NCBI RefSeq assembly: GCF_003944835.1
Contig: NZ_RWIV01000001.1
Location: forward strand, 1,651,501 to 1,715,500
Direction of reading: 5' to 3'
Source of the DNA: Bacillus sp. HMF5848
Lineage (GTDB): Bacteria > Bacillota > Bacilli > Bacillales > HMF5848
Length of the DNA: 64,000 nucleotides
Below are positions 1-64,000 of the stretch, piece after piece; positions within the stretch are counted from its first letter, which is position 1; every line of letters starts with the position of its first letter. The notes beneath the pieces are model-generated. The model did no database searches and was not told where the DNA came from. It was given only the letters and a program-made list of their open reading frames with translations. The translations under genes were made by a program, and so were the position numbers.

Positions 1-2
1 CA

Positions 3-191
3 GCGCAGGCTGTTCTAGGTGCAGCTAAAATGGTGTTACAATCGGACAAGCATCCAGCTCAACTTAAGGATGAGGTTTGTACGCCAGGTGGTGCAACAAT
101 CGAAGCGATAGCAGCACTTGAAGAAGTAGGATTTCGTCATGCCATTCATATGGCAATGGATAGGTGTACTAAGAAAGCAAGTGTAAAGTAG
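3..191 (+). CDS. proC: Pyrroline-5-carboxylate reductase, C-terminal 62 residues
   Basis: This is the 3' end of a gene that begins before the window. The visible frame contains the family's most conserved stretch, around [14 protein letters not shown], followed by the helical end with the sequence [13 protein letters not shown]. ProC reduces delta-1-pyrroline-5-carboxylate to proline with NADPH, the last step of proline synthesis, in the cytosol. The TPGG(A/T)T loop lies at the dimeric active site in known structures. The gene ends at TAG 189-191, and a strong promoter for a separate RNA starts only 13 bases later. Bacilli often carry several paralogues (proG, proH, proI), and I cannot tell which one this is. 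Confidence 0.9.
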
Positions 192-203
192 TGTAAACAG
201 TAT

Positions 204-232
204 TTGACAAAAATGGCTAACCAATGTATAAT
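204..232 (+). promoter_or_regulatory. Consensus sigma-A promoter for the 239-596 RNA
   Basis: TTGACA at 204-209 and TATAAT at 227-232 are separated by exactly 17 bases. Both hexamers are perfect matches to the vegetative consensus. Transcription should begin near 239-240. Such a promoter, with no gene for almost 500 bases, indicates an abundant non-coding transcript. Confidence 0.85.
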
Positions 233-238
233 TAAAAA

Positions 239-596
239 CGTTGCTCAAAAAATAGCTTGTTTTTTATATTTTAAATAAAATTAATTAGAGCGTACTGATA
301 TGCTTTTTGAATAATGGAAAGTAAGAGTGTTAGACTTAGGGTAATCTAGGTCTAGGTACGAAAAAAGTCAAAGCGTTGTCTATGACGGTGACCACCATAC
401 GCTTTTCTGATTTTATGAATGGCGTTTCATGATTTATAGAAACACTTATTCACACTGGATCGGCTTCGGAGCCGTGAGGATGCAAGAGAGGTAGGGCTTG
501 CGTCGTTTAAGTTCATGATTTTGAAATCTACCGCGGCAAGAAAAACAAGTTAAAACCGTCCGTAACGAACCAGGCAAATGCTTGGTTCGTTATTTA
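239..596 (+). ncRNA. Unassigned structured RNA of about 355 nt
   Basis: The stretch between the consensus promoter and the terminator at 564-596 has no convincing open frame but many local helices. These are 331-339 with 346-354, 370-376 with 399-405, 424-428 with 439-443, a UCGG-loop hairpin at 461-474, and an 8-bp stem 479-486 with 497-504. The loop of that last stem contains GGTAG (490-494), which can pair with CTACC at 528-532 and so form an H-type pseudoknot. A 9-bp helix (256-264 with 541-549) could close the molecule, though it is A/T-rich. I compared it from memory with tmRNA, RNase P, 6S, SRP, T-box and common riboswitches and none fits. It could be a stand-alone regulatory RNA or a leader for the small gene at 731. 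Confidence 0.6.
564..596 (+). terminator. Intrinsic terminator of the 239-596 RNA
   Basis: The 9-bp stem AACGAACCA (564-572) with TGGTTCGTT (583-591) is followed by a T-rich tail. Confidence 0.75.
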
Positions 597-730
597 TTGT
601 ATCAGTCTTAAGATGTATGACACACTAAACCTTAAATAGTATATATAATCATTCGAAGCTCTGATGTTATTATGTCACGTATCCTTTAAGATAAAGTTGT
701 GAAGAATAATAATAAGGAGCGTGACAGATA

Positions 731-850
731 ATGATTAACAATTATGAATATACATGGAAAACTATTCTTGATTTAGAGCGTGAATTGTCTATGCAACAAA
801 AGAAAGGCCTACCTTTTCGGAACAAAAAGAAAAAAGAAGCAAACCGATAA
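731..850 (+). CDS. Small basic protein, 39 aa, unknown function
   Basis: An ATG at 731 opens a 39-codon frame ending at TAA 848-850. It has an upstream AAGGAG about 11 bases away and a strong terminator directly behind it. The product begins MINNYEYTWKTILDLERE and ends in a very lysine- and arginine-rich tail, with no signal peptide or membrane segment. The layout of RBS, short frame and terminator argues that it is translated. It recalls the small basic proteins common in Bacillus, but I do not recognise a family. It lies downstream of the structured RNA, so it could also be controlled by read-through from it. Confidence 0.55.
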   Translation: MINNYEYTWKTILDLERELSMQQKKGLPFRNKKKKEANR

Positions 851-880
851 ACGTAGTAATAAATAAACATAAAATAATAC

Positions 881-921
881 AAAAGATGCCTATGTAACAT
901 AATTCTAGGCATCTTTTTTTT
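881..921 (+). terminator. Intrinsic terminator after the small basic protein gene
   Basis: The 12-bp stem AAAAGATGCCTA (881-892) with TAGGCATCTTTT (906-917) is followed by a run of T. Confidence 0.85.
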
Positions 922-1294
922 AGTTTCGATTTTCTGCAGTGGCATAAACTCGACACGGAACAATTTCAAGATATCTCGGTTCAGTTTCGACACGCGAATG
1001 GGTCATTCCCTCTTTTTTTTTACACCAAATTTTGTGGATTGACGCAATTTTTGACACGATAAGTAGCTGAAAAGTGTTCATTTTTCATTTTATTCATACT
1101 ACATAAGCTTTTATATCTTTCGTGTAGAGAAAAAACATTACTCGCTCGCTAAAAAAACGGCATAGCAATCGACTGGAAATTCATGCAAAACTATAAAGGA
1201 AACAAAGGATAGCAACTATTTCCTATACTGTTGGAATCGCTGTATTTCTGTTAAAATAAAGTTCGTGACTTTTTTAAGAAAACATGGTGATAAG
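922..1294. other. Gene-free interval before the helicase
   Basis: No supported gene is seen here. The stretch is A/T-rich with poly-T tracts near 1011-1021. It presumably holds the helicase promoter, but no well-spaced pair of hexamers stands out. Confidence 0.4.
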
Positions 1295-3490
1295 ATGAAA
1301 AGAAATCGTTTTTTCAATAAACCTTTTGGTGTTTCAGGCTGTGACATTCCATCAGCCCATTTTGCAAACCTAGAAACTACCTCTTTATTAGTTCAGCAAA
1401 CTGATGAAGATAGTAGGTACTTTCGTATGCTTGAAAAAGAGGGTATACGATTAAACAAGGAACAAATTATTGCAGTGCGTCATGTAGAAGGTCCTTTCTT
1501 AACACTGGCTGGTGCAGGAACTGGAAAAACTACGGTTCTTGTATGCCGTGCAGGCTATTTACTTACGGAGAAATCAGTATTACCTGAGCAGCTTCTGTTA
1601 GTGACGTTTACAAAAAAAGCAGCGGATGAAATTAAGGAGAGAATCGGTAATTTACCTAATGTGTCTAAGCGGACAGCATCTTTAATTCAAGCTAGTACAT
1701 TTCATTCGTTTTTTTTATTCGTTTTACGTAAAAAAGGGTATACGCAAGATATATTGAGTAACGATAGACATAAACATATTATCTTAAAGAAAATTTTAAG
1801 AGAAAAAGGACTAAGTGATGATTATCAGCCCGAAGTACTGTTATCACTTTTGTCGCATTATAAAATGAACATGTTGAATATTGATAATTTACCAGATAAA
1901 TCAAAACAAGAGAAGGAAATAAAAGAGATACTACACACCTACGAAAAATGGAAATTAGCAGAAAATAAAATGGATTTTGATGATATTTTAGTATTATCCT
2001 ATGATTTATTGAACCATGATCAATTATTATTAGAGGCTTTGCAGCAAAGGTTTCAATATGTAATGGTGGATGAGTTTCAAGATACGAATACACTTCAATA
2101 CGAACTTATACAACTACTCATAGAGAAACATCAGAATTTCTTTGTTGTTGGGGATGATGATCAAACAATCTACACGTTTAATGGGGCAAATCAGAACATT
2201 ATATTAAACTTTGAAAAACAGCATCATGATGCGAAACGTATTGCCTTAACAACTAACTATCGTTCATCAAATAGTATAGTGGGACTCGGTAATGAAATAA
2301 TTCGTCATAATAAAAAGCGTTTAGTGAAAACTTTGTGTGCTGTAAAAATGAGCTCTTTCGCACCGCAGTATATTTCGCTTTCGACTACTGACGAGGAAGC
2401 AAGTGTCGTTGTAGAAACGATTAAAGAGAAGGTATTAAGTGGCAAGTATCGTTATGCAGACATCGCTATTCTCCATCGAGCGGCTAGTAACAGTCGAGCA
2501 GTTTTTGAACAGCTAGCAGTGGAGAAGGTTCCTTTTATTCATTACGGGCTTGGGGAGCAAATATTTTATGAGCATTGGGCTATAAGGCCAATAATAGACC
2601 ATCTAAGACTATCTCTTGTGCCTAGAGATTTTGATGCTATAACCGGTGTACTTCCTACATTGTATATAAATAAGGAAAAAGGTATACAATTTATCAGAAT
2701 GCGTGAAAATGAGCAAAGGAAGAAATACCCGTTGATCCATTTAAAACATTTAAGCGATTTGCGAGATTTTCAGAAAAAAGCTCTAGAAGAACGTATTCGA
2801 TTCATTAAAGATTTACAAAATAAAACGCCGCTTGATGCCATTAAATTAATTCGCAGTAGCTTTTATGATAAATATATAGAAACAGATGAGAAGCACCAAG
2901 CAACAATTCATAAAGAAACGTTAAGAGAAATGTTAGATGAGCTTGAATCCTCATCTAAAAGATTTGATACTATTGATGGATTTTTAACATTCATACTCGA
3001 CATGATTACTCTGCGCGATGAAATGAAGCAATCCTCTACGTTAAATGCCGTTTCTTTGATGACAATACATCGTTCTAAAGGATTAGAATTTCCCGTTGTT
3101 TTTATAATTGGAGCATCAGAAAAAATGCTGCCACATAGTTCGTCCCTGGATTGTGGTAAATTAGATAGTGTAGCGGATTCAAATTCACTTGAAGAAGAAC
3201 GGCGTCTCGCATATGTTGCGGTTACAAGAGCTAAGGACGAGCTTTATATTAGTTCACCGAATTATTATCGAGGTGAGAAGGTCTCGGTCTCCCGTTTTTT
3301 TAAAGAAGCATTTCAAGGTGTAAAAGATAGTCAAGAGATAAAGAGTGAATTAACTGATGTATTCGCTTGGGTTTGTACAAGTAACACATGTCATGCATGG
3401 GTTCGAATAAACAAATTCGATAATAAGGAAAAAAGCAAAATATGTCCCTTATGTGAACAGGATATGATACAAGGTACTAAAAAAATCTAG
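1295..3490 (+). CDS. yjcD: UvrD/Rep/PcrA-family 3'-5' DNA helicase, YjcD-like
   Basis: This is a superfamily 1A helicase that unwinds DNA with ATP, presumably in repair or recombination. All core motifs are present: a Q-motif-like LNKEQ, Walker A AGAGTGKTT, Walker B DEFQDTN, motif III VGDDDQTIYTFNGA, motif IV TTNYRSS, motif V MTIHRSKGLEFPVVF and motif VI EERRLAYVAVTRAK. Length (about 730 aa) fits B. subtilis YjcD. The C-terminus carries four cysteines in a CX4C...CX2C zinc-ribbon-like arrangement (CTSNTC, CPLC). I prefer ATG 1295, which has GGTGAT just upstream, over the in-frame GTG at 1265, which has no RBS. The gene stands alone, followed by a terminator. Confidence 0.9.
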   Translation: MKRNRFFNKPFGVSGCDIPSAHFANLETTSLLVQQTDEDSRYFRMLEKEGIRLNKEQIIAVRHVEGPFLTLAGAGTGKTTVLVCRAGYLLTEKSVLPEQLLLVTFTKKAADEIKERIGNLPNVSKRTASLIQASTFHSFFLFVLRKKGYTQDILSNDRHKHIILKKILREKGLSDDYQPEVLLSLLSHYKMNMLNIDNLPDKSKQEKEIKEILHTYEKWKLAENKMDFDDILVLSYDLLNHDQLLLEALQQRFQYVMVDEFQDTNTLQYELIQLLIEKHQNFFVVGDDDQTIYTFNGANQNIILNFEKQHHDAKRIALTTNYRSSNSIVGLGNEIIRHNKKRLVKTLCAVKMSSFAPQYISLSTTDEEASVVVETIKEKVLSGKYRYADIAILHRAASNSRAVFEQLAVEKVPFIHYGLGEQIFYEHWAIRPIIDHLRLSLVPRDFDAITGVLPTLYINKEKGIQFIRMRENEQRKKYPLIHLKHLSDLRDFQKKALEERIRFIKDLQNKTPLDAIKLIRSSFYDKYIETDEKHQATIHKETLREMLDELESSSKRFDTIDGFLTFILDMITLRDEMKQSSTLNAVSLMTIHRSKGLEFPVVFIIGASEKMLPHSSSLDCGKLDSVADSNSLEEERRLAYVAVTRAKDELYISSPNYYRGEKVSVSRFFKEAFQGVKDSQEIKSELTDVFAWVCTSNTCHAWVRINKFDNKEKSKICPLCEQDMIQGTKKI

Positions 3491-3543
3491 TGAAAAATTT
3501 GCACTTTCGCCTCATATACTTTATACTAAATTAGGTCAAAAGG

Positions 3544-3571
3544 CACTCGCTAAGTTTTAGCGAGTGTTTTT
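3544..3571 (+). terminator. Intrinsic terminator after the helicase gene
   Basis: A 10-bp perfect stem CACTCGCTAA (3544-3553) with TTAGCGAGTG (3557-3566) is followed by T residues. Confidence 0.85.
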
Positions 3572-3598
3572 GTGTTATAAATTAAATGGAGGGGAAAT

Positions 3599-4231
3599 AT
3601 GATGAAGTACGTTACCGCTATGGTTTTTAGTGTTAGTTTGCTCATAGCGAGTGTCGTTTCTGTTCTTATCCCAAAATCAGAGTCAATACCTACAGCAATG
3701 AACAATTATAGGGATATTTATGTTACAGAAAAGCAATTTGATAGATTAGCATATGCTAGTGAAAATCTAGATTCGTTAATCAATAAATATGCGAGAAAAT
3801 ATAAGCTAGATGAAAACTTAGTGAAAGCAGTCATTCAGCTCGAAAGTAATTTTGAGAGCAACCTTATTAACGTCAATAACAATGGAACAAAAGATCGTGG
3901 GCTTATGCAAATTAATGAAGCAACAGCTATAATACTAGCTGAAAAGCTAGGTTTTCAATATGATAAGGATGTAGCTTTCGATATAAGTAAGAACTTACAA
4001 ATGGGCATGTACTATTTGTCTTACTTAAAAAAGAAGAGTAGCGATATTCACTATGTATTAACAGCTTATAACCGTGGTCCAACGGGTGCTAAGAACTACT
4101 ATGAACGGACAGGCACTTATGAAACTAGCTATAGTCGTGTTGCGCTAAAGCACTATCACAAATTTAATAGAGAAACGATACAAGTAGCTTATAAAACCGC
4201 AAAACCAATTCCAGTAAACTCTATAAAATAA
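3599..4231 (+). CDS. Membrane-anchored lytic transglycosylase (SLT domain)
   Basis: A hydrophobic N-terminus (about residues 5-24) acts as a signal anchor or signal peptide. It is followed by a soluble-lytic-transglycosylase domain from about residue 60. The catalytic glutamate lies in VIQLESNFE (Glu82). The GLMQIN motif and the later AYNRGP motif complete the fold signature. Such enzymes cleave the MurNAc-GlcNAc bond of peptidoglycan outside the membrane, forming anhydro-muropeptides. The start ATG at 3599 follows GGAGGGG at a good distance. It is a single-gene unit between terminators at 3544 and 4261. At 210 aa it is short, with no LysM or SH3 wall-binding domain. Confidence 0.88.
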   Translation: MMKYVTAMVFSVSLLIASVVSVLIPKSESIPTAMNNYRDIYVTEKQFDRLAYASENLDSLINKYARKYKLDENLVKAVIQLESNFESNLINVNNNGTKDRGLMQINEATAIILAEKLGFQYDKDVAFDISKNLQMGMYYLSYLKKKSSDIHYVLTAYNRGPTGAKNYYERTGTYETSYSRVALKHYHKFNRETIQVAYKTAKPIPVNSIK

Positions 4232-4260
4232 ATAATATATAGAGTATAAGCAAAAAAAGG

Positions 4261-4293
4261 ACAAGCGAGTATACATGCTCGCTTGTTTCTTTT
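4261..4293 (+). terminator. Intrinsic terminator after the transglycosylase gene
   Basis: The stem ACAAGCGAG (4261-4269) with CTCGCTTGT (4278-4286) is followed by a T-rich tail. Confidence 0.8.
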
Positions 4294-4372
4294 TCTCAAA
4301 GTAATCTATACGTAAAAAAAGTTTTGTGCCTAATTTGTCATATAGAATAAAACGTCCTTCCTAATGTCTAGT

Positions 4373-5341
4373 TTAAAGATGTATTTCTTGTTTCTGCGAT
4401 GTAAATCCACTATCATTTAGCCACTTATTTAATTTAGTATATAATTCATGATGTAGAGGCTTTGTAAAGCCGTTTTTGTATATACTTTTCATTTTAACAA
4501 TGGACGTAGGTTCGGGTTGGTCTCTTAATATATGATTCATATTTTCAATAATATATCCTACTGAAGGTCCGCTTACTTTTTCTTTATATATATTTACGTG
4601 GTCAGGGTTTACTTGTATATCCTTATTACCAGTAATGGCTATAATAGGACATGTGATGTTTGCAAGGTCGTTTGAATTATCATAGTTAAAATGCTCACGC
4701 AACCATTTTGCATTTACCTTCGCCCCATTTTTTCTAATTACTGCTTTATTAGATGCTAAGATTTCTTCAAACAATTTTGCTTGTTTTTTAGCAGCCTTTT
4801 TATGGAGCTTCAAGAAACGTAAAATACCTCCTAATAGCCCTTTCATCTCTTGGACATCTTTTTCAAATATTTTTATTTGCATTTCAGTAGCTTTTCTTAC
4901 ATTATCTGCTTGCCCTGCTAATAGCATCATGCCAGCAACAGACTCTTGTTTATTAACGGCCGGCGCTAATGAGCATCCTTCACTATGTCCTAACAAAAGA
5001 ACCTTTTCATGATTTATCCCTATGAGGCTTTTTGCATAGCGGACAGCTGCTACCCCATCGTTGACTAAGTCCCACATACCTGATTCAAAATAGCTACCCT
5101 CGCTTTCGCCAACTCCACGTTTATCATATCGAAGAGAAGCTATGCCTTGGTTTGCAAAAAAATCAGCTAAGTATTTAAAGGCGTTAATGGTACCTTGTTT
5201 TGCGTTCTCATCTCTATCCACAGGTCCTGAACCATGAAGCATTACAACTATTGCTGGGTTAGTCACATTTTCTGGTAGAGTCAAAGTTCCTTTTAATAAT
5301 ATATCGCTTTTGAATTGTATTTCTTTTTCAATATATGTCAT
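4373..5341 (-). CDS. Alpha/beta hydrolase (S33-like serine hydrolase)
   Basis: The 322-aa cytosolic protein has an oxyanion-side motif HGSGPVDRDE. The nucleophile elbow is GHSEG (Ser120), the acid is in TGNKDIQV (Asp241) and the histidine in ENMNH (His270), so the full catalytic triad is present. A helical cap rich in lysine (about 160-215) is inserted between strands. Substrate is unknown; relatives are described as esterases or peptidases. AGGAG precedes the ATG. It is divergent from the gene at 5422, and a TGTACA palindrome lies between them. Confidence 0.85.
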   Translation of the reverse strand: MTYIEKEIQFKSDILLKGTLTLPENVTNPAIVVMLHGSGPVDRDENAKQGTINAFKYLADFFANQGIASLRYDKRGVGESEGSYFESGMWDLVNDGVAAVRYAKSLIGINHEKVLLLGHSEGCSLAPAVNKQESVAGMMLLAGQADNVRKATEMQIKIFEKDVQEMKGLLGGILRFLKLHKKAAKKQAKLFEEILASNKAVIRKNGAKVNAKWLREHFNYDNSNDLANITCPIIAITGNKDIQVNPDHVNIYKEKVSGPSVGYIIENMNHILRDQPEPTSIVKMKSIYKNGFTKPLHHELYTKLNKWLNDSGFTSQKQEIHL

Positions 5342-5360
5342 GTTTATCGCTCCTATCGAT

Positions 5361-5374
5361 TGTACATTTGTACA
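5361..5374. promoter_or_regulatory. Palindrome between two divergent genes, possible operator
   Basis: TGTACA-TT-TGTACA, a near-perfect inverted repeat, sits about 20 bases upstream of the hydrolase start. It lies between the hydrolase gene and the divergent gene at 5422. Its position would suit a dimeric repressor, but no regulator gene is adjacent. Confidence 0.35.
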
Positions 5375-5421
5375 TATAACGTTTTATAATGGTCAAAGGT
5401 TCAGCTGAGGAGATGATTTTT

Positions 5422-5892
5422 TTGAAAAAGTTATGTATTATTCCGTGTGGCCGCAAGAAGATATGGGATATAGATCCTACAATAGAGGCAACGAAAGCTC
5501 ATAAAGCATATGTGGGGACATTTCATTCTTACTGCCAAGCATATGCACGTCTATTTTTTGATGATAACTGGGTGGTTTTATCTGCTAAGCATGGCTTTTT
5601 ATTAAAAGATGATATTGTGCCAGGTTCATATGATGTTTCTTTTAGCATGAAGAATCACCCAGAAGTCATCACAAATGACCAATTACGCAAGCAAATTATT
5701 GAGAAGAATTTGAATGACTACGATCACTATGTTGTGTTAGCCGGGAAAAAGTATAGACGTATTGTCGAGGGGTTATTTCCGAGGGGAGATATATCGTATC
5801 CCCTTGCACAATATAAAGGATTGGGTTACATGCTTCGTGCCTTGCGTTTAGCAATTGATGAGAAAAAAGAGTTAGTCGATTCTAAATGTTAG
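5422..5892 (+). CDS. DUF6884-like protein
   Basis: About 156 aa, soluble. It opens with KKLCIIPCGRKKIWD and contains the stretch VVLSAKHGFLL, followed by a conserved P..YD pattern. These features match proteins I recall as DUF6884, which resemble a domain found near base-modifying tRNA/DNA transglycosylase relatives. That link is inference. The best start is TTG 5422, nine bases after GAGGAG. The in-frame ATG at 5413 directly abuts that RBS, and ATG 5389 has none. No biochemical role can be stated from sequence. Confidence 0.65.
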   Translation: MKKLCIIPCGRKKIWDIDPTIEATKAHKAYVGTFHSYCQAYARLFFDDNWVVLSAKHGFLLKDDIVPGSYDVSFSMKNHPEVITNDQLRKQIIEKNLNDYDHYVVLAGKKYRRIVEGLFPRGDISYPLAQYKGLGYMLRALRLAIDEKKELVDSKC

Positions 5893-5943
5893 ATTGCTTC
5901 GTTTAATTCTCCATGATGTCCTCATGTTACATTACTTTCGATT

Positions 5944-5996
5944 TAAGGAAGAATTAAGGTTCAGGTAAAAATGAAATAAGGTTCCTTGGTTATGAT
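5944..5996 (+). promoter_or_regulatory. Phased TAAGG repeats with -10 box before the ABC/two-component operon
   Basis: TAAGG occurs at 5944, 5955 and 5977, with a degenerate copy (TAAAA) at 5966. All are on the same strand and on an 11-bp period. The copies at 5955 and 5977 extend to TAAGGTTC. A TATGAT hexamer at 5991-5996 follows where a -10 would be if the last repeat replaced the -35. This is the typical geometry of OmpR/PhoB-family activator sites. The response regulator encoded at 8439 is the natural candidate to bind it. Confidence 0.6.
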
Positions 5997-6034
5997 GAAA
6001 GCAACATTTCATTTAGCTAAGGAGGAACAAGATT

Positions 6035-6940
6035 ATGGCATCATATTTAATTGAAACAACAGATTTAAGAAAAAATTTTAGATCATTTCAAGCTGTTAAA
6101 GGTATTAACTTAAAAGTTAAAGAAAATGATATTTACGGCTTTCTTGGTCCGAATGGAGCAGGGAAGTCTACAACTATTCGGATGCTTTTGGGACTGATAA
6201 AACCAACCGCGGGATCCATTGAAATATTTGGAGAACCGCTTCAAAAGAATCGATTAAAGATATTGCGACAAGTTGGTTCATTAGTTGAGTCACCTTCTTA
6301 TTATGGCCATTTGACGGCTTATGAAAATTTAGACTTAACGCGCCACATTTTAAGTGTTTCAAAAGTAAATGTAGAACATGTTTTGAAAGTGGTTGGACTT
6401 GAACAAGCGAAGCATAAGCTAGTAAAAAAATTTTCACTTGGTATGAAACAGCGATTAGGGATTGCGCAGGCACTTTTAGGCAATCCTCAGTTACTTATTT
6501 TAGATGAGCCAACAAATGGACTCGATCCAGCCGGCATTCATGAGATACGTGCTCTTATAAAACGATTGCCAATGGAAATGGGTGTTACAGTATTAATCTC
6601 TAGTCACATACTAAGTGAAATTGAGTTAATTGCCAGTCATGTAGGAATTATTCATCAAGGACAGTTAATCTATCAAGATTCGTTAGAACGACTAAGGCAA
6701 AGAAGTAAAGCGTTAGTGCGAATACAGACAAATAATGATGCTAAAGCGATGGCTTTATTATCAGAACAGCAATTAGCAGTAACCTGTGAAGATAATTTTC
6801 TGTCCATTCACAATAAACATGTAAAGCCGGCAGAGATTAACAAGATGCTCATAACGTCTGGGTTTGAAGTTAACCATGTAAGTTTCTTTGAGCAGTCACT
6901 TGAAGATATATTTTTAAACATGACGAGTGAGGTGATATAG
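6035..6940 (+). CDS. ABC transporter ATPase, lantibiotic-protection (BcrA/LanF) type
   Basis: The 301-aa protein has Walker A GPNGAGKST, the signature FSLGMKQRLGIA, and Walker B LLILDEPTNGLDPAG. A C-terminal extension of about 80 residues is typical of the BcrA/MutF/SpaF group. It should energise the two following permeases, exporting or expelling membrane-active peptides such as bacitracin or lantibiotics. A strong GGAGG precedes the ATG. The next gene starts one base after its stop, so the two are translationally linked. It is the first gene of a five-gene unit that ends with a dedicated two-component system. Confidence 0.9.
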   Translation: MASYLIETTDLRKNFRSFQAVKGINLKVKENDIYGFLGPNGAGKSTTIRMLLGLIKPTAGSIEIFGEPLQKNRLKILRQVGSLVESPSYYGHLTAYENLDLTRHILSVSKVNVEHVLKVVGLEQAKHKLVKKFSLGMKQRLGIAQALLGNPQLLILDEPTNGLDPAGIHEIRALIKRLPMEMGVTVLISSHILSEIELIASHVGIIHQGQLIYQDSLERLRQRSKALVRIQTNNDAKAMALLSEQQLAVTCEDNFLSIHNKHVKPAEINKMLITSGFEVNHVSFFEQSLEDIFLNMTSEVI

Positions 6941-6941
6941 T

Positions 6942-7694
6942 ATGGAAATTATGTCCCTCATACATACCGAATGGAAAAAACAGAAGCGTAGCTTACTATG
7001 GGCCTTTATTTTAATTATCCCAATGGGTACAACTGGAGCCATGTTTCTTGATATGAATATGCGTTATGAGGATTACTTGTATCCGCAAGCAGTTGATAAA
7101 GGTCTAAATTCATGGGAGCTTTTACTTTTAGAAAATCATCAAATATTAGGATGGGGTTTATTTGTTCCGATTTTTGTAGCAATTATTGCGGCTTTTATTC
7201 ATTATACTGAGTTCCGAGACAATAGTTGGAAGCAGTATTTAAGTTTTTCCATTTACAAAAGTAATGTTTTATTAGCTAAATTTATTGTTACAACCATATT
7301 CAGTTTTTTAATGATTACATTAAACACTGCAGGACTAATTTTAGTTGGTAAAATAATTGGATTTCCAGAACCTATTGAGATTACAATGTTTAGTTCCTAT
7401 GTCATAACACAATTTGTAGCCATTTTAGCTGTCGCTGCTTTGCATAATTGGATTAGTTCATATTTTAAAAATATTGTTATCGCTGGATTAATAGCTTTCA
7501 TTGGTTTAATTGTATCTACTATGTTAATGTTTCAAGCACCTCATTTTATCTTTTATTTTCCGTATGCAACGGCATTGTTTGCTGATGGATTACAAGGACA
7601 TAATCAAATCGATGCTATAGTCGGTGGGGTAGTTGGCTGTGTAGTCTTTTCTATTATCGGAATCATTGAATTTACTAAAAGGGATATTATGTGA
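6942..7694 (+). CDS. ABC-2 type permease, lantibiotic-protection (LanE/MutE) type
   Basis: The 250-aa membrane protein begins with the family-typical short cytoplasmic LIHTEWKKQKRS segment. Six hydrophobic segments follow (roughly residues 17-38, 63-88, 105-130, 145-165, 175-198, 225-243). Members of this group pair with a second similar permease and a BcrA-type ATPase to protect cells against lantibiotics. It is directly coupled to the ATPase gene and followed after 13 bases by its sister gene, consistent with a heterodimeric channel. The substrate cannot be read from sequence. Confidence 0.85.
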   Translation: MEIMSLIHTEWKKQKRSLLWAFILIIPMGTTGAMFLDMNMRYEDYLYPQAVDKGLNSWELLLLENHQILGWGLFVPIFVAIIAAFIHYTEFRDNSWKQYLSFSIYKSNVLLAKFIVTTIFSFLMITLNTAGLILVGKIIGFPEPIEITMFSSYVITQFVAILAVAALHNWISSYFKNIVIAGLIAFIGLIVSTMLMFQAPHFIFYFPYATALFADGLQGHNQIDAIVGGVVGCVVFSIIGIIEFTKRDIM

Positions 7695-7707
7695 GGAGGT
7701 AATACAA

Positions 7708-8421
7708 ATGAAGCTTATAATACATGAGATTAAAAAGATTAAACGATCAGCTATTTTAGGAATTGCCACATTTTTACCTTTAATAGCAGTTTTGCAAGGA
7801 GCTGTTGAGAGGTATTCTAGGGAAGGATTATCACAATGGGATAGTATGTTCATAAATGGTATGATATTATATTCTTGGTTAATTTTCCCTATACTGATTA
7901 CAGTAGTAATGGCTATGTTAACTAGGTTAGAGCATGCTAATAATGGGTGGAAGCAAATACTAGCACTCCCTATTTCAAGAGGGAATTTATTTTTAACAAA
8001 GGCTTTTATCGGAGCAATAGTAATTTTATATAGTATCGTTATTCTTATGCTAGGATTTATAATGGTTGCCTTGATTAAGGACATTTCCATCCCTTATCAG
8101 CTAATTGCCACAAGGATGTTGCTTATCTATGTTTCTGCTCTTCCTATTATGACAATATTATTTTATGTTGGTTTTACTTTTTCGCATGTCGGTGTGCCAC
8201 TAGCGATTGGAGCGGGGTTAGCGCTACCATCTATGATTGTAGCAAACTCTGAAACCTATTGGATTATGTTTCCGTGGACGTATCCAATTATTACTTCCTT
8301 ATCAAGTATGTTTTCGGAAATGGTAGCGAATTTGCCACTCATGTATACGATTAGTACGATTGGGTCAGCAGTCGTTCTTTTAGCTGGCTATGTTCAGTTT
8401 AGGAGCAAAGATATAGTGTAG
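7708..8421 (+). CDS. ABC-2 type permease, second subunit (LanG/MutG type)
   Basis: Encodes 237 aa with the same architecture as the upstream permease: an amphipathic start (LIIHEIKKIKRSA) and about six membrane segments, and a shared motif NNGWKQILALPISR like DNSWKQYLSFSIYK in its partner. The two probably arose by duplication and form the two halves of the transporter. ATG 7708 follows GGAGG with ideal spacing. An upstream in-frame TTG at 7666 overlaps the previous gene and lacks an RBS, so I reject it. Confidence 0.85.
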   Translation: MKLIIHEIKKIKRSAILGIATFLPLIAVLQGAVERYSREGLSQWDSMFINGMILYSWLIFPILITVVMAMLTRLEHANNGWKQILALPISRGNLFLTKAFIGAIVILYSIVILMLGFIMVALIKDISIPYQLIATRMLLIYVSALPIMTILFYVGFTFSHVGVPLAIGAGLALPSMIVANSETYWIMFPWTYPIITSLSSMFSEMVANLPLMYTISTIGSAVVLLAGYVQFRSKDIV

Positions 8422-8438
8422 TAGGGAGATGTTTGCTT

Positions 8439-9176
8439 ATGATCTCGATAGATGGAGTAACTGATAAATCAGTATTACTTATTGATGACGAAGAAGAAAT
8501 ATTATTTTTACTAAAAACAGTTCTTCAAAAAGAAGGATTTCAGCAAGTTTATAAGGCAACTACGGGGGAAGAAGGCATTCGCTTAGCCGACCAATTTAAG
8601 CCAGATGTTATTGTATTAGACATCATGCTACCAGATATGGACGGGTATAATGTTTGTAAAAGAATACGTGAATCAAACTTCGTCCCTATTATTTTTCTAT
8701 CAGCCAAATCTGATGATATTGATAAGTTGCTTGGATTAGGAATTGGTGGTGATGACTACGTAACAAAACCTTTTAGCCCGAAAGAGGTTGCTTTTCGTGT
8801 CAAAGCACAGTTAAGAAGACAACAGCAATATGTAGTCAATCATGACCAAGAAGACAGCAATGTATCATTTGGAGATATCGAGGTAAATAGAAAACTTGGA
8901 GAAGTCAAAAAAGCAGGCAGACTGGTTGAGCTTCGTGCCAAAGAATATCAGCTTTTGACATATCTTATTAAACATCCCAATCAAATATTAAGCAAACAAA
9001 CTATCTGTGAAAAGGTATGGGGAGAAGATTACTTTGGCTTTGATAACACCATTATGGTGCATATTCGTCATCTTCGGGAAAAATTAGAGGATAATCCTAG
9101 TAAACCTAATTATATTAAGACAGTAAAAGGACTGGGCTATAAGCTACTAATACCAAGAGGAACTTATGAAGCATAA
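8439..9176 (+). CDS. OmpR-family response regulator
   Basis: An N-terminal receiver domain has the acidic pair IDDEEE, phospho-acceptor Asp in VLDIMLPDMDG and the conserved Lys in DDYVTKPF. A C-terminal winged helix of the OmpR/PhoB type (VELRAKEYQLLTYL to TVKGLGYKL) completes it. It should bind DNA as a dimer at direct repeats, and the phased repeats at 5944-5996 are a good candidate site. GGGAG lies about ten bases before ATG 8439; the TTG at 8433 is an alternative. Its stop overlaps the kinase start by 11 bases. Confidence 0.92.
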   Translation: MISIDGVTDKSVLLIDDEEEILFLLKTVLQKEGFQQVYKATTGEEGIRLADQFKPDVIVLDIMLPDMDGYNVCKRIRESNFVPIIFLSAKSDDIDKLLGLGIGGDDYVTKPFSPKEVAFRVKAQLRRQQQYVVNHDQEDSNVSFGDIEVNRKLGEVKKAGRLVELRAKEYQLLTYLIKHPNQILSKQTICEKVWGEDYFGFDNTIMVHIRHLREKLEDNPSKPNYIKTVKGLGYKLLIPRGTYEA

Positions 9177-10587
9177 TATATCGATGAAATGGAAAATTAA
9201 TGGACAACTCATGTTCGCTCTCATCATAACTATTATATTTTCGTTTATTTGTTTTGTTTTACTTTACTCGTTTTTAGTGTATAAAAATTTTAATGACAAC
9301 AAACTATCCGAAACAGCATCGGAATTTGTGTTAAGTTTTGATGAAAACATTTTATGGAATGGTACAAATATCTCTCTAGAGAACGAAGCTTTTCAAGAGC
9401 TTAATAGGCGTGGACTTTGGTTACAAGTCCTTGATGAGTATGGGTCAGAGCTTTTCAGTACACATAAACCCACACAAGCTCCGTCACATTACACGCCTGG
9501 GCAACTCCTGTTCACGCATAAGTATTCAGATGTTATTAAAGGCTACACCATTTATGGGGGGATTTCAAAGCGGGAAGAAAGAGAGTTTACCTATATAATA
9601 GGATTTCCTTCTTCTGAGGTTTCAAAGTATGTAATAAGTTATAATCCAAACACGTTTGTCGGAGATATTTTACGTTTAGCGGTTACAACCTTAACTATTG
9701 TTATTGTAACATTTAGTCTTATTGGTTACTTTTTAAGCGTTCGTTTAACAAAGCCGGTTTTGAAAATAATTGAGGCTATTAAAGAATTATCTAAAGGCAA
9801 GTATGTTAAGAGCTTACCTGATAAAGGTTTATATAACGATGTGTATGACAGTCTTGAAAATCTATCGAATGCTCTTCAAGCGAATGAGTTGGAACGAGAA
9901 AAACTTGATCGATTACGAGAGGAGTGGATAGCTAATATTTCACATGATTTAAAAACACCACTTTCATCTGTAAAAGGCTATGCAGAACTTCTTACAGACG
10001 GAACATATATACAAACAAATGAAGAAAAGGAAAAATATGCAAATGTCATTCAAATAAAAGCACAATATATGGAGCAACTTATTGAAGACTTAAAATTAAC
10101 ATATCAGCTTAAGTCTGCTACAGTACCTATAAAAAAGGCGCAGGAGGATTTTGTAGGTGTTGTAAGAGAAACAGTTATCCAGATATTAAATGACCCAGAT
10201 TTCTCAGATGCAAATCTACAACTGCATTCAGAAAACAAGCAAATCGTGATGTTTTGTAATAAAGGTTTAATAGAACGTGCTATTATGAATCTCGTTTTAA
10301 ATGCTATTGTTCATAATCCAAAAGATACTTTAGTAACTATCCACATATCTGAAAAAAATCGTTGTATTGTCGCTGAAATTAATGATAACGGTCAAGGTAT
10401 TTCAGAAGAGGAGATTAATAAGTTATTTGAGAGATACTACCGTGGTACAAATACTCGAGTAAAAGGCACGGGTCTTGGTATGGCGATAGCTAAGCAAGTT
10501 GTTGAAGCGCATAATGGGGAGATCTCAGTAACTAGCAAACTTCAGGAGGGAACAACAGTAACTATCACGATCCCTAGGTCTGTATAA
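9166..10587 (+). CDS. Sensor histidine kinase
   Basis: The 473-aa kinase has membrane segments near residues 15-38 and 167-190. These flank an extracellular region of about 130 residues, followed by HAMP. The HisKA H-box is NISHDLKTP (His260). The ATPase domain has an N-box around NLVLNAIVHNP, G1 DNGQGIS and G2 GTGLGMAIAKQ. It partners the overlapping response regulator and closes the ABC operon. This gene order resembles lantibiotic-sensing modules such as Clostridium CprABC-RK. The medium-size sensor differs from the very short loop of BceS-type kinases, which sense through their transporter, so direct peptide sensing is likely (inference). Confidence 0.92.
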   Translation: MKHNISMKWKINGQLMFALIITIIFSFICFVLLYSFLVYKNFNDNKLSETASEFVLSFDENILWNGTNISLENEAFQELNRRGLWLQVLDEYGSELFSTHKPTQAPSHYTPGQLLFTHKYSDVIKGYTIYGGISKREEREFTYIIGFPSSEVSKYVISYNPNTFVGDILRLAVTTLTIVIVTFSLIGYFLSVRLTKPVLKIIEAIKELSKGKYVKSLPDKGLYNDVYDSLENLSNALQANELEREKLDRLREEWIANISHDLKTPLSSVKGYAELLTDGTYIQTNEEKEKYANVIQIKAQYMEQLIEDLKLTYQLKSATVPIKKAQEDFVGVVRETVIQILNDPDFSDANLQLHSENKQIVMFCNKGLIERAIMNLVLNAIVHNPKDTLVTIHISEKNRCIVAEINDNGQGISEEEINKLFERYYRGTNTRVKGTGLGMAIAKQVVEAHNGEISVTSKLQEGTTVTITIPRSV

Positions 10588-10651
10588 AGCACTCAAAGAC
10601 AGGATGCATTTAGAATCTTGATATACAGTTGTATTGAGAGGAGAGAGGGAA

Positions 10652-11512
10652 TTGGAGCTACTTAATAACATGATGGCTAGTATTGATTATCTTGAGAAAC
10701 ACTTAGAGGATCGACTCGATATTGAACAAGCTGCAAAAGAAGCTTACATGTCTAAGTTTCATTATCAGAGAATGTTTCATATGTTAACCGGAATCACTGT
10801 CGCAGAATATGTACGTAAACGAAAACTAACCTTGGCAGCGCAAGAGTTAATTGTATCTAAAACAAAGATTATTGATCTAGCACTCAAATACGGCTATGAA
10901 ACTCCTGAATCTTTTTCTAAAGCCTTCCGTAAACTGCATGGTGTCAGCCCAAGTGAAGCTAGAAATCATAATACGCCATTAAAAGCAATTCCTCGGCTCT
11001 CTTTTCAAATACAAATTAAGGGTGAGGAAGATATGAATTACCGAATTGTCGAGAAGGATGCATTTGAAGTAATAGGGAAAACAATGAGAGTATCAACTGT
11101 GAATGGGGAGAATTTTAAGAGAATTCCTGAATTCTGGCAGACTTGTAATAGTGATGGTGCGTCAGAAGGTCTAATGCAAGACGCAAGTGATCTTGGTATG
11201 CTTGGTATTTGTATGGAGTTTGAAATGGAGCAGGAGTCTTTTACTTACATGATAGCCGTTGAAAAAAATAATGGCCTTCATAGTGATAACTTTGTTGTAA
11301 AAAAAATACCTTCAGCAACATGGGCTGTATTTGAAGTAATCGGGCCAATGCCACATGCTATTCAGGCTGTATGGAAAAGAATTTATGGAGAATGGTTCCC
11401 ATCTACTAACTATGAGCATGCAAATGCTCCGGAAATAGAAGTGTATCCAAGTGGTGACCCAACAAGCGAAAATTATAAAACTGAGATATGGATCCCAGTT
11501 GTAAAAAAATAA
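10652..11512 (+). CDS. AraC-family regulator with GyrI-like effector domain (YdeE-like)
   Basis: The two AraC helix-turn-helix motifs lie at the N-terminus (about residues 1-105; RMFHMLTGITVAEYVRKRKL and the ALKYGYETPESFSKAFRKLHG signature). A GyrI-like/SOUL-type ligand-binding domain follows from about residue 125, ending in EIWIPV. This order, DNA-binding first, matches B. subtilis YdeE and Rob/BmrR-like drug sensors that bind small hydrophobic cations. TTG 10652 fits the GAGGAGAGAGGG RBS better than TTG 10634, which lies upstream of it. It follows the kinase by about 65 bases but probably has its own promoter. Targets are unknown. Confidence 0.85.
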   Translation: MELLNNMMASIDYLEKHLEDRLDIEQAAKEAYMSKFHYQRMFHMLTGITVAEYVRKRKLTLAAQELIVSKTKIIDLALKYGYETPESFSKAFRKLHGVSPSEARNHNTPLKAIPRLSFQIQIKGEEDMNYRIVEKDAFEVIGKTMRVSTVNGENFKRIPEFWQTCNSDGASEGLMQDASDLGMLGICMEFEMEQESFTYMIAVEKNNGLHSDNFVVKKIPSATWAVFEVIGPMPHAIQAVWKRIYGEWFPSTNYEHANAPEIEVYPSGDPTSENYKTEIWIPVVKK

Positions 11513-11526
11513 ATATGTTATGAAGC

Positions 11527-11557
11527 AGCTTCTCAATACGTATGAGAAGCTTTTTTT
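11527..11557 (+). terminator. Intrinsic terminator after the AraC-family gene
   Basis: A perfect 9-bp stem AGCTTCTCA (11527-11535) with TGAGAAGCT (11543-11551) is followed by a run of seven T. Confidence 0.85.
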
Positions 11558-11578
11558 ATGGAGTATAGGTTTTCTACC

Positions 11579-11625
11579 TAGATTAGTAGCTAGCTCCAGC
11601 GCCTAGCCCCTCGGGATTTTGGTGC
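11579..11625 (+). repeat. Truncated copy of dispersed intergenic repeat (copy 1)
   Basis: This copy holds only the head of the family: TAGATTAGT followed by CTAGCTCCAGCGCCTAGCC and CCTCGGG. The tail with GCGCTTGCG is missing. Other copies are at 33411, 44521, 57981 and, decayed, 63406. Confidence 0.6.
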
Positions 11626-11723
11626 CGAGATGGATATTTTCACTGACGATTAGGCACACTAATTAGACATTAATTGTCATGAAAATAGCATTTATAGGTG
11701 CTTAGCTACGAAAACACACAAAA

Positions 11724-11803
11724 AATCAAAAACAATCAAAAAATTTCATAATAATGGTTGATTTTAACTTTTTAACCATATATAATCATAAGTGAGCATA
11801 AGT
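11724..11803 (+). promoter_or_regulatory. Fructose operon promoter with flanking direct repeats
   Basis: TTGATT (11758-11763) and TATAAT (11781-11786) are 17 bases apart, a good sigma-A promoter. Upstream, ATCAAAAA is repeated with a 10-base period (11725 and 11735). Downstream, CATAAGT is repeated with a 10-base period (11787 and 11797), covering the expected start site. Repeats on one face of the helix around a DeoR-type autoregulated promoter are candidate FruR operators. Confidence 0.6.
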
Positions 11804-11877
11804 AATCAATGTTTTTCAAAATGTAAACGTATTCAAAATAAGGTAGTAAGTGAGTAAGTAAGAGGTTGGTGAAATAG

Positions 11878-12654
11878 GTGTTTATAGAGGAGCGAAAGAC
11901 CAAGATAGTTGAGTATGTTACGAAGCAAAATAGAGCTTCAGTCCAAGAACTGTGTGATGTGTTGGAAGTTTCAGAGTCTACTGTTCGTCGAGACTTAAAG
12001 GAGCTTGAAGAAGCCGGATTAATTCGTCGGACACACGGTGGTGCTATTCCAGCAGAGGGTGTTAATTTTGAACCTTCATATATAGAAAAAGAAGACCAGT
12101 TTACACTTGAGAAAATAGCAATTGCTAAGCAAGCAGCCAAGCTTATTAAGCCAGGTGATATTATATTATTGGACTCTGGTACGACAACGTATCATATGGC
12201 AAATGAGTTAAAAGGGTTGTCAGATATTACAGTTGTAACAAACTCCTTAGTAATTGGAGAAAAGCTACAGAGTTACAGAAATATAGAAGTTATCATCTTA
12301 GGAGGACATTTACGACCAGTTTCGCTTGCTCTTGTAGGACCTCTGACTGATGAAGCACTATCTTCAATCTATGTAGATAAAGCTTTTATAGCAGCCAATA
12401 GTATTGACATTGAAGCTGGCGTGACGACTCCTAACCTACAAGAAGCAACAACGAAAAAAAATATGATACGTTCTGCGAAGCAAAATATATTGCTTGCAGA
12501 CTCAAGTAAGTTTGGGAAAACAACTTTTAGTCGGTTTGCTGCCATTTCTGATGTTGACGTTTGTATAACAGACGAGAATATTCAAGTTGAAATAAAGGAT
12601 AATCTTGAAAAGGTAGGGGTTGACGTTATTGTAGTACCGACATTGAAGGAGTGA
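11878..12654 (+). CDS. fruR: DeoR-family repressor of the fructose operon
   Basis: The 258-aa protein has an N-terminal winged HTH with the DeoR signature SESTVRRDLKELEEAGLIRRTHGGA. The sugar-phosphate-sensing domain follows, with DSGTTTYHMA and the ILLADSSKFGK motif. In Bacillus and related bacteria FruR represses the fru operon and is released by fructose-1-phosphate or fructose-1,6-bisphosphate. It starts at GTG 11878. The next gene begins within ten bases of its stop, so regulator and enzymes are co-transcribed and autoregulated. Confidence 0.92.
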   Translation: MFIEERKTKIVEYVTKQNRASVQELCDVLEVSESTVRRDLKELEEAGLIRRTHGGAIPAEGVNFEPSYIEKEDQFTLEKIAIAKQAAKLIKPGDIILLDSGTTTYHMANELKGLSDITVVTNSLVIGEKLQSYRNIEVIILGGHLRPVSLALVGPLTDEALSSIYVDKAFIAANSIDIEAGVTTPNLQEATTKKNMIRSAKQNILLADSSKFGKTTFSRFAAISDVDVCITDENIQVEIKDNLEKVGVDVIVVPTLKE

Positions 12655-12660
12655 TGCGTG

Positions 12661-13602
12661 ATGAAATCGGTTTTGACAATCACGTTAAATCCTGCGATTG
12701 ACAAAACGGTTATTGTCGACAGGTTTGTGGTAGGAGGGTTGAATCGTATCGAGCCAATTCCTCAATTAGACCCAGGTGGTAAAGGTGTTAATGTAGCAAA
12801 GGTACTTAAAAATTTTGATGTTCCAGTTATTGCAACGGGTTTTGTTGCAGGAAAACAAGGAGAACACCTTCTTTCATCTCTTGAAAAAAGAGGTATTGCT
12901 ACAAGCTTTATTAAAGTAGATGGTGAAACAAGAACAAACTTAAAAATTGTAGATAAAGCTAACAAACAAACAACAGAAGTAAACGAGGCTGGATTCCAAG
13001 TATCCGTTTGTGATTTAGATTCATTATTTAATCATTTATCTAGATTGTATGACCATACATCGCATGTTGTTTTAGGTGGCAGTATTCCTTTAGGTGCACC
13101 TAAAGATATTTATCAGCAACTCATTGAGCATGCCAAAAATCATCAGGTGAAAATTATTCTGGATGCAGATGGTGAAGCGTTCCGTCTTGGTGTTAAAGCA
13201 GGGCCTTTTGCTATCAAACCAAATTTATATGAATTAGAACAATTTGTTGATCAAAAGCTACCAACCTATGAAGATATTGAAAAAGCTGCGCGCAATCTTA
13301 TTTGTGACTATAATATTCAGCTTGTTGTTGTATCACTAGGAAAAGAAGGTGCGCTATTTATTACAAACGAATCAAGTGTTTTTGCGGACGCTCTTAGTAT
13401 TAAGGCGAAAAGCTCAGTAGGCGCAGGAGATTCTATGGTTGCGATGATTATATATAGTCTTGTAAAGAATCTTGCACTTGAAGAGTTAGCAATCTGGTCT
13501 GTGACAGCAGGAAGTGTTACTGCATCTAAATCAGGAACTGAAGTATGTTCACTTGAAGAAGTTGCTGCCAGTTTAGACAAAATAAATGTGAAGCATTTGT
13601 AA
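12661..13602 (+). CDS. fruK: 1-phosphofructokinase
   Basis: A PfkB-family sugar kinase that phosphorylates the fructose-1-phosphate made by the PTS to fructose-1,6-bisphosphate. Signatures are ITLNPAIDKTV at the N-terminus, the substrate loop DPGGKGVNVAKVL, and the C-terminal anion-hole motif SSVGAGDSMVA with the catalytic Asp. Its 314-residue length is normal. GGAGTG precedes the start; GTG 12658 immediately upstream is an alternative. It is the second gene of the operon. Confidence 0.95.
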   Translation: MKSVLTITLNPAIDKTVIVDRFVVGGLNRIEPIPQLDPGGKGVNVAKVLKNFDVPVIATGFVAGKQGEHLLSSLEKRGIATSFIKVDGETRTNLKIVDKANKQTTEVNEAGFQVSVCDLDSLFNHLSRLYDHTSHVVLGGSIPLGAPKDIYQQLIEHAKNHQVKIILDADGEAFRLGVKAGPFAIKPNLYELEQFVDQKLPTYEDIEKAARNLICDYNIQLVVVSLGKEGALFITNESSVFADALSIKAKSSVGAGDSMVAMIIYSLVKNLALEELAIWSVTAGSVTASKSGTEVCSLEEVAASLDKINVKHL

Positions 13603-13691
13603 AGGGTTATACATGTTTACAGCAAGAGTTCCAGTGGTGTAAACATGAGAACTTATATATTTATTTTATAAAAAATAAGGAGGTTTTCATC

Positions 13692-15101
13692 GTGAAGAAA
13701 ATCTTAGCTGTTACAGCTTGCCCAACAGGAATTGCACACACGTACATGGCTGCAGAAGCATTAGAAAAAGCGGCTAAAGAAAAAGGTGTTTCAATCAAGG
13801 TTGAAACAAGAGGTGGTGTTGGTGTTGAAAACGCTATCACTGCGGACGAGATTCGTGAAGCACATGCTATTATATTAGCAGTTGCTACTGACGCTGATGA
13901 GGCGCGATTCGCTGGAAAGCCAATTATTAAGGCATCTCCTGGGGAAGCAATAAAAAATGCTGCTAGTCTAATAGAAAAAGCAGTACAAGCAAAACCTGCG
14001 AAGCAGGATTATGTTTCTCAAGTAGAACAAACGAAGTCTGAGAGAAGTTCACAACGTACAGGTCCATACAAACACCTTATGAACGGTGTATCTTTTATGA
14101 TTCCGCTAGTTGTCGCGGGTGGTTTACTAATTGCCATTTCCTTTATTTTCGGTATTGAGGCGTTTAAAGAAGAAGGAACGTTAGCCGCAGCTTTAATGAA
14201 TATTGGTGGCGGGGCAGCATTCGCGCTTATGGTTCCAATTTTAGCAGGTTACATTGCATATTCTATTGCTGATAGACCGGGATTAGCACCAGGTTTAGTT
14301 GGTGGTATGTTAGCGAGTCAAGGTGGCTCAGGATTTTTAGGTGGTATTATTGCAGGTTTCTTAGCAGGTTATATTGCAAAGTTTTTGAAGGATTATATTA
14401 AACTACCAAGAAATTTTGAAGGTTTAAAACCAGTTCTTATCATACCGTTTTTCTCAACACTAGTGGTCGGATTGTTAATGGTGTATGTAATCGGTACGCC
14501 AGTTAGTAATATTATGGAAGGTTTAAGTAATTGGTTAGCTGGGCTTAATACAGGAAACGCTGTTGCGCTAGGTCTTATTCTTGGTGCTATGATGGCATTT
14601 GATATGGGTGGTCCGGTTAATAAAGCAGCATATACATTTGCAGTTGGTTTGCTGGCAAGTAATATTTATGAGCCGATGGCAGCTGTTATGGCAGCGGGTA
14701 TGACACCGCCATTAGGACTTTGGTTAGCAACTATGCTAGCTCCAAAGAACTTTACGGTAGAAGAAAAAGAAGCTGGGAAAGCTGCTGGGGTTCTAGGAAT
14801 TTCATTTATTACTGAAGGTGCCATTCCATTTGCAGCGGCTGATCCATTCCGTGTTATTCCATCATTGATGGTCGGTTCTGCAACAGCTGGTGCACTATCA
14901 ATGGTATTTAATGCAGCGTTAAAAGCGCCGCACGGTGGTATCTTTGTTCTCTTCATCCCAAATGCTGTAACAAACGTACTGATGTATGCGCTTGCTATTG
15001 CAATAGGTACGGTAGTGACAGCAGTAATGGTTAACTTATTAAAAGGTATGAAAGTTAAAAAGTCAACAACGGAAGAATCGTCTACAAAAATAGCAGGTTA
15101 A
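13692..15101 (+). CDS. fruA: Fructose PTS enzyme IIBC
   Basis: The N-terminal IIB domain starts with KKILAVTACPTGIAHTYMA, where Cys10 is the phosphorylated residue. It ends near residue 100, followed by a charged linker. The IIC membrane channel spans about residues 115-455, with the motif GGPVNKAAYTFAVGLL. It imports fructose as fructose-1-phosphate. B. subtilis FruA is a 635-residue IIABC fusion. Here the protein is only 469 aa and the IIA domain is encoded by the next gene. The start is GTG 13692 with an ideal AAGGAGG. A 90-base gap separates it from fruK. Confidence 0.93.
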   Translation: MKKILAVTACPTGIAHTYMAAEALEKAAKEKGVSIKVETRGGVGVENAITADEIREAHAIILAVATDADEARFAGKPIIKASPGEAIKNAASLIEKAVQAKPAKQDYVSQVEQTKSERSSQRTGPYKHLMNGVSFMIPLVVAGGLLIAISFIFGIEAFKEEGTLAAALMNIGGGAAFALMVPILAGYIAYSIADRPGLAPGLVGGMLASQGGSGFLGGIIAGFLAGYIAKFLKDYIKLPRNFEGLKPVLIIPFFSTLVVGLLMVYVIGTPVSNIMEGLSNWLAGLNTGNAVALGLILGAMMAFDMGGPVNKAAYTFAVGLLASNIYEPMAAVMAAGMTPPLGLWLATMLAPKNFTVEEKEAGKAAGVLGISFITEGAIPFAAADPFRVIPSLMVGSATAGALSMVFNAALKAPHGGIFVLFIPNAVTNVLMYALAIAIGTVVTAVMVNLLKGMKVKKSTTEESSTKIAG

Positions 15102-15110
15102 TAAACTATG

Positions 15111-15143
15111 CTGTGACCGATACGATTATTGTATCGGTCACAG
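15111..15143 (+). promoter_or_regulatory. Strong intercistronic hairpin between EIIBC and EIIA
   Basis: A perfect 13-bp stem CTGTGACCGATAC (15111-15123) with GTATCGGTCACAG (15131-15143), loop of seven, is followed by TTTTCAT. It begins nine bases after the EIIBC stop. It could partially terminate transcription or protect the upstream mRNA, so that EIIA is made in a different amount. Confidence 0.7.
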
Positions 15144-15166
15144 TTTTCATAGAGGGAGGTCATATA

Positions 15167-15616
15167 ATGGAACTACAACAGCTTTTACATGAAAAACATA
15201 TTGCGATTAATTTAAATGTTAGTAGTCGTGAGGAATGCATTAAACAGCTTGCTAGTAGGATGGAAACCACAGGCGTAGTAATAAATATAGAAGACTACAC
15301 GGCTTGTGTTTTAAGGCGTGAGCACGAAGGAACGACAGGTGTAGGGTTTAAAGTTGCTATTCCTCATGGTAAAGCATCTTCTGTTGTTAAGCCGGGATTA
15401 GCGTTTGCAAAGCTCGCGAGCCCAGTCGATTGGGAGTCTCTAGATGGAGAACCAGTTGAGTATGTATTTATGATTGCTGTACCAGAAGCACAAGCGGGTA
15501 ATGAACATTTGCAAATTTTGGCTGCATTGTCACGGAAGCTGATGCATGATGAGTTTAGAAATAAATTAGCGAGTTTGAAAACAACTTCCGATGTATATGA
15601 TTTACTAAAAAGTTAA
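15167..15616 (+). CDS. PTS fructose enzyme IIA
   Basis: This 149-aa IIA(Fru)-type phosphocarrier accepts phosphate from HPr on His67 in FKVAIPHGKAS and passes it to the IIB cysteine of the preceding gene product. The start is ATG 15167, directly after GGGAGGT. An upstream in-frame start at 15113 lies inside the hairpin and has no RBS. A terminator overlaps its 3' end, closing the fructose operon. Confidence 0.93.
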   Translation: MELQQLLHEKHIAINLNVSSREECIKQLASRMETTGVVINIEDYTACVLRREHEGTTGVGFKVAIPHGKASSVVKPGLAFAKLASPVDWESLDGEPVEYVFMIAVPEAQAGNEHLQILAALSRKLMHDEFRNKLASLKTTSDVYDLLKS

Positions 15617-15638
15617 CCTTTTAGGTTAACTTTTTTTC
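15607..15638 (+). terminator. Intrinsic terminator of the fructose operon
   Basis: A 12-bp stem AAAAAGTTAACC (15607-15618) with GGTTAACTTTTT (15624-15635), continuing into T, overlaps the last codons of the EIIA gene. Confidence 0.85.
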
Positions 15639-15785
15639 GTGAATAATTTTCTCGGTATTTAAGGTATTATTTTCAGATTTTCAATAAACCTGTTTTATGC
15701 TCAGATCTTTCTTTGTTATGTCTTTGCTATTTTGCGAACATCGTATACAATAATGATAATGTATTGAAGGAGAAGGGTTAGATAA

Positions 15786-17684
15786 ATGAGTATTTTACAG
15801 GTAGAACAATTAGTCAAAACATATGGAATTAAAAGTCTGTTTGATAACATCTCTTTTGCCATCGCTGAAAAACAGCGAATAGGTTTAATTGGAGTAAATG
15901 GGACTGGAAAATCAACCCTTTTAAAGGTGTTAGCAGGGATTGAATCTTCAGATCAAGGGCACATAGCACATGCAAATGATTTTCGCATCGAGTATTTGCC
16001 TCAAAACCCTGAATTCGAGGAGAATTTAACAGTTTTAGAACAAATATATTATGGTGACGCTCTAATAATGAAGTCGCTAAGGGAGTATGAGCAAACCCTT
16101 TTGGAATTAGAGCAAGAGCCGGAAAATGAAAGAGTACAAAAGCGTTTATTTAGTTTACAACAAAAAATGGATGAATTGGACGCTTGGGATGCGAGTTCAA
16201 CAGCAAAGACGATATTAAATAAACTAGGGATTACGTCTTATAATAAAAAGGTTAATGAGTTATCTGGCGGGCAGAAAAAACGAGTGGCTATCGCTAAAGC
16301 ACTTATTCAACCTGCAGATTTACTGTTGCTAGATGAACCAACAAACCATCTGGATAATGCAACAATTGATTGGCTTGAATCTTACTTAAGTCAATATCGT
16401 GGTGCTATTATGCTTGTCACTCATGATCGTTATTTTTTAAATCGGGTTACAAATAGAATTTTTGAACTACACAAAGGAAGCTTATATGTGTATGAAGGAA
16501 ATTATGAGTATTTCTTAGAGAAGAAAGCAGAAAGAGAAGAGCAAGAACTATCAAGTGAACAAAAGCGACAAAATGTATTACGTCGGGAGCTTGCTTGGTT
16601 ACGTCGGGGAGCAAAGGCCAGAACCACCAAACAAAAAGCACGTATCCAACGGGTGGAGAACCTCCAAGATCAAAAGCAAGATACAACAGTAGCGTCTATG
16701 GAGATATCTCTAGGTGCCGCTCGTCTTGGTAAAAAGGTTATAGAAGTGCAAGGTTTAATTAAATCAATAGGTAACAAGCAACTCGTGAACGATCTTGATT
16801 ACTTAATAGTACCTGGTGAAAGATTAGGGATTATTGGTCCAAATGGGGCAGGGAAGTCAACGCTCCTTAACATGCTAGCAGGAAAAAGTGAACCCGACCT
16901 TGGTAGTATTGAAATAGGGGAAACTGTGAAAATTGGATATTATACGCAGGATGCTCTTGAATTAAATGAAGAACTACGAATAATAGAATATATAAAAGAA
17001 GTAGCAGAAGTAGTAGAGACTGTTGATGGAAGTATGATTACTGCAGAGCAAATGCTAGAGCGTTTTATGTTTCCTCGCAGCATGCAGTGGACGTATATTT
17101 CAAGACTTTCTGGAGGCGAACGTCGTCGACTATACTTATTAAGAGTCTTAATGAGTCAACCTAACGTTTTGTTTTTAGATGAGCCGACGAATGACCTTGA
17201 TATTCAAACTCTATCTATTTTAGAGGATTACTTAGATTCGTTTCCCGGAGTTGTTTTAACAGTATCACATGATAGGTATTTTCTTGATCGTGTAGTTGAC
17301 CACCTACTTGTCTTTAAAGGAGATGGACTAATAACACGTTTTCAAGGGAATTATACTGAGTTTCTAGAGCAAGAAAAGCTTGAAAAGGAACAGGCTGCTA
17401 TAGACAAGGCAGTAGAAGCTAAACAGCAGGCTATGCAAGTAGAACAGCCGAAACGGAAACGATTATCATATAAAGAGCAGCTAGAGTGGGATACAATAGA
17501 GGATCGTATTGCTGAGTTAGAAGAAAAAATTGAAAATATTAAGCAAGATGTTATAAAAGCCGGTAGTGATTCTGAAAAAGTAGTTAAATTGTATGAAGAG
17601 CAACAAAGGCTTGAACAAGAGTTAGAGCAAGCCATTGAACGCTGGACAGAATTAACTATACTAGTTGAAGAACTCCAAAATTAA
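15786..17684 (+). CDS. yfmR: ABC-F ATPase, YfmR/Uup type
   Basis: This soluble protein of 632 aa has two ABC cassettes and no membrane segment. Cassette 1 has GVNGTGKST, ELSGGQKKR and LLLDEPTNHLD. Cassette 2 has GPNGAGKST, RLSGGERRR and LFLDEPTNDLD. The linker carries the RRGAKARTTKQKARI basic segment. A C-terminal Glu/Lys-rich coiled coil (about 545-632) identifies the Uup/YfmR branch. Such proteins act on the ribosome; B. subtilis YfmR helps resolve stalled translation together with EF-P. The gene is monocistronic. Confidence 0.9.
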   Translation: MSILQVEQLVKTYGIKSLFDNISFAIAEKQRIGLIGVNGTGKSTLLKVLAGIESSDQGHIAHANDFRIEYLPQNPEFEENLTVLEQIYYGDALIMKSLREYEQTLLELEQEPENERVQKRLFSLQQKMDELDAWDASSTAKTILNKLGITSYNKKVNELSGGQKKRVAIAKALIQPADLLLLDEPTNHLDNATIDWLESYLSQYRGAIMLVTHDRYFLNRVTNRIFELHKGSLYVYEGNYEYFLEKKAEREEQELSSEQKRQNVLRRELAWLRRGAKARTTKQKARIQRVENLQDQKQDTTVASMEISLGAARLGKKVIEVQGLIKSIGNKQLVNDLDYLIVPGERLGIIGPNGAGKSTLLNMLAGKSEPDLGSIEIGETVKIGYYTQDALELNEELRIIEYIKEVAEVVETVDGSMITAEQMLERFMFPRSMQWTYISRLSGGERRRLYLLRVLMSQPNVLFLDEPTNDLDIQTLSILEDYLDSFPGVVLTVSHDRYFLDRVVDHLLVFKGDGLITRFQGNYTEFLEQEKLEKEQAAIDKAVEAKQQAMQVEQPKRKRLSYKEQLEWDTIEDRIAELEEKIENIKQDVIKAGSDSEKVVKLYEEQQRLEQELEQAIERWTELTILVEELQN

Positions 17685-17721
17685 AAAAATCAGTCCCTTA
17701 TCAAACGGGACTGATTTTTTT
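17683..17721. terminator. Bidirectional terminator between convergent genes
   Basis: The stem AAAAAAATCAGTCCC (17683-17697) with GGGACTGATTTTTTT (17707-17721) has A-run and T-run flanks. It can serve the ABC-F gene on the plus strand and adhE on the minus strand. Confidence 0.85.
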
Positions 17722-17816
17722 AAAATGTATCGGAAAGTATAAAATTCTGACCCTTGATTACTGTCTTGCTATAGGCGCTAAAGAGTCTTTCACGTATATG
17801 ATGCGCTAACTTATAA

Positions 17817-20420
17817 TTATACTCCGTTGTAAGCGGACTTTAAGATCTCTGCCAATTCAGCGATTGAAGGTTGTTTTGGATTAGCTAAAGTATCTTGATC
17901 ATCAAAAGCTAGTTCTGCTAGTACGTTTAATTTGCTCATAAATTCTGTTTCTGATATACCTAGGTCTTTAAAGCTTGTTGGAATTCCTAATTGTTCAGAA
18001 AGCTGTTTTACTGCTTTAGCCAAGCTTTCGACACCTTCATGGCTAGTGCGAGCTGGTAAGCCGAGTTTTGTAGCAATTTCACAATAACGTTCATCCGCAA
18101 TAAAGTGTTCATATTTAGGGAAGGTCATAAATTTATTTGGTTTTTCTGCGTTATAACGAATTACATAAGGCAATAGAATAGCATTTGCGCGTCCGTGTGC
18201 AACCTGAAACTCGCTTCCAACAGCATGAGCAAGACTGTGATTTACACCTAAAAAGGCGTTTGCAAATGCCATGCCTGCAATTGACGAAGCATTGTGCATT
18301 TTCTCTCGAGCCTTTTCATTATTACCGTCTTGGTAAGCTTTAGGTAAATAATCAAAAACGAGCTCTATCGCTTTCATAGCTAATCCGTCCGTATAGTCGC
18401 TTGCTAAAACAGAAACATACGCTTCGATAGCATGAGTTAAAACATCCATTCCAGTGTCCGCCGTAATGTGTGCTGGCACTGTCAATGTGAACTGAGGGTC
18501 AATAATAGCAACATTAGGTGTTAAATTAAAATCAGCTATCGGATATTTAGTATGTGTGTGTTTATCTGTAATTACGGAAAAAGCAGTAATCTCTGAACCA
18601 GTTCCAGACGTTGTTGGAATTGCTACAAGCATTGCCTTTGCTCCTAATGGTGGTACTTGAACAACTCGTGTGCTAGGATTTAAAAACTTTAGTTTTAATT
18701 GTTCAAAGCTCATGTGTGGATGCTCGTAAAATAACCACATTGCTTTAGCAGCATCAATTACAGAACCACCGCCAAGAGCTATGATAGCATCAGGCTTTGA
18801 TTTTCTCATCATCTCAGCACCTAGCATCACTGTCTCATTACTAGGATCTGGTTCTACATCTGAGAACACTTCATAACTAACAAACCCAGGATTCTTTCTT
18901 AAATAATGAATAACCTTATCAACATATTTGTTTCTAATTGAGCTTGGGCTCGTAACGATAAATACTTTTGATAGTCTAGGTAATGTCGCTATTTGCTGAA
19001 CTGAGTTTTTCTCGAAAAAAACGCTAGAAGGTACCTTAAACCACTGAGTGTTGACGGAGCGCTTTGCCATCTTCTTAATATTTATAAGGTGGACGGCGCC
19101 CACGTTAGTTGAAATTGAATTTCCACCATACGTACCACAGCCAAGTGTTAGAGATGGTAAATATGTGTTATAGATGTTACCAATAGCTCCTTGTGTAGAC
19201 GGTGTGTTGACAATGATACGGCTCGCTTTCATACGTAAGGCATAGTCATCAATAATGCTTTGATTTTCTGAGTGAATAACTGCTGAATGACCAAGACCTC
19301 CATATTCTAAAATGGCCTCTGCAATTGTGAATCCTTCCTCCGTTGACTCAGCTTTATAACATGCTAGAATTGGACTTAGCTTTTCACATGAGAGAGGGTG
19401 CTTAGGTCCAACACCTTGTAATTCAGCGACTAATATTTTTGTAGCTTTTGGTACTTTAACCCCTGCCATTTTGGCAATGTTGTAAGCGGACAACCCGACA
19501 ATGATTGGGTTTAGTGCACATGATTTCTCGTCTATGGCAAGCTTTTCTAATTTTTGAATTTCGACATCGTTTAAGAAATAGCAATTATTAGCTGTCATTT
19601 CATCTTTAACTTCTTCATAAATATTTTGGTCGATAACGATTGCTTGTTCTGATGCACAAATCATACCGTTGTCAAACGTTTTAGATAGTATTAAGTCATT
19701 AACAGCTCGTTTTACGTTAGCTGTTTTCTCAAAATAACATGGCACATTCCCTGGCCCTACACCAAGTGCTGGTTTACCAGAGCTATAGGCGGCTTTAACT
19801 AGACCAGCGCCACCAGTAGCAAGAATGAGCGAAACTTTAGGGTGTCGCATTAACATTTGTACAGCATCAAGAGATGGCACTTCAATCCATTGTATACAAT
19901 TTTTTGGTGCACCGGCACGTATAGCTGCTTCTAGCATCGTACGTGCTGCTGCGCTACTTGATTTTTGTGCGAGTGGGTGAAATGCAAAAATGATAGGATT
20001 TCTCGTTTTTATTGAAATAAGCGATTTGAAAAGTGCCGTTGAAGTCGGATTAGTTACCGGCACTATACCAGCAATAACTCCAACAGGTTCCGCAATTTCA
20101 ACCATACCTTCATGCACATTCTCATTAATTACACCAACGGTTTTCATATCCTTTAAGTAATCGAATATGTACTCCGTTGCAAACATATTCTTAAATACCT
20201 TATCTTCAAACACACCACGCTTTGTTTCTTCGATAGCAAGCTTTGCAAGCGTTTTGTGTTGCTCAAGACCTGCCATTGCCATATCTTTAACGATTGTGTC
20301 TATTTGTGTTTGGTCATAACTGCGGAGCTCATCAAGTGCCTTTACTGCATTTGTTACTAATCCATCAACCATTGCCAATATTTTTTGTGTGTCTTTAACT
20401 TCTTTTTCACCAATTGCCAT
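17817..20420 (-). CDS. adhE: Bifunctional aldehyde-alcohol dehydrogenase
   Basis: This 867-aa fusion reduces acetyl-CoA to acetaldehyde and then ethanol, regenerating NAD+ during fermentation. It works in the cytosol as long filaments (spirosomes). The N-terminal aldehyde dehydrogenase half has the catalytic Cys in NGMICASEQ and the nucleotide loop GVGPGNVP. The C-terminal iron alcohol dehydrogenase half has ALGGGSVIDAAK and the metal-binding HALAHAVGSEFQVAHGRAN histidines. ATG 20420 follows GGAGGG. The in-frame start at 20462 lies within an operator-like palindrome and lacks an RBS. Its control is likely through the palindromes at 20444-20514. Confidence 0.95.
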   Translation of the reverse strand: MAIGEKEVKDTQKILAMVDGLVTNAVKALDELRSYDQTQIDTIVKDMAMAGLEQHKTLAKLAIEETKRGVFEDKVFKNMFATEYIFDYLKDMKTVGVINENVHEGMVEIAEPVGVIAGIVPVTNPTSTALFKSLISIKTRNPIIFAFHPLAQKSSSAAARTMLEAAIRAGAPKNCIQWIEVPSLDAVQMLMRHPKVSLILATGGAGLVKAAYSSGKPALGVGPGNVPCYFEKTANVKRAVNDLILSKTFDNGMICASEQAIVIDQNIYEEVKDEMTANNCYFLNDVEIQKLEKLAIDEKSCALNPIIVGLSAYNIAKMAGVKVPKATKILVAELQGVGPKHPLSCEKLSPILACYKAESTEEGFTIAEAILEYGGLGHSAVIHSENQSIIDDYALRMKASRIIVNTPSTQGAIGNIYNTYLPSLTLGCGTYGGNSISTNVGAVHLINIKKMAKRSVNTQWFKVPSSVFFEKNSVQQIATLPRLSKVFIVTSPSSIRNKYVDKVIHYLRKNPGFVSYEVFSDVEPDPSNETVMLGAEMMRKSKPDAIIALGGGSVIDAAKAMWLFYEHPHMSFEQLKLKFLNPSTRVVQVPPLGAKAMLVAIPTTSGTGSEITAFSVITDKHTHTKYPIADFNLTPNVAIIDPQFTLTVPAHITADTGMDVLTHAIEAYVSVLASDYTDGLAMKAIELVFDYLPKAYQDGNNEKAREKMHNASSIAGMAFANAFLGVNHSLAHAVGSEFQVAHGRANAILLPYVIRYNAEKPNKFMTFPKYEHFIADERYCEIATKLGLPARTSHEGVESLAKAVKQLSEQLGIPTSFKDLGISETEFMSKLNVLAELAFDDQDTLANPKQPSIAELAEILKSAYNGV

Positions 20421-20443
20421 TACTAATCCCTCCAATTGAAATA

Positions 20444-20461
20444 TGAGTGAATGCTCATTCA
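20444..20461 (-). promoter_or_regulatory. FadR/TetR-like operator in the adhE leader
   Basis: On the minus strand TGAATGA-GCAT-TCACTCA forms a 7-4-7 inverted repeat with one mismatch, 24 bases upstream of the adhE ATG. It has the same architecture as the B. subtilis FadR box TGAATGA-N4-TCATTCA, bound by a TetR-family repressor released by long-chain acyl-CoA. It lies between promoter and RBS, where binding would block transcription. Confidence 0.55.
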
Positions 20462-20495
20462 TTTTTTATTTATGTATAAACTATATCATGGTTGT

Positions 20496-20514
20496 AACGA
20501 CACATTTTGTCGTT
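20496..20514. promoter_or_regulatory. Perfect inverted repeat upstream of adhE
   Basis: AACGACA-CATTT-TGTCGTT, a perfect 7-bp inverted repeat, lies in the adhE promoter region about 35 bases upstream of the FadR-like box. It does not match the Rex consensus. It could be a second operator. Confidence 0.45.
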
Positions 20515-20587
20515 TATTGTAGTGAAATCCTACATTATGACAATGTTCATAAAAGTGTAATATTTAAAGTCGTTTCCAACGTAAAAA

Positions 20588-20632
20588 CAAAAAAAACCTA
20601 GTTACCCACCAATTCTTTTGCGGGACCAGGTT
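20588..20632 (-). terminator. Probable terminator of the MFS gene
   Basis: Read on the minus strand, AACCTGGTCCCGC and a partly complementary GGTGGGTAACTAGGTT form an imperfect stem. A run of T follows it. Confidence 0.5.
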
Positions 20633-20745
20633 AATATTAAGTGAGAGGTCAAATTTTAAAAAGTGAAGTCGAACCATCGAGTTAGTAATCTCAATTACAG
20701 AACTTCTTGAGCAAAGATAGCCCACATCCTATAAGAGTGAGCGTA

Positions 20746-21966
20746 TCACACATGAGATCCTTCAGGTGGTTTTGAAAAAGCTTTCTGAATCGGCGGAAAC
20801 AGCCTAACAGAGTAAATTAATATCGCAATTAAAATAGCGACTGATAAATACGTCAACCAAGGTAGGTAGCTACCCAAGCCGATACTTAAAAGTCGTGATC
20901 CGGAAAAATTACCTAATCCTTCACCAAGTCCAGCCACAAAATTAGCAATTCCAAAATACGTACTCATAAGCTGTCCAGCACTAATACGAGTGATAACAAT
21001 GTCAACTGTTGGCATAATAATCATTTCACCGATAATAAAAATAAGCCCACTGAAAATAAGGAAGTAGAAGTTTGTCGCATAGTATAAGGAGCTTATTCCT
21101 ATACCGATAAATAGAGCACCTATCGCAAATGCGGTCATGGAGCTTATACGTTTGATGATTTTATTTGTAATAAATGTTTGAAATACAACAACAAGTAAGC
21201 TATTAATTGTCCAAATGAGTGAAACAGCTGCTGGATTATCTAGTATTCGCTCTCCTGTTAAAGGTAAGGCTAGCGCAAATTGCACATACAAGCCCCAAAT
21301 TAAAATACTCATGGCGGAAAAAGCTATGTATGCTTTATTGCGAAATACTTGCAAATATGAACGTATGGGTACTTTATCACAAGGTTGAGTATCGCATTCG
21401 GATGGAACAAAGAACCAACTTAACGTGCCAACCAGAAAAAAGATTACAGCAGCTACGTAAAAAACACTGCTTGATTGATTACCAAATACAGTATAAACGA
21501 GTAATCCTGCGACACCAATACCCATATTGGCTGCAATACCGCGTAATGAGAACACAGTCGTTTGGTCACCTTGCTTGGAAGTAATCTCTGCAATTGCAGC
21601 TTTTGTAGAAGGTGCATTTAATCCCCCACCAATACCATTAAACAAAGCAACAACGATAAGCATTGGATAACTAGTAGCTAGTCCAAAGCCTATGAGGGCT
21701 AATCCTTTTATGAAAGCACCTACAGTTATGACAGTTCGCCTTCCAAATTGATCTGCTAAATATCCACCAAGAATGCTACCACCTTGGTAAGAAAATGAAC
21801 TTACAGCGAGTACCGTTCCAATTTGTAAAATCGTTAATCCCTTCACGACTTTTAGTAAAATAGGAAAGATAGGGAGCACGAGATAGTACGATAAGTGTGC
21901 TAATAACACAGTAACGAGTAAAATTTTTATAGGTAAAGTGAGAGATTTAAATTGAGAAAAAAACAC
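20746..21966 (-). CDS. MFS transporter, DHA1-type efflux candidate
   Basis: This 406-residue polytopic protein has about twelve hydrophobic segments. The loop 2-3 signature is GGYLADQFGRRTVI and a motif-C-like stretch GIGGGLNAPSTK is in segment 5, consistent with a drug:proton antiporter. Substrate cannot be read from sequence. GTG 21966 is preceded by GAGGTG. The longer frame from TTG 21990 would place the RBS inside the coding sequence. It is transcribed divergently from the phosphatase gene at 22027, with overlapping promoter space. Confidence 0.82.
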   Translation of the reverse strand: MFFSQFKSLTLPIKILLVTVLLAHLSYYLVLPIFPILLKVVKGLTILQIGTVLAVSSFSYQGGSILGGYLADQFGRRTVITVGAFIKGLALIGFGLATSYPMLIVVALFNGIGGGLNAPSTKAAIAEITSKQGDQTTVFSLRGIAANMGIGVAGLLVYTVFGNQSSSVFYVAAVIFFLVGTLSWFFVPSECDTQPCDKVPIRSYLQVFRNKAYIAFSAMSILIWGLYVQFALALPLTGERILDNPAAVSLIWTINSLLVVVFQTFITNKIIKRISSMTAFAIGALFIGIGISSLYYATNFYFLIFSGLIFIIGEMIIMPTVDIVITRISAGQLMSTYFGIANFVAGLGEGLGNFSGSRLLSIGLGSYLPWLTYLSVAILIAILIYSVRLFPPIQKAFSKPPEGSHV

Positions 21967-22026
21967 AAAGTCACCTCGATTGTTGTACAATTAATATATA
22001 TATTGTTGTAGAAATGGGTGATTAAT

Positions 22027-22632
22027 ATGCAAATCTTATTAATTCGGCATGGTCAATCAGAGGCAGACCTTTTAGATGTGCATGAGGGAAAAGCTGATTT
22101 CGAACTAACAGAGCTTGGAAAAAAGCAGGCAGGATTAATGTCATCATGGATTAGTGAATACTATCCAGCTGATGTTATTTGGACAAGCACATTAAAACGA
22201 GCAAAACAAACGGCTGGCATTTTAAATAATCACCTAGCTTGTGAGCTCATTGAGGAAGAATGTTTAAAAGAGTACGACAACGGTGTTTTAGCAGGATTGC
22301 CTCGCGAGGAAGCAGCAAGAAAATATCCAGAACCATTAGGAGGTCGTTTGCTTCACGAACGAATATTAGAGGGTGAATCAGAACTAGAATTTCGCTTTAG
22401 AGGCGAATTAGTTCTATCAAAGATTTTAGCAGAAAGTCATTCCTTTAAAAGGGTTGCTATTGTTTCTCATGGAGGAATGATTTCAAAGCTACTTCAAGCT
22501 TTTTTACGACTTCCAACAAATAATGATGTTGGTTTTTTTACTGGTGATACTGGTGTTCATTTACTTGAAATTCGTCAGCAAAAGAGGATTGTACACTTTT
22601 TAAATAGTACACAGCACCTTATTCATATGTAA
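22027..22632 (+). CDS. Histidine phosphatase (phosphoglycerate-mutase superfamily)
   Basis: The protein is about 201 aa and cytosolic. The catalytic motif LIRHGQSEAD is at the N-terminus, with the second phosphate-binding Arg in TLKRAKQTA and the second catalytic His in AIVSHGGMISK, so the active site is complete. Members range from phosphoglycerate mutases to nonspecific or cobalamin-pathway phosphatases, and the substrate here is open. ATG 22027 has GGGTGA upstream; GTG 22018 is a weaker alternative. A terminator follows directly. Confidence 0.85.
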   Translation: MQILLIRHGQSEADLLDVHEGKADFELTELGKKQAGLMSSWISEYYPADVIWTSTLKRAKQTAGILNNHLACELIEEECLKEYDNGVLAGLPREEAARKYPEPLGGRLLHERILEGESELEFRFRGELVLSKILAESHSFKRVAIVSHGGMISKLLQAFLRLPTNNDVGFFTGDTGVHLLEIRQQKRIVHFLNSTQHLIHM

Positions 22633-22635
22633 ATA

Positions 22636-22663
22636 AAAACACTTGGATTGCTCCAAGTGTTTT
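22636..22663. terminator. Terminator between convergent genes
   Basis: A stem of 10-12 bp, AAAACACTTGGA (22636-22647) with TCCAAGTGTTTT (22652-22663), has A/T flanks on both sides. It serves the phosphatase gene and possibly the Aap operon ending at 22685. Confidence 0.8.
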
Positions 22664-22684
22664 ATCGTATAAAAGAACCTTACT

Positions 22685-23461
22685 CTACAATATTTGTGAT
22701 AAAAATAGCTTTGTACGCTCGTGTTTTGGATTATCAAACAATTCCTCAGGTGTACCAGTCTCAATAATTTCCCCGTTATCAAATAAGACAATACGGTCTG
22801 CCACTTGTCGAGCAAAGCCCATTTCATGCGTCACTACAAGCATGGTCATCCCTGATTCGGCTAGTGTTTTCATGACGTCTAATACCTCTTTTACCATTTC
22901 AGGGTCTAATGCTGAAGTAGGTTCATCAAATAGCATGATTTTTGGTTGCATTGCTAATGCACGAGCAATAGCAACACGCTGCTGTTGACCTCCGGATAGC
23001 TGACCAGGATACTTATGGGCTTGCTCTGGAATGCCAACGCGCTCTAATAATTCAAGAGCAATTGACTCTGCTTTTTCACGTTTCCATTTTCGTACCCATA
23101 TAGGTGACAAAGTGATATTCTTTAAAATTGTCATATGCGGAAATAAATTAAATTGTTGAAATACCATCCCTGTCTCCTTACGGATTTCTTCAATATCTTT
23201 AATATCATTTGACACTTTAATACTGTCCACAACAATACTGCCTTCTTGAAACTCTTCTAAAGCATTGATAGTTCTAATAAAGGTTGATTTCCCTGATCCT
23301 GAAGGACCTAAAATACAAACAACTTCTCCTTGCTTAATAGATATATTAACATCCTTTAGAACATGTAAGCTGCCAAACCATTTGTTTAGACTCTTGACTG
23401 TAATAATGTCTTCGCGTTCTGCAAGGGGAGTAGTTAATTTTTCTACTGCGAAAATACTCAT
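22685..23461 (-). CDS. aapP: Amino-acid ABC transporter ATPase (AapP-like)
   Basis: Encodes 258 aa with Walker [10 protein letters not shown], signature [16 protein letters not shown] and Walker [17 protein letters not shown] of the polar-amino-acid (PAAT, GlnQ) family. It powers import through the two permeases encoded upstream. It is the last gene of the order aapJ-aapQ-aapM-aapP on the minus strand, 35 bases after aapM, with GGAGG before its ATG. Confidence 0.92.
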
Positions 23462-23495
23462 TTATAATTACCTCCTTCAAGTGCATTTATGACAA

Positions 23496-24707
23496 TTACC
23501 GTTCACCGACACCTAGAGCCTTTTCTAATTGACGACTCATGTACGACATTAAATAGCAGAATGCAAAGAAGATAGTTGCGATAAACACAAATACTTCCAT
23601 TTGTGTGCCTAAAAATTGCGGGTTGGCGATAATTTTCTTGCCCATCCCAAGTAAGTCTATTAAACCTATAATCCCTACTAATGAGGTGTCTTTAAAAAGT
23701 GCTATACATTGTCCAACCATAGCTGGTATAACAGTACGCAACGCTTGCGGCATAATAATGAATGTCATCATGAGAGTATGATTTAGTCCAAGCGCTTGAG
23801 CAGCTTCAAACTGACCGCGTGGTAGCGATTGAAGACCGCCGCGAATGTTTTCAGCAAAGTATGCGGCATTAAACAATGTAAAACCAATCATTGCCCTTGT
23901 GACGTTGTCTAGCTCAACATCATTGCCAAGAAAAAGTGGCAGCATGAGCTGAGAAATGAATAAAACTGTAATGAGAGGAATCCCACGAATGAGCTCGATG
24001 TATAAAATACTAAAATATTTCACAATAGGTAGCTTGCTACGGCGCCCTAATGCGAGCAATATTCCTAATGGAAAAGAAACAACAATAGAGACGAGAGCGA
24101 TTAGCAATGTTAAAAGAAAACCGCCCCATAGATTTGAATTAACGGGCGAAAGAACGCCAAATCCTTTCAACAAAAACATTACAAATGGGAATAAAAGTAC
24201 CCAAGCTACAATAGCTATTTTATTTAATTTTTCAAATTTGAGCCCTAAACCAAAACCAACGAATGTAATGGCAATGTTTGCAATTAGCCATAGTCTAGTG
24301 TCTCCTTGAATAAATGGCATAAGTGCAACAATCGCCATTGTAGCACTTACAAATAATGCAGGTAGCTTAGCTGTCCCTCGCCAAATCCCCCATGTTAGAC
24401 CTAAAAGGAGGGTAGTATACGATAGCGATACCCACAATCGCCAAATATCTTCAACAGGAAACTGTCCGACCGCTAAAAGCTTGAAGTTTGCCGAAATTAC
24501 AGCCCAATTTGCCTCAAATGCAATCCATACGAATGTGTTTGTCAAAATATAACCGCTTAACAATAAAGAGAAGATAGTTAATAGGGAATTGAACCAAGAA
24601 CTAAATAGATTTATTTTTATCCATTGAAATAAATTGAATGCTTGCTTCGGTCTTTGTTTAGGAGCTTGCTTCGGTTTTTGATTGAATTGTAATTGTAAGT
24701 CTGACAT
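23496..24707 (-). CDS. aapM: Amino-acid ABC transporter permease (AapM-like)
   Basis: This permease is about 403 aa, larger than the roughly 220-aa permeases of glutamine-type systems. It has an N-terminal half with four or five extra hydrophobic segments before the transport core. The core ends with the inner-membrane EAA loop EAAQALGLNHTLMMTFIIMP. This two-part architecture is characteristic of the AapM/BztC branch of general L-amino-acid transporters. ATG 24707 sits six bases after AGGTG. The upstream GTG 24716 overlaps that RBS. It begins within a few bases of the aapQ stop codon. Confidence 0.88.
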   Translation of the reverse strand: MSDLQLQFNQKPKQAPKQRPKQAFNLFQWIKINLFSSWFNSLLTIFSLLLSGYILTNTFVWIAFEANWAVISANFKLLAVGQFPVEDIWRLWVSLSYTTLLLGLTWGIWRGTAKLPALFVSATMAIVALMPFIQGDTRLWLIANIAITFVGFGLGLKFEKLNKIAIVAWVLLFPFVMFLLKGFGVLSPVNSNLWGGFLLTLLIALVSIVVSFPLGILLALGRRSKLPIVKYFSILYIELIRGIPLITVLFISQLMLPLFLGNDVELDNVTRAMIGFTLFNAAYFAENIRGGLQSLPRGQFEAAQALGLNHTLMMTFIIMPQALRTVIPAMVGQCIALFKDTSLVGIIGLIDLLGMGKKIIANPQFLGTQMEVFVFIATIFFAFCYLMSYMSRQLEKALGVGER

Positions 24708-24716
24708 CGCTATCAC

Positions 24717-25889
24717 CTACCTTTCGACTAATTGGAATTTGCTGTTAAAAATATTCATGAAAATGGAAGTAATGATACTAAATGTTAAGTACACGATAAC
24801 CATAATTAATATAAGTTCTATGGCACGTCCTGTTTGGTTAAGAATAGTACCACCTACACTAACTAAATCAGGATAGCCAACAGCAACAGCTAGACTTGAG
24901 TTTTTTATTAAATTCAAATATTGACTTGTTAAAGGTGGAATAATGATGCGTATTGCTTGTGGGAGAACGACAAATCGCATCGTCGTAGGACCTTTTAGAC
25001 CGAGGGCTTTCGCAGCCTCCACTTGTCCCTTCGGAACCCCTTGTATCCCTGCGCGAACGACCTCTGCAATATAAGTTGAAGTATAAATGACCAAACCAAT
25101 AAGGATTGCGGAGAATTCGGGACGAAGACGGTATCCACCAACAAACATTTTTCCATCTACGCTTGGTATCGTAATGTTAAATGGTCCTGTTCTTGTGATA
25201 AGTATGGCGATAATGCTTGCTATTATAAGACTTCCAATTGACCATAACAGTGGATACGTATTTTTGCCGGTTTCAATTCGCTTTGTTGTTTTTGATTTCC
25301 ATAAAAATATTCCCCCTATAATACCAACAAGTAAAACTAGTCCCCAAATGAATGAGCCAGAGTTAGCTTCTAACCAAGGAATAGCCATACCACGGTTACT
25401 AAAATATATGGGACCAATATGAACCTGCTCTTCAATACGAGGAAGCTGAATAAAAACAGCAAAAAACCAAATTAATATTTGTACTAGTAAAGGTGTGTTC
25501 CTAAAGATTTCAGTATAAATGCCTGCTATTGTTCGTACAAGCCAGTTAGATGATAAGCGTGATATACCAACAATGAAACCTATTATTGTAGCAAGTATAA
25601 TTCCAAAAATAGATACCTTTAATGTATTTGTTAAGCCGACAAGTAAGGCACGAACATAAGAGTCAGCGGGAGTATACGCAATGATGGTATCACCGATACC
25701 AAAGGAGGCAGCGTTTTTCAAAAAGGTAAACCCAAGTGTAATACCTATCTGTCTTAAACCTTCTAGAGCATTTGTTATGAAAAAAATAAATGCCAAGACA
25801 ACGATAATGGCAAAAAGGGTTTGGAGTAGTATAGGAATGATTCGTTTATCTCGCCAAAATGGCGTAGACATAGTTTGATTCTTTCTCAT
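24717..25889 (-). CDS. aapQ: Amino-acid ABC transporter permease (AapQ-like)
   Basis: This 390-aa membrane protein has the long N-terminal region and periplasm-facing insert typical of AapQ/BztB, then a PAAT core. The EAA loop reads EAAKALGLKGPTTMRFVVLP. It forms the heterodimeric channel with the next gene product. AGGTG precedes the ATG. A 94-base gap containing a strong hairpin separates it from the binding-protein gene. Confidence 0.88.
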   Translation of the reverse strand: MRKNQTMSTPFWRDKRIIPILLQTLFAIIVVLAFIFFITNALEGLRQIGITLGFTFLKNAASFGIGDTIIAYTPADSYVRALLVGLTNTLKVSIFGIILATIIGFIVGISRLSSNWLVRTIAGIYTEIFRNTPLLVQILIWFFAVFIQLPRIEEQVHIGPIYFSNRGMAIPWLEANSGSFIWGLVLLVGIIGGIFLWKSKTTKRIETGKNTYPLLWSIGSLIIASIIAILITRTGPFNITIPSVDGKMFVGGYRLRPEFSAILIGLVIYTSTYIAEVVRAGIQGVPKGQVEAAKALGLKGPTTMRFVVLPQAIRIIIPPLTSQYLNLIKNSSLAVAVGYPDLVSVGGTILNQTGRAIELILIMVIVYLTFSIITSIFMNIFNSKFQLVER

Positions 25890-25910
25890 TATACCGTCAC
25901 CTCAAAATGA

Positions 25911-25944
25911 TAGGCCTGCCTATACACATACACAAGCAGGCCTA
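25911..25944 (-). promoter_or_regulatory. Intercistronic hairpin between aapJ and aapQ
   Basis: A 9-bp perfect stem, TAGGCCTGC (25911-25919) with GCAGGCCTA (25936-25944), lies after the binding-protein gene and lacks a T-run. Such hairpins usually lower read-through or stabilise the upstream mRNA, so that more binding protein than permease is made. Confidence 0.6.
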
Positions 25945-25983
25945 ATATTTTTGAAAATTTTAAGCAAAGCTGCTATCTAACGT

Positions 25984-27033
25984 TTATCTAAATGGAGGAG
26001 AATACATTAAACCGCCATTTGTGTATAAATCATTTAGACCGCGTTGTAAACTAAATGTGGAATTGGCACCAAGGTGACGTTCGAATATCTCACCATAATT
26101 ACCAATCTCTTTAATAACTTTATAGGCAAAGTCGTTTGAAAGACCGAGCTGCTCTCCTAAATCTCCCTCCTTACCTAGGAAACGGCGAATGTTGGGATCA
26201 TCGCTATTTAAGAATTCATCCACATTTTGCGAAGTAATGCCCCATTCTTCAGCTTGAATTGTTGCATATACAACCCAGCGCACAATATCTGCCCATTGAT
26301 CATCACCAGCTATAACAGCAGGTGCAAGAGGCTCTTTTGATATTGTTTCGTCTAATATCACATGGTCATCAGGGGTTTGCATAATCGACTTACGAGCTAC
26401 TAAACCAGATTTGTCTGTTGTAAAGGCGTCAACACTACCTTCTTCATAAGCTGCAACAGCAGCATCCTGTGCTTCAAACGTTACCGATTCGTAAGTAACG
26501 CCTAATTTACGTAGTTGATCAGCAAGGTTTAACTCTGTTGTTGTACCTGTTTCAACTGCAATACGTGCGCCTTGTAAATCTTTTAAACTATTTATTCCGC
26601 TATCTTTACGGACAATTATACCTTGCCCATCATAAAACGTAACAGGAGCAAAGTTTAACCCTACACCCGTGTCACGACTAGTGGTGACTGTTGTATTTCG
26701 CGTTAAAATATCTACTTCACCCGTTTGTACTGCTGTAAAACGTTCTTGGGCAGACAATGGGCGATATTCGACTGCGTTAGCATCACCTAGCACGGCGACA
26801 GCTACTGCCTTTGCGAAATCAACGTCAAATCCAGTGTAAGCCCCATCTGTTCCTATATAACCAAAACCTGGCAATTGTCCATTTACACCAGCAACTAAGG
26901 TCCCACGCTCTTTAACTTTATTAAGTAAAGATTGTTTTTCTTCAGCGGCAGTGTCTTCGCTGTTACTGCAACCAGCAAATACCATTACAAACAAGGTGAA
27001 AACAGTCAATAAAAGATACAATTTCCTCTTCAA
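25984..27033 (-). CDS. aapJ: Amino-acid-binding lipoprotein (AapJ-like)
   Basis: A 349-aa solute-binding protein with a lipoprotein signal (hydrophobic residues 5-19, lipobox VFAGC), so it is tethered outside the membrane. The start of the mature fold, RGTLVAGVNGQLPGFGY, and the long C-terminal extension ending in GLMYSPPFR are typical of the AapJ/BztA group. That group accepts a broad range of L-amino acids, chiefly Glu, Gln, Asp and Asn. It is the first gene of the minus-strand operon and diverges from the ZorA-like gene at 27289. Confidence 0.9.
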   Translation of the reverse strand: MKRKLYLLLTVFTLFVMVFAGCSNSEDTAAEEKQSLLNKVKERGTLVAGVNGQLPGFGYIGTDGAYTGFDVDFAKAVAVAVLGDANAVEYRPLSAQERFTAVQTGEVDILTRNTTVTTSRDTGVGLNFAPVTFYDGQGIIVRKDSGINSLKDLQGARIAVETGTTTELNLADQLRKLGVTYESVTFEAQDAAVAAYEEGSVDAFTTDKSGLVARKSIMQTPDDHVILDETISKEPLAPAVIAGDDQWADIVRWVVYATIQAEEWGITSQNVDEFLNSDDPNIRRFLGKEGDLGEQLGLSNDFAYKVIKEIGNYGEIFERHLGANSTFSLQRGLNDLYTNGGLMYSPPFR

Positions 27034-27288
27034 ATTCCTTCATCCCCTTTATGTAATAAAGTTGCAGCTTGTTGAATTTTATTCGCTTCTAATGGAATCT
27101 AGTGTATAAAATTCAAAAAGCTGGTAATTAAACTATAATATATTTTTTAGAATATTTCAATTATATGATTATTCTAAAAACATTTTCGCTTATAAGATGG
27201 TTATTTTGTCTTCTTTTTTTCGAGGTTGGTTAATATAGTAGGACTAACAGTAATTAAAGATGGATTATTGACGAAAGGAGAATAAACT

Positions 27289-29109
27289 TTGACATTTTTA
27301 CCAGACGATATAACTTCTGTTGTCATAATTAGTGCAACGTTTCTAGTCTTACTTTATATAACGTTTCGAGCCATACGAACAAATCATGCTATATATACGT
27401 TTTTCTACAATGTAAGTCAGGACTTATCTAGGAGTCCTGAACAACATTCCTTCGTACAGGTTATTTTTAATAAATTCCAATCAGTAAAAAATAAAGATAT
27501 TCATTTGCAAAGTTTTTTAGAAGAATATTTTGCAGAGTATCGTCTTGAAGCACATAAAGCGAAAGTGTTGCAGGAATTGAAGATGATTCAAATGTGGAGT
27601 TCTATTGCTATTTTAATAGGCGTATTGGGGACGTTCATTGGTTTAGTTGTATCTTTAAGTGGTATAGATACTGCCATGATGAATGATTCTATTACGAATG
27701 TGTTATCGGGTATTCATACAGCTTTCTACACAAGTATTGCAGGTATCATCTGTTCAATCTTTATTAATGTGCGCTCAAAATATGAAAATGCGGAACAAAT
27801 GATGATTGAGGTTATGTTGAAGCTAGAGAATTACTTAAGGGAACAGGAACGAGAAACAACCGAAACTAGAATGGTTGAATCGATGGGAGATATGAAGCAT
27901 GCCATTCTTGAATTAAATGAAACTTTTAAAAATACTAAAACATTTCACGAAAGCTTTGAACGTGCTACAGAGAAAATGCTTACTTTTAGCGATGCTTTTG
28001 GAAAGAATGCTGAGCAATTTCAAGTTATGTTTTCAAACATGAATAATGTAACAGATTCTTATAATGATCAAATGGTACGTTTAAGTCAGGATTTCTCAAG
28101 TCTATTTTCTTTTATGGAGAAACAGGAGACTGTTCAACAGCAGGCATTAAAAATTATGGATGAAACAAGTAATCATGTTGTTGGTTTTGTTGAAAAGCAG
28201 AGTACAATTGCAGATAATCAATATAAAGAATATAAACAACTATCAGTAACGTACCAATCTATTAGAGATGATATAACCGAGTCATTACAAGCTGCCAAAG
28301 TATTCTATGAAGCAAGCTTGCAAAAACAATCAGAAGTTTGGCAAAGCCAACAAGCTTTTGAGGAAAAAAATCATCAGTTGTTGAAGCAAGTAGAACAGGC
28401 AACATCTTCTATTAAACAAGTATTAGATACGACGTCATTCTCACACTTAACATCGTTTGCAAAGACATTCCAGATTAATATGGAACAGCTGCAAGAGAAC
28501 TTTCGAGATATGATTGGGCAATTTGATCGAACAGAGCAGCTTCAAAAGCAGTATAAAGAGCTTTATGAGCAAGTTTTACAGCAAACTGAACAGCATACTA
28601 TTCGCCAAACTCAGCAGCAGAAGGCGTTTTTGTCTCAAATTGACTCGGTTATAAATCATGCTAATGATATGCATGATTCATATAAAAAGACGTATCAGTT
28701 AATTACTAGCTTTGATACAGCATCTTCCATTTTAACGGATGAACTTAAAAAATTATTGGATCGAACAGAGAGGACGATGCAGGAGAATTTAATTTTCATG
28801 AAAGAACAGTCGGGTGAAGTTCAAACAGCATTGCGACAGTTCTTAAATAGATCAACTGACTTTACAGAAAAAATCATGATGTCAATTGATACGAAGCTTG
28901 ACAGCACATTGTACGACAATTTAAATAAAATGACACGACAAGTAGAGGCAGTAGTAAATACTCTGGATTCAACTATGCAAAATTTTACTGATACAACTAA
29001 ACAGGCTAGTGCTCAATCGAATAAGCTTTTGCAAACTTCACTTGAAGATTTATCGGATACTTTACGGGATTTATCTCGCTCACGAAGAGCGCAAATTCCA
29101 AATTCATAA
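27289..29109 (+). CDS. zorA: ZorA-like MotA/TolQ-family ion-channel protein with long cytoplasmic tail
   Basis: The 606-aa protein has a first membrane segment at about residues 9-28, and a MotA/ExbB-type channel pair near 100-122 (SSIAILIGVLGTFIGLVV) and 142-165 (HTAFYTSIAGIICSIFI). A cytoplasmic tail of more than 400 residues, rich in Gln, Lys and Glu with heptad-like repeats, should form a coiled coil. This layout, together with the MotB-like next gene, matches ZorA of the Zorya anti-phage systems, where a ZorA5-ZorB2 ion-driven rotary motor signals through its tail. Flagellar MotA lacks such a tail. The start is TTG 27289, eight bases after GGAG. No Zorya effector gene (zorC, D, E or F/G type) is visible nearby. 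Confidence 0.75.
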   Translation: MTFLPDDITSVVIISATFLVLLYITFRAIRTNHAIYTFFYNVSQDLSRSPEQHSFVQVIFNKFQSVKNKDIHLQSFLEEYFAEYRLEAHKAKVLQELKMIQMWSSIAILIGVLGTFIGLVVSLSGIDTAMMNDSITNVLSGIHTAFYTSIAGIICSIFINVRSKYENAEQMMIEVMLKLENYLREQERETTETRMVESMGDMKHAILELNETFKNTKTFHESFERATEKMLTFSDAFGKNAEQFQVMFSNMNNVTDSYNDQMVRLSQDFSSLFSFMEKQETVQQQALKIMDETSNHVVGFVEKQSTIADNQYKEYKQLSVTYQSIRDDITESLQAAKVFYEASLQKQSEVWQSQQAFEEKNHQLLKQVEQATSSIKQVLDTTSFSHLTSFAKTFQINMEQLQENFRDMIGQFDRTEQLQKQYKELYEQVLQQTEQHTIRQTQQQKAFLSQIDSVINHANDMHDSYKKTYQLITSFDTASSILTDELKKLLDRTERTMQENLIFMKEQSGEVQTALRQFLNRSTDFTEKIMMSIDTKLDSTLYDNLNKMTRQVEAVVNTLDSTMQNFTDTTKQASAQSNKLLQTSLEDLSDTLRDLSRSRRAQIPNS

Positions 29110-29115
29110 AAAAGG

Positions 29116-29853
29116 ATGAATCGTGTGAAACATAAATATTCTCGAATTATAAATCGTCAGCTTGATGAACAGGAATTTTGGCCGTCCTTTACAGATTTAT
29201 TAACAACAATTCTCCTGGTCGTTTTATTGTTATTAATGGCGGTATTAGCTACTGAACAGGTTAAAGCAGAAAAGAGGGAGCAAGAACTAGCTGAAAAGGA
29301 AATGAAAATTCAAGATCAAGAAGAGTTAATTTCACTGTTAACCGGTGTCCGTCAAGACATAATTGAGGATCTTATTCTAGAATTTGAGAATGAGGCACTT
29401 GGCATAGATGTTGATAAAGAAACCGGTGCGATTAAATTTCGAAATGATTTGTTATTTGCAACGGCTAGTGATGAAATTCGTGGACCATTTAAACAAGAGT
29501 TAAGAAATTTTATACCAGAGTATTTCTCTATCGTATATGGTAAATACGGAGATCACATCGCAGATATAGTTGTAGAAGGTCACACAGATGATGTTGGTTC
29601 TTTTATGTATAATCTCGAATTATCGCAAAAGCGTGCATTCAGTGTTGTACGTTACATTCTGAGTGATGAATTTGGTGATTTTCCTTACAAAGAAGTGGTT
29701 CGTGATAATATTACGGCAAATGGGCGTTCTGAGAGTCAATTGAAATTCTTTGAATCAGGTGAAGTTGACCGCGATAATTCTAGACGAGTTGAATTTCATT
29801 TTCGTTTGAAAAATTATAGCGACTGGAATGAAATTGCAACGACTACAAAATAG
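29116..29853 (+). CDS. zorB: ZorB-like MotB/OmpA-family stator protein
   Basis: A short cytoplasmic N-terminus is followed by one membrane segment (about residues 26-46). At its start is an Asp in PSFTDLLTTILLVVLLL, the position of the ion-carrying Asp of MotB. After a short charged coiled coil (50-75) comes an OmpA-type peptidoglycan-binding domain with VEGHTDDVGS, NLELSQKRA and the closing NSRRVEFHFR. The gene starts six bases after zorA, so the two are co-expressed. GTG 29125 has slightly better spacing to AAAGGA and may be the real start. A terminator lies seven bases after the stop. Confidence 0.75.
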   Translation: MNRVKHKYSRIINRQLDEQEFWPSFTDLLTTILLVVLLLLMAVLATEQVKAEKREQELAEKEMKIQDQEELISLLTGVRQDIIEDLILEFENEALGIDVDKETGAIKFRNDLLFATASDEIRGPFKQELRNFIPEYFSIVYGKYGDHIADIVVEGHTDDVGSFMYNLELSQKRAFSVVRYILSDEFGDFPYKEVVRDNITANGRSESQLKFFESGEVDRDNSRRVEFHFRLKNYSDWNEIATTTK

Positions 29854-29859
29854 TTTGCT

Positions 29860-29890
29860 AACAGACAATATATAGTTGTCTGTTTTCTTT
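29860..29890 (+). terminator. Intrinsic terminator of the zorAB operon
   Basis: A perfect 9-bp stem AACAGACAA (29860-29868) with TTGTCTGTT (29876-29884) is followed by TTCTTT. It ends the operon after two genes, excluding co-transcribed effectors downstream. Confidence 0.8.
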
Positions 29891-30163
29891 ATTTCGAAAC
29901 CCCACTTTGTTAATGGGGATTATCAGTTATGTAATGACACTCTTCACTAGTTACACATATGTCTTGTTTTTTCGTTTTCATGCATATTGATTTAGTCTAT
30001 ACTCCTTTTACAGGAGTGTGTGACTGTATGTAAGCTCAAATGCGACACGTTGTCCTAACATACTGGCGTTATAGTTTATGTTTTATACGGATTCTTATCT
30101 CTAGATAAATGAATCACTGTTCATATATATGTCACATATACCGTGCGTAAAAAACTCAATTGG

Positions 30164-30172
30164 TGATATACT
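30164..30172 (+). promoter_or_regulatory. Extended -10 promoter for the 30179-30620 RNA
   Basis: TG-A-TATACT (30164-30172) is an extended -10 element. No good -35 is seen, which this class tolerates. Transcription would start near 30179. Confidence 0.5.
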
Positions 30173-30178
30173 ATAAGT

Positions 30179-30620
30179 GTAAAGGAAATTATTAGAAAAA
30201 GAGTTGAACAGCCGTGGAGGCTCAACCAATACGTGTTCGTTCCGAAAGTGAGAACGTTTGAAGCGTAGCATCTTATGTATGTCGTGCCTGCATTTTTCGT
30301 AAGTATCATACTTTGTATAGTAGCTTACATGCAGAAGCAAAATTCATACTAAAGAGGGGTCAGAGTCGTAACGACAAAGCCGAAATAGATATACAATTTT
30401 GTATATGTAATTAAGGAACAACACAATCAGCTATGAACATTTTTCCCTACAATTGAATGCTTTTAAAACAATGTAACTTAATTTTTAAGTTGCACAATGA
30501 TCACCATTCAGATTATGGTGAATAAAAAATGATACGAATAGCTGATTAAATGGTTGGGTCTCCAGAGCTGTTCAATAAGAAGAGGTTACTTTTGAAACAA
30601 AAAGGTAGCTTCTTTTTTTT
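30179..30620 (+). ncRNA. Unassigned large structured RNA with long-range closing helix
   Basis: Two distant segments are complementary. Bases 30204-30212 pair perfectly with 30567-30575 (9 bp), and 30216-30228 pair with 30551-30563 (13 bp including two G-U). Only a symmetric 3x3 internal loop separates them, which makes a 22-bp helix closing about 320 bases. Inside are a long hairpin (about 30289-30333, CTGCAT with ATGCAG at its base), GTCGT/ACGAC near 30365, ATATACAA/TTGTATAT near 30390, and TCACCAT/ATGGTGA near 30500. A terminator ends it. Open frames across it are short and lack RBS. It does not match RNase P, tmRNA, 6S, OLE or group II introns as I remember them. A retron is unlikely since no reverse transcriptase gene is present. 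Confidence 0.6.
30578..30620 (+). terminator. Terminator of the 30179-30620 RNA
   Basis: An imperfect stem of AAGAAGAGGTTACTTTT against AAAAAGGTAGCTTCTT is followed by a run of eight T (ending at 30620). Confidence 0.7.
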
Positions 30621-30773
30621 GTCAGAAATATTTGATGTTTACAACTGTTCTTGCGGTTGATTTTTATGCCGGCGAAATCTTGTAGGTATTTTGTTTGCGG
30701 TGGATTTATTGTATATCGTTGTAATTGAGAGGTAGTATAAAAGAAAAAAGTGCTGAAAATGTATGCAGCACTT

Positions 30774-31058
30774 TCACGTATAAAACTCCTCTTTGTTTCG
30801 ATAAAAATCATAATACGTGTATTCAAATAGTGCAGGTAGAGCTTCTACATTTTTGGCTACTAATTCGTCTGTTTGAATGGAATAATCACCATGGGATGAT
30901 GGTGTTTCTACGGTTTCCCAACGCCATGCATTCCCGGTAAACATAATCTCTTCTCCATCACCTAACTGTATCTCCAACAATGCGTTATTAAATTTAATAA
31001 AACCGCGATTCCCATTTGCGTGTAATTCGTAAATCAATTGATCCTTAGATATCTTCAA
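30774..31058 (-). CDS. Hypothetical protein, 94 aa
   Basis: I do not recognise this family. The small acidic protein is mostly predicted beta-strand (FIKFNNALLEIQLGDGEEIMF, then GNAWRWETVETP), with no signal or membrane segment. TTG 31058 follows a run of seven G (AGAGGGGGGG) at correct spacing. The in-frame upstream start at 31106 lies before this RBS and is less likely. It is a single gene, opposite in direction to the structured RNA and the methyltransferase gene. Confidence 0.65.
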   Translation of the reverse strand: MKISKDQLIYELHANGNRGFIKFNNALLEIQLGDGEEIMFTGNAWRWETVETPSSHGDYSIQTDELVAKNVEALPALFEYTYYDFYRNKEEFYT

Positions 31059-31250
31059 GTGAATCCCCCCCTCTTTTGATTTTTTGTTTAAAAAAGCGTG
31101 TATCATATTGTGTAACTATTATAGATTATGCCCAAGATATTTAATAATGATTAACATAATCGTAGGAATGTAGAGACGGTAAGAAATATTTGTTATTTGT
31201 TCTGCCCTCGTCTATTATAAGGTTTGTAGGATACTTAGGAGGAAAAGTAC

Positions 31251-32402
31251 GTGTTACCGACAATTTTAAAATTAGCAATCAAGCTTGATGAAAATAATAT
31301 TCCCTATTTTTTTTCGAAAGAAGCAGCATTAGTCATACAGAAAGTAGAGAACATACCGAATGATAAAATTAATATAGAGGTACAATGGGACTTATTTGAA
31401 AAAGCTTACGATGTATTTCATGGAGAAAGTATAGAAAAGTACAATATGTGTGCGTCATTTCATTTTTATGAGGATGATATTCTGACAGTTGTTTCATGTT
31501 CATATAATACAACAATACGTACAAACCCTTATCGAATCAATGTTTCATATGAGGATAGAAGTATTTGGGCATTGTCTTTATACGCATATTTATTTTACTC
31601 AAATGAATTAGCTGAGTATAGAGATCACATTGTGACTTCCTTAAAGAGAAAGCAGGATGTGATTACTAGAAAAAATGAGCGATCATGGAACCAAAATACA
31701 TATGATGCTCTAGTAAATCGATTCGGGGAGCCAGATCAAGCTGTATCTAAAATATTAGAAAATCCAGAATGGAAGCTTCATCCTTTCTATAAATATATGC
31801 TACCAGTAGAAGGGAAAAACATATTACATTTATTGGGTTCAAACGGTCTAAAGGCTATTGCCTTGTCTTTGTTAGGTGCTAACGTGGAGGTTGTAGATTT
31901 TTCTCAAGAAAATAAAAAGTACGCAACGAAAGCAGCTGCCGCAGCCCAAACTCATATGACTTATATTCTTTCAGATGTCCTTTCATATCGAGCAGAGCAA
32001 CAGTTTGATATTATTTTTATGGAGCTTGGGGTGTTACATTACTTTATATCAGTGGAAGCCCTTTTTTCGAAGGTTTATGAGTTATTAAATGAAGGTGGAA
32101 AATTTATTTTACATGAATTTCACCCTATTTCTACAAAGTTAATTACGTCAAAAGGAAAGAAACATAAAGTAACAGGTAATTATTTTGAACCTATTATTTT
32201 TGAAGAACAAGTTGCGTTCACGAAGCACTTAAGTGATGTTAATGATATACAAGTTGTTCTCCAACGTAAGTGGACGCTGGGCGAAATTATTACGGCAGCA
32301 GCAACTGTTGGCTTAAGAATTGATGTCCTAGAAGAAGAGCCAAATCATAAGGTGGATGATATAGGGCTTCCTAAAACTTTCACACTTGTTGCTAAAAAGT
32401 AG
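31251..32402 (+). CDS. Class I SAM-dependent methyltransferase with N-terminal extension
   Basis: 383 aa. The C-terminal two thirds hold a Rossmann methyltransferase: motif I reads ILHLLGSNGLKAIALSLLGA, followed by the acidic VEVVDFSQEN, and motif IV is around DIIFMELGVLHYF. The first 130 residues or so are an unassigned extension resembling a substrate-recognition or degenerate HTH-like region. The glycine-rich loop is less canonical than usual (LGSNG instead of GxGxG) but such variants are active in small-molecule methyltransferases. GTG 31251 follows GGAGG. Substrate unknown. Confidence 0.8.
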   Translation: MLPTILKLAIKLDENNIPYFFSKEAALVIQKVENIPNDKINIEVQWDLFEKAYDVFHGESIEKYNMCASFHFYEDDILTVVSCSYNTTIRTNPYRINVSYEDRSIWALSLYAYLFYSNELAEYRDHIVTSLKRKQDVITRKNERSWNQNTYDALVNRFGEPDQAVSKILENPEWKLHPFYKYMLPVEGKNILHLLGSNGLKAIALSLLGANVEVVDFSQENKKYATKAAAAAQTHMTYILSDVLSYRAEQQFDIIFMELGVLHYFISVEALFSKVYELLNEGGKFILHEFHPISTKLITSKGKKHKVTGNYFEPIIFEEQVAFTKHLSDVNDIQVVLQRKWTLGEIITAAATVGLRIDVLEEEPNHKVDDIGLPKTFTLVAKK

Positions 32403-32486
32403 ATTCCATTTCAATTATTGAATTGTTATCATAATAATAGAAGAATTATGTACGTATAGAAATATATGGTGAAGGGTTGGGATTAT

Positions 32487-33347
32487 TTGAGTAAAGTTAG
32501 AATTATTACCGACAGTGCTAGTGATTTACCTCATGAGTTTGCAACAAATAATAATTTAACCATATTACCTTTAGGGGTTCATTTGGACGAAAAACAGTTT
32601 GAAGATGGTGTGACTATCAAACCAAAGGCTGTTTATGAAGCTATGAGAGCGGGTAAAGTACCAACAACGTCACAGGTCTCACCGCAAGTTTTTGAAGATA
32701 TATTTACAGATAGTGCAAAACGAGAAGAATCGGTTGTTTATATAGCTTTTTCTTCAGAACTTTCAGGTACATATCAAACTGCTGTTATGATGGCAAATCA
32801 AGTAAAAGAAGAGTATCCAAATAGCCAGATTCACATTATCAATACTAAATGCGCATCATTAGGTGAAGGTCTTGTTGCACGTAAAGCCGCTGAGCTTGCT
32901 AAAAATGGTGCGACAGTTGAGGAGATTATCCAAGCCGTTGAATTCACAAGCAAGCACATGGAGCATATTTTTACAGTTGATAATCTCGAATATTTAGCAC
33001 GTGGAGGACGTGTTAGTAAGACGGCTGCATTTGTTGGCGGTCTACTAAATATAAAGCCGCTGCTAAATGTAGAAGATGGAAAGTTAGTACCTTTTGAAAA
33101 AGTACGTGGAAAGAAAAAACTTTATACACGTATTATTGAAATTATGAAAGAGCGTGGTGTGCAGTTAGATAAGCAAGTTATTGCCATTAGTCATGGAGAT
33201 GATTTAGAATCTGCTGAAGACATGAAGCGCATGATTCAAGAAGAATTTAACCCAAGCGAAGTGTTTATAAATATGATTGGTGCTTCGATAGGGGCGCACG
33301 CAGGCCCAGGAACGATAGCCATATTCTTTTTAAACAAAATAGATTAA
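32487..33347 (+). CDS. degV: DegV-family fatty-acid-binding protein
   Basis: The protein starts KVRIITDSASDLP and contains TTSQVSP, the serine motif IAFSSELSGTYQTA and NLEYLARGGRVSK. These together define the DegV/FakB fold that binds one fatty acid. In Gram-positive bacteria FakB delivers exogenous fatty acid to the kinase FakA. No fakA lies nearby. Its family members start just before RIITDSAS, so TTG 32487 with GAAGGG upstream fits better than ATG 32466. A strong terminator follows. Confidence 0.92.
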   Translation: MSKVRIITDSASDLPHEFATNNNLTILPLGVHLDEKQFEDGVTIKPKAVYEAMRAGKVPTTSQVSPQVFEDIFTDSAKREESVVYIAFSSELSGTYQTAVMMANQVKEEYPNSQIHIINTKCASLGEGLVARKAAELAKNGATVEEIIQAVEFTSKHMEHIFTVDNLEYLARGGRVSKTAAFVGGLLNIKPLLNVEDGKLVPFEKVRGKKKLYTRIIEIMKERGVQLDKQVIAISHGDDLESAEDMKRMIQEEFNPSEVFINMIGASIGAHAGPGTIAIFFLNKID

Positions 33348-33351
33348 TATG

Positions 33352-33387
33352 AAAAGTGTGCTATCAAAGTTAGATAGCACACTTTTT
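33352..33387 (+). terminator. Intrinsic terminator after degV
   Basis: The stem AAAAGTGTGCTATC with GATAGCACACTTTT has a 7-base loop and is followed by T. Confidence 0.88.
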
Positions 33388-33410
33388 AGCGCGAAAGAAA
33401 GATAATTTTC

Positions 33411-33501
33411 TTAACCTAGATTAGTTTTTAGCTCCAGCGCCTAGTTCCTCGAAGACTTAAGCTGGTCGGGGCTAAGCAAAGCGCTTGCGTTTTGCTTATT
33501 A
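33411..33501 (+). repeat. Dispersed intergenic repeat, short form (copy 2)
   Basis: This copy contains both ends of the family without the internal insertion. The head is TAGATTAGT...GCTCCAGCGCCTAG. The middle is CTCGAAGACTTAAGCTGGTCGGGGC and the tail TAAGCAAAGCGCTTGCGTTTTGCTTA. It lies between the convergent degV and EndoQ-like genes. Confidence 0.7.
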
Positions 33502-33524
33502 GGTAATTTATTACTGAGCTTTAG

Positions 33525-34688
33525 TTATTTAGTATCGACTTTTCCGAATAATCCACCACCGCCTGATTTTAAACTTAGTTCTCCGTTTCTTGCCATCATT
33601 ATGTAGCGTACTATTTTTTCTGGTAAAACTGTTAACAGCTGTTCTTCAGTCGCTTTGTGAAGAACTGCCATTTCTGTCTTGAAGTGTGATTTTAGCTTTT
33701 CAAGTGTTTTTGGTCCAATCCCTGGAATAAATTGCAGGGGGACTTGGTGAACGTATGGTGGTCTGTTAATTGATGTACTAGTAGTAGCTAATTGTCTGAT
33801 TCTATCCTCGACACCTGTAACTGTTTTTTCGCTGCCGCATTTAGTACAACTTGTTGTGTTAGGCATCCAAACCGTTTGACATTGTCGACATGCAGTTTTG
33901 TGATACTTTCCAAGTAAAGGATCAAGTCCATAATTTTTAAGAATAATACGTCCATTTTGTTGCTTTAAGGCTTGCTGAAATTCAAAAAACGTAGGGTTTT
34001 TAAGTGCAATTGTTTGATACTCACGGCCAATCTTCTTAAGCGAATGGGCATCAGAATTAGATAAGAATGTGTATGGATGAAGCTCGGCAATTTGGTCTGC
34101 CATCTTTGTATTTGAACTTAATCCAAGTTCTATTGCGTCAATCATGTTAGGGTCAAATACTTCCTTTAATGTGTAATTCACGCCGCTTCCATATAAGCTT
34201 TTAAATGGTGTGAAAACATGTGCAGGAATGAAAAGACCATTTAACTCTTTGACTACATTTTGTAATTCACGCCCTGTTGTATAGACACGTTGTGAGCTAA
34301 GCGTAACGTTTGTTACATGATGGGACAGCCAGCTTGAGAATTTCTCCATGTTGCTTAAGAATGGGAAGAAGACTAAGACATGTATAGGGCCGAGACTAGT
34401 TTGATCATTTATTTCCAGTTCTGAACCTAACAGTAAAGTTGTGTTCTTAAAATGAATGCCACCAGCTGTATCTTCGTAACAGTTTCCGTTTGTAAGTAAC
34501 GTCTTTAAGTGTGAGATTACTTCAGGAACGTGGCAGTCAATTACGCCTATTATATCAATACCTTTTTCTTCACTAGCAGTCAAAAGAATATTTTCTATAG
34601 TTAAATCCTTTGATGCCGTAATTTTAACGGGCTTTCCAGATTCTGTACGTCCTATATGTATGTGTAAGTCAGCATAGTAAGTATTCAT
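33525..34688 (-). CDS. EndoQ-like PHP-domain DNA repair endonuclease
   Basis: The 387-aa protein has an N-terminal PHP metal site (YADLHIHIG, then VIDCHVPE, PAHVFTPF and LSNSDAHSLKKIG). A zinc-binding CRQCQTVWMPNTTSCTKCG segment follows, then a C-terminal helix-hairpin-helix (QFIPGIGPKTLEKLKSHF). This combination is that of endonuclease Q, which nicks DNA 5' to deaminated bases (uracil, hypoxanthine, xanthine) and abasic sites. It is known from Thermococcales and from Bacillus pumilus. ATG 34688 follows GGTGAT and is preferred over ATG 34700, which overlaps that RBS. Confidence 0.85.
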   Translation of the reverse strand: MNTYYADLHIHIGRTESGKPVKITASKDLTIENILLTASEEKGIDIIGVIDCHVPEVISHLKTLLTNGNCYEDTAGGIHFKNTTLLLGSELEINDQTSLGPIHVLVFFPFLSNMEKFSSWLSHHVTNVTLSSQRVYTTGRELQNVVKELNGLFIPAHVFTPFKSLYGSGVNYTLKEVFDPNMIDAIELGLSSNTKMADQIAELHPYTFLSNSDAHSLKKIGREYQTIALKNPTFFEFQQALKQQNGRIILKNYGLDPLLGKYHKTACRQCQTVWMPNTTSCTKCGSEKTVTGVEDRIRQLATTSTSINRPPYVHQVPLQFIPGIGPKTLEKLKSHFKTEMAVLHKATEEQLLTVLPEKIVRYIMMARNGELSLKSGGGGLFGKVDTK

Positions 34689-34710
34689 TTTATCACCCAT
34701 TTCATATTAC

Positions 34711-34748
34711 AGAAAAAGCCTCGCGAATGCAAAAGCATCCGCAAGGCT
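34711..34748 (-). terminator. Terminator of the nitrate/sulfonate-type ABC operon
   Basis: On the minus strand AGCCTTGCGGATGC pairs with GCATTCGCGAGGCT around a four-base loop, and TTTTTC follows. Confidence 0.8.
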
Positions 34749-34758
34749 AGAACATGCA

Positions 34759-35748
34759 TTAATCAATAAATTGACTGTCAATAAGGTTTGTGAAATCAGG
34801 CTTTTCCTTTAAGAAATTTAGTTCATAAGAAGAATTTCCAAATTCTTGAATCGCTTGCTTATCTAATGCATATGTGAAGCCAATACGTTCCCAAGCACGT
34901 TCAACAACAGATGGCTTTAACTCCTGATTTGTAACTGCTTTAATATCTTTAATTGTTATTGCTTTTGCTTCTTCAGGATTAGACTCAATAAACTCAACTG
35001 CTTGCTTGTGAGCATCAACGATACTTTGTACAAGTGCGGTATTATTTTCTACAAGGTCTCCTGTTGCAACTAGAACTGCAGCCGGTAAAGTAGTTCCCCA
35101 TGATACTTCATCGTAACCGATCACTTCAATAGCACCTACCTCTTCTTCTAGCACAGATGCCCAAGGTTCAGGTGCAGCTGCGATGTCAACCTTACCTGTT
35201 TGAAATAAAGCCGCGTATTGCGATGGGTTTCCAGTTTGATGCTTCATGGTTCCACCAATACGTTCTGAAGTAAGACCAACTTCTGATAAATATGTTTCTA
35301 GTTGAACATCGTGAGTACAGCCTACACGTGGTGTAATAAACGTTTTACCAGAAAAATCTTGAATAGTTGAAATTCCAGCGTCCTTACGTGCCATAATAAC
35401 AGTTCCACCAGTTGATGCACCAGCAATAACTTTAACATCTGCACCTGAAGTATAGTTATTCATGGCAGGTCCAGGACCAACAAGACCAGCTTGAATCTCA
35501 CCAGTAACAAGAGCTGTCATAAATGAGGAACCATCAGGGAAGGTTTTATACTCAACAGTTAATCCATCAAGTTTTTCTTCGAAAAATCCTTTTTCTTTTG
35601 CTACCATCGCAGGTACATGATTAATATTTGGAAAATAACCAATTACAATCTTCTCTGGTGTAGCACTGCTGTTTTTATTAGATGCACAACCCGCTAAAAC
35701 TCCTACTAGTAGGATTGCAGAAGCTACTAACATTACTAATTTTTTCAT
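34759..35748 (-). CDS. ABC transporter substrate-binding lipoprotein, nitrate/sulfonate/taurine type
   Basis: 329 aa with a lipoprotein signal (lipobox GVLAGC), then the fold start KIVIGYFPNINHVPAMVAKEKGFF. The region AGLVGPGPAMNNY is typical of the NrtA/SsuA/TauA family of oxyanion and sulfonate-binding proteins. It works outside the membrane and delivers to the permease at 35777. Which compound it carries cannot be read; no ssuD or tauD desulfonating gene is adjacent. It is the last gene of the minus-strand unit ATPase-permease-binding protein. Confidence 0.88.
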   Translation of the reverse strand: MKKLVMLVASAILLVGVLAGCASNKNSSATPEKIVIGYFPNINHVPAMVAKEKGFFEEKLDGLTVEYKTFPDGSSFMTALVTGEIQAGLVGPGPAMNNYTSGADVKVIAGASTGGTVIMARKDAGISTIQDFSGKTFITPRVGCTHDVQLETYLSEVGLTSERIGGTMKHQTGNPSQYAALFQTGKVDIAAAPEPWASVLEEEVGAIEVIGYDEVSWGTTLPAAVLVATGDLVENNTALVQSIVDAHKQAVEFIESNPEEAKAITIKDIKAVTNQELKPSVVERAWERIGFTYALDKQAIQEFGNSSYELNFLKEKPDFTNLIDSQFID

Positions 35749-35776
35749 TTTTTTCTCTCCCTTTTTCAGTTAAATT

Positions 35777-36523
35777 TTATAAACCCCATCTCTGTTTAAC
35801 AGAGTTTTCAATCCGTTGGAATATGAGTTGGTCCATAATAGAACCGATAACACCAATAATAATGATGACACCAATGACAACTGCCATTCGGTTAAAATCA
35901 GCTGCATAACGTAGAGTGTAGCCAAGACCGGGACCTGTACTTAGTAATTCACCAGCCATCAGTGCGCGCCAGCTAAAAGCCCAAGCTAATCTGGCACCTG
36001 TAACAACGTAAGGAGTTGAGGCAGGTAGCATTACTCTAAAAAATAATGCAATGCCCGTTACGCCCATCGTTTGAGCAGCACGAATATAAATAGGTGATAC
36101 ATTGCTTATCCCAGCACGCATATTTAAAGTCATTACTAGTGTTCCACCTAAAACCACAATAAAGATAATCGCAGATTCATTGAAACCTATCCAAAGCATA
36201 GCCAATGGCAACCAAACGATACTCGGTACGCTTTGCAAGGCTAGAACTATTGTTCCTAGTGTATCATCAGCAGTTTTTGATTTTGCAAGTAAAATACCTA
36301 ATCCTGTACCGATAAGTAAGGCTATTGATAGTCCGATAACTAAGCGTCTAAAACTAGCTATAAGATCATACAACAATGTTTTATCAGCGAATCCTTGATA
36401 CAGAGCAACAAAAACATCACTTGGAGGCGGTAAAAGAATTTTTTCCCAAAGAAGACCAGAACCAACTTGCCAAAAAATTAGAATAACAGAAAAGAAGATT
36501 ATGCGTTTAAGAGCCACTGACAT
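35777..36523 (-). CDS. ABC transporter permease, nitrate/sulfonate type
   Basis: 248 aa with about six membrane segments, the loop LPPPSDVFVAL near the N-terminus and the EAA-type loop AAQTMGVTGIALFFRVMLP. These mark the SsuC/TauC family. Its start overlaps the ATPase gene by 17 bases, so the pair is translationally coupled. Confidence 0.9.
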   Translation of the reverse strand: MSVALKRIIFFSVILIFWQVGSGLLWEKILLPPPSDVFVALYQGFADKTLLYDLIASFRRLVIGLSIALLIGTGLGILLAKSKTADDTLGTIVLALQSVPSIVWLPLAMLWIGFNESAIIFIVVLGGTLVMTLNMRAGISNVSPIYIRAAQTMGVTGIALFFRVMLPASTPYVVTGARLAWAFSWRALMAGELLSTGPGLGYTLRYAADFNRMAVVIGVIIIIGVIGSIMDQLIFQRIENSVKQRWGL

Positions 36524-37295
36524 AAGCTAATTCCTCCTTAGCTACTTTATCAATTTCGCTAGCAAGATAGCTCATGATTGTTTCTTCAATCTCAATAATG
36601 TCTTGCTTGTGAGCCGAGCGAGGGCGTGGGATGTCTACCGTGATATCTGCTAAGATTGTTCCGGGTCTTGTGCCCATCACAATAATCCTGTCTGATAGTT
36701 TAATTGATTCGGTAATACTATGAGTTACAAATAATATTGTCTTTTTTGTTTCTAACCAAATTTTTTCTAATTGTTCATGTAGCAAAGAGCGAGTCTGTTC
36801 ATCTAGTGCTCCAAATGGTTCATCCATTAATAATACTTCTGGATTCATAGCAAGAGCTCGAGCAATAGCAACACGTTGCTGCATACCACCAGAAATCTCG
36901 TGAGGATAATGGTCAGGATACTTAGATAATTGGACCATTTGTATATATTTCATCGCAATTTCTCGAGCTTGCTTTTTATTCATGCTTTTACGTAAAGGAA
37001 ACATGACGTTTTCTACCACATTTAACCACGGAAATAGAGCAGCTTGTTGAAATACCATTCCACGATCATTTCCAGGCTTTGTTACTTCTTTATTGTTCAC
37101 AGATATAGAGCCACTTGTGACTTTATTTAAGCCAGCAACCATGGATAAAAGTGTTGACTTTCCACATCCAGACGGACCTAAAATTGAAATGAATTCGCCT
37201 TTATCGGCTGATAGATTAATGTCTTTCAAGATTGTATTGTCATTACCGGATTTATCGGGATACGATTTATTTACATGATGGATATTTATAAACAT
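36507..37295 (-). CDS. ABC transporter ATPase, nitrate/sulfonate type
   Basis: 262 aa with Walker A GPSGCGKST, signature [17 protein letters not shown] and Walker B VLLMDEPFGALDEQTR, as in SsuB/TauB/NrtD. It is the first gene of the operon, behind a good promoter at 37349-37376. Confidence 0.92.
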   Translation of the reverse strand: MFINIHHVNKSYPDKSGNDNTILKDINLSADKGEFISILGPSGCGKSTLLSMVAGLNKVTSGSISVNNKEVTKPGNDRGMVFQQAALFPWLNVVENVMFPLRKSMNKKQAREIAMKYIQMVQLSKYPDHYPHEISGGMQQRVAIARALAMNPEVLLMDEPFGALDEQTRSLLHEQLEKIWLETKKTILFVTHSITESIKLSDRIIVMGTRPGTILADITVDIPRPRSAHKQDIIEIEETIMSYLASEIDKVAKEELAYVSGS

Positions 37296-37348
37296 TAAAT
37301 CACCTAATTCGCATTTATTTAATCGGATTTAAATTTCGCTTGATGTTT

Positions 37349-37376
37349 ATTATATAATGAATTGGCTTAATGTCAA
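37349..37376 (-). promoter_or_regulatory. Sigma-A promoter of the nitrate/sulfonate-type ABC operon
   Basis: On the minus strand a perfect TTGACA (37371-37376) and a perfect TATAAT (37349-37354) are 16 bases apart. They lie about 55 bases before the ATPase start. Such a strong promoter suggests a repressor controls it, but I see no clear operator. Confidence 0.75.
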
Positions 37377-37495
37377 GTAAACATATTGGAAATAGTTAAA
37401 ATGTTATAGAGATGTTTATTCGTTCTTGCATAAGATCATGATAATAAGAGCGTTTCTGACATACAGATTGTATTCATTTAAAAGTATAAAAAGCA

Positions 37496-37532
37496 AAAAC
37501 CATGCTAGTGAAGAATCACGTAGCATGGTTTT
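37496..37532 (-). terminator. Terminator after the 5'-3' exonuclease gene
   Basis: A perfect 12-bp stem AAAACCATGCTA (37496-37507) with TAGCATGGTTTT (37521-37532) continues into T on the minus strand. Confidence 0.85.
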
Positions 37533-37628
37533 AAGATTATCGTTTCATTTGTGTAATACTTAGTTTGTTTCGAACGAAATACTAAAGTACTAATTCTAAA
37601 AAATTTTTGTGTAGGTACTGTAATATCC

Positions 37629-38498
37629 TTAGTTAGCAATGTATTGGTGGAATCCTTTTAATTCTAAATGGGAAAAAACACTAGTAATCTTTTCCTTTTC
37701 AAAAGCTATTAGACATTCATGTAAATCACAGGAAACAGGAACATCTGTTGAAATGGTAGCTAGTTTACGGGATAAATGAAGCATCTCTAAATCGTTTTCT
37801 ATTTTAGTACGCTGTCCTTTAGTAAGTTGACTTAAATTTTCAAGAATACCTTCAATAGATTCATATTGCTGAAGAAGCTTTAACGCGGTTTTTTCACCAA
37901 TGCCCTTAACACCAGGGTAGTTGTCACTGCTGTCGCCCATCATTGCTTTAAGGTCGATAAATTGTGTGGGAGTGATGCCCTTTTCTTCAATAAATTTATC
38001 AGCGTCATAAGTATCGTAATTACCAAAGCCTTTTTGAAGAAGAGCTACTGAGATGTTTGGTTGTAATAATTGAAGTATATCTTTATCACCAGTTATAATA
38101 ACAACTTCTGCTGTTTCAGAGAATTGCTTAGAGAGCGTACCGATGCAATCATCTGCTTCATATCCTGCCAGTCCGACGTTAGGAATATTAAATGATGCCG
38201 TAACATCCTTCACTAATTCAAACTGAGGGATAAGCTCCACAGGTGGTTCAGACCGGTTAGCTTTATAATCCGTGAACATTTCTGTACGGAAGGTTTTACT
38301 GCCCATGTCCCAGCAACATATAATATGAGTAGGGGAGAATTGCTCTTTAGCAGCTAGTAAATGCTTTGTAAATCCATGAATCCCGTTTGTCGGAATGCCC
38401 TTACTATTTATCATATAATATCCACTTACCGCTGTTGCATAGAAAGCCCGAAAAAGTAAAGCCATTCCATCAATTAACAGTACACGAGGTTGTGTCAT
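37629..38498 (-). CDS. ypcP: 5'-3' exonuclease / flap nuclease, YpcP (ExoIX-like)
   Basis: 289 aa, equal to the N-terminal nuclease domain of DNA polymerase I without the polymerase. Metal-binding acids are visible in VLLIDGMALLFRAF, GYEADDCIG and ITGDKDILQL. The helix-3-turn-helix DNA-binding motif is GDSSDNYPGVKGIGEKTALK. B. subtilis YpcP removes RNA primers and flaps redundantly with PolA. AGGGGGG precedes the ATG. It is monocistronic. Confidence 0.92.
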   Translation of the reverse strand: MTQPRVLLIDGMALLFRAFYATAVSGYYMINSKGIPTNGIHGFTKHLLAAKEQFSPTHIICCWDMGSKTFRTEMFTDYKANRSEPPVELIPQFELVKDVTASFNIPNVGLAGYEADDCIGTLSKQFSETAEVVIITGDKDILQLLQPNISVALLQKGFGNYDTYDADKFIEEKGITPTQFIDLKAMMGDSSDNYPGVKGIGEKTALKLLQQYESIEGILENLSQLTKGQRTKIENDLEMLHLSRKLATISTDVPVSCDLHECLIAFEKEKITSVFSHLELKGFHQYIAN

Positions 38499-39016
38499 AT
38501 CAAAAATCCCCCTAAAAAAATACTTTGTATATTTTCATATCAAGTTCGCACATATTGAAATAATACTATACCACAGATAGTCAAAAGTCGCTATTGCTCT
38601 TAGATTCCATGAAATGGAAGTTGAAAACACCCATATTTATGCATATCCCGTATGGTAGAGAGGGAGAAAACATGAAATAACATAGCTTTTCGAGAAGCAA
38701 TTAACAAACTAATTATCTTCATATGTCTGCGTTTAAAAGCAATATTATATGTTTTGCACCTGATTTAGCACAACAAATAACAGGGCTGAGTAGATTTATG
38801 CGTGGGTGTTATTGCGGCTTTCTATTTAAATAATTAAAATAATATTGTCCAGTTTTATACAGCAGATGAAAGGTATGATAAATTACTTTCAGATAGTTCA
38901 CAGTTGACTTTTACTGGGCAACAAAGGACTTCATGACCAGCTGATTTTGTGACATGATACCATTAGAATAATAAGATAAAATATCATTTATTTAGAAGGA
39001 ATGTGATTTATTAATT
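38499..39016. other. Gene-free interval with a possible decayed frame
   Basis: AGAGAGGGAG at about 38656 precedes ATG AAA TAA (38671-38679), so translation would stop after two codons. The same frame reads on through one further stop to a 34-codon run from ATG 38723 that ends at TAA near 38827. This may be a gene lost by nonsense mutations, or chance. Nothing else is evident. Confidence 0.25.
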
Positions 39017-39877
39017 ATGATCGGATATAGTGCGAAAACGAAATTGATCATTGTTGAAGGTATACCTGGCTCTGGAAAAAGCACATTGTCCCAATCTATA
39101 CATGGCACTTTACATAAACATAAAATAAAATCAGAACTATTTTTAGAAGGAGATTTACACCATCCTGCTGATTTTGAATCAGTTGCATGTATGTCTAGGC
39201 AACAATTTGATAAGCTTCAAGCGGATTATTCTGACGTGTTTCATTTCATTGAGCCTTTTGTAACCTTCGTTGGAAACGATGTAATGATTGCGTATGAGCT
39301 AGCTAATCAATCGAGCATGGGTGAAATTCCGACTCGTTTGTATGAGGAATTGAAGCAATATGAGATTTACGATGGTGTATCAATAGAGAAGTATTGTGAA
39401 TTACTAAATACGAGATGGAAGACTTTCTCAGAAAGTCAAAAAGAAAAAGAGAATATTATGATTTTTGAGTGTTGCTTTTTTCAAAATCCAGGATGTGCTT
39501 TACTTGCCCGACATGACGCAGGTGACGAACGATTTATGCAACATGTACTTCAACTCTCACAGAATATTCAAGACTTAAACCCTATTTTGATATATTTAAA
39601 GCAAAGTAATGTGCGAGAAACGATTGAACGAGTTAGAACAAAAAGGTCAAAAGAATGGTTAGATTTCGTGATTTGGTATCATACTCAACAAGACTATGGC
39701 AAGAAAAGAGGGCTTAGAGGTTTTGAAGGATATCTTGAATTTCTCGAACATCGGCGTGAACTAGAATTACGTATTATAGAGCAACTCCCTATTCAAACAT
39801 ATATTATAGAGAATTCCAATTATGATTGGGAGAATCAACAACAAATCGTTTCGGATATTTTGATGAAGTGCCTATAA
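39017..39877 (+). CDS. P-loop NTPase, kinase-like, unknown substrate
   Basis: 286 aa, soluble. Residues 8-25 hold KLIIVEGIPGSGKSTLSQSI, a Walker A of the adenylate/nucleoside kinase type, and a LEGDLHHP segment follows the second strand. A later LIYLKQSNVRETIERVRTKR resembles the lid region of deoxynucleoside or uridine kinases. It probably transfers phosphate to a small molecule, but no substrate can be named. The RBS is poor (GAAGGA about 18 bases upstream), so the true start may differ slightly. Confidence 0.7.
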   Translation: MIGYSAKTKLIIVEGIPGSGKSTLSQSIHGTLHKHKIKSELFLEGDLHHPADFESVACMSRQQFDKLQADYSDVFHFIEPFVTFVGNDVMIAYELANQSSMGEIPTRLYEELKQYEIYDGVSIEKYCELLNTRWKTFSESQKEKENIMIFECCFFQNPGCALLARHDAGDERFMQHVLQLSQNIQDLNPILIYLKQSNVRETIERVRTKRSKEWLDFVIWYHTQQDYGKKRGLRGFEGYLEFLEHRRELELRIIEQLPIQTYIIENSNYDWENQQQIVSDILMKCL

Positions 39878-40043
39878 GAAATGTACTTGTTCGGTGCTAG
39901 ACCCCTTGCTTGGATAAAGTTTCAAAAAGAGTTAAGTCTATCATTGTTTCCTGAGGTATAATTGAGAATATTATGGTGACAAGAAAACAGAATGAGTAAC
40001 ACAGGAAAGGAATGTTACTTTCATTTTGCTATGGGAGGTACTT

Positions 40044-40700
40044 ATGAAAACTCACTATTATTTAGGTTGGTTTGAAAATTTTTTCCCGGATAATATAGGA
40101 AGGGCTTTACAGGAGGATATAACTGATAGAAAATCACTTGTTATGATTAGCGCGAATCCATCTTTTTATGAAGAGGATGGTGCTACTGAACGATCATGGC
40201 TTGACCAGGCCGGCATTATGTTTGATGAATATCATTTAATTAACTATCGCATACAGAAGGAAGCTGCCAAAACGTTAATTCAAAATGCTTCAGTTATTTT
40301 CTTGTTGGGTGGACAGACTCTTGAACAAAATAGTTTTTTGATGGAATATGAAATGTCGGATTTGATTAAAAAAAGCAGAGCCGTTGTGATGGGAGCAAGC
40401 GCTGGTGCTATAAACATGTCCGCAAAATGGTTATGCTCGAAAAACTTTGGAGATAAAGTAGAAAAAAGCTCTGTCTACGACGGAATCGGCCTTGACGATT
40501 TTTCCGTCTTATCTCATTATGATCTTGAAAATAACATTGAGCTTGTTCAAAGCGAACTGTCTCCCTTATCGGAAGAAATGAATATTTATGCGTCAAACAA
40601 AGATTGCGCTGTTCGTATAAAGGAAGACAAAATCGACATTTTTGGCAATGTATATTTAATTTCCCGCTCAAAGATTCAGAAATTGGTTGAGACGCTCTAG
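40044..40700 (+). CDS. Peptidase S51-like protein (PepE/dipeptidase E family)
   Basis: 218 aa. The nucleophile elbow GASAGAINM matches the catalytic Ser of the S51 family, which includes aspartyl dipeptidase PepE and cyanophycinase. VIFLLGGQT is the preceding strand and GGQ loop, and LSHYDLENN may carry the His. The start ATG 40044 follows GGGAGG; the frame from 40026 begins before that RBS. It is a cytosolic, single gene. Confidence 0.8.
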   Translation: MKTHYYLGWFENFFPDNIGRALQEDITDRKSLVMISANPSFYEEDGATERSWLDQAGIMFDEYHLINYRIQKEAAKTLIQNASVIFLLGGQTLEQNSFLMEYEMSDLIKKSRAVVMGASAGAINMSAKWLCSKNFGDKVEKSSVYDGIGLDDFSVLSHYDLENNIELVQSELSPLSEEMNIYASNKDCAVRIKEDKIDIFGNVYLISRSKIQKLVETL

Positions 40701-41089
40701 TTGAGGTATGGATTAATTGTGTTAATTTCTTTATGCAAAGTTTCTAGGAAAAATCTAAGCGAAATTTGATTGTTTCTTCGTTATCCAAAATGCATAGATG
40801 TGGAGAACGGTCTTCAGCAAACGGGGGCGCGCGTTGAACAAAAGTTGGCTTTATAGCTGTATCAATTGTTGCACAGTACAAGAAAACTGGTCAATAAGTT
40901 TTTGAGTTTAATATAAGAGAAGAATTAATTTTGACCAAAGAAAAGAGCCGTGATATTTGGCGTGAAATCGACGGCTTTTTTCTTTATAAATTCAATTGTT
41001 AATTCAAGTGCTAATTTGCATTTTCGCGCCTTAACCGAACGTGTTAATTTATTCAATGGGATGTTTTTGCAATGAATTTAAACTATCGC
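40701..41089. other. Gene-free interval with one terminator
   Basis: This holds the terminator at 40944-40984 and a short locally G/C-rich patch at about 40825-40840 (GGGGGCGCGCG), unlike its surroundings. No frame with an RBS is seen. Confidence 0.4.
40944..40984 (+). terminator. Probable intrinsic terminator
   Basis: GCCGT (40947-40951) with ACGGC (40971-40975), extended by A/T pairs and followed by TTTTTTCTTT. It is 240 bases after the S51 gene, so its transcript is unclear. Confidence 0.55.
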
Positions 41090-42877
41090 TTAAATAAATC
41101 TATCAAAAAACTCCATGATAGATTGATATACTTTAATTTCATTTTCTTTTTTCGAGAAGCCATGGCCTTCATCATCAAACACAATGTATTCAACTTCACT
41201 ACCTTTTTCTCGAAGTGCTTCAACGATTTGATCAGATTCTTCTTTGACAACACGCGGGTCTTTTGCACCTTGGATGACTAGCATTGGTTTTGTCATGCCA
41301 TCTAGATATGTGATTGGTGAGTATTCAATTAGTTTTTCTTTATCTCTTATAGGATCCCCCACCCATTGCGCCATGGCCGGCTTCCAATGCTCTGGAACAG
41401 AGTTAATAAACGAGAATAAATCACTTGGACCGAATATATCCACAACTGCTTTAAAATAATCAGCGTGTCGTCCATGTAATAGGAGAGCCATGTAGCCACC
41501 GTAGCTACCACCCATTAATAGGATTTTATCTCTGTCGACATACCCCTTCTTAATTAAATATTCTAGTCCTTCAATATTGTCTAGACGAGGACCGTGACCC
41601 CAGTCACCTTCAACCATCTTTTTAAATGCTAAACCGTAGCCATCAGAACCGCGGAAGTTAGGAGCAAAAATACTATATCCACGATTAATTAAAAATTGAA
41701 ACATAGCACGAAAAGACTTTCGTTCAGCTGCTTGTGGTCCACCGTGTGGCCATAAAATAACATGCCCGTTACTTACATCTTCTTTTGCTTTGAAAAATAA
41801 CGCTTCAATTTTTAGTCCATCGAAAGAAGGATATTGTAATACATCAGGCTCACATAAGTCGGATTCTTGTACACCTGGTACCCCATAATTAGTAAGTGCT
41901 TGCCATTCAGAGTTGTCCTTCTGCATTCTAAATATATTAAAGGGCTTTGTAGCAGAGCGTCCAAGTATATAAATTGCACCTGATTTTGCGATTTTCAGTT
42001 GTTCAATAGAAGCAAGAGGGGTGTCAATTTTTATATACTCATTGGTAGTAACATCAAAACGATATAGAATATCTTCAACACCTTTACACGCTACAATGTA
42101 TAAAATATTTTCATCTTTTGTATACTTTAGCATTGTTATATCTTCAGTGTTTAGGTCAAGAACTTTTTCAAATGAATCTTGTTCTATATTATAACGGGCT
42201 AAATATGAGAAGTCTGCCTCGAAGTTAGTAGTAAAATAAACCATGTTGTTTGAAGTAAATACAATATCCCCTACAGTAAATTGCTTATCTGATGGAGGAG
42301 TTAAAGACTTAATTGTATCACCACATTTTATAAATGCAGGCATATATGTGTTCGCAAAATGTTGCAAAAAGGCTAAGGATTGACCATCAGCACTTGCAGC
42401 AACTAAATATGTGGCACCCTTATCTCCAACATGAATTAAAGCTTCTTCATCGGCCTCTACATCATATTTATATGTATTTAAGTACATCCCATTTTCTTTT
42501 GTTGATGTGTAATATAAATAACGTCCGTCTTCTGAGAAAAACGGATTCATATGTCTTTGTCCTTCTGCTATTCGTAAAGGCTCTAAAGGTCCGCCACTCG
42601 TTGGAACAGCATAAAGTTGAGAATTCTCATCACCATCTTGGTCAAACCCTGCCACTATGTAACGATTTTGTTTGTCATAAAAAACACTTTGACAGCTTTG
42701 GTCGTTAAAAGTTAAGGGATACGGGAATTGATTCGGTAAATCCATTGCCCAAAGATTATATTTACCACTTATATTCGTGCTAAATACTAATTGTGACTCG
42801 TCTTGATTTACTGCAAATTGTTGTATACCGAACGTACGGAAAAATTGCGTTACTTCAGGTTTTCTAAATGTCACCAT
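41090..42877 (-). CDS. S9-family prolyl-oligopeptidase-like serine peptidase
   Basis: 595 aa. The N-terminal 330 residues or so form WD40-like beta-propeller repeats (for example MNPFFSEDGRYLYYTS). The C-terminal alpha/beta hydrolase has the oxyanion region LWPHGGPQA, nucleophile GGSYGGYMA, acid IQGAKDPRV and histidine DDEGHGF, all intact. No signal peptide is present, so it acts in the cytosol. Members are acylaminoacyl- or oligo-peptidases that trim short peptides. GGAGGT precedes its ATG. Confidence 0.92.
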   Translation of the reverse strand: MVTFRKPEVTQFFRTFGIQQFAVNQDESQLVFSTNISGKYNLWAMDLPNQFPYPLTFNDQSCQSVFYDKQNRYIVAGFDQDGDENSQLYAVPTSGGPLEPLRIAEGQRHMNPFFSEDGRYLYYTSTKENGMYLNTYKYDVEADEEALIHVGDKGATYLVAASADGQSLAFLQHFANTYMPAFIKCGDTIKSLTPPSDKQFTVGDIVFTSNNMVYFTTNFEADFSYLARYNIEQDSFEKVLDLNTEDITMLKYTKDENILYIVACKGVEDILYRFDVTTNEYIKIDTPLASIEQLKIAKSGAIYILGRSATKPFNIFRMQKDNSEWQALTNYGVPGVQESDLCEPDVLQYPSFDGLKIEALFFKAKEDVSNGHVILWPHGGPQAAERKSFRAMFQFLINRGYSIFAPNFRGSDGYGLAFKKMVEGDWGHGPRLDNIEGLEYLIKKGYVDRDKILLMGGSYGGYMALLLHGRHADYFKAVVDIFGPSDLFSFINSVPEHWKPAMAQWVGDPIRDKEKLIEYSPITYLDGMTKPMLVIQGAKDPRVVKEESDQIVEALREKGSEVEYIVFDDEGHGFSKKENEIKVYQSIMEFFDRFI

Positions 42878-43167
42878 ATAGATACCTCCTTATTAGACTA
42901 TTTTTATAATACTATGTTTTCTGAATTTATTGAAGGGGTAATTCGATATTCGAAATATTAATAATAACATTAGGGAATGAGATTGTACGTATTTTAGTGT
43001 CCGGTGAAAGAGATTGTGATTGCATGATATTTGTAAAAAGCTACTTATCATTTTAAAAATTTTTTTATATTTTTTTGCTTTGAGGCCGTCCTTTTATTTA
43101 TGGATTTTATGTATATATGCTTTTAATGTGTACACAATACTATAATGTCGGTAGGACATATTTATTT
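42878..43167. other. Intergenic region upstream of tRNA-Gln
   Basis: A/T-rich with poly-T tracts. TATAAT at 43141-43146, 21 bases before the tRNA, is a likely -10 for it. The -35 is weak. No other gene is seen. Confidence 0.45.
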
Positions 43168-43239
43168 TGGGCTATAGCCAAGCGGTAAGGCAACGGACTT
43201 TGACTCCGTCATGCGTTGGTTCGAATCCAGCTAGCCCAG
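43168..43239 (+). tRNA. tRNA-Gln (anticodon TTG)
   Basis: Cloverleaf of 72 nt: acceptor TGGGCTA (43168-43174) pairs with TAGCCCA (43232-43238), with G discriminator. The D arm contains AGCGGTAAGGC. The anticodon arm GGACT-TTG-ACTCC reads TTG. The T arm contains GGTTCGAATCC. CCA is not encoded. It stands alone with its own promoter and terminator. Confidence 0.96.
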
Positions 43240-43242
43240 TAA

Positions 43243-43289
43243 AAAAGGGAAGAGCTATCTACAAATATGTGGATAGCTCTTTCCTTTTA
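43243..43289 (+). terminator. Terminator of the tRNA-Gln gene
   Basis: AAGGGAAGAGCTATCTAC pairs with GTGGATAGCTCTTTCCTTTT, a long stem with T tail directly after the tRNA. Confidence 0.88.
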
Positions 43290-43370
43290 TTTATAATTGG
43301 AGATATATCTTGCAATAAGTTTCATGATAATTTAGTATTTTAGAAAAATATACAAAAGGGAGAGTTTAGT

Positions 43371-44450
43371 GTGTCTAAAATTAGAGTTGGTATTATAGGA
43401 ACGGGATTTGGTGCGAAGGTTCATGCGCCTATTTTAAAAGAATTTAGTGAAAAGTTTGATGTTGTAGCCATTGCAAGTGTAGCACGAGGAGATGTGAATA
43501 AAGCTCGTGAAGACTCTGGTGTTGAAAAGGTATATACGGATTGGCGAACTATGTTAGCGAATGAAATTCTGGATCTAGTTATTGTAGCATCGGCGCCTTA
43601 TTTACATCATGATATGGTAGTGGAAGCCTTTAAAAGGGGATGCCATGTTTTATGTGAAAAACCAATGTCATTTAACAGTGAACAAGCAAAAGCTATGATA
43701 CAAGCAAGAGATGAAGCGAATAAGCTCGGATTTATCACGTTTGAATATCGACATTTGCCAGCACGTAGAAAAGTAAGACAAATAATGAAGGAAGGAGTTC
43801 TTGGAGAAGTTTTACATGTGAAGTACAATGCAGCGTTCCCTGCTTATCAACGTCTTATAACTCAGCCTTCAGGATGGTTAGGTCAAAAAGAATTTGCAGG
43901 AGGAATGCTTGGGGCTGTAGGTTCTCACATGATAGATTCCCTTTTATGGTGGCTAGAGGATGACGTTGTTGAACTAACAGCCAACCTTCATACGCATGTG
44001 AAAGAATTGAAAGTAGATGATGATGAAATAGAGAAACGTACTGCAGATGATTCATTTCAATTATTGACAACATTCACTAAAGGAGCAACAAGTGTAATCG
44101 ACGTACAATTCGCTTTACGTCATGCTCGTCATCAATGGTATTTAGAAATCTATGGCACAGAAGGGTCACTTGTTTTAGAGAATGATAACAAAGTGTTGCT
44201 TGCTCTTAAAGATACACCTCTAGAAGAGGTAATGCTAGAAACTGAAAGAAAAATTCCTAATCATTTATCTGATGTAGCGAAAAGATACTACCCTGCATAT
44301 GCACCGTTTGCAGAAAGTTTATACAGTGCAATTCAAAATAATGCATACATAAATGAATATTTGCCTACTTTTGAAGACGGGGAAAAAGTTCAAAATTTGA
44401 TTGATGCAAGTCATGTTTCATCTGATACGGGGAAACGTCAATATTTATAG
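43371..44450 (+). CDS. Gfo/Idh/MocA-family NAD(P)-dependent oxidoreductase
   Basis: 359 aa. The N-terminal Rossmann fold has RVGIIGTGFGAKVHAPIL, and the CEKPMSF motif carries the conserved catalytic Lys. A C-terminal beta-sheet substrate domain follows, with AGGMLGAVGSHMID containing the conserved His. Such enzymes oxidise sugars, inositols or related polyols. No sugar transport genes are adjacent, so the substrate is open. GTG 43371 follows GGGAG. Monocistronic. Confidence 0.9.
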   Translation: MSKIRVGIIGTGFGAKVHAPILKEFSEKFDVVAIASVARGDVNKAREDSGVEKVYTDWRTMLANEILDLVIVASAPYLHHDMVVEAFKRGCHVLCEKPMSFNSEQAKAMIQARDEANKLGFITFEYRHLPARRKVRQIMKEGVLGEVLHVKYNAAFPAYQRLITQPSGWLGQKEFAGGMLGAVGSHMIDSLLWWLEDDVVELTANLHTHVKELKVDDDEIEKRTADDSFQLLTTFTKGATSVIDVQFALRHARHQWYLEIYGTEGSLVLENDNKVLLALKDTPLEEVMLETERKIPNHLSDVAKRYYPAYAPFAESLYSAIQNNAYINEYLPTFEDGEKVQNLIDASHVSSDTGKRQYL

Positions 44451-44459
44451 TAAAGCTGT

Positions 44460-44493
44460 AAGCTATCCTCTGATTTTGAAGGGTAGCTTTTTT
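44460..44493 (+). terminator. Intrinsic terminator after the oxidoreductase gene
   Basis: AAGCTATCC (44460-44468) pairs with GGGTAGCTT (44481-44489) and a T run follows. Confidence 0.8.
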
Positions 44494-44520
44494 AAACGGA
44501 AAGTAAAGCATTAGTTTTTT

Positions 44521-44726
44521 AGCTAGATTAGTGTCCGGCTCTAGCGCCTGGCCAGTTTTTCATTTATGAATAATCTTCCTTGAGTATGTTGTGAAAAGCA
44601 TGATATGAAATATGATGCTTTTCACAGCTAGAGGTCTTAGCCGTCCCGCTCTCGAGGGAAGCTTCTTCCTGCGGGGGGACGTCTTAAGTTGGTAGGAGCT
44701 AAGCAAAGGCGCTTGCGCTTTTCTTA
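44521..44726 (+). repeat. Dispersed intergenic repeat, long form (copy 3)
   Basis: The head AGATTAGTGTCCGGCTCTAGCGCCTGGCC is followed by about 75 bases absent from copy 2, including the perfect hairpin GTGAAAAGCAT...ATGCTTTTCAC. The middle CTAGAGGTCTTAGCCGTCCCGCTC...GGGGGGACGTCTTAAG and the tail GCTAAGCAAAGGCGCTTGCGCTTTTCTTA then follow. It closely resembles copy 4 at 57981. Confidence 0.8.
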
Positions 44727-44815
44727 TACAATAAAACTTGACGTATATGTAGGTTAGTTTTGTGTCCCTTTATACTGAGTTGGCTATATAAAGGTAGTGA
44801 AAGGAGGGAGACAAG

Positions 44816-45037
44816 ATGATTGAAAGTCAAGTCATGGACTCGCAGTTACGATTAGTTTATGTTGTGGGAGTTACAGAAAGTGGCGATCCTGTTTTAAAAA
44901 GTAAAAATTACAACAATGTAAAAACGGATGCCTTGGCCGAAGATTTATTTTCAGTCGCTCAAGCCATTGCAAGCTTACAACAGTATGACGTTGACCACGT
45001 AGAACGAAACAACACAAGATTTTTGTACAGTATTTAA
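44816..45037 (+). CDS. DUF1659-family small protein
   Basis: 73 aa. It contains the run LRLVYVVGVTESGDPVLKSK and ends VERNNTRFLYSI, as in the DUF1659 proteins common in Bacillus. Function unknown. AAAGGAGGG precedes the ATG. It is the first of three small genes (DUF1659, DUF2922, YvrJ) ahead of a shared terminator, a grouping I recall from other bacilli. Confidence 0.8.
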   Translation: MIESQVMDSQLRLVYVVGVTESGDPVLKSKNYNNVKTDALAEDLFSVAQAIASLQQYDVDHVERNNTRFLYSI

Positions 45038-45073
45038 TGGTTAGATAGATAGACTAGAAAGGAGGTGCTAAAC

Positions 45074-45292
45074 TTGGCTAAAACACTAGAGTTGCATTTT
45101 CTAAATGAAGATGGGAAAACTACGAAGCTAACGATTGATAATCCGATTGAACCTATGGATGTATTAGCTATTGATGCGGCGATGGACAGCATTCTTACGG
45201 CTAATGTATTTATTTCGACTGGTGGTGAATATGTATCCAAAAAAGGTGCTCGCCTAATAGAGCGCAATGTGTCTGACATCGAATTACCATAA
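45074..45292 (+). CDS. DUF2922-family small protein
   Basis: 72 aa. The beta-strand-rich start AKTLELHFLNEDGKTTKLTI and the phrase VLAIDAAMDSI match DUF2922 proteins. It resembles its upstream neighbour in size and may interact with it. TTG 45074 lies eight bases after GGAGG. GTG 45065 overlaps that RBS and is rejected. Function unknown. Confidence 0.8.
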   Translation: MAKTLELHFLNEDGKTTKLTIDNPIEPMDVLAIDAAMDSILTANVFISTGGEYVSKKGARLIERNVSDIELP

Positions 45293-45551
45293 TGTTTGGT
45301 GCTAGGTGCTTATAATTGTAGTGCCTAGCATTTTATTTATAGATAATAGAATGTGTTTTTAGTTCTAATACATAATGAACCATTCAGATGAAGAAGTGCT
45401 CTTGCTCGGTGAGGAGATTGAGTATGAAGATACAAACAAGAAATCTCCGTAACTATTAAAGAGTCTTTCTCGCAGTGTGGTGGTTTGGGGGCGTTTGGAA
45501 TTAGCGCAACAATCTACTGCAGTTTGGTTTTTTTCGAAGGAGGTGGATATA

Positions 45552-45701
45552 ATGGAGCAATGGGTAACACTAATAAGTGAGGTAGGATTTCCGATAATAG
45601 TAACACTATATTTGCTGCATCGGATAGAGGCAAAGCTTGAGGTGCTTATTCAGTCAATCCAAGCCCTACCTGCTAGAATTGAGCAATTAGGTAATAAATA
45701 A
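45552..45701 (+). CDS. yvrJ: YvrJ-family small membrane protein
   Basis: 49 aa. One membrane segment (about residues 6-22, LISEVGFPIIVTLYLLHRI) is followed by a charged amphipathic tail LEVLIQSIQALPARIEQL, the pattern of the YvrJ family. AAGGAGGT precedes the ATG. In B. subtilis yvrJ lies near the sigO locus. Here it closes the DUF1659/DUF2922 cluster. A leader peptide-like frame (45371-45448) in the 260-base gap upstream has no RBS and is not called. Confidence 0.8.
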   Translation: MEQWVTLISEVGFPIIVTLYLLHRIEAKLEVLIQSIQALPARIEQLGNK

Positions 45702-45702
45702 A

Positions 45703-45732
45703 AAAACCCTCACGCATTTGCGTGAGGGTTCA
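45703..45732 (+). terminator. Intrinsic terminator of the DUF1659/DUF2922/yvrJ cluster
   Basis: A 12-bp stem AACCCTCACGCA (45706-45717) with TGCGTGAGGGTT (45719-45730) is preceded by an A run. The loop is very small. Confidence 0.8.
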
Positions 45733-45865
45733 TGCATGAGTTGTAAACTAAGGGTACAGTCTAACTCTAGTACCCAACGACTTTAGTGTACGTCCTTCTC
45801 ACGCTCCGCACTAATAAAAAAACACAGAATACAGTATTTGTGTTTATGTTAAGTCACAAAGTGGA

Positions 45866-46285
45866 TTATTTCTGGCTTTGACTTTTTGTGTTAACATCTG
45901 AAAAATTAGTCCAATAATACAAGTTAGTTTTTTTATCATTATTAACTATAGACTCAATATATATAGGTGATTTATCTAAAAAGGGATATGCTTGAAATAA
46001 TTTTGTATCTGCTTGACGAATTAAAAATAATAATGGGAAATATTGAGTTTTCGCTTGATTTATATTTTTATCTTTTGTAAGTACATGATAATATAAACCT
46101 TTGTCATCATACTTCCAATACCCGATTATACGTATGGGCTGTTGAAAGGCTTCAACATTAAATGTTCTATTAATAAATATATCAACAGATTGATCTTCTT
46201 CTTTTATAACATGAATACGTGGCATGACGGGAAATGACAAGTCAATGCTATCTCCGAGTGAAAGATTTATATTAGGTAAATTCAT
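45866..46285 (-). CDS. Hypothetical protein, 139 aa
   Basis: I do not recognise it. No signal peptide or membrane segment is present. It is rich in aromatic residues and predicted beta strands (RIIGYWKYDDKGLYYHVL, FPLLFLIRQAD), with a start MNLPNINLSLGDSIDLSFPV. AAAGGAG precedes the ATG. It is divergent from the LacI gene and could share regulatory sequence with it. Confidence 0.7.
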   Translation of the reverse strand: MNLPNINLSLGDSIDLSFPVMPRIHVIKEEDQSVDIFINRTFNVEAFQQPIRIIGYWKYDDKGLYYHVLTKDKNINQAKTQYFPLLFLIRQADTKLFQAYPFLDKSPIYIESIVNNDKKTNLYYWTNFSDVNTKSQSQK

Positions 46286-46372
46286 ACATAAAACTCCTTT
46301 GTTTTTACCATCGTATGTGAGTACAAGGAGCCTTGTGATAGCTTTAAAAGTTTCTGTTCACAAAAAAGTCAT

Positions 46373-46427
46373 TGAAAACGGTTAAAATTTATTGTATTAT
46401 TCAAATAGTCAACCGAAAACGTTTTGG
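46373..46427 (+). promoter_or_regulatory. cre-like site and LacI-type operator upstream of the LacI gene
   Basis: TGAAAACGGTTAAA (46373-46386) matches the CcpA box TGWAANCGNTNWCA with one mismatch. CCGAAAACGTTTTGG (46413-46427) centres on the palindrome AAAACGTTTT and overlaps the RBS. Together they suggest catabolite repression plus autoregulation. Confidence 0.55.
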
Positions 46428-46435
46428 AGGATGTC

Positions 46436-47449
46436 ATGACAACTATTAAAGACATTGCTAAAATAGCTGGTGTGTCTATAACTACTGTCTCGAGAGCACT
46501 TAATGGATACTCTGACGTAAATGAGGGCACACGAAAAAAAATAATGGATGTAGCAAAACAACTAAATTATAGTCCTAACACGCTTGCCCGTAGTTTAGTA
46601 ATGAATAAATCTAAAACAATAGGGTTACTTGTTTCTGGCTGGAAACGATCATCTGCAAAAGATAATTTTACATTTGAAGTACTATCAGGTATCAATGACT
46701 ATATAGGCACGACTGATTATGATATTGTTCTATTTAGCACAGACTCAACAAAACAGAGGGAAAAGACCTATTCACAGTTATGTCGTGAACGCCGAGTTGA
46801 TGGTGTTATTCTTCAAGGAATCAAACTAGATGATCCATATCTTGAAGAGGTAGTAGAAAGTGACATTCCTTGTGTTCTGATAGATATTCCGATAAAAAGT
46901 TCTTCTGTAGGTTTTGTCACCACTGATAATGTTATTGGTGCATATAGTGCTGTAAACTATCTTATTGGGTTAGGACATAAGAATATTGCTATGGTTAATG
47001 GGCATGAACTAGCTTTTGTTAGTCAAAAGCGTTTACAAGGATATATGGATGCTCATAGAGAAGCCAATTTGCCGATTCGAACCTCTTGGATTTTAGATGG
47101 AGAGTTTGATGAGGAAAGAGCTGAAACAGTTGCATTTGAATTATTGTCTTCTAACAAAGAAATAACAGCGGTGTTTTGTGCAAGTGACTTAATGGCATTG
47201 GGTGTTTTAAAGGCCACTGAAAAGCTTGGAATTCAAGTGCCGACAGATTTATCGATATTAGGATACGACGATATTATACTAGCTAGCTATGTAAAGCCCG
47301 CACTAACAACAGTTAAACAGGATATATTTCAAATGGGATTTGAGGCTGCCAAAATGATTGTACAGATGCTGGATGGTACTCAAGGTCCTAAAGTTGTAAC
47401 ATTGCCAACCGAAATAATAAAAAGAAATAGTTGTGCTGTCAAAAGCTGA
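46436..47449 (+). CDS. LacI-family sugar operon repressor
   Basis: 337 aa. The HTH and hinge (TIKDIAKIAGVSITTVSRAL to NYSPNTLARSL) are canonical. The periplasmic-binding-like domain has VLIDIPIKSSSVGFV, FCASDLMALGVL and ILGYDDI. It should bind CG-centred palindromes such as those at 46413, 47470, 47533 and 47615, repressing the GH65/ABC operon until its sugar is present. ATG 46436 follows TTTGGAGGA. The frame from 46424 starts inside the RBS. Confidence 0.92.
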   Translation: MTTIKDIAKIAGVSITTVSRALNGYSDVNEGTRKKIMDVAKQLNYSPNTLARSLVMNKSKTIGLLVSGWKRSSAKDNFTFEVLSGINDYIGTTDYDIVLFSTDSTKQREKTYSQLCRERRVDGVILQGIKLDDPYLEEVVESDIPCVLIDIPIKSSSVGFVTTDNVIGAYSAVNYLIGLGHKNIAMVNGHELAFVSQKRLQGYMDAHREANLPIRTSWILDGEFDEERAETVAFELLSSNKEITAVFCASDLMALGVLKATEKLGIQVPTDLSILGYDDIILASYVKPALTTVKQDIFQMGFEAAKMIVQMLDGTQGPKVVTLPTEIIKRNSCAVKS

Positions 47450-47469
47450 TTATTTTTTTTAGTAAAATT

Positions 47470-47629
47470 CGAAACGTTTCGGAAAAATAGTGGGATTTGT
47501 GAATTTCTGCGAGGGATTCTATATTTTATTTTAACGTTTCCGGGGATTTATAAAGATTTTTTAAATTATTATTCAAAATTACAGTACATTATTGGTCGTT
47601 TTTGAGGTGTTTCTCCCGAAACGTTTAGG
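47470..47629 (+). promoter_or_regulatory. Three LacI-type operator sites upstream of the GH65 gene
   Basis: CGAAACGTTTCG (47470-47481) is a perfect 12-bp palindrome. AACGTTTCCGG (47533-47543) is a half-conserved copy. CCGAAACGTTTAGG (47616-47629) is a near-palindrome just before the coding region. All share the core of the site in front of the repressor's own gene, so this regulator can control both units. Confidence 0.65.
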
Positions 47630-47692
47630 TAACATGAGGTTTTGGGCACCATACAAAATGCAGGATTGTTGATGTAAAAGGAGCGATAAAAG

Positions 47693-50032
47693 TTGTTGAA
47701 ATATGATGTGGGAACCGGGGAATATAAAGACTGGATTGTTTCTGAAGTTGAATTTGATCCAAATTTTCAAGGGAAAGCTGAAGCGATCATGTCTTTAGGA
47801 AATGGGTATATGGGATTAAGGTCATCTACGGAAGAATCATACTTAGGTCAAGTACGAGGATTGTTTATTGCAGGAACCTTCAACCAGTTTGACGAGTATG
47901 AAGTCACTGAGCTACCCAACGCTGCCGATTTAGTAGAAATGAATATTACTATTAATGAAGAAAAATTTTCTCTTGAAAAAGGCAGAGTAACGAATTATAG
48001 ACGAGATTTAAATTTAAAAAACGCTGAACTTGTAAGAAGTTTTACTTGGGAGAACAGTCAAGGAGAAAAGTTCGAATTTATTTTTCGCCGTTTTGTTTCA
48101 TTAAATAATATTCATTTAATAGCTGCGAAGGTTGAGATAAAGCCTATAAACAACAATGCAACAATTAAAATTGGTTCTGGTATAAATGGTCAAACAACGA
48201 ATACTGGTACGCAGCACTTTCACGAAGGTGAAAAACGTATTTTTGATAAAAAATACATTCAAATGCTAAGCAAAACAACAGAGTCGAAAATAGATTTTGT
48301 TTATAACACTGTGCACAATGCCTTTATTAACGGGAATGAATTGACTTTCGATCCACGTATGGTAATGGATCGAAGAAAAGTATTTATTGAAGGTACTTTT
48401 TCAGTCTCGACAGGTGAGACACTAACGTTTGAAAAACTATCAAATATTTATTCAAGTCGCGACAAAAAGTATAGCCATGAAAACTATTCTCTTGATACTC
48501 TTCGTGAGGATTCTCTTTTAAACCTTAAATCAGAAGCGACTAAGGGATATGATGTTTTGTTCTCAGAGAGTGTAACTGCATGGGCGGAAAAATGGAGAGA
48601 CATGGCTATTACAATTGATAGCAAGCATGATTTTGATCAATTAGCAATTCGTTTTGCACATTATCATCTGATTCTCATGACACCAGCCCATGACAATCGC
48701 TTTGGAATAGCTGCAAAAGGATTAACAGGTGAAGGATATAAAGGCCATTCCTTCTGGGATACAGAAATCTTCATTTTACCATTCTTAAGCTACACATATC
48801 CTGTAATAGCTCGTAGATTACTAGAATACCGCTACAATACAATTGCTGGAGCTCGTAAAAAAGCAGAAGTAAACGGTTATGAAGGTGCTATGTACCCATG
48901 GGAGTCAGCCTTTACTGGTGATGAAGTAACACCTGTTTGGGGAGCTGTGGACATCGTTACTGGTAAGGCTACAAAGATTTGGTCCGGCTTTATTGAACAA
49001 CATATTACGGCTGATATTTCATTCGCGTTGTGGCAATATTATCAACTTACGGGAGATCAAGAGTTTATGGATCGTTTCGGATATGAAATGTTATTTGATA
49101 CTGCAACGTTCTGGGCTAGTCGTCTTGAGTGGAATGAGGAAAAAGGCTATTACGGTATAAACAATGTAATAGGTCCTGACGAGTATAAAGAGCATGTTAG
49201 TAACAATGCCTTCACAAATTATATGGCACATTGGAACATTGAACTGGCCATCGAGTATTATAACGAGTTGACTTCAGAACGTCCTGAGCTTTGGGCATCC
49301 TTAAATAAAAAACTTAATCTGGAAGAGGCATTTAGTAAGTGGACAACTAAGATTAGGAAAATATATTTGCCTGAACCTCGAGAAGAAGATTTAGTAATAC
49401 CACAGGATGACACTTATTTGACTAAGAAAACTATTGATCTAACAAAATACAAAAATCAAAACCATGTGGGCTCAATTTTTGAAGATTACAATTTAGAACA
49501 AGTGAACGATATTCAAGTATCAAAACAAGCTGACATCATGGTGTTATTCTATTTGCTTGAAAATAAATTTTCTAAAGATGTTAAGCGTGCTAACTGGAAT
49601 TATTATGAGCCAAAAACTTTACATGATTCTTCTTTGAGTTTATCTACACATAGTGTATTAGCATCAGATATGGATGATCCAGAGCTTGCTTACAGTCTGT
49701 TTGAACGAGCTGCACGAATTGATTTAGGACCAAATATGAAATCATCTGATCATGGTATGCATACAGCATCTATCGGAGGTGTGTGGCAATGCGTAGTGAA
49801 TGGTTTTGGTGGAGTTCGTATGCTGGATGGAAAGCTTCGAATTGATTCAAAATTACCAAAGCAGTGGAACAAGCTTAAGTTCCCGATTAACTGGAAGGGT
49901 GACCGTTTAGAAGTAACGGTTACGCCATCTACTATTATTGTAAAAAACGTATCGCAAAAGAATACACAAGTTGAATTCGAAGCGCATGGTAAGCAGTACA
50001 CACTTAGTGATGAATTAACTATTCAATACTAG
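47693..50032 (+). CDS. GH65 glycoside phosphorylase (kojibiose/glucosylglycerol-like rather than maltose)
   Basis: 779 aa, cytosolic. N-terminal super-sandwich domain (SLGNGYMGLR), central (alpha/alpha)6 barrel with the general acid Glu in IGPDEYKEHVSNNAF, the phosphate-binding region near HTASIGGVWQ, then a C-terminal beta sheet. It phosphorolyses an alpha-glucoside to beta-glucose-1-phosphate. Maltose phosphorylases have an HNEWEITFEEIHR-like acceptor loop after GALYP. Here the position reads GAMYPWESAFTGDEVTP, as I remember for the kojibiose/nigerose/glucosylglycerol branch. TTG 47693 lies nine bases after AAAGGAG. It heads a sugar-import operon. No beta-phosphoglucomutase gene is adjacent. 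Confidence 0.85.
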   Translation: MLKYDVGTGEYKDWIVSEVEFDPNFQGKAEAIMSLGNGYMGLRSSTEESYLGQVRGLFIAGTFNQFDEYEVTELPNAADLVEMNITINEEKFSLEKGRVTNYRRDLNLKNAELVRSFTWENSQGEKFEFIFRRFVSLNNIHLIAAKVEIKPINNNATIKIGSGINGQTTNTGTQHFHEGEKRIFDKKYIQMLSKTTESKIDFVYNTVHNAFINGNELTFDPRMVMDRRKVFIEGTFSVSTGETLTFEKLSNIYSSRDKKYSHENYSLDTLREDSLLNLKSEATKGYDVLFSESVTAWAEKWRDMAITIDSKHDFDQLAIRFAHYHLILMTPAHDNRFGIAAKGLTGEGYKGHSFWDTEIFILPFLSYTYPVIARRLLEYRYNTIAGARKKAEVNGYEGAMYPWESAFTGDEVTPVWGAVDIVTGKATKIWSGFIEQHITADISFALWQYYQLTGDQEFMDRFGYEMLFDTATFWASRLEWNEEKGYYGINNVIGPDEYKEHVSNNAFTNYMAHWNIELAIEYYNELTSERPELWASLNKKLNLEEAFSKWTTKIRKIYLPEPREEDLVIPQDDTYLTKKTIDLTKYKNQNHVGSIFEDYNLEQVNDIQVSKQADIMVLFYLLENKFSKDVKRANWNYYEPKTLHDSSLSLSTHSVLASDMDDPELAYSLFERAARIDLGPNMKSSDHGMHTASIGGVWQCVVNGFGGVRMLDGKLRIDSKLPKQWNKLKFPINWKGDRLEVTVTPSTIIVKNVSQKNTQVEFEAHGKQYTLSDELTIQY

Positions 50033-50043
50033 TTTTAGGTCGT

Positions 50044-50067
50044 AAAGGGGGCTTGTCCCCCTTTTAG
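50044..50067 (+). promoter_or_regulatory. G/C-rich hairpin after the GH65 gene
   Basis: AAAGGGGG-CTTGT-CCCCCTTT, ending TTAG, sits 12 bases after the stop. With a short T tail it may be a partial terminator between the enzyme and transport genes. Confidence 0.6.
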
Positions 50068-50111
50068 ATAAATTTAATATATTAAGCCTAATAGAAAGGG
50101 GTCTATGTGAC

Positions 50112-51407
50112 ATGAAAAGTAAAAAGTGGTTGGCAACTCTTGGTATGACATCTGTTCTTTTTGGAAGCGTTTTAGCAGGTTGTGGAGGGAATGATACAAG
50201 TTCAGGAGGCAATACTGAACCAACAACTGAAGGAACAAACAACACAGCAGTAGAAGAACCAGTAACTGTGACTTTAGCAGGTTGGGGAGGGAATGAATCT
50301 GAAGCAAAGCTTCTAAAAGAAACGATTGCAGCTTTTGAAGAATCTCATCCAAACATTAAAGTGAATTATGAAGTGATTTCAGATCAATATATGGACGTTA
50401 TCCAAACGCGCCTTATCGGTGGTGAAGCACCAGACGTTTTCTATCTTGATGCTTTTGAGGCACCTAAATTAATTGCTACCGGTGTATTAGAGCCACTAGA
50501 TAGCTATGTAACAGAAGAATTTGATGTTGATGATTTTGAAAAGCCTTTATTAGATGCTTTTAAAGGTGAAGATGGTAACTTTTATGGTTTTCCTAAGGAT
50601 TTCTCAACTTTAGCACTTTTCTATAATAAAACTATGTTTGAAGAAGCAGGCGTAGAAGTTCCAAAAACTTGGGACGAACTTCGCGAAGTTTCAAAGGTAC
50701 TAACTAAGGGAGAAGACGTATTCGGTTTTGGCGTTGCACCTGAATTAGCACGTCAATACTTTGTGGGCGAGTCTTTAGGTGGACAAATTGTAAAAGATAA
50801 TATGGCAAACTTCGCTGATTCCAAGGTTGTTGAAGCATTACAACCAATTATTGACCAGCATAATATAGATAAAACATCTGCACAGCCAAATGAAGTTGGC
50901 GCAGGCTGGGGAGGAGAAATGTTCGGTCAAGGTAAAGCGGCTATGGTAATTGAAGGGAACTGGGCAATTCCTTACTTACAAGATACATTCCCTGACATTG
51001 ATTTTGGTACTGCTGAAGTTCCGACTATTAATGGTAAAGAAGGAACGATGGCATATACAGTTGCTTATGTCATGAATAAAGCATCTGATAAGAAAGAAGC
51101 TGCTTGGGAGTTGTTATCTTACTTAACAGGCAAAGATGGGATGGAAATTTGGACATCTAAAGGCTTTGCTCTACCTACTCGTAAATCAGTAGCTGAAAAA
51201 TTAGGTTGGGATAAAGATGAACTACGCGCTCCAATCGTTGCAGGTGCTTCATATGCAACAGTATGGTCTGAAGGGACAAACTTACCAATTATTATGAATA
51301 ACTTTAACAACCAATTTGTAAGTGCATTCTTAGGTGAACAACCATTAGACAAAGCATTACAATCAGCTCAAGAACAAGCGAATAGTGAAATTGATGCAAA
51401 CCAATAA
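50112..51407 (+). CDS. Carbohydrate ABC transporter substrate-binding lipoprotein
   Basis: 431 aa, family 1 extracellular solute-binding protein. The lipoprotein signal is residues 1-23 (lipobox SVLAGC), followed by an acidic Thr/Glu-rich linker. The fold begins VTLAGWGGNESEAKLL. Other marks are EAPDVFYLDAFEAP and GKAAMVIEGNWAIPYL. It captures an oligosaccharide or glycoside outside the cell for the two following permeases. By context its ligand is the substrate of the GH65 enzyme. AAAGGGG precedes the ATG. Confidence 0.92.
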   Translation: MKSKKWLATLGMTSVLFGSVLAGCGGNDTSSGGNTEPTTEGTNNTAVEEPVTVTLAGWGGNESEAKLLKETIAAFEESHPNIKVNYEVISDQYMDVIQTRLIGGEAPDVFYLDAFEAPKLIATGVLEPLDSYVTEEFDVDDFEKPLLDAFKGEDGNFYGFPKDFSTLALFYNKTMFEEAGVEVPKTWDELREVSKVLTKGEDVFGFGVAPELARQYFVGESLGGQIVKDNMANFADSKVVEALQPIIDQHNIDKTSAQPNEVGAGWGGEMFGQGKAAMVIEGNWAIPYLQDTFPDIDFGTAEVPTINGKEGTMAYTVAYVMNKASDKKEAAWELLSYLTGKDGMEIWTSKGFALPTRKSVAEKLGWDKDELRAPIVAGASYATVWSEGTNLPIIMNNFNNQFVSAFLGEQPLDKALQSAQEQANSEIDANQ

Positions 51408-51415
51408 ATAAACAT

Positions 51416-51515
51416 AGGGGGAGCATTTCTCTCTCCCCCTTCTTTAACATATTGTCGTTTGCCCCTATTCAACTCTTTCTGCTGAAGTAATTGAACTTCA
51501 GTAGACAGAGTTGAA
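51416..51515 (+). promoter_or_regulatory. Two consecutive hairpins between binding-protein and permease genes
   Basis: First, AGGGGGAG (51416-51423) pairs with CTCCCCCT, followed by TCTTT. Second, a long stem of 51468-51487 with 51495-51515 (TTCAACTCT at one end with AGAGTTGAA, CTGAAGT with ACTTCAG) surrounds a six-base loop. Both lie in the 150-base gap. They should favour binding protein over permease expression. Confidence 0.65.
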
Positions 51516-51558
51516 ATAGTCATTTCACTTCATGTAGATAATGAAGGAGTTGTTTATC

Positions 51559-52458
51559 ATGAAAAAGAAATATTCTAAAAGTTTAATTCGGGAAGCTGGG
51601 ACAGGTTACTTTTTTATGTCTCCTACCATTTTCGTTTTATTAATGTTTGTAATTGGCCCCATTTTGTACGCTATTTTTCTATCATTTAACAAAGTGCAGT
51701 TACTTGGTGGTACATCTTATGATTTTGTGGGACTGAAGAATTTTGAGCGAATCGTAAATGACCAACGTGCATTGATTGCACTTTGGAATACATTTAAATA
51801 TGTTATTATCGTTGTCCCGACTCAGACGATGTTGGCTCTTATACTCGCAGCTTCACTAAATGCTGGAATGAAGGGACAAAAGTTTTTTAGGATTGTTTAT
51901 TATTTACCAACCTTAACTTCATCAGCGGTACTAACACTTATTTTTATGTGGATGTACAACAAAAATGGTTTGATTAATCACATACTAGAGTTATTCGGAT
52001 TACCAACTTATAACTGGATCGGAGACCCTCAAATAGCCTTAACGGCTATTATGATTATGAATATCTGGTCGACAGCGCCATTCTTTATGGTTATTTATTT
52101 AGCTGCATTACAAGATATCCCGGATTCGTTATATGAGGCAGCTTCTTTAGATGGAGCTACCGGTATTCAAAAGTTTTTATACGTTACTGTACCTTATTTA
52201 CGACCAGTTACGTCATTTGTAGTGATTATGGGTATAATTGGGACATTTCAGCTGTTTGATCAATCATATATTTTTTCTGGTGGATCAGGGGGGCCTAATA
52301 ACTCTACGTTAACTGTTGTATTACTGATTTATCAATATGCATTTAAGACGCTAGGTACGATGGGGTATGCAGCTGCATTAGCGTTTGCATTAGCATTGGT
52401 TATTTTATTAGCCACATTAATACAACGCAAATTCTCTAAAGAAGAATCGTTGTATTAA
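51559..52458 (+). CDS. Sugar ABC transporter permease, MalF-type
   Basis: 299 aa with six membrane segments and the EAA loop YEAASLDGATGIQKFLYVTVP typical of CUT1 sugar permeases. It pairs with the next gene product. ATG 51559 is ten bases after AAGGAG. ATG 51541 overlaps that RBS. Confidence 0.92.
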   Translation: MKKKYSKSLIREAGTGYFFMSPTIFVLLMFVIGPILYAIFLSFNKVQLLGGTSYDFVGLKNFERIVNDQRALIALWNTFKYVIIVVPTQTMLALILAASLNAGMKGQKFFRIVYYLPTLTSSAVLTLIFMWMYNKNGLINHILELFGLPTYNWIGDPQIALTAIMIMNIWSTAPFFMVIYLAALQDIPDSLYEAASLDGATGIQKFLYVTVPYLRPVTSFVVIMGIIGTFQLFDQSYIFSGGSGGPNNSTLTVVLLIYQYAFKTLGTMGYAAALAFALALVILLATLIQRKFSKEESLY

Positions 52459-52476
52459 AATGGGAGGGATACTGTT

Positions 52477-53301
52477 ATGAAGAAAACTAGTATTGGTAAA
52501 AGTTTTTTATATGTCATTTTAGTATTGTATGCCATTATCACGTTTATTCCATTTCTTTGGGCCTTATCTTCATCTTTTAAAACGTTAGAAGAGATTGTTA
52601 GTGGTGCTATTTCATTTATTCCTAAAGATTTTACGTTTGATAACTATAAGCAAATCTTTATTAATCAAGAATTGTTTCCAAGATGGGTGTTTAATAGCTT
52701 TGTAATTGCTGGGTCTGTTACAGCTTTAAATCTAATATTTAACTCAATGGCTGGGTATGCATTAGCAAGATTAAGCTTCCCAGGACGCAAATCTTTATTT
52801 ATCATTATTTTAGCTGTGCTAATGATTCCTGCTCAGGTAACAATGATTCCAAACTATTTAATACTAAAATCGTTAGGATGGCTGAACTCATACCATGGAA
52901 TGATTGTGCCTACCATGATTAATGCTACATTTATCTTCATGATGCGTCAGTTCTTTATTAATTTTCCTAAAGAGCTTGAAGAAGCAGCTGCTCTTGATGG
53001 ATTATCAAGAATTGGGACATTTTTTAGAATTGTATTACCTCTTGCCCGACCTGCGCTTGCAGCTCAAGCGATATTTGTATTTATGGGTTCCTGGAATGAC
53101 TTTTTAAGACCTTTAATTGTATTATCAAGTCCTGAATTATTTACTTTGCCTTTAGGACTTAATACATTTAAAGGGCAATATATAAGTTATTGGAATTTGA
53201 TTATGGCAGCATCAATGGTGTCAACGCTACCTGTATTAATTTTGTATACTTTCTTAAACAGGTATTTTATAAAAGGAGTTTCTTTTACGGGTGGAAAATA
53301 A
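52477..53301 (+). CDS. Sugar ABC transporter permease, MalG-type
   Basis: 274 aa, six membrane segments, EAA loop EEAAALDGLSRIGTFFRIVLP. It is the last gene of the operon, with GGGAGGG before its ATG. No ATPase gene follows, so the importer must use a shared ATPase such as MsmX, as CUT1 importers of B. subtilis do. Confidence 0.92.
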   Translation: MKKTSIGKSFLYVILVLYAIITFIPFLWALSSSFKTLEEIVSGAISFIPKDFTFDNYKQIFINQELFPRWVFNSFVIAGSVTALNLIFNSMAGYALARLSFPGRKSLFIIILAVLMIPAQVTMIPNYLILKSLGWLNSYHGMIVPTMINATFIFMMRQFFINFPKELEEAAALDGLSRIGTFFRIVLPLARPALAAQAIFVFMGSWNDFLRPLIVLSSPELFTLPLGLNTFKGQYISYWNLIMAASMVSTLPVLILYTFLNRYFIKGVSFTGGK

Positions 53302-53333
53302 GATAGTAAAACTAAAAATCAATTGTCATATAA

Positions 53334-53370
53334 ACAAGCGAATTCTCTTGAAAAATTCGCTTGTTTATTT
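53334..53370 (+). terminator. Intrinsic terminator of the GH65/ABC operon
   Basis: A perfect 11-bp stem ACAAGCGAATT (53334-53344) with AATTCGCTTGT (53354-53364) is followed by TTATTTTTATT. Confidence 0.88.
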
Positions 53371-53580
53371 TTATTTGTTGTACGACTTAAAAGTTAGCGA
53401 AGGACTTATCAAGATGCTATTACGTATTGGTTACACTCAAAAATATGCGGTAATAAACATTGTCGAAAATTTTTCTTTATAACCAGTTTCAAAATCATCC
53501 GAGAACGGTATGTGTTTGTGGAAAAAACACTTTTAGATAACGAAAAAAAAGAATGGCTTATGTTAACATTTTGATTTGTT

Positions 53581-53820
53581 TTATTCCGTTTCCTCTACGT
53601 GTTTTGGTTTAGTAAAGATTTTTCCATTATTTAATTCACACCAATCTAATTCGTCATTTCTTTCCTCCTCACGATAGTGATTGAAGAAATCTTCCTTTTT
53701 TTCAAATATTTCCATTACGCCGTTTTCTAATAATGTAATCATTCGATAAGTATTTAATTTAAAAAAATTCGAAACAGCTATTAATTCGCCGATGTGAACT
53801 TTGTTTGATATGTTTTCCAT
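53581..53820 (-). CDS. Hypothetical protein, 79 aa
   Basis: Not recognised. The small acidic soluble protein has a predicted beta segment (YRMITLLENGVMEIF) and a charged C-terminus with FNHYREEERNDELDW. GGAGAGGA lies ten bases before the ATG, which supports translation. It is a single gene. No family can be assigned. Confidence 0.6.
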   Translation of the reverse strand: MENISNKVHIGELIAVSNFFKLNTYRMITLLENGVMEIFEKKEDFFNHYREEERNDELDWCELNNGKIFTKPKHVEETE

Positions 53821-54120
53821 TTTTATTGTATCCTCTCCTTTATAGAAAAAAATCTACTTAGAAAAGATTTTGATGTGCCCTTACTAGCACATACTTGTCC
53901 TTTATTTTGCAGCCGCAAGCTTAATATATTCTTCTCACATTCAGCCGAGTTTTTTTACATTCATGATAACTAATGTCGGATCTATTGAAGATTCTTAAAG
54001 TGTGCACCAAAAGAATCAAATTTATTTTGAGGAGATTGAAAATTAGATTAATTAGATTAAGTTTATTTGGTTTATGCTTAACGAGAGCATAGAATTTACT
54101 ATACTTTAATGCAACAACGT

Positions 54121-54468
54121 ATGGAAAGACCTTATTTTTGTGTAGCTAAACACAATGCGGATGTAGTAGTTTTACTGAATTTCATTAGTAAACAGAGATG
54201 GAAAAGGTGGAATAGGTGCAACAAATATTTAATCTGAATACCAAGTAAAGGAATAGGTCTAGAATTGTTATGATATGGACTAGTAGATATTGTTAAAGAT
54301 ATCATTGTAAATGTTGCAAAGGAGAACAAGATATATTTATGAAGCAGAAGGGTTTGAAGTTATTGAAGAATTCGTAGGAAGTTATAATGGTCATATAATG
54401 AAGATAGTACAAATGCTTCTAAAGTTATATTTTTTAAAACATATAGGTACAATTGGTAGAATATGAAG
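54121..54468 (+). pseudogene. Possible decayed gene fragments, GNAT-like end
   Basis: In a 750-base gap without an intact gene, several short frames carry protein-like composition. One begins at ATG 54121 and runs 38 codons. Another piece reads DIVKDIIVNVAKENKIYL (about 54290-54339). It shifts frame into YEAEGFEVIEEFVGSYNGH (about 54340-54400), which resembles the last strand and helix of acetyltransferases. No RBS precedes them. Remainder of the gap (53821-54120) shows nothing. Confidence 0.3.
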
Positions 54469-54488
54469 TCATAGAAATATCGAAAGGG

Positions 54489-54509
54489 CGCAGAGGTTAC
54501 CCCTCTGCG
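54489..54509. terminator. Hairpin, possible terminator
   Basis: A perfect 8-bp G/C-rich stem CGCAGAGG (54489-54496) with CCTCTGCG (54502-54509), with short A and T flanks. It lies downstream of the HAD gene on the minus strand. Confidence 0.55.
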
Positions 54510-54577
54510 TTATTGTATAGATTTACTATGTTATTAGCCTTGTCCGTTTCCTGCTTCACAATCGGTTTATATGAAAA

Positions 54578-55366
54578 CTAATCAATCTCTTTTTTTAATA
54601 TTTCTATTGCTTCAGAAACAGAATCAACAACATATGTTGCTTTTTGCTTTACATCCGGGTGTGCATTCGTCATGGCAAAACTATGTGGAGTTAATTCAAA
54701 CATAGATATATCATTAAAAGCGTCACCGATACATGCCAATTCTGAACGCTCAATATTCATATCGCTCATAATAGAAGCTATCGCGTTCCCTTTGTTAGTA
54801 TACTTTGGTGCTACATCAAGAACGTGTTCACCTGAAATAAACGCATCAACGGTATTGGGGAATGTTGAAAGTAAATCAGTGCGTAACGATGATAGTACAT
54901 CAAAGCTTCCGTTTACAATAAATTTTGAAGGCACAATTGTTTGTCCAACTTTTAAAGGAAGCTGCTTGTCAATTTTTACAGGTGAAAACAGTTTGTGCTC
55001 AATTTGCTTTAAGTGGGGATCATCCTGTTCGATAAATTCTTCATCTTCCGTGGAGACAATGGGAACGACGGGAAATGACTTAATGAAATTGAAAATCTCA
55101 ATAGAAGCCTCTTTAGGAAACGTTGTTGCGTGTAAATGAGTATCATTTTTCAAGTAAGCGAAAGCTCCATTTTGACTAACGCGATGGCATGATGAGCCAA
55201 TCATATTTATTACTTTCTTAATATCATAGTCTTTTCGGCCAGATGCAATTATTACTTCAACACCCTTTTCTAAAAGATGATGTAAAGCTTCTATGTCAGC
55301 TGTTGAAATTTGATTGTGTTCAGTTAGTAAAGTACCATCAAGGTCACATGCAAACAGTTTAATCAT
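54578..55366 (-). CDS. HAD-superfamily (Cof-type) phosphatase
   Basis: 262 aa. Motif I is FACDLDGTLLTEHN with the nucleophile Asp, motif II VIIASGRKDYD, the Lys motif near KGNAIASIM, and motif IV CIGDAFNDISMF. The large C2B cap of the Cof/YkrA group lies between. These enzymes dephosphorylate sugar phosphates, FMN or similar small molecules. ATG 55366 follows GGAGG; the frame from 55396 has no RBS. Confidence 0.9.
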   Translation of the reverse strand: MIKLFACDLDGTLLTEHNQISTADIEALHHLLEKGVEVIIASGRKDYDIKKVINMIGSSCHRVSQNGAFAYLKNDTHLHATTFPKEASIEIFNFIKSFPVVPIVSTEDEEFIEQDDPHLKQIEHKLFSPVKIDKQLPLKVGQTIVPSKFIVNGSFDVLSSLRTDLLSTFPNTVDAFISGEHVLDVAPKYTNKGNAIASIMSDMNIERSELACIGDAFNDISMFELTPHSFAMTNAHPDVKQKATYVVDSVSEAIEILKKEID

Positions 55367-55527
55367 TATGTATTCCTCCAAGCAGTTTTTTATCATAAAA
55401 AAATGTAAATATAAGAAGGGTAAATAAAATTTTTGTCGAAATATAATTATGATACAAGTAGTATTGTATCAAAACTAGAAAATTTGTAACACTAAAAGAA
55501 AACTTATTTAAAAAAGGAGATTTAAAA

Positions 55528-55794
55528 ATGGCAGAAAAAACTTTTACAATAACTAATGATACGGGTTTACATGCTCGTCCTGCTACATTACTAGTTCAAG
55601 CTGCTGGCCGTTATGATTCAGAAATTCAACTAGAGTATAATGGTCGTTCAGTAAATTTAAAATCAATTATGGGTGTTATGTCACTAGGTATTCCAAAGGG
55701 TGCTACTATTACAATCAAGGTTGAGGGTAATGACGAGCAAGAAGCACTTGATGGGTTAACAGAAGCTATAAAAAAAGAAAATCTTGGCGAATAA
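55528..55794 (+). CDS. ptsH: HPr phosphocarrier, stand-alone
   Basis: 88 aa. His15 in TGLHARPAT is the site phosphorylated by enzyme I. Ser46 in [13 protein letters not shown] is the site of HPr kinase. Both are present, so this is true HPr rather than Crh, which lacks His15. It feeds PTS permeases, including the fructose enzymes in this window, and with CcpA controls catabolite repression. In B. subtilis ptsH is followed by ptsI; here a terminator comes at once and no enzyme I gene is present in the window. AAAAGGAGA precedes the ATG. Confidence 0.95.
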
Positions 55795-55810
55795 TAAAGG
55801 CTACATACGA

Positions 55811-55842
55811 GAAGTCAGCAAACATTTTGCTGACTTCTTTTC
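55811..55842 (+). terminator. Intrinsic terminator after the HPr gene
   Basis: The 12-bp stem GAAGTCAGCAAA (55811-55822) with TTTGCTGACTTC (55826-55837) is followed by TTTTC. Confidence 0.88.
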
Positions 55843-55994
55843 ATCAATAAATATTTATATTATACCCAGAGCTAAAGCGAACGAGTTTCTTTTATGTTAT
55901 AGCTTGTTGAACTGATGACTCTCTATTCCTATCTAAAATAAGCCATAATGGTCTTAATCAAGCTTAGAATGAATGGAGTTAGTTTATATGGTTT

Positions 55995-56663
55995 TTAGTT
56001 ACCGAATGGGTTTTTCCATTCCATCAAAACAGCATGATTCAATGATTCTTCGTCCTCTAAGTAGTTTTCAACTGCTTTAACGGGTGTTCTGCCGCAGCGC
56101 AATAGAAACGTCATAACGGGATCTTGAATAGTGCCTTTTATTACTTCATTTACATATTCTTCAATTGATAATTTGTCACTAAATTTATGATAGGATGGTA
56201 CCCTTCCTCCGCCTAATAGGCGTTTTAGATGTTTATGTACTACAACGTCATACATTGAAAACATAAGCCATTTACCTAAACCAAGCTTCCGGTAGGCGGG
56301 TGATACACATATATCAACAACGTATAATGTATTTCCATCAGGGTTATGATTACGAATATATCCATTATTCGTAATGTCTTCCCAAGAATGATCAGGGTCA
56401 GATGGTTCATAATTAACTAGTAACCCTGTCATTGATCCGCAAATATGGTCATCTACCTCAATACATAATGCTCCTTCAGGGAATAACTCCACATGATTTG
56501 CAAGCTGCGTTTCATTCCACCATAACTCAGAGGGGAATGGAGGGGGAAAGCTCTCTTTCTGCACACGGATTAAATCATCAAAATCATCATGTTTGTAAGA
56601 ACGAATTATTGTTTTGCGTGGTTTTGTACCATCAAAAACAAAGAACTCTTTTTTATAGCTCAT
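55995..56663 (-). CDS. GNAT-family N-acetyltransferase
   Basis: 222 aa. The acetyl-CoA loop is VSPAYRKLGLGKWLM (motif A, R/QxxGxG/A type), preceded by the strand LYVVDIC. The N-terminal IRSYKHDDFDDLIRVQKESF and the central ICGSMTGLL are typical. A longer C-terminus than usual (RVPSYHKFSDKLSIEEYV onward) suggests a distinct substrate. ATG 56663 follows GAGGTGA; the start at 56693 lies upstream of that RBS. Confidence 0.88.
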   Translation of the reverse strand: MSYKKEFFVFDGTKPRKTIIRSYKHDDFDDLIRVQKESFPPPFPSELWWNETQLANHVELFPEGALCIEVDDHICGSMTGLLVNYEPSDPDHSWEDITNNGYIRNHNPDGNTLYVVDICVSPAYRKLGLGKWLMFSMYDVVVHKHLKRLLGGGRVPSYHKFSDKLSIEEYVNEVIKGTIQDPVMTFLLRCGRTPVKAVENYLEDEESLNHAVLMEWKNPFGN

Positions 56664-56785
56664 AATAATCACCTCAAAAAAATATTTTAACATATAGCAT
56701 AAAGTTAGTAGTAATTAAAAGAAGTTCATTTTAGATGATAATTTCCACTCTTCTAACACAATCTATACTTAAAGGAGTTGAGTGT

Positions 56786-56974
56786 ATGCGAGAACGTGAT
56801 GTTTCAACGGGTGAAGTGCATGCGCATCCTGATGGAGAACACGAAAATATCATCCAGGATTCGGGAGCATATAGTCATAATATCGGCATTGCTATTGAAA
56901 AGAAAAAACAGCCCTTTCAAGCTAAATTACAACCAGACGAAAATATGAAAGATTTTTCAAAGTTGATGGAATAA
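56786..56974 (+). CDS. Hypothetical protein, 62 aa
   Basis: Not recognised. It is hydrophilic, with histidines near the N-terminus (VHAHPDGEHEN) and no membrane segment. AAAGGAG lies ten bases before ATG 56786. A terminator follows 24 bases after the stop, so it is an independent small gene. The His cluster could bind metal, but this is speculation. Confidence 0.65.
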   Translation: MRERDVSTGEVHAHPDGEHENIIQDSGAYSHNIGIAIEKKKQPFQAKLQPDENMKDFSKLME

Positions 56975-56997
56975 GAGAGCATTGTATATATATTCCT

Positions 56998-57028
56998 ACC
57001 ACAGTCAGTTGCGCTGTGGTATTTTTTA
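56998..57028 (+). terminator. Intrinsic terminator after the 62-aa gene
   Basis: TACCACAG (56998-57005) pairs with CTGTGGTA (57014-57021), followed by TTTTTT. Confidence 0.8.
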
Positions 57029-57059
57029 TGTATACAGGGAAAGGAAGGTGTGTTGTTTA

Positions 57060-57926
57060 ATGAATAATAGAATTGGATTTATAGGTACCGGTGTGATGGG
57101 GAGAAGTATGGCTATTAATTTAATTAAAGCGGGTTATGAGGTGTCAGTGTATACTAGAACTCCTGAAAAAGCAAAGGTTGTAATTGAGGCAGGTGCTACA
57201 TGGGCTCAATCCCCAGCGGAAATTGCTAAAAATAATAATGTTGTTATAACTATTGTAGGGTATCCAAATGATGTGGAGGAAGTGTATTTAGGAGAACAAG
57301 GTATTCTTCACCATGCATTGAGTGGTACGTATGTAATTGATATGACAACGTCAACCCCTTCTTTAGCGCAAGAAATTTTTGAGGAAGCTGATAAAAGAGG
57401 TATATATTCCCTTGACGCACCAGTGTCAGGTGGAGATATAGGTGCTAGAGACGCTCGTTTGTCTATTATGGTTGGAGGCGATGAAGGAGCCTTTGAAGCA
57501 ATGAAGCCGATATTCGAAGTGCTTGGTCAAAATATTGTTTATCAAGGTCCGGCAGGCAGTGGTCAACACACAAAGATGTGTAACCAAATTGCCATTGCTT
57601 CTACAATGCTTGGTGTAAGCGAAGCAATGTCTTATGCAACAAAATCGGGATTAGATCCAGAAAAAGTCCTACAAACAATTTCACAAGGAGCAGCGGGAAG
57701 TTGGTCTTTATCAAACTTAGCACCGAGAATGATTCAGAGCGACTTTGAACCAGGATTTTTCATAAAGCATTTTATCAAAGATATGACAATTGCATTAGAA
57801 GAGGCAGAGAAGATGAGCTTACAAACACCTGGGTTAAAGCTTTCAAAAGAGCTATATGATATTCTTGCAAGTCGAGGGGAAGAAAATAGCGGGACACAAG
57901 CATTATATAAGTATTACTTTAAATAA
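57060..57926 (+). CDS. 3-hydroxyisobutyrate dehydrogenase-family NAD(P)-dependent oxidoreductase
   Basis: 288 aa. The Rossmann motif is RIGFIGTGVMGRSMAINLI. The substrate loop LDAPVSGGDIGARDARLSIM and GPAGSGQHTKMCNQI, with the catalytic Lys, complete the beta-hydroxyacid dehydrogenase signature. HFIKDMTIALEEA is the C-terminal helix motif. Substrates of the group include tartronate semialdehyde, succinic semialdehyde and 3-hydroxyisobutyrate, and none can be chosen here. It resembles B. subtilis YkwC/YfjR. The start ATG 57060 has GGAAGG upstream. Confidence 0.9.
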   Translation: MNNRIGFIGTGVMGRSMAINLIKAGYEVSVYTRTPEKAKVVIEAGATWAQSPAEIAKNNNVVITIVGYPNDVEEVYLGEQGILHHALSGTYVIDMTTSTPSLAQEIFEEADKRGIYSLDAPVSGGDIGARDARLSIMVGGDEGAFEAMKPIFEVLGQNIVYQGPAGSGQHTKMCNQIAIASTMLGVSEAMSYATKSGLDPEKVLQTISQGAAGSWSLSNLAPRMIQSDFEPGFFIKHFIKDMTIALEEAEKMSLQTPGLKLSKELYDILASRGEENSGTQALYKYYFK

Positions 57927-57928
57927 AA

Positions 57929-57969
57929 AGGTGCTCTCCTATTAGTTTTACCAAATAGGACAGCTTTTT
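57929..57969 (+). terminator. Intrinsic terminator after the dehydrogenase gene
   Basis: A slightly imperfect stem of AAGGTGCTCTCCTATT with AATAGGACAGCTTTTT ends in T. Confidence 0.7.
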
Positions 57970-57980
57970 AACGTTTTTTT

Positions 57981-58181
57981 ACTTAGATTAGTGTTTAGTT
58001 CAATCGCCTAGCCAGTTTTTCATCTATGAATAATCTTCCTTGAGTATCTTGTGAAAAGGATGATATGAATATAATGCTTTTCACAGCTCGAGGTCTTAAG
58101 CCACCCCTGTCCGGAGGGAAAGCCCTTCCTTCGGGGGGCTTAAGGCTGATCGGGCTGAACAAGGCGCTTGCGCTTTTCTAA
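57981..58181 (+). repeat. Dispersed intergenic repeat, long form (copy 4)
   Basis: Same organisation as copy 3, including the internal insertion with GTGAAAAGGAT...ATGCTTTTCAC (one arm changed). The middle is CTCGAGGTCTTAAGCCACCCC...GGGGGGCTTAAGG and the tail CTGAACAAGGCGCTTGCGCTTTTCTA. It fills most of the gap before the 58273 gene. Confidence 0.8.
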
Positions 58182-58272
58182 TAATGTTTCTTAGTATTTC
58201 ACTTTCACTACGTGCACCCATAATTGTTTTGAACATAGTTTATAGCATGGAAGGGAAAGGAGAGCTAGCTTC

Positions 58273-59748
58273 ATGGAAATGTCAATATCAATCGGTACAA
58301 ACTCATTTTCTATGTTTGGAGAATTAGAACAATATTTTGATCAGTTTAGACAAAATACAATAGGACACGGACAAATTTTTCAAACCCCATATGGTGAATT
58401 TCCACTTATATATGCCGATTGGACAGCAAGTGGTAGATTGTACAAACCGATTGAGAACAAGTTATTATCCAACATAGCGCCTTTCTATGCCAATCCACAC
58501 AGTGAAGAAACAATTACTGGAAAGCTCACAACAGCTGCTTACGAAAAAGCACGTCAAGTTATAAAAAAACATGTAAATGCAAGAGAGAGTGATATACTCA
58601 TATGTGAAGGTTCGGGTACAACCGCTGCTGTGAATAAATTACAACGTATACTCGGTCTGAGGCTTCCAGATCAACTTATTTCATCTGTTAACTTACCAAT
58701 GAGAAAACGTCCAGTTGTTTTTGTCACACATATGGAGCATCATTCCAATGAGATTTCTTGGAGAGAAACAATTGCTGACGTCGTTCAGGTGAGACCTAAC
58801 AAAGAGGGCCTTCCCGACTTAGGGCATTTAGAGGAGCTATTACAGCGATATGAGAATAGGGAAGCGAAGATTGGGGCTTTTACCGCGTGCTCTAATGTAA
58901 CAGGTATCATGACTCCTTATCATGAGATGGCTAGAATTTTACACAAATATAACGGTGTTTGTTTTATTGATTTTGCTACATCAGCCCCCTACGTTGATAT
59001 TGATATGCATCCAAGTGATGAAGAAAAGCTTGATGCAATTTATTTTTCTTGTCATAAAATGCTAGGTGGTCCTGGAGGGACGGGCGTTTTAATATTTTGT
59101 TCTTCTTTATATAATCGGATGACACCCGATCATCCAGGTGGAGGTACAGTCCTTTGGACTAACCCTTGGGGAAAGCATCAGTACTTAAGTAATATAGAGA
59201 AACGTGAGGATGGCGGAACTCCCCCTGTTTTACAGACTATTAAAGCTAGTTATGCCATTCAATTAAAAGAACAAATGGGGAGTAAGCACATGTATAATCG
59301 TGAAAAGGAGCTCATAGCTCTTTTACTAGATAATCTAGTGTCAACCCCTGGTATCTACGTGTTTGCTGCAGAACGTATTGAGAGATTAGGGATTGTTTCT
59401 TTTGTAGCAAAAGACATTCATTATAATTTATTTGTGAAGCTATTAAATGATCGCTATGGTATTCAAGCTAGAGGAGGATGTTCATGTGCTGGTCCGTATG
59501 GCCATTACTTATTTTCAATAAATAAACAATCTTCTAAATTGATGACCGATTATTTAGATCAGGGAGAACAATCTGCTAAGGTTGGCTGGGTTAGGTTATC
59601 AATTCATCCTACTATGACTAACTATGAAATATACACAATTATTAATGCAATAAAAGAGATAATGAAGTTTAAAGACAAGTGGTGCGATGATTATGTCTAC
59701 AATGAAAAAACAAATCACTTCACCCACAAAAAAGAGCTTGTAACGTAA
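58273..59748 (+). CDS. Class V aminotransferase, cysteine-desulfurase-like
   Basis: 491 aa, PLP enzyme of the NifS/SufS/Csd superfamily. It has YADWTASGRLYKPIE at the start and HMEHHSNEISWRE before the cofactor site. The PLP lysine is in FSCHKMLGGPGGTG. A loop ARGGCSCAGPYGH contains cysteines at the position of the persulfide-forming Cys of desulfurases. It is about 80 residues longer than SufS. It may move sulfur or cleave another amino acid. No fe-S assembly or tRNA-thiolation gene lies nearby. AAAGGAGAG lies upstream of the ATG. Confidence 0.85.
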   Translation: MEMSISIGTNSFSMFGELEQYFDQFRQNTIGHGQIFQTPYGEFPLIYADWTASGRLYKPIENKLLSNIAPFYANPHSEETITGKLTTAAYEKARQVIKKHVNARESDILICEGSGTTAAVNKLQRILGLRLPDQLISSVNLPMRKRPVVFVTHMEHHSNEISWRETIADVVQVRPNKEGLPDLGHLEELLQRYENREAKIGAFTACSNVTGIMTPYHEMARILHKYNGVCFIDFATSAPYVDIDMHPSDEEKLDAIYFSCHKMLGGPGGTGVLIFCSSLYNRMTPDHPGGGTVLWTNPWGKHQYLSNIEKREDGGTPPVLQTIKASYAIQLKEQMGSKHMYNREKELIALLLDNLVSTPGIYVFAAERIERLGIVSFVAKDIHYNLFVKLLNDRYGIQARGGCSCAGPYGHYLFSINKQSSKLMTDYLDQGEQSAKVGWVRLSIHPTMTNYEIYTIINAIKEIMKFKDKWCDDYVYNEKTNHFTHKKELVT

Positions 59749-59760
59749 TGTTACAAGCTC
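59734..59760. terminator. Bidirectional terminator overlapping two convergent gene ends
   Basis: A perfect 11-bp stem GAGCTTGTAAC (59734-59744) with GTTACAAGCTC (59750-59760) has A run before and T run after. The stop codons of both genes lie inside it. Confidence 0.88.
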
Positions 59761-60905
59761 CATTTTTTAATAGCAGTTTCGAAACGATCTAAGCCCTTTT
59801 CTAATGTATTCATGGAGCAAGCATACGAAATTCGAATGTAGCCCTCGCCCCAGTTCGAGAAGGCACTACCAGGTACAACAGCAACACCTGCTTCTTTAAC
59901 AAGTTTTTCAGCAAAATCAAAGGAGTTAAGCTGAAACTTTTCTATTGAAGGAAATATGTAAAATGCCCCGGTAGGCTTTGTAGTGTCTATGCCCATATTA
60001 ACAAGACGGTTATAGACGTAATCCAGTCTATTTGTATATTCTCGTTTCATATTAATGGCATCGTTTTGTCCGACGGTTAGGGCTTCTAGTGCAGCAAATT
60101 GACTAACTGATGACGTACAGCTTACATTATATTGATGAACCTTTAACATGTGCCTCGTAATAAATTCAGGTGCCATTGCAAAGCCAACGCGCCAGCCTGT
60201 CATGGAGTGTGATTTAGATAGCCCGTTAATTACAATGGTCTGTTCTCTGAGCACTTCCGCAATGGATGTATGGGTGCCTTCATACGTAAGTTCGCTATAA
60301 ATCTCATCTGATAAAATAAAAATATCTCTACCTTTTAAAAGTGTCGCTATGTCAGCTATTTCTTGTTGAGATAACGTTGCACCGGTAGGATTTGATGGAT
60401 AAGGCAAAATAATGCAACGAGTCTTCTCTGTTATGTGTTTTTCAATAAGGTCAGCTGTAAGTTTAAAGCTATGTTCGGATGTATCTATATACATTGGAAC
60501 ACCACCACTCAACTTTATCAGTGGTTCATAGCCAGGGTATATTGGGACAGGAAGAATAACTTCACTTCCAGGCTCGAGTATAGTTCGAAATGCAATGTCA
60601 ATAGCTTGGCTTGCACCGACTGTTGTTATTATTTCATTCTCGGGGTTGTAGTTAAGATTATATTTATTTTGGAAAAAATGACTAGCTGCTTGTCTTAATT
60701 CGAGTACGCCAGCATTGTGTGTATATGTCGTGTGATTTTCTTTAATGGCATTTATTCCTGCCTGTTTAACGTGGTTTGGTGTAGGAAAGTCAGGCTGTCC
60801 AATTGTAAGTGACACAACATCATTATAATTAGCAACCATGTTAAAAAATTTACGAATCCCTGAGATTTGAATGTTTTGAACATTTTTATTAATAAGTTGC
60901 TCCAT
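59751..60905 (-). CDS. patA: N-acetyl-L,L-diaminopimelate aminotransferase
   Basis: 384 aa, class I/II PLP aminotransferase. It is very close to B. subtilis PatA along its length as I recall it, for example ISGIRKF, TIGQPDFPTPNHV, VGASQAIDIAFRTIL, LPYPSNPTGATLS and the PLP lysine in INGLSKSHSMTGWR. It converts N-acetyl-2-amino-6-oxopimelate in the acetylase branch of lysine and diaminopimelate synthesis. The other genes of that branch (dapD, dapL) are not in the window. It is a single gene. Confidence 0.9.
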   Translation of the reverse strand: MEQLINKNVQNIQISGIRKFFNMVANYNDVVSLTIGQPDFPTPNHVKQAGINAIKENHTTYTHNAGVLELRQAASHFFQNKYNLNYNPENEIITTVGASQAIDIAFRTILEPGSEVILPVPIYPGYEPLIKLSGGVPMYIDTSEHSFKLTADLIEKHITEKTRCIILPYPSNPTGATLSQQEIADIATLLKGRDIFILSDEIYSELTYEGTHTSIAEVLREQTIVINGLSKSHSMTGWRVGFAMAPEFITRHMLKVHQYNVSCTSSVSQFAALEALTVGQNDAINMKREYTNRLDYVYNRLVNMGIDTTKPTGAFYIFPSIEKFQLNSFDFAEKLVKEAGVAVVPGSAFSNWGEGYIRISYACSMNTLEKGLDRFETAIKKWSL

Positions 60906-60943
60906 ATTTAAATCAGTTCCTTCTAGCGAATATAGTAAAGAAA

Positions 60944-60970
60944 AAGCTGGTTGTGCATGACAACCAGCTT
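60944..60970 (-). terminator. Terminator of the 50-aa gene
   Basis: AAGCTGGTTGT (60944-60954) pairs with ACAACCAGCTT (60960-60970). On the minus strand it is followed by TTTCTTT. Confidence 0.8.
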
Positions 60971-60987
60971 AGTTTAATTATACAATA

Positions 60988-61140
60988 TTAATATCCAAAA
61001 TCCCAATCTATTTCATCATTATACCAGAAGCATCGAGAGTATTTATATACTTCTTTAAGCTGATCGAAAAAGGATTTTTCAATTCCTTCAAAAATATGTT
61101 TTCGGTTATCAGCATCAATAACAATAGCTGTTCCTTTCAT
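60988..61140 (-). CDS. Small protein, 50 aa, unknown function
   Basis: An ATG at 61140 is preceded by GAGGTG at five bases. The frame encodes 50 residues beginning MKGTAIVIDADNRKHIFEGI and ending EIDWDFGY. A terminator lies just downstream, so promoterless read-through is unlikely. It is acidic, with a tryptophan/tyrosine-rich end and no membrane segment. I do not recognise the family. Confidence 0.7.
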   Translation of the reverse strand: MKGTAIVIDADNRKHIFEGIEKSFFDQLKEVYKYSRCFWYNDEIDWDFGY

Positions 61141-61266
61141 ATCGGCACCTCAATGTTTACATATTTAAAGACTCACATTGAAGATTTTATAAGGAATATT
61201 AGAAAGCGTCTATAGATGATCAGTAATGTTCATAGTATTGCCATAATGCAAACGTATACAGACGGT

Positions 61267-62208
61267 TTATAAAGATTCAAGTATCGATTCATTCCCATGA
61301 TAACAGCTTTTGAACTTAGATTTACAAATCTTTTTAACGTTTGCCGCTGTTTCACTAATCATATCTAATGTCGTAAAGATTTGTTGTTTGTTTGTGATAA
61401 CAGCAATAGATATCGCAACAGTAGAGCTCTGCTCGTCTATAGAAATTGCGGGGGATTCATCATATAAAGATTTTACTACATTATCAAAGTCTAAAATAAT
61501 AGATTCACACAAAGATTTGTAATTGTGATGGTTAATAAGAGCAATAAAGTCATCGCCACCAATGTGACCAACGAATGCACCGTCTTGTTCATGCAGGGAT
61601 ATGTTTTTACAGATAATGTTTGCTGTTTCCTTTATGAGTTTGTCACCCTTCTGAAAGCCGAACGTATCGTTATATGCTTTGAACTTGTCAAGGTCAATAT
61701 ATAAAATGCTAAATGGTGAATCTGAATTTAGAACATTATTTAAATTTTGTTCAATTAATAGGTTACCAGGAAGACCGGTTAATGGACTGGCATATTTTGC
61801 AGCACTAATTTGGGTTTCGGCAAATTTAATTAACAAATTTCGAATGCTAATAGTTCCTTTATATTGATTATTTAGTGTAACGATTACAAAGTCATACAAA
61901 TGCTTTTGTGCTCGTTCCATTGCTAATCTACTAACATCTGTTATTGGCATATAGAAGTCTACAACCAATGGATTTTTATCCATAATTAAATCTATTCTTC
62001 GACCCATGAAGACATCAAAACCATAGCGGGTTGAAAGCTTCTCGAAAAAATGAGTACGCATAACTAACCCTACAGGATAATCGTTATCTACCACTACAAT
62101 GCCATCAATATTTGAGTCTTTATCAAAGGTGTGACTTACTTCAAAGCTTTTTACACTGCTTGTGATCACGGGAACATTTTCCACTATTTCACCAATATGC
62201 GTTGTCAA
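61267..62208 (-). CDS. CBS-pair and GGDEF-domain protein with GGDDF active site
   Basis: 313 aa, no membrane segment. The N-terminal 135 residues or so look like a CBS pair (VVVDNDYPVGLVMRTHF, then VTLNNQYKGTISIRNLL). A linker ASPLTGLPGN leads into the GGDEF domain (ILYIDLDKFKAYNDTFGFQKGDKLI). The signature reads HIGGDDFIAL instead of GGDEF or GGEEF. Whether it makes cyclic-di-GMP is uncertain; the Glu to Asp change is conservative but in a metal-binding position. CBS pairs usually bind adenine nucleotides, so it may couple energy state to signalling. Confidence 0.82.
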   Translation of the reverse strand: MTTHIGEIVENVPVITSSVKSFEVSHTFDKDSNIDGIVVVDNDYPVGLVMRTHFFEKLSTRYGFDVFMGRRIDLIMDKNPLVVDFYMPITDVSRLAMERAQKHLYDFVIVTLNNQYKGTISIRNLLIKFAETQISAAKYASPLTGLPGNLLIEQNLNNVLNSDSPFSILYIDLDKFKAYNDTFGFQKGDKLIKETANIICKNISLHEQDGAFVGHIGGDDFIALINHHNYKSLCESIILDFDNVVKSLYDESPAISIDEQSSTVAISIAVITNKQQIFTTLDMISETAANVKKICKSKFKSCYHGNESILESL

Positions 62209-62306
62209 TGTCGTTACACTCCTAACAGGGACATCCTGTTACTATTGTACTATAAGTCAGGGGGGAGTAACTGTAAAATTAGTGTAAATTTGTTTGTGAA
62301 TATTTA

Positions 62307-62540
62307 CTATTGAGTGAGTATAAACAGAGTTTCCTCAGAATTAAGAGCGGTGACATATGAAATTTGGTAGCCAATTCTAAGAAATTGTGCAATCGTTTCT
62401 GCACATGTTACATGCACCGGTTCCATAGGGGCATGTATACTAGAGGAAATTCTTAAAAAGCGATTATTCTTAATATCACACGTAATCATTACGACATGCT
62501 TACCAACCCAGGCTGAACCTATCATAGAGTTTCTATTCAT
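62307..62540 (-). CDS. Hypothetical protein, 77 aa
   Basis: Not recognised. The sequence starts MNRNSMIGSAWVGKHVVMITC and has a helical CAETIAQFLRIGYQISYVTAL. It may form a small alpha/beta domain. ATG 62540 lies nine bases after GAGGAG; the TTG at 62549 lies closer to that RBS. It lies between the GGDDF gene and a divergent DUF429 gene. Confidence 0.6.
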   Translation of the reverse strand: MNRNSMIGSAWVGKHVVMITCDIKNNRFLRISSSIHAPMEPVHVTCAETIAQFLRIGYQISYVTALNSEETLFILTQ

Positions 62541-62675
62541 GTATATCAACTCCTCGTTATAAAAAAGTTTTCTTTTTAGTTATTATGTGTAAAATGGCCT
62601 CTTTGCTATAGTATAGGTAACTAGTTATTACAATGTTCATGTTTATGAATATAAAAAGGTGAGGGAGTATGAAAA

Positions 62676-63323
62676 TTGTATTATGTAGGAATAGATTTAT
62701 CTGGCCCAGCCAACAAAAAAGATACATCTTTGGCAGTTTTTTGTGAGATACATAAAAAGGTTGTTTATAAGTGTTTATACAAGAATGTATCAGATTGTGA
62801 TATTTTTGAGATTATTGGAGGCTTAGTTAAGCAGGGAAAAGTGAATATTGCTATTGATGCGCCTTTATCGTATCAGGATGGAGGAGGAGATAGAGCACAA
62901 GATAAAGAATTGAGAAAAGTTATAAAAGATTTAGGAATGAAAAGTGGGTCAATCATGCCACCAACTTTAACAAAAATGGTATATATTACTTTACGTGGCA
63001 TGTATTTAGCAAGTTTACTTAAAAATGAATATAATAAACAAATCGAAATTGTTGAAGTTCACCCCGGAGCCGTTTTAGCTTTCCGTCTTACGCCGTCCAC
63101 TCGTCATTTATTAGCATACAAGCAATGTGATAATTATTACGAAGAAATACTTCAGCACATTTTCTTCTTACATGAAAGTGGACTAGAGACTAAGCATATT
63201 GAATCTAATCATGATTTAGATGCTTGTTTAGCGGCTTTCGCTTGCTATGAATATAAAGAAAGACGCCATAAATGGATATATCCTGCGCAACCACCGTTTC
63301 ATCGTTATCCACTAATATGTTAG
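62676..63323 (+). CDS. DUF429-family protein (RNase H-like fold)
   Basis: 215 aa. It begins YYVGIDLSGPANKKDTSLAV, with the acidic first strand of the RNase H fold. NIAIDAPLSYQDGGGDRAQDKELR, EVHPGAVLAF and NHDLDACLAAFACYEY supply further acidic residues of the family. DUF429 proteins are predicted nucleases; function is unproven. TTG 62676 lies about nine bases after GAGGG. An ATG at 62669 is in another frame and leads nowhere. Confidence 0.8.
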   Translation: MYYVGIDLSGPANKKDTSLAVFCEIHKKVVYKCLYKNVSDCDIFEIIGGLVKQGKVNIAIDAPLSYQDGGGDRAQDKELRKVIKDLGMKSGSIMPPTLTKMVYITLRGMYLASLLKNEYNKQIEIVEVHPGAVLAFRLTPSTRHLLAYKQCDNYYEEILQHIFFLHESGLETKHIESNHDLDACLAAFACYEYKERRHKWIYPAQPPFHRYPLIC

Positions 63324-63405
63324 TGCCAGGCGGATAAGGCCTGGCACAGTTTTTAAGTTCTGTATAAATAATCATCCATGTCTAAGTATTTGTGCCAAAA
63401 CATAA

Positions 63406-63510
63406 AGTCTTAAGCTACTTAAGGAACATAACTCGTCCCGCTAGTCTGCTTTGTAGGGGGACATGTTAAAAGGGTTGAACCTTGAGTGCCGTCCCTTGTG
63501 CTTTCTAATA
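63406..63510 (+). repeat. Probable decayed copy of dispersed intergenic repeat (copy 5)
   Basis: AAGTCTTAAG, CGTCCCGCT...GGGGGACATGTTAA and the tail CCCTTGTGCTTTCTAATA follow the same order as the middle and tail of copies 3 and 4, with many substitutions. The head is missing. Confidence 0.4.
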
Positions 63511-63999
63511 TTACAGCGTTAATCGTGGTTGCTGAGCAGCAAGTTTGCCTTCTTCCACATTCACTTTTGTTAACAAGTAAATACCAATCAAAAAGAAGAG
63601 AACTAAGGATACAATACCAAATCGACTTGATCCTGTAAGTTGTCCGACTAATGCAAATAAAAATGGACCGAAAATGGCTGAAAACTTACCCATAATACCA
63701 TAAAAGCCAAAAAACTCTGCGTTACGATTCAATGGAACCATACTTCCAAAGATTGAACGACTTAATGCTTGGGCACCACCTTGAACGAAACCAACTGATG
63801 TTGCTAGTATATAAAAATGTAAAGCAGACGACATGAAATAACCAAAAATAACAATTGCTGTATAGACCCATAATGCGAGTATTAATGCACGTTTAGCAGT
63901 AATCTTTGAAGCCAACCAGCCAAACAAGAATGAAAAAGGAATACCGACAAATTGTGTGATTACTAACGCTGCAATTAAATCTGTAGAGCCTATACCTAT
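63511..63999 (-). CDS. MFS transporter, UMF1 type, C-terminal part (YxiO-like)
   Basis: The gene runs off the right edge; only the last 163 codons are visible. About five membrane segments are present, with a loop LFGWLASKITAKRALI and the signature region GFVQGGAQALSRSIFGSMVP that marks the UMF1/Atg22-like branch represented by B. subtilis YxiO. The frame is open to base 64000 and the ATG-like start at 63927 is internal. Substrate unknown. Confidence 0.8.
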   Translation of the reverse strand: MGIGSTDLIAALVITQFVGIPFSFLFGWLASKITAKRALILALWVYTAIVIFGYFMSSALHFYILATSVGFVQGGAQALSRSIFGSMVPLNRNAEFFGFYGIMGKFSAIFGPFLFALVGQLTGSSRFGIVSLVLFFLIGIYLLTKVNVEEGKLAAQQPRLTL

Positions 64000-64000
64000 A

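Follow-up and report, generated by a model that had tools for sequence, protein, structure and literature searches.

A candidate class of large structured RNA with a ResD-like promoter motif in Bacillus-like bacteria

Large noncoding RNAs form an already known broad category in bacteria. OLE RNA (RF01071), a complex RNA of about 600 nt made from a single gene in the Bacillota, has ties to stress and energy metabolism, and its biochemical role is unknown. ResDE is a two-component system that responds to low oxygen and nitric oxide, with ResD as the response regulator. ROOL and GOLLD are large ornate RNAs with defined folds (PMC12286853), and the Lactobacillus plantarum supermotifs (LPSMs) are large intergenic transcripts that occur in several copies and have no known function, 800-1000 nt long, cruciform and reported to be specific to L. 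plantarum (PMC5643018). At the small end of the scale, roxS is ResD-dependent, with a conserved site near -65 (PMC4409812), and a sponge for RoxS is known in B. subtilis (PMC8216469). Here we analyse a stretch of 64,000 nucleotides of Bacillus sp. HMF5848 (the window), in which positions 30179-30618 are, in the reading that we favour, the gene of one member of a new RNA class, found across Bacillales, whose large structured RNAs stand alone, are switched by ResD and act in trans under low oxygen or nitric oxide.

The initial annotation, made from the letters of the window, could assign this RNA to no recognised class, and comparison with known families bears this out. With cmscan, the window RNA had no match at the gathering threshold among 4227 Rfam families, and relaxed filters returned chance matches only; 29 loci of relatives gave no gathering-score match to the same 4227 families, including OLE, ROOL, GOLLD, HEARO and raiA, and in 20 diverse member loci the RNA was likewise without an Rfam match. 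Like OLE RNA, the new RNA is large and complex, comes from a single gene and belongs to the Bacillota. However, the OLE covariance model finds no sequence or structural match in the window RNA or the 29 loci of relatives, and OLE is conserved over its whole length, whereas the interior of the new RNA is not. A separate full-length OLE RNA is present in the window genome (G000:C1:2799074-2799686, 517 bits), so that both RNAs coexist there. ROOL and GOLLD share the large size but give no Rfam match, and searches of phages, plasmids and viral contigs returned no relatives of the new RNA. The LPSMs are similar in being intergenic, multi-copy, large and of unknown function; the distinction from them is drawn from their published description and from the class-wide model search, which gave no convincing member of the new class outside two orders. 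RoxS/RsaE (RF01820) has its ResD-site promoter motif and its host genomes in common with the new RNA but is a C-rich antisense regulator of about 110 nt with no common sequence or structure; the window RNA fails to match RF01820, and the RoxS of the window genome lies at G000:C1:1313929-1314033. The 6S, SRP, tmRNA and RNase P RNAs are also stand-alone RNAs with paired ends, and none of their sensitive Rfam models matches. We found no earlier description in the open-access literature, and a description elsewhere is possible; the class is apparently new. Elsewhere in the window, a BsrC small RNA (RF01410, 72.9 bits) lies at 430-516 on the minus strand.

The predicted transcript of about 440 nt runs on the plus strand from 30179 to 30618, its start placed from the -10 position and its end from the terminator. 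The initial annotation had described a long-range helix of 22 pairs with a 3x3 internal loop; the positions of its two segments were correct, but in the minimum free energy (MFE) fold of 30179-30620 the helix, P1, has 24 pairs (10 + 14 bp; 30203-30212 with 30567-30576 and 30215-30228 with 30551-30564) and a 2x2 internal loop (30213-30214/30565-30566). The 5' strand of P1 (30203-30228) contains the near-invariant part GGAGGCUCAACCA at 30216-30228, and the 3' strand (30551-30576) contains its counterpart UGGUUGGGUCUCC at 30551-30563. Inside P1, the strand GUGUUCGUUCC (30233-30243, with C30238 bulged) pairs with GGAACAACAC (30415-30424) to form P1b, a duplex of -13.3 kcal/mol that none of 60 shuffles equalled, and AAUCAGCUAU (30425-30434) pairs with AUAGCUGAUU (30538-30547) to form the 10-bp helix P3. 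The variable interior domain (30257-30414) has hairpins of its own and holds a recurrent GAGUC motif (30363-30367). That the pairing goes well beyond chance was confirmed by a fold energy of -137.3 kcal/mol (z = -10.2), where 100 dinucleotide shuffles gave -87.2 ± 4.9 and none was as good; the minus strand of the same locus reached a z of only -4.8. The proposed flanking signals could also be located: an extended -10 element, TGaTATACT (TGATATACT), at 30164-30172 with no clear -35, and a strong intrinsic terminator with a 17-bp hairpin and a U run at 30577-30617. A ResD-like direct repeat, TTCATA-N5-GTCACA, lies upstream of the promoter at 30120-30137 (G000:C1:1681620-1681637 in the genome scan), and roxS carries the same motif at its ResD site.

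More than 70 distinct relatives of the window RNA were found, in two orders. Their total length is 195-752 nt, and the interior is variable and conserved within genera only. P1 is present in every member, and most members share P1b and P3, which together with P1 give a three-way junction. The inner part of P1, GRCUCAACCA/UGGUUGRGYC, is almost invariant, wobble pairs included, and conserved G-U wobbles are replaced by A-U, U-A or G-C in other lineages. In the outer part, changes on one strand are compensated on the other; one pair, for example, occurs as U-A, C-G, A-U and G-C. The check for compensatory changes that had been suggested for the long helix gave covariation above a tree-based null, obtained with a custom R-scape-like script, distinct from R-scape, in which substitutions were re-placed on the tree. 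The six best-scoring among 1653 column pairs all belonged to P1, with E values of 3e-4, 0.016, 0.05, 0.18, 0.21 and 0.52 when all 1653 pairs are counted; these values are 57 times lower if testing is limited to the 29 proposed pairs. Outside P1, no pair among the 1653 had E < 0.05. When the helices were tested one at a time, P1b outperformed shuffled sequence (p ≤ 0.05) in 79% of members and P3, which adjoins the 3' strand of P1, in 81%. The P1b pairing differs by family: GUGUUCGUUCC/GGAACAAACAC, GAGUUCGUUUCC/GGAAACGAAUUC in another family and CUAGUUAGUUCCG/CGGAACUGGC in a third. Both checks named in the initial annotation as able to refute it, for covariation and for an Rfam match, spoke for a structured RNA. 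Judged from these aligned sequences, the members almost certainly constitute a conserved structured RNA family.

A profile of the 5'-end sequence (E ≤ 1e-4) detected members in 60 of the 397 genomes sampled from the order, representing 26-27 genera. This prevalence is a lower bound, because the model searches used the 5' end only and stricter filters. An order-level search also gave short matches to both RNA ends at plausible spacing in one family of the order. Run over 84,980 species genomes, a DNA pattern of the 5' end gave 48 matching stretches, nearly all of them from Neobacillus, Mesobacillus, Robertmurraya, Pseudoneobacillus, Cytobacillus, Bacillus mediterraneensis and Fervidibacillus halotolerans. 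Apart from two chance matches (L069 and L086), from which the 3' partner is absent, the complete matches all had the 3' partner end and an upstream -10, and nearly always a terminator. Reverse-strand matches (L057-, L139-, L144-, L145-, L149- and L072:4558) were taken as artefacts, P1 being near-palindromic. One record titled Chryseobacterium sp. ISL-80 (L063, JAGGQZ010000020.1) carries DNA of Bacillus type, matching a genome of the Mesobacillus group, and is probably mislabelled or contaminated. The members in the second order are in G413 and G433. The class-wide model search returned no convincing member beyond the two orders, and 0 of 387 other genomes in a phylum-wide sample were positive; among the genomes searched, the window genome is the only one of its genus and family, and searches at these levels returned it alone. 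Copy number per genome is 1-3. The window genome has a second copy outside the window (L121:4760-5170; G000:C1:1632760-1633170), which lies on the same strand some 49 kb further upstream and has a motif, a promoter and a terminator of its own and a fold z of -9.8, and two genomes (G267, locus L135; G329, locus L134) have three copies each, in tandem within about 2 kb. At another locus (L125, reverse strand), a long tandem array of ~60-bp repeats containing CGTTTCAGCCAAACC lies immediately 3' of the RNA.

Upstream of the members, 71 aligned regions gave the consensus AAAA-TTCACA-N5-GTCACAA at about -59 to -43, followed by the extended -10. The direct repeat TTCACA-N5-GTCACA was present in 92% of the 71 members (a score beyond the 99th percentile of shuffled sequence) and was absent in lineages L113, L120, L137, L138 and L140; some lineages have a cre-like sequence at this place. 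In G329 and G267, a cre-like TGTAAACGTTTGCA overlaps the regulator site, which suggests added control by CcpA in that family. Upstream of roxS, the motif stands on the opposite strand at a distance of exactly 53 nt, both in the window genome and in two genomes of the Mesobacillus group; in each of the seven genomes with a roxS gene, the roxS promoter has TTTGACAATATTGTGAAAT or a variant of it there. A scan of three genomes found it before qoxA, pflB and the gene of an anaerobic Fe-S oxidoreductase subunit, with further matches before spoVT, glycerate kinase and dynamin genes; the genome-wide count was just modestly above control. Two back-to-back ResD-like motifs at L179:1501-1540 (G000:C1:2071144-2071183), which no sizeable gene follows on their strand, mark a possible further small RNA. 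PhoP, WalR and other OmpR-type regulators also bind 11-bp direct repeats. Because the motif of the new RNA is that of roxS, and roxS is ResD-dependent, we infer that ResD probably controls transcription of the new RNA, and a related OmpR-type regulator would fit the motif as well.

The RNA lies on the same strand about 290 nt after zorAB, as the initial annotation stated, but the functional link that it raised is unsupported, the neighbours of the relatives being unrelated. The zorAB pair (27289-29853) has a good ZorB-type match and weaker ZorA-type matches, and no ZorC, ZorD or ZorE adjoins it in the window. By a look at their sequences, the neighbour genes of relatives include YitT-like, MHYT-domain, pyruvate phosphate dikinase, MutS2 and DksA-like genes. 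The locus is syntenic within Mesobacillus-type and within Neobacillus-type genomes, and its neighbours change completely between the groups; the second copy in the window genome sits between two genes unlike the neighbours of the first. Since neighbours differ between groups and a second copy lies elsewhere, zorAB is best regarded as a chance neighbour. A cis-acting role as leader, trailer or companion to zorAB or another neighbour gene, which the strand and distance in the window would allow, is therefore the least probable of the alternatives considered here: the RNA has its own promoter and terminator, and no relatives of zorA or zorB were clustered beside any other member. Instead, the locus is very probably a stand-alone gene whose RNA would act in trans.

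Of the remaining readings, a bistable RNA is the one with most to recommend it, unlikely as it is. Either as a switch or as a folding pathway, the 5' GUUCGUUCC would swap between a local hairpin (with GAACGA) and P1b; the 3' GGAACAAAC would do the same between P1b and a local UUUGUUCC. The hypothetical local hairpin CGUUC/GAACG (30238-30256) would compete with P1b and recurs in many members, individually non-significant; the alternative pairings recur in most main-family lineages, the MFE fold of the second copy in the window genome is the alternative form, and the interior GAGUC motif, which is complementary to GRCUC of P1 and lies mostly 125-220 nt from the 3' end, was observed in 21 of 37 cases compared with 9 expected. 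However, the two local pairings beat shuffles (p ≤ 0.05) in just 21% and 36% of members, and both did so in 6%; neither was seen in the second order (L144 and L149). A DNA-level element, either a MITE-like small transposon repeat or a cruciform with P1 as terminal inverted repeats, is far less likely. Such an element would account for the inverted repeat at both ends, the variable interior and the two or three copies in some genomes, in tandem in G267 and G329, but not for a conserved promoter and terminator outside the repeats, P1b and P3 conserved inside, a copy number held at 1-3 with locations stable within genera, or a fold that is specific to one orientation. The near-invariance of inner P1, in which most members keep G-T/T-G mismatches that pair as RNA only, favours an RNA over a DNA inverted repeat. 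The likelihood falls a little further for a small-protein mRNA or dual-function RNA. Short ORFs occur in some members, and the window RNA contains a 25-codon ORF, MYVVPAFFVSIILCIVAYMQKQNSY (30275-30352), hydrophobic-peptide-like, with no clear ribosome-binding site and not conserved; in neither aligned group do all members have a start column with the same ORF length in common, and single-base indels break the frames, in agreement with the earlier view that the RNA has no credible protein frame. Lower again is the chance of a sponge or decoy for the ResD-controlled RoxS, like the one in B. subtilis. The two RNAs have a promoter motif in common, and AGAGGGGU in the window RNA could pair with the C-rich RoxS loop, but members contain GGGG less often than expected (10 of 37, compared with 18), and duplexes with RoxS did not outdo shuffled sequence (p = 0.60 and 0.75).

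The preferred reading, a ResD-switched RNA that acts in trans, suggests a possible mechanism. As the comparison of members shows, P1 pairs the ends of the RNA and meets P1b and P3 in a three-way junction, with a replaceable interior, and this closed core may protect the transcript and its ends. ResD, through TTCACA-N5-GTCACA ahead of the extended -10 promoter, probably switches transcription, and the RNA would then act in trans under oxygen limitation or nitric oxide stress. As inner P1 with its fixed wobbles is unlike a helix kept for stability only, recognition by a protein is favoured, and the near-invariant stretch may be a sequence-specific binding platform, with target or partner contacts carried by the lineage-specific interior, which varies too much for a functional site to be recognised in it. 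We tentatively consider that the RNA could be an RNA-protein scaffold rather than a simple antisense regulator; with similar reserve, the class might form a protein-binding or multimeric particle, induced by ResD and built on the conserved junction core with an exchangeable interior, that would resemble OLE and serve the low-oxygen response.

Few classes of large structured RNA are known, and most have proved to play unusual roles. The present candidate class spans at least 26 genera of Bacillus-like bacteria and at times shares a genome with OLE, and because its promoter points to low oxygen or nitric oxide, the function of the RNA may be testable at once.
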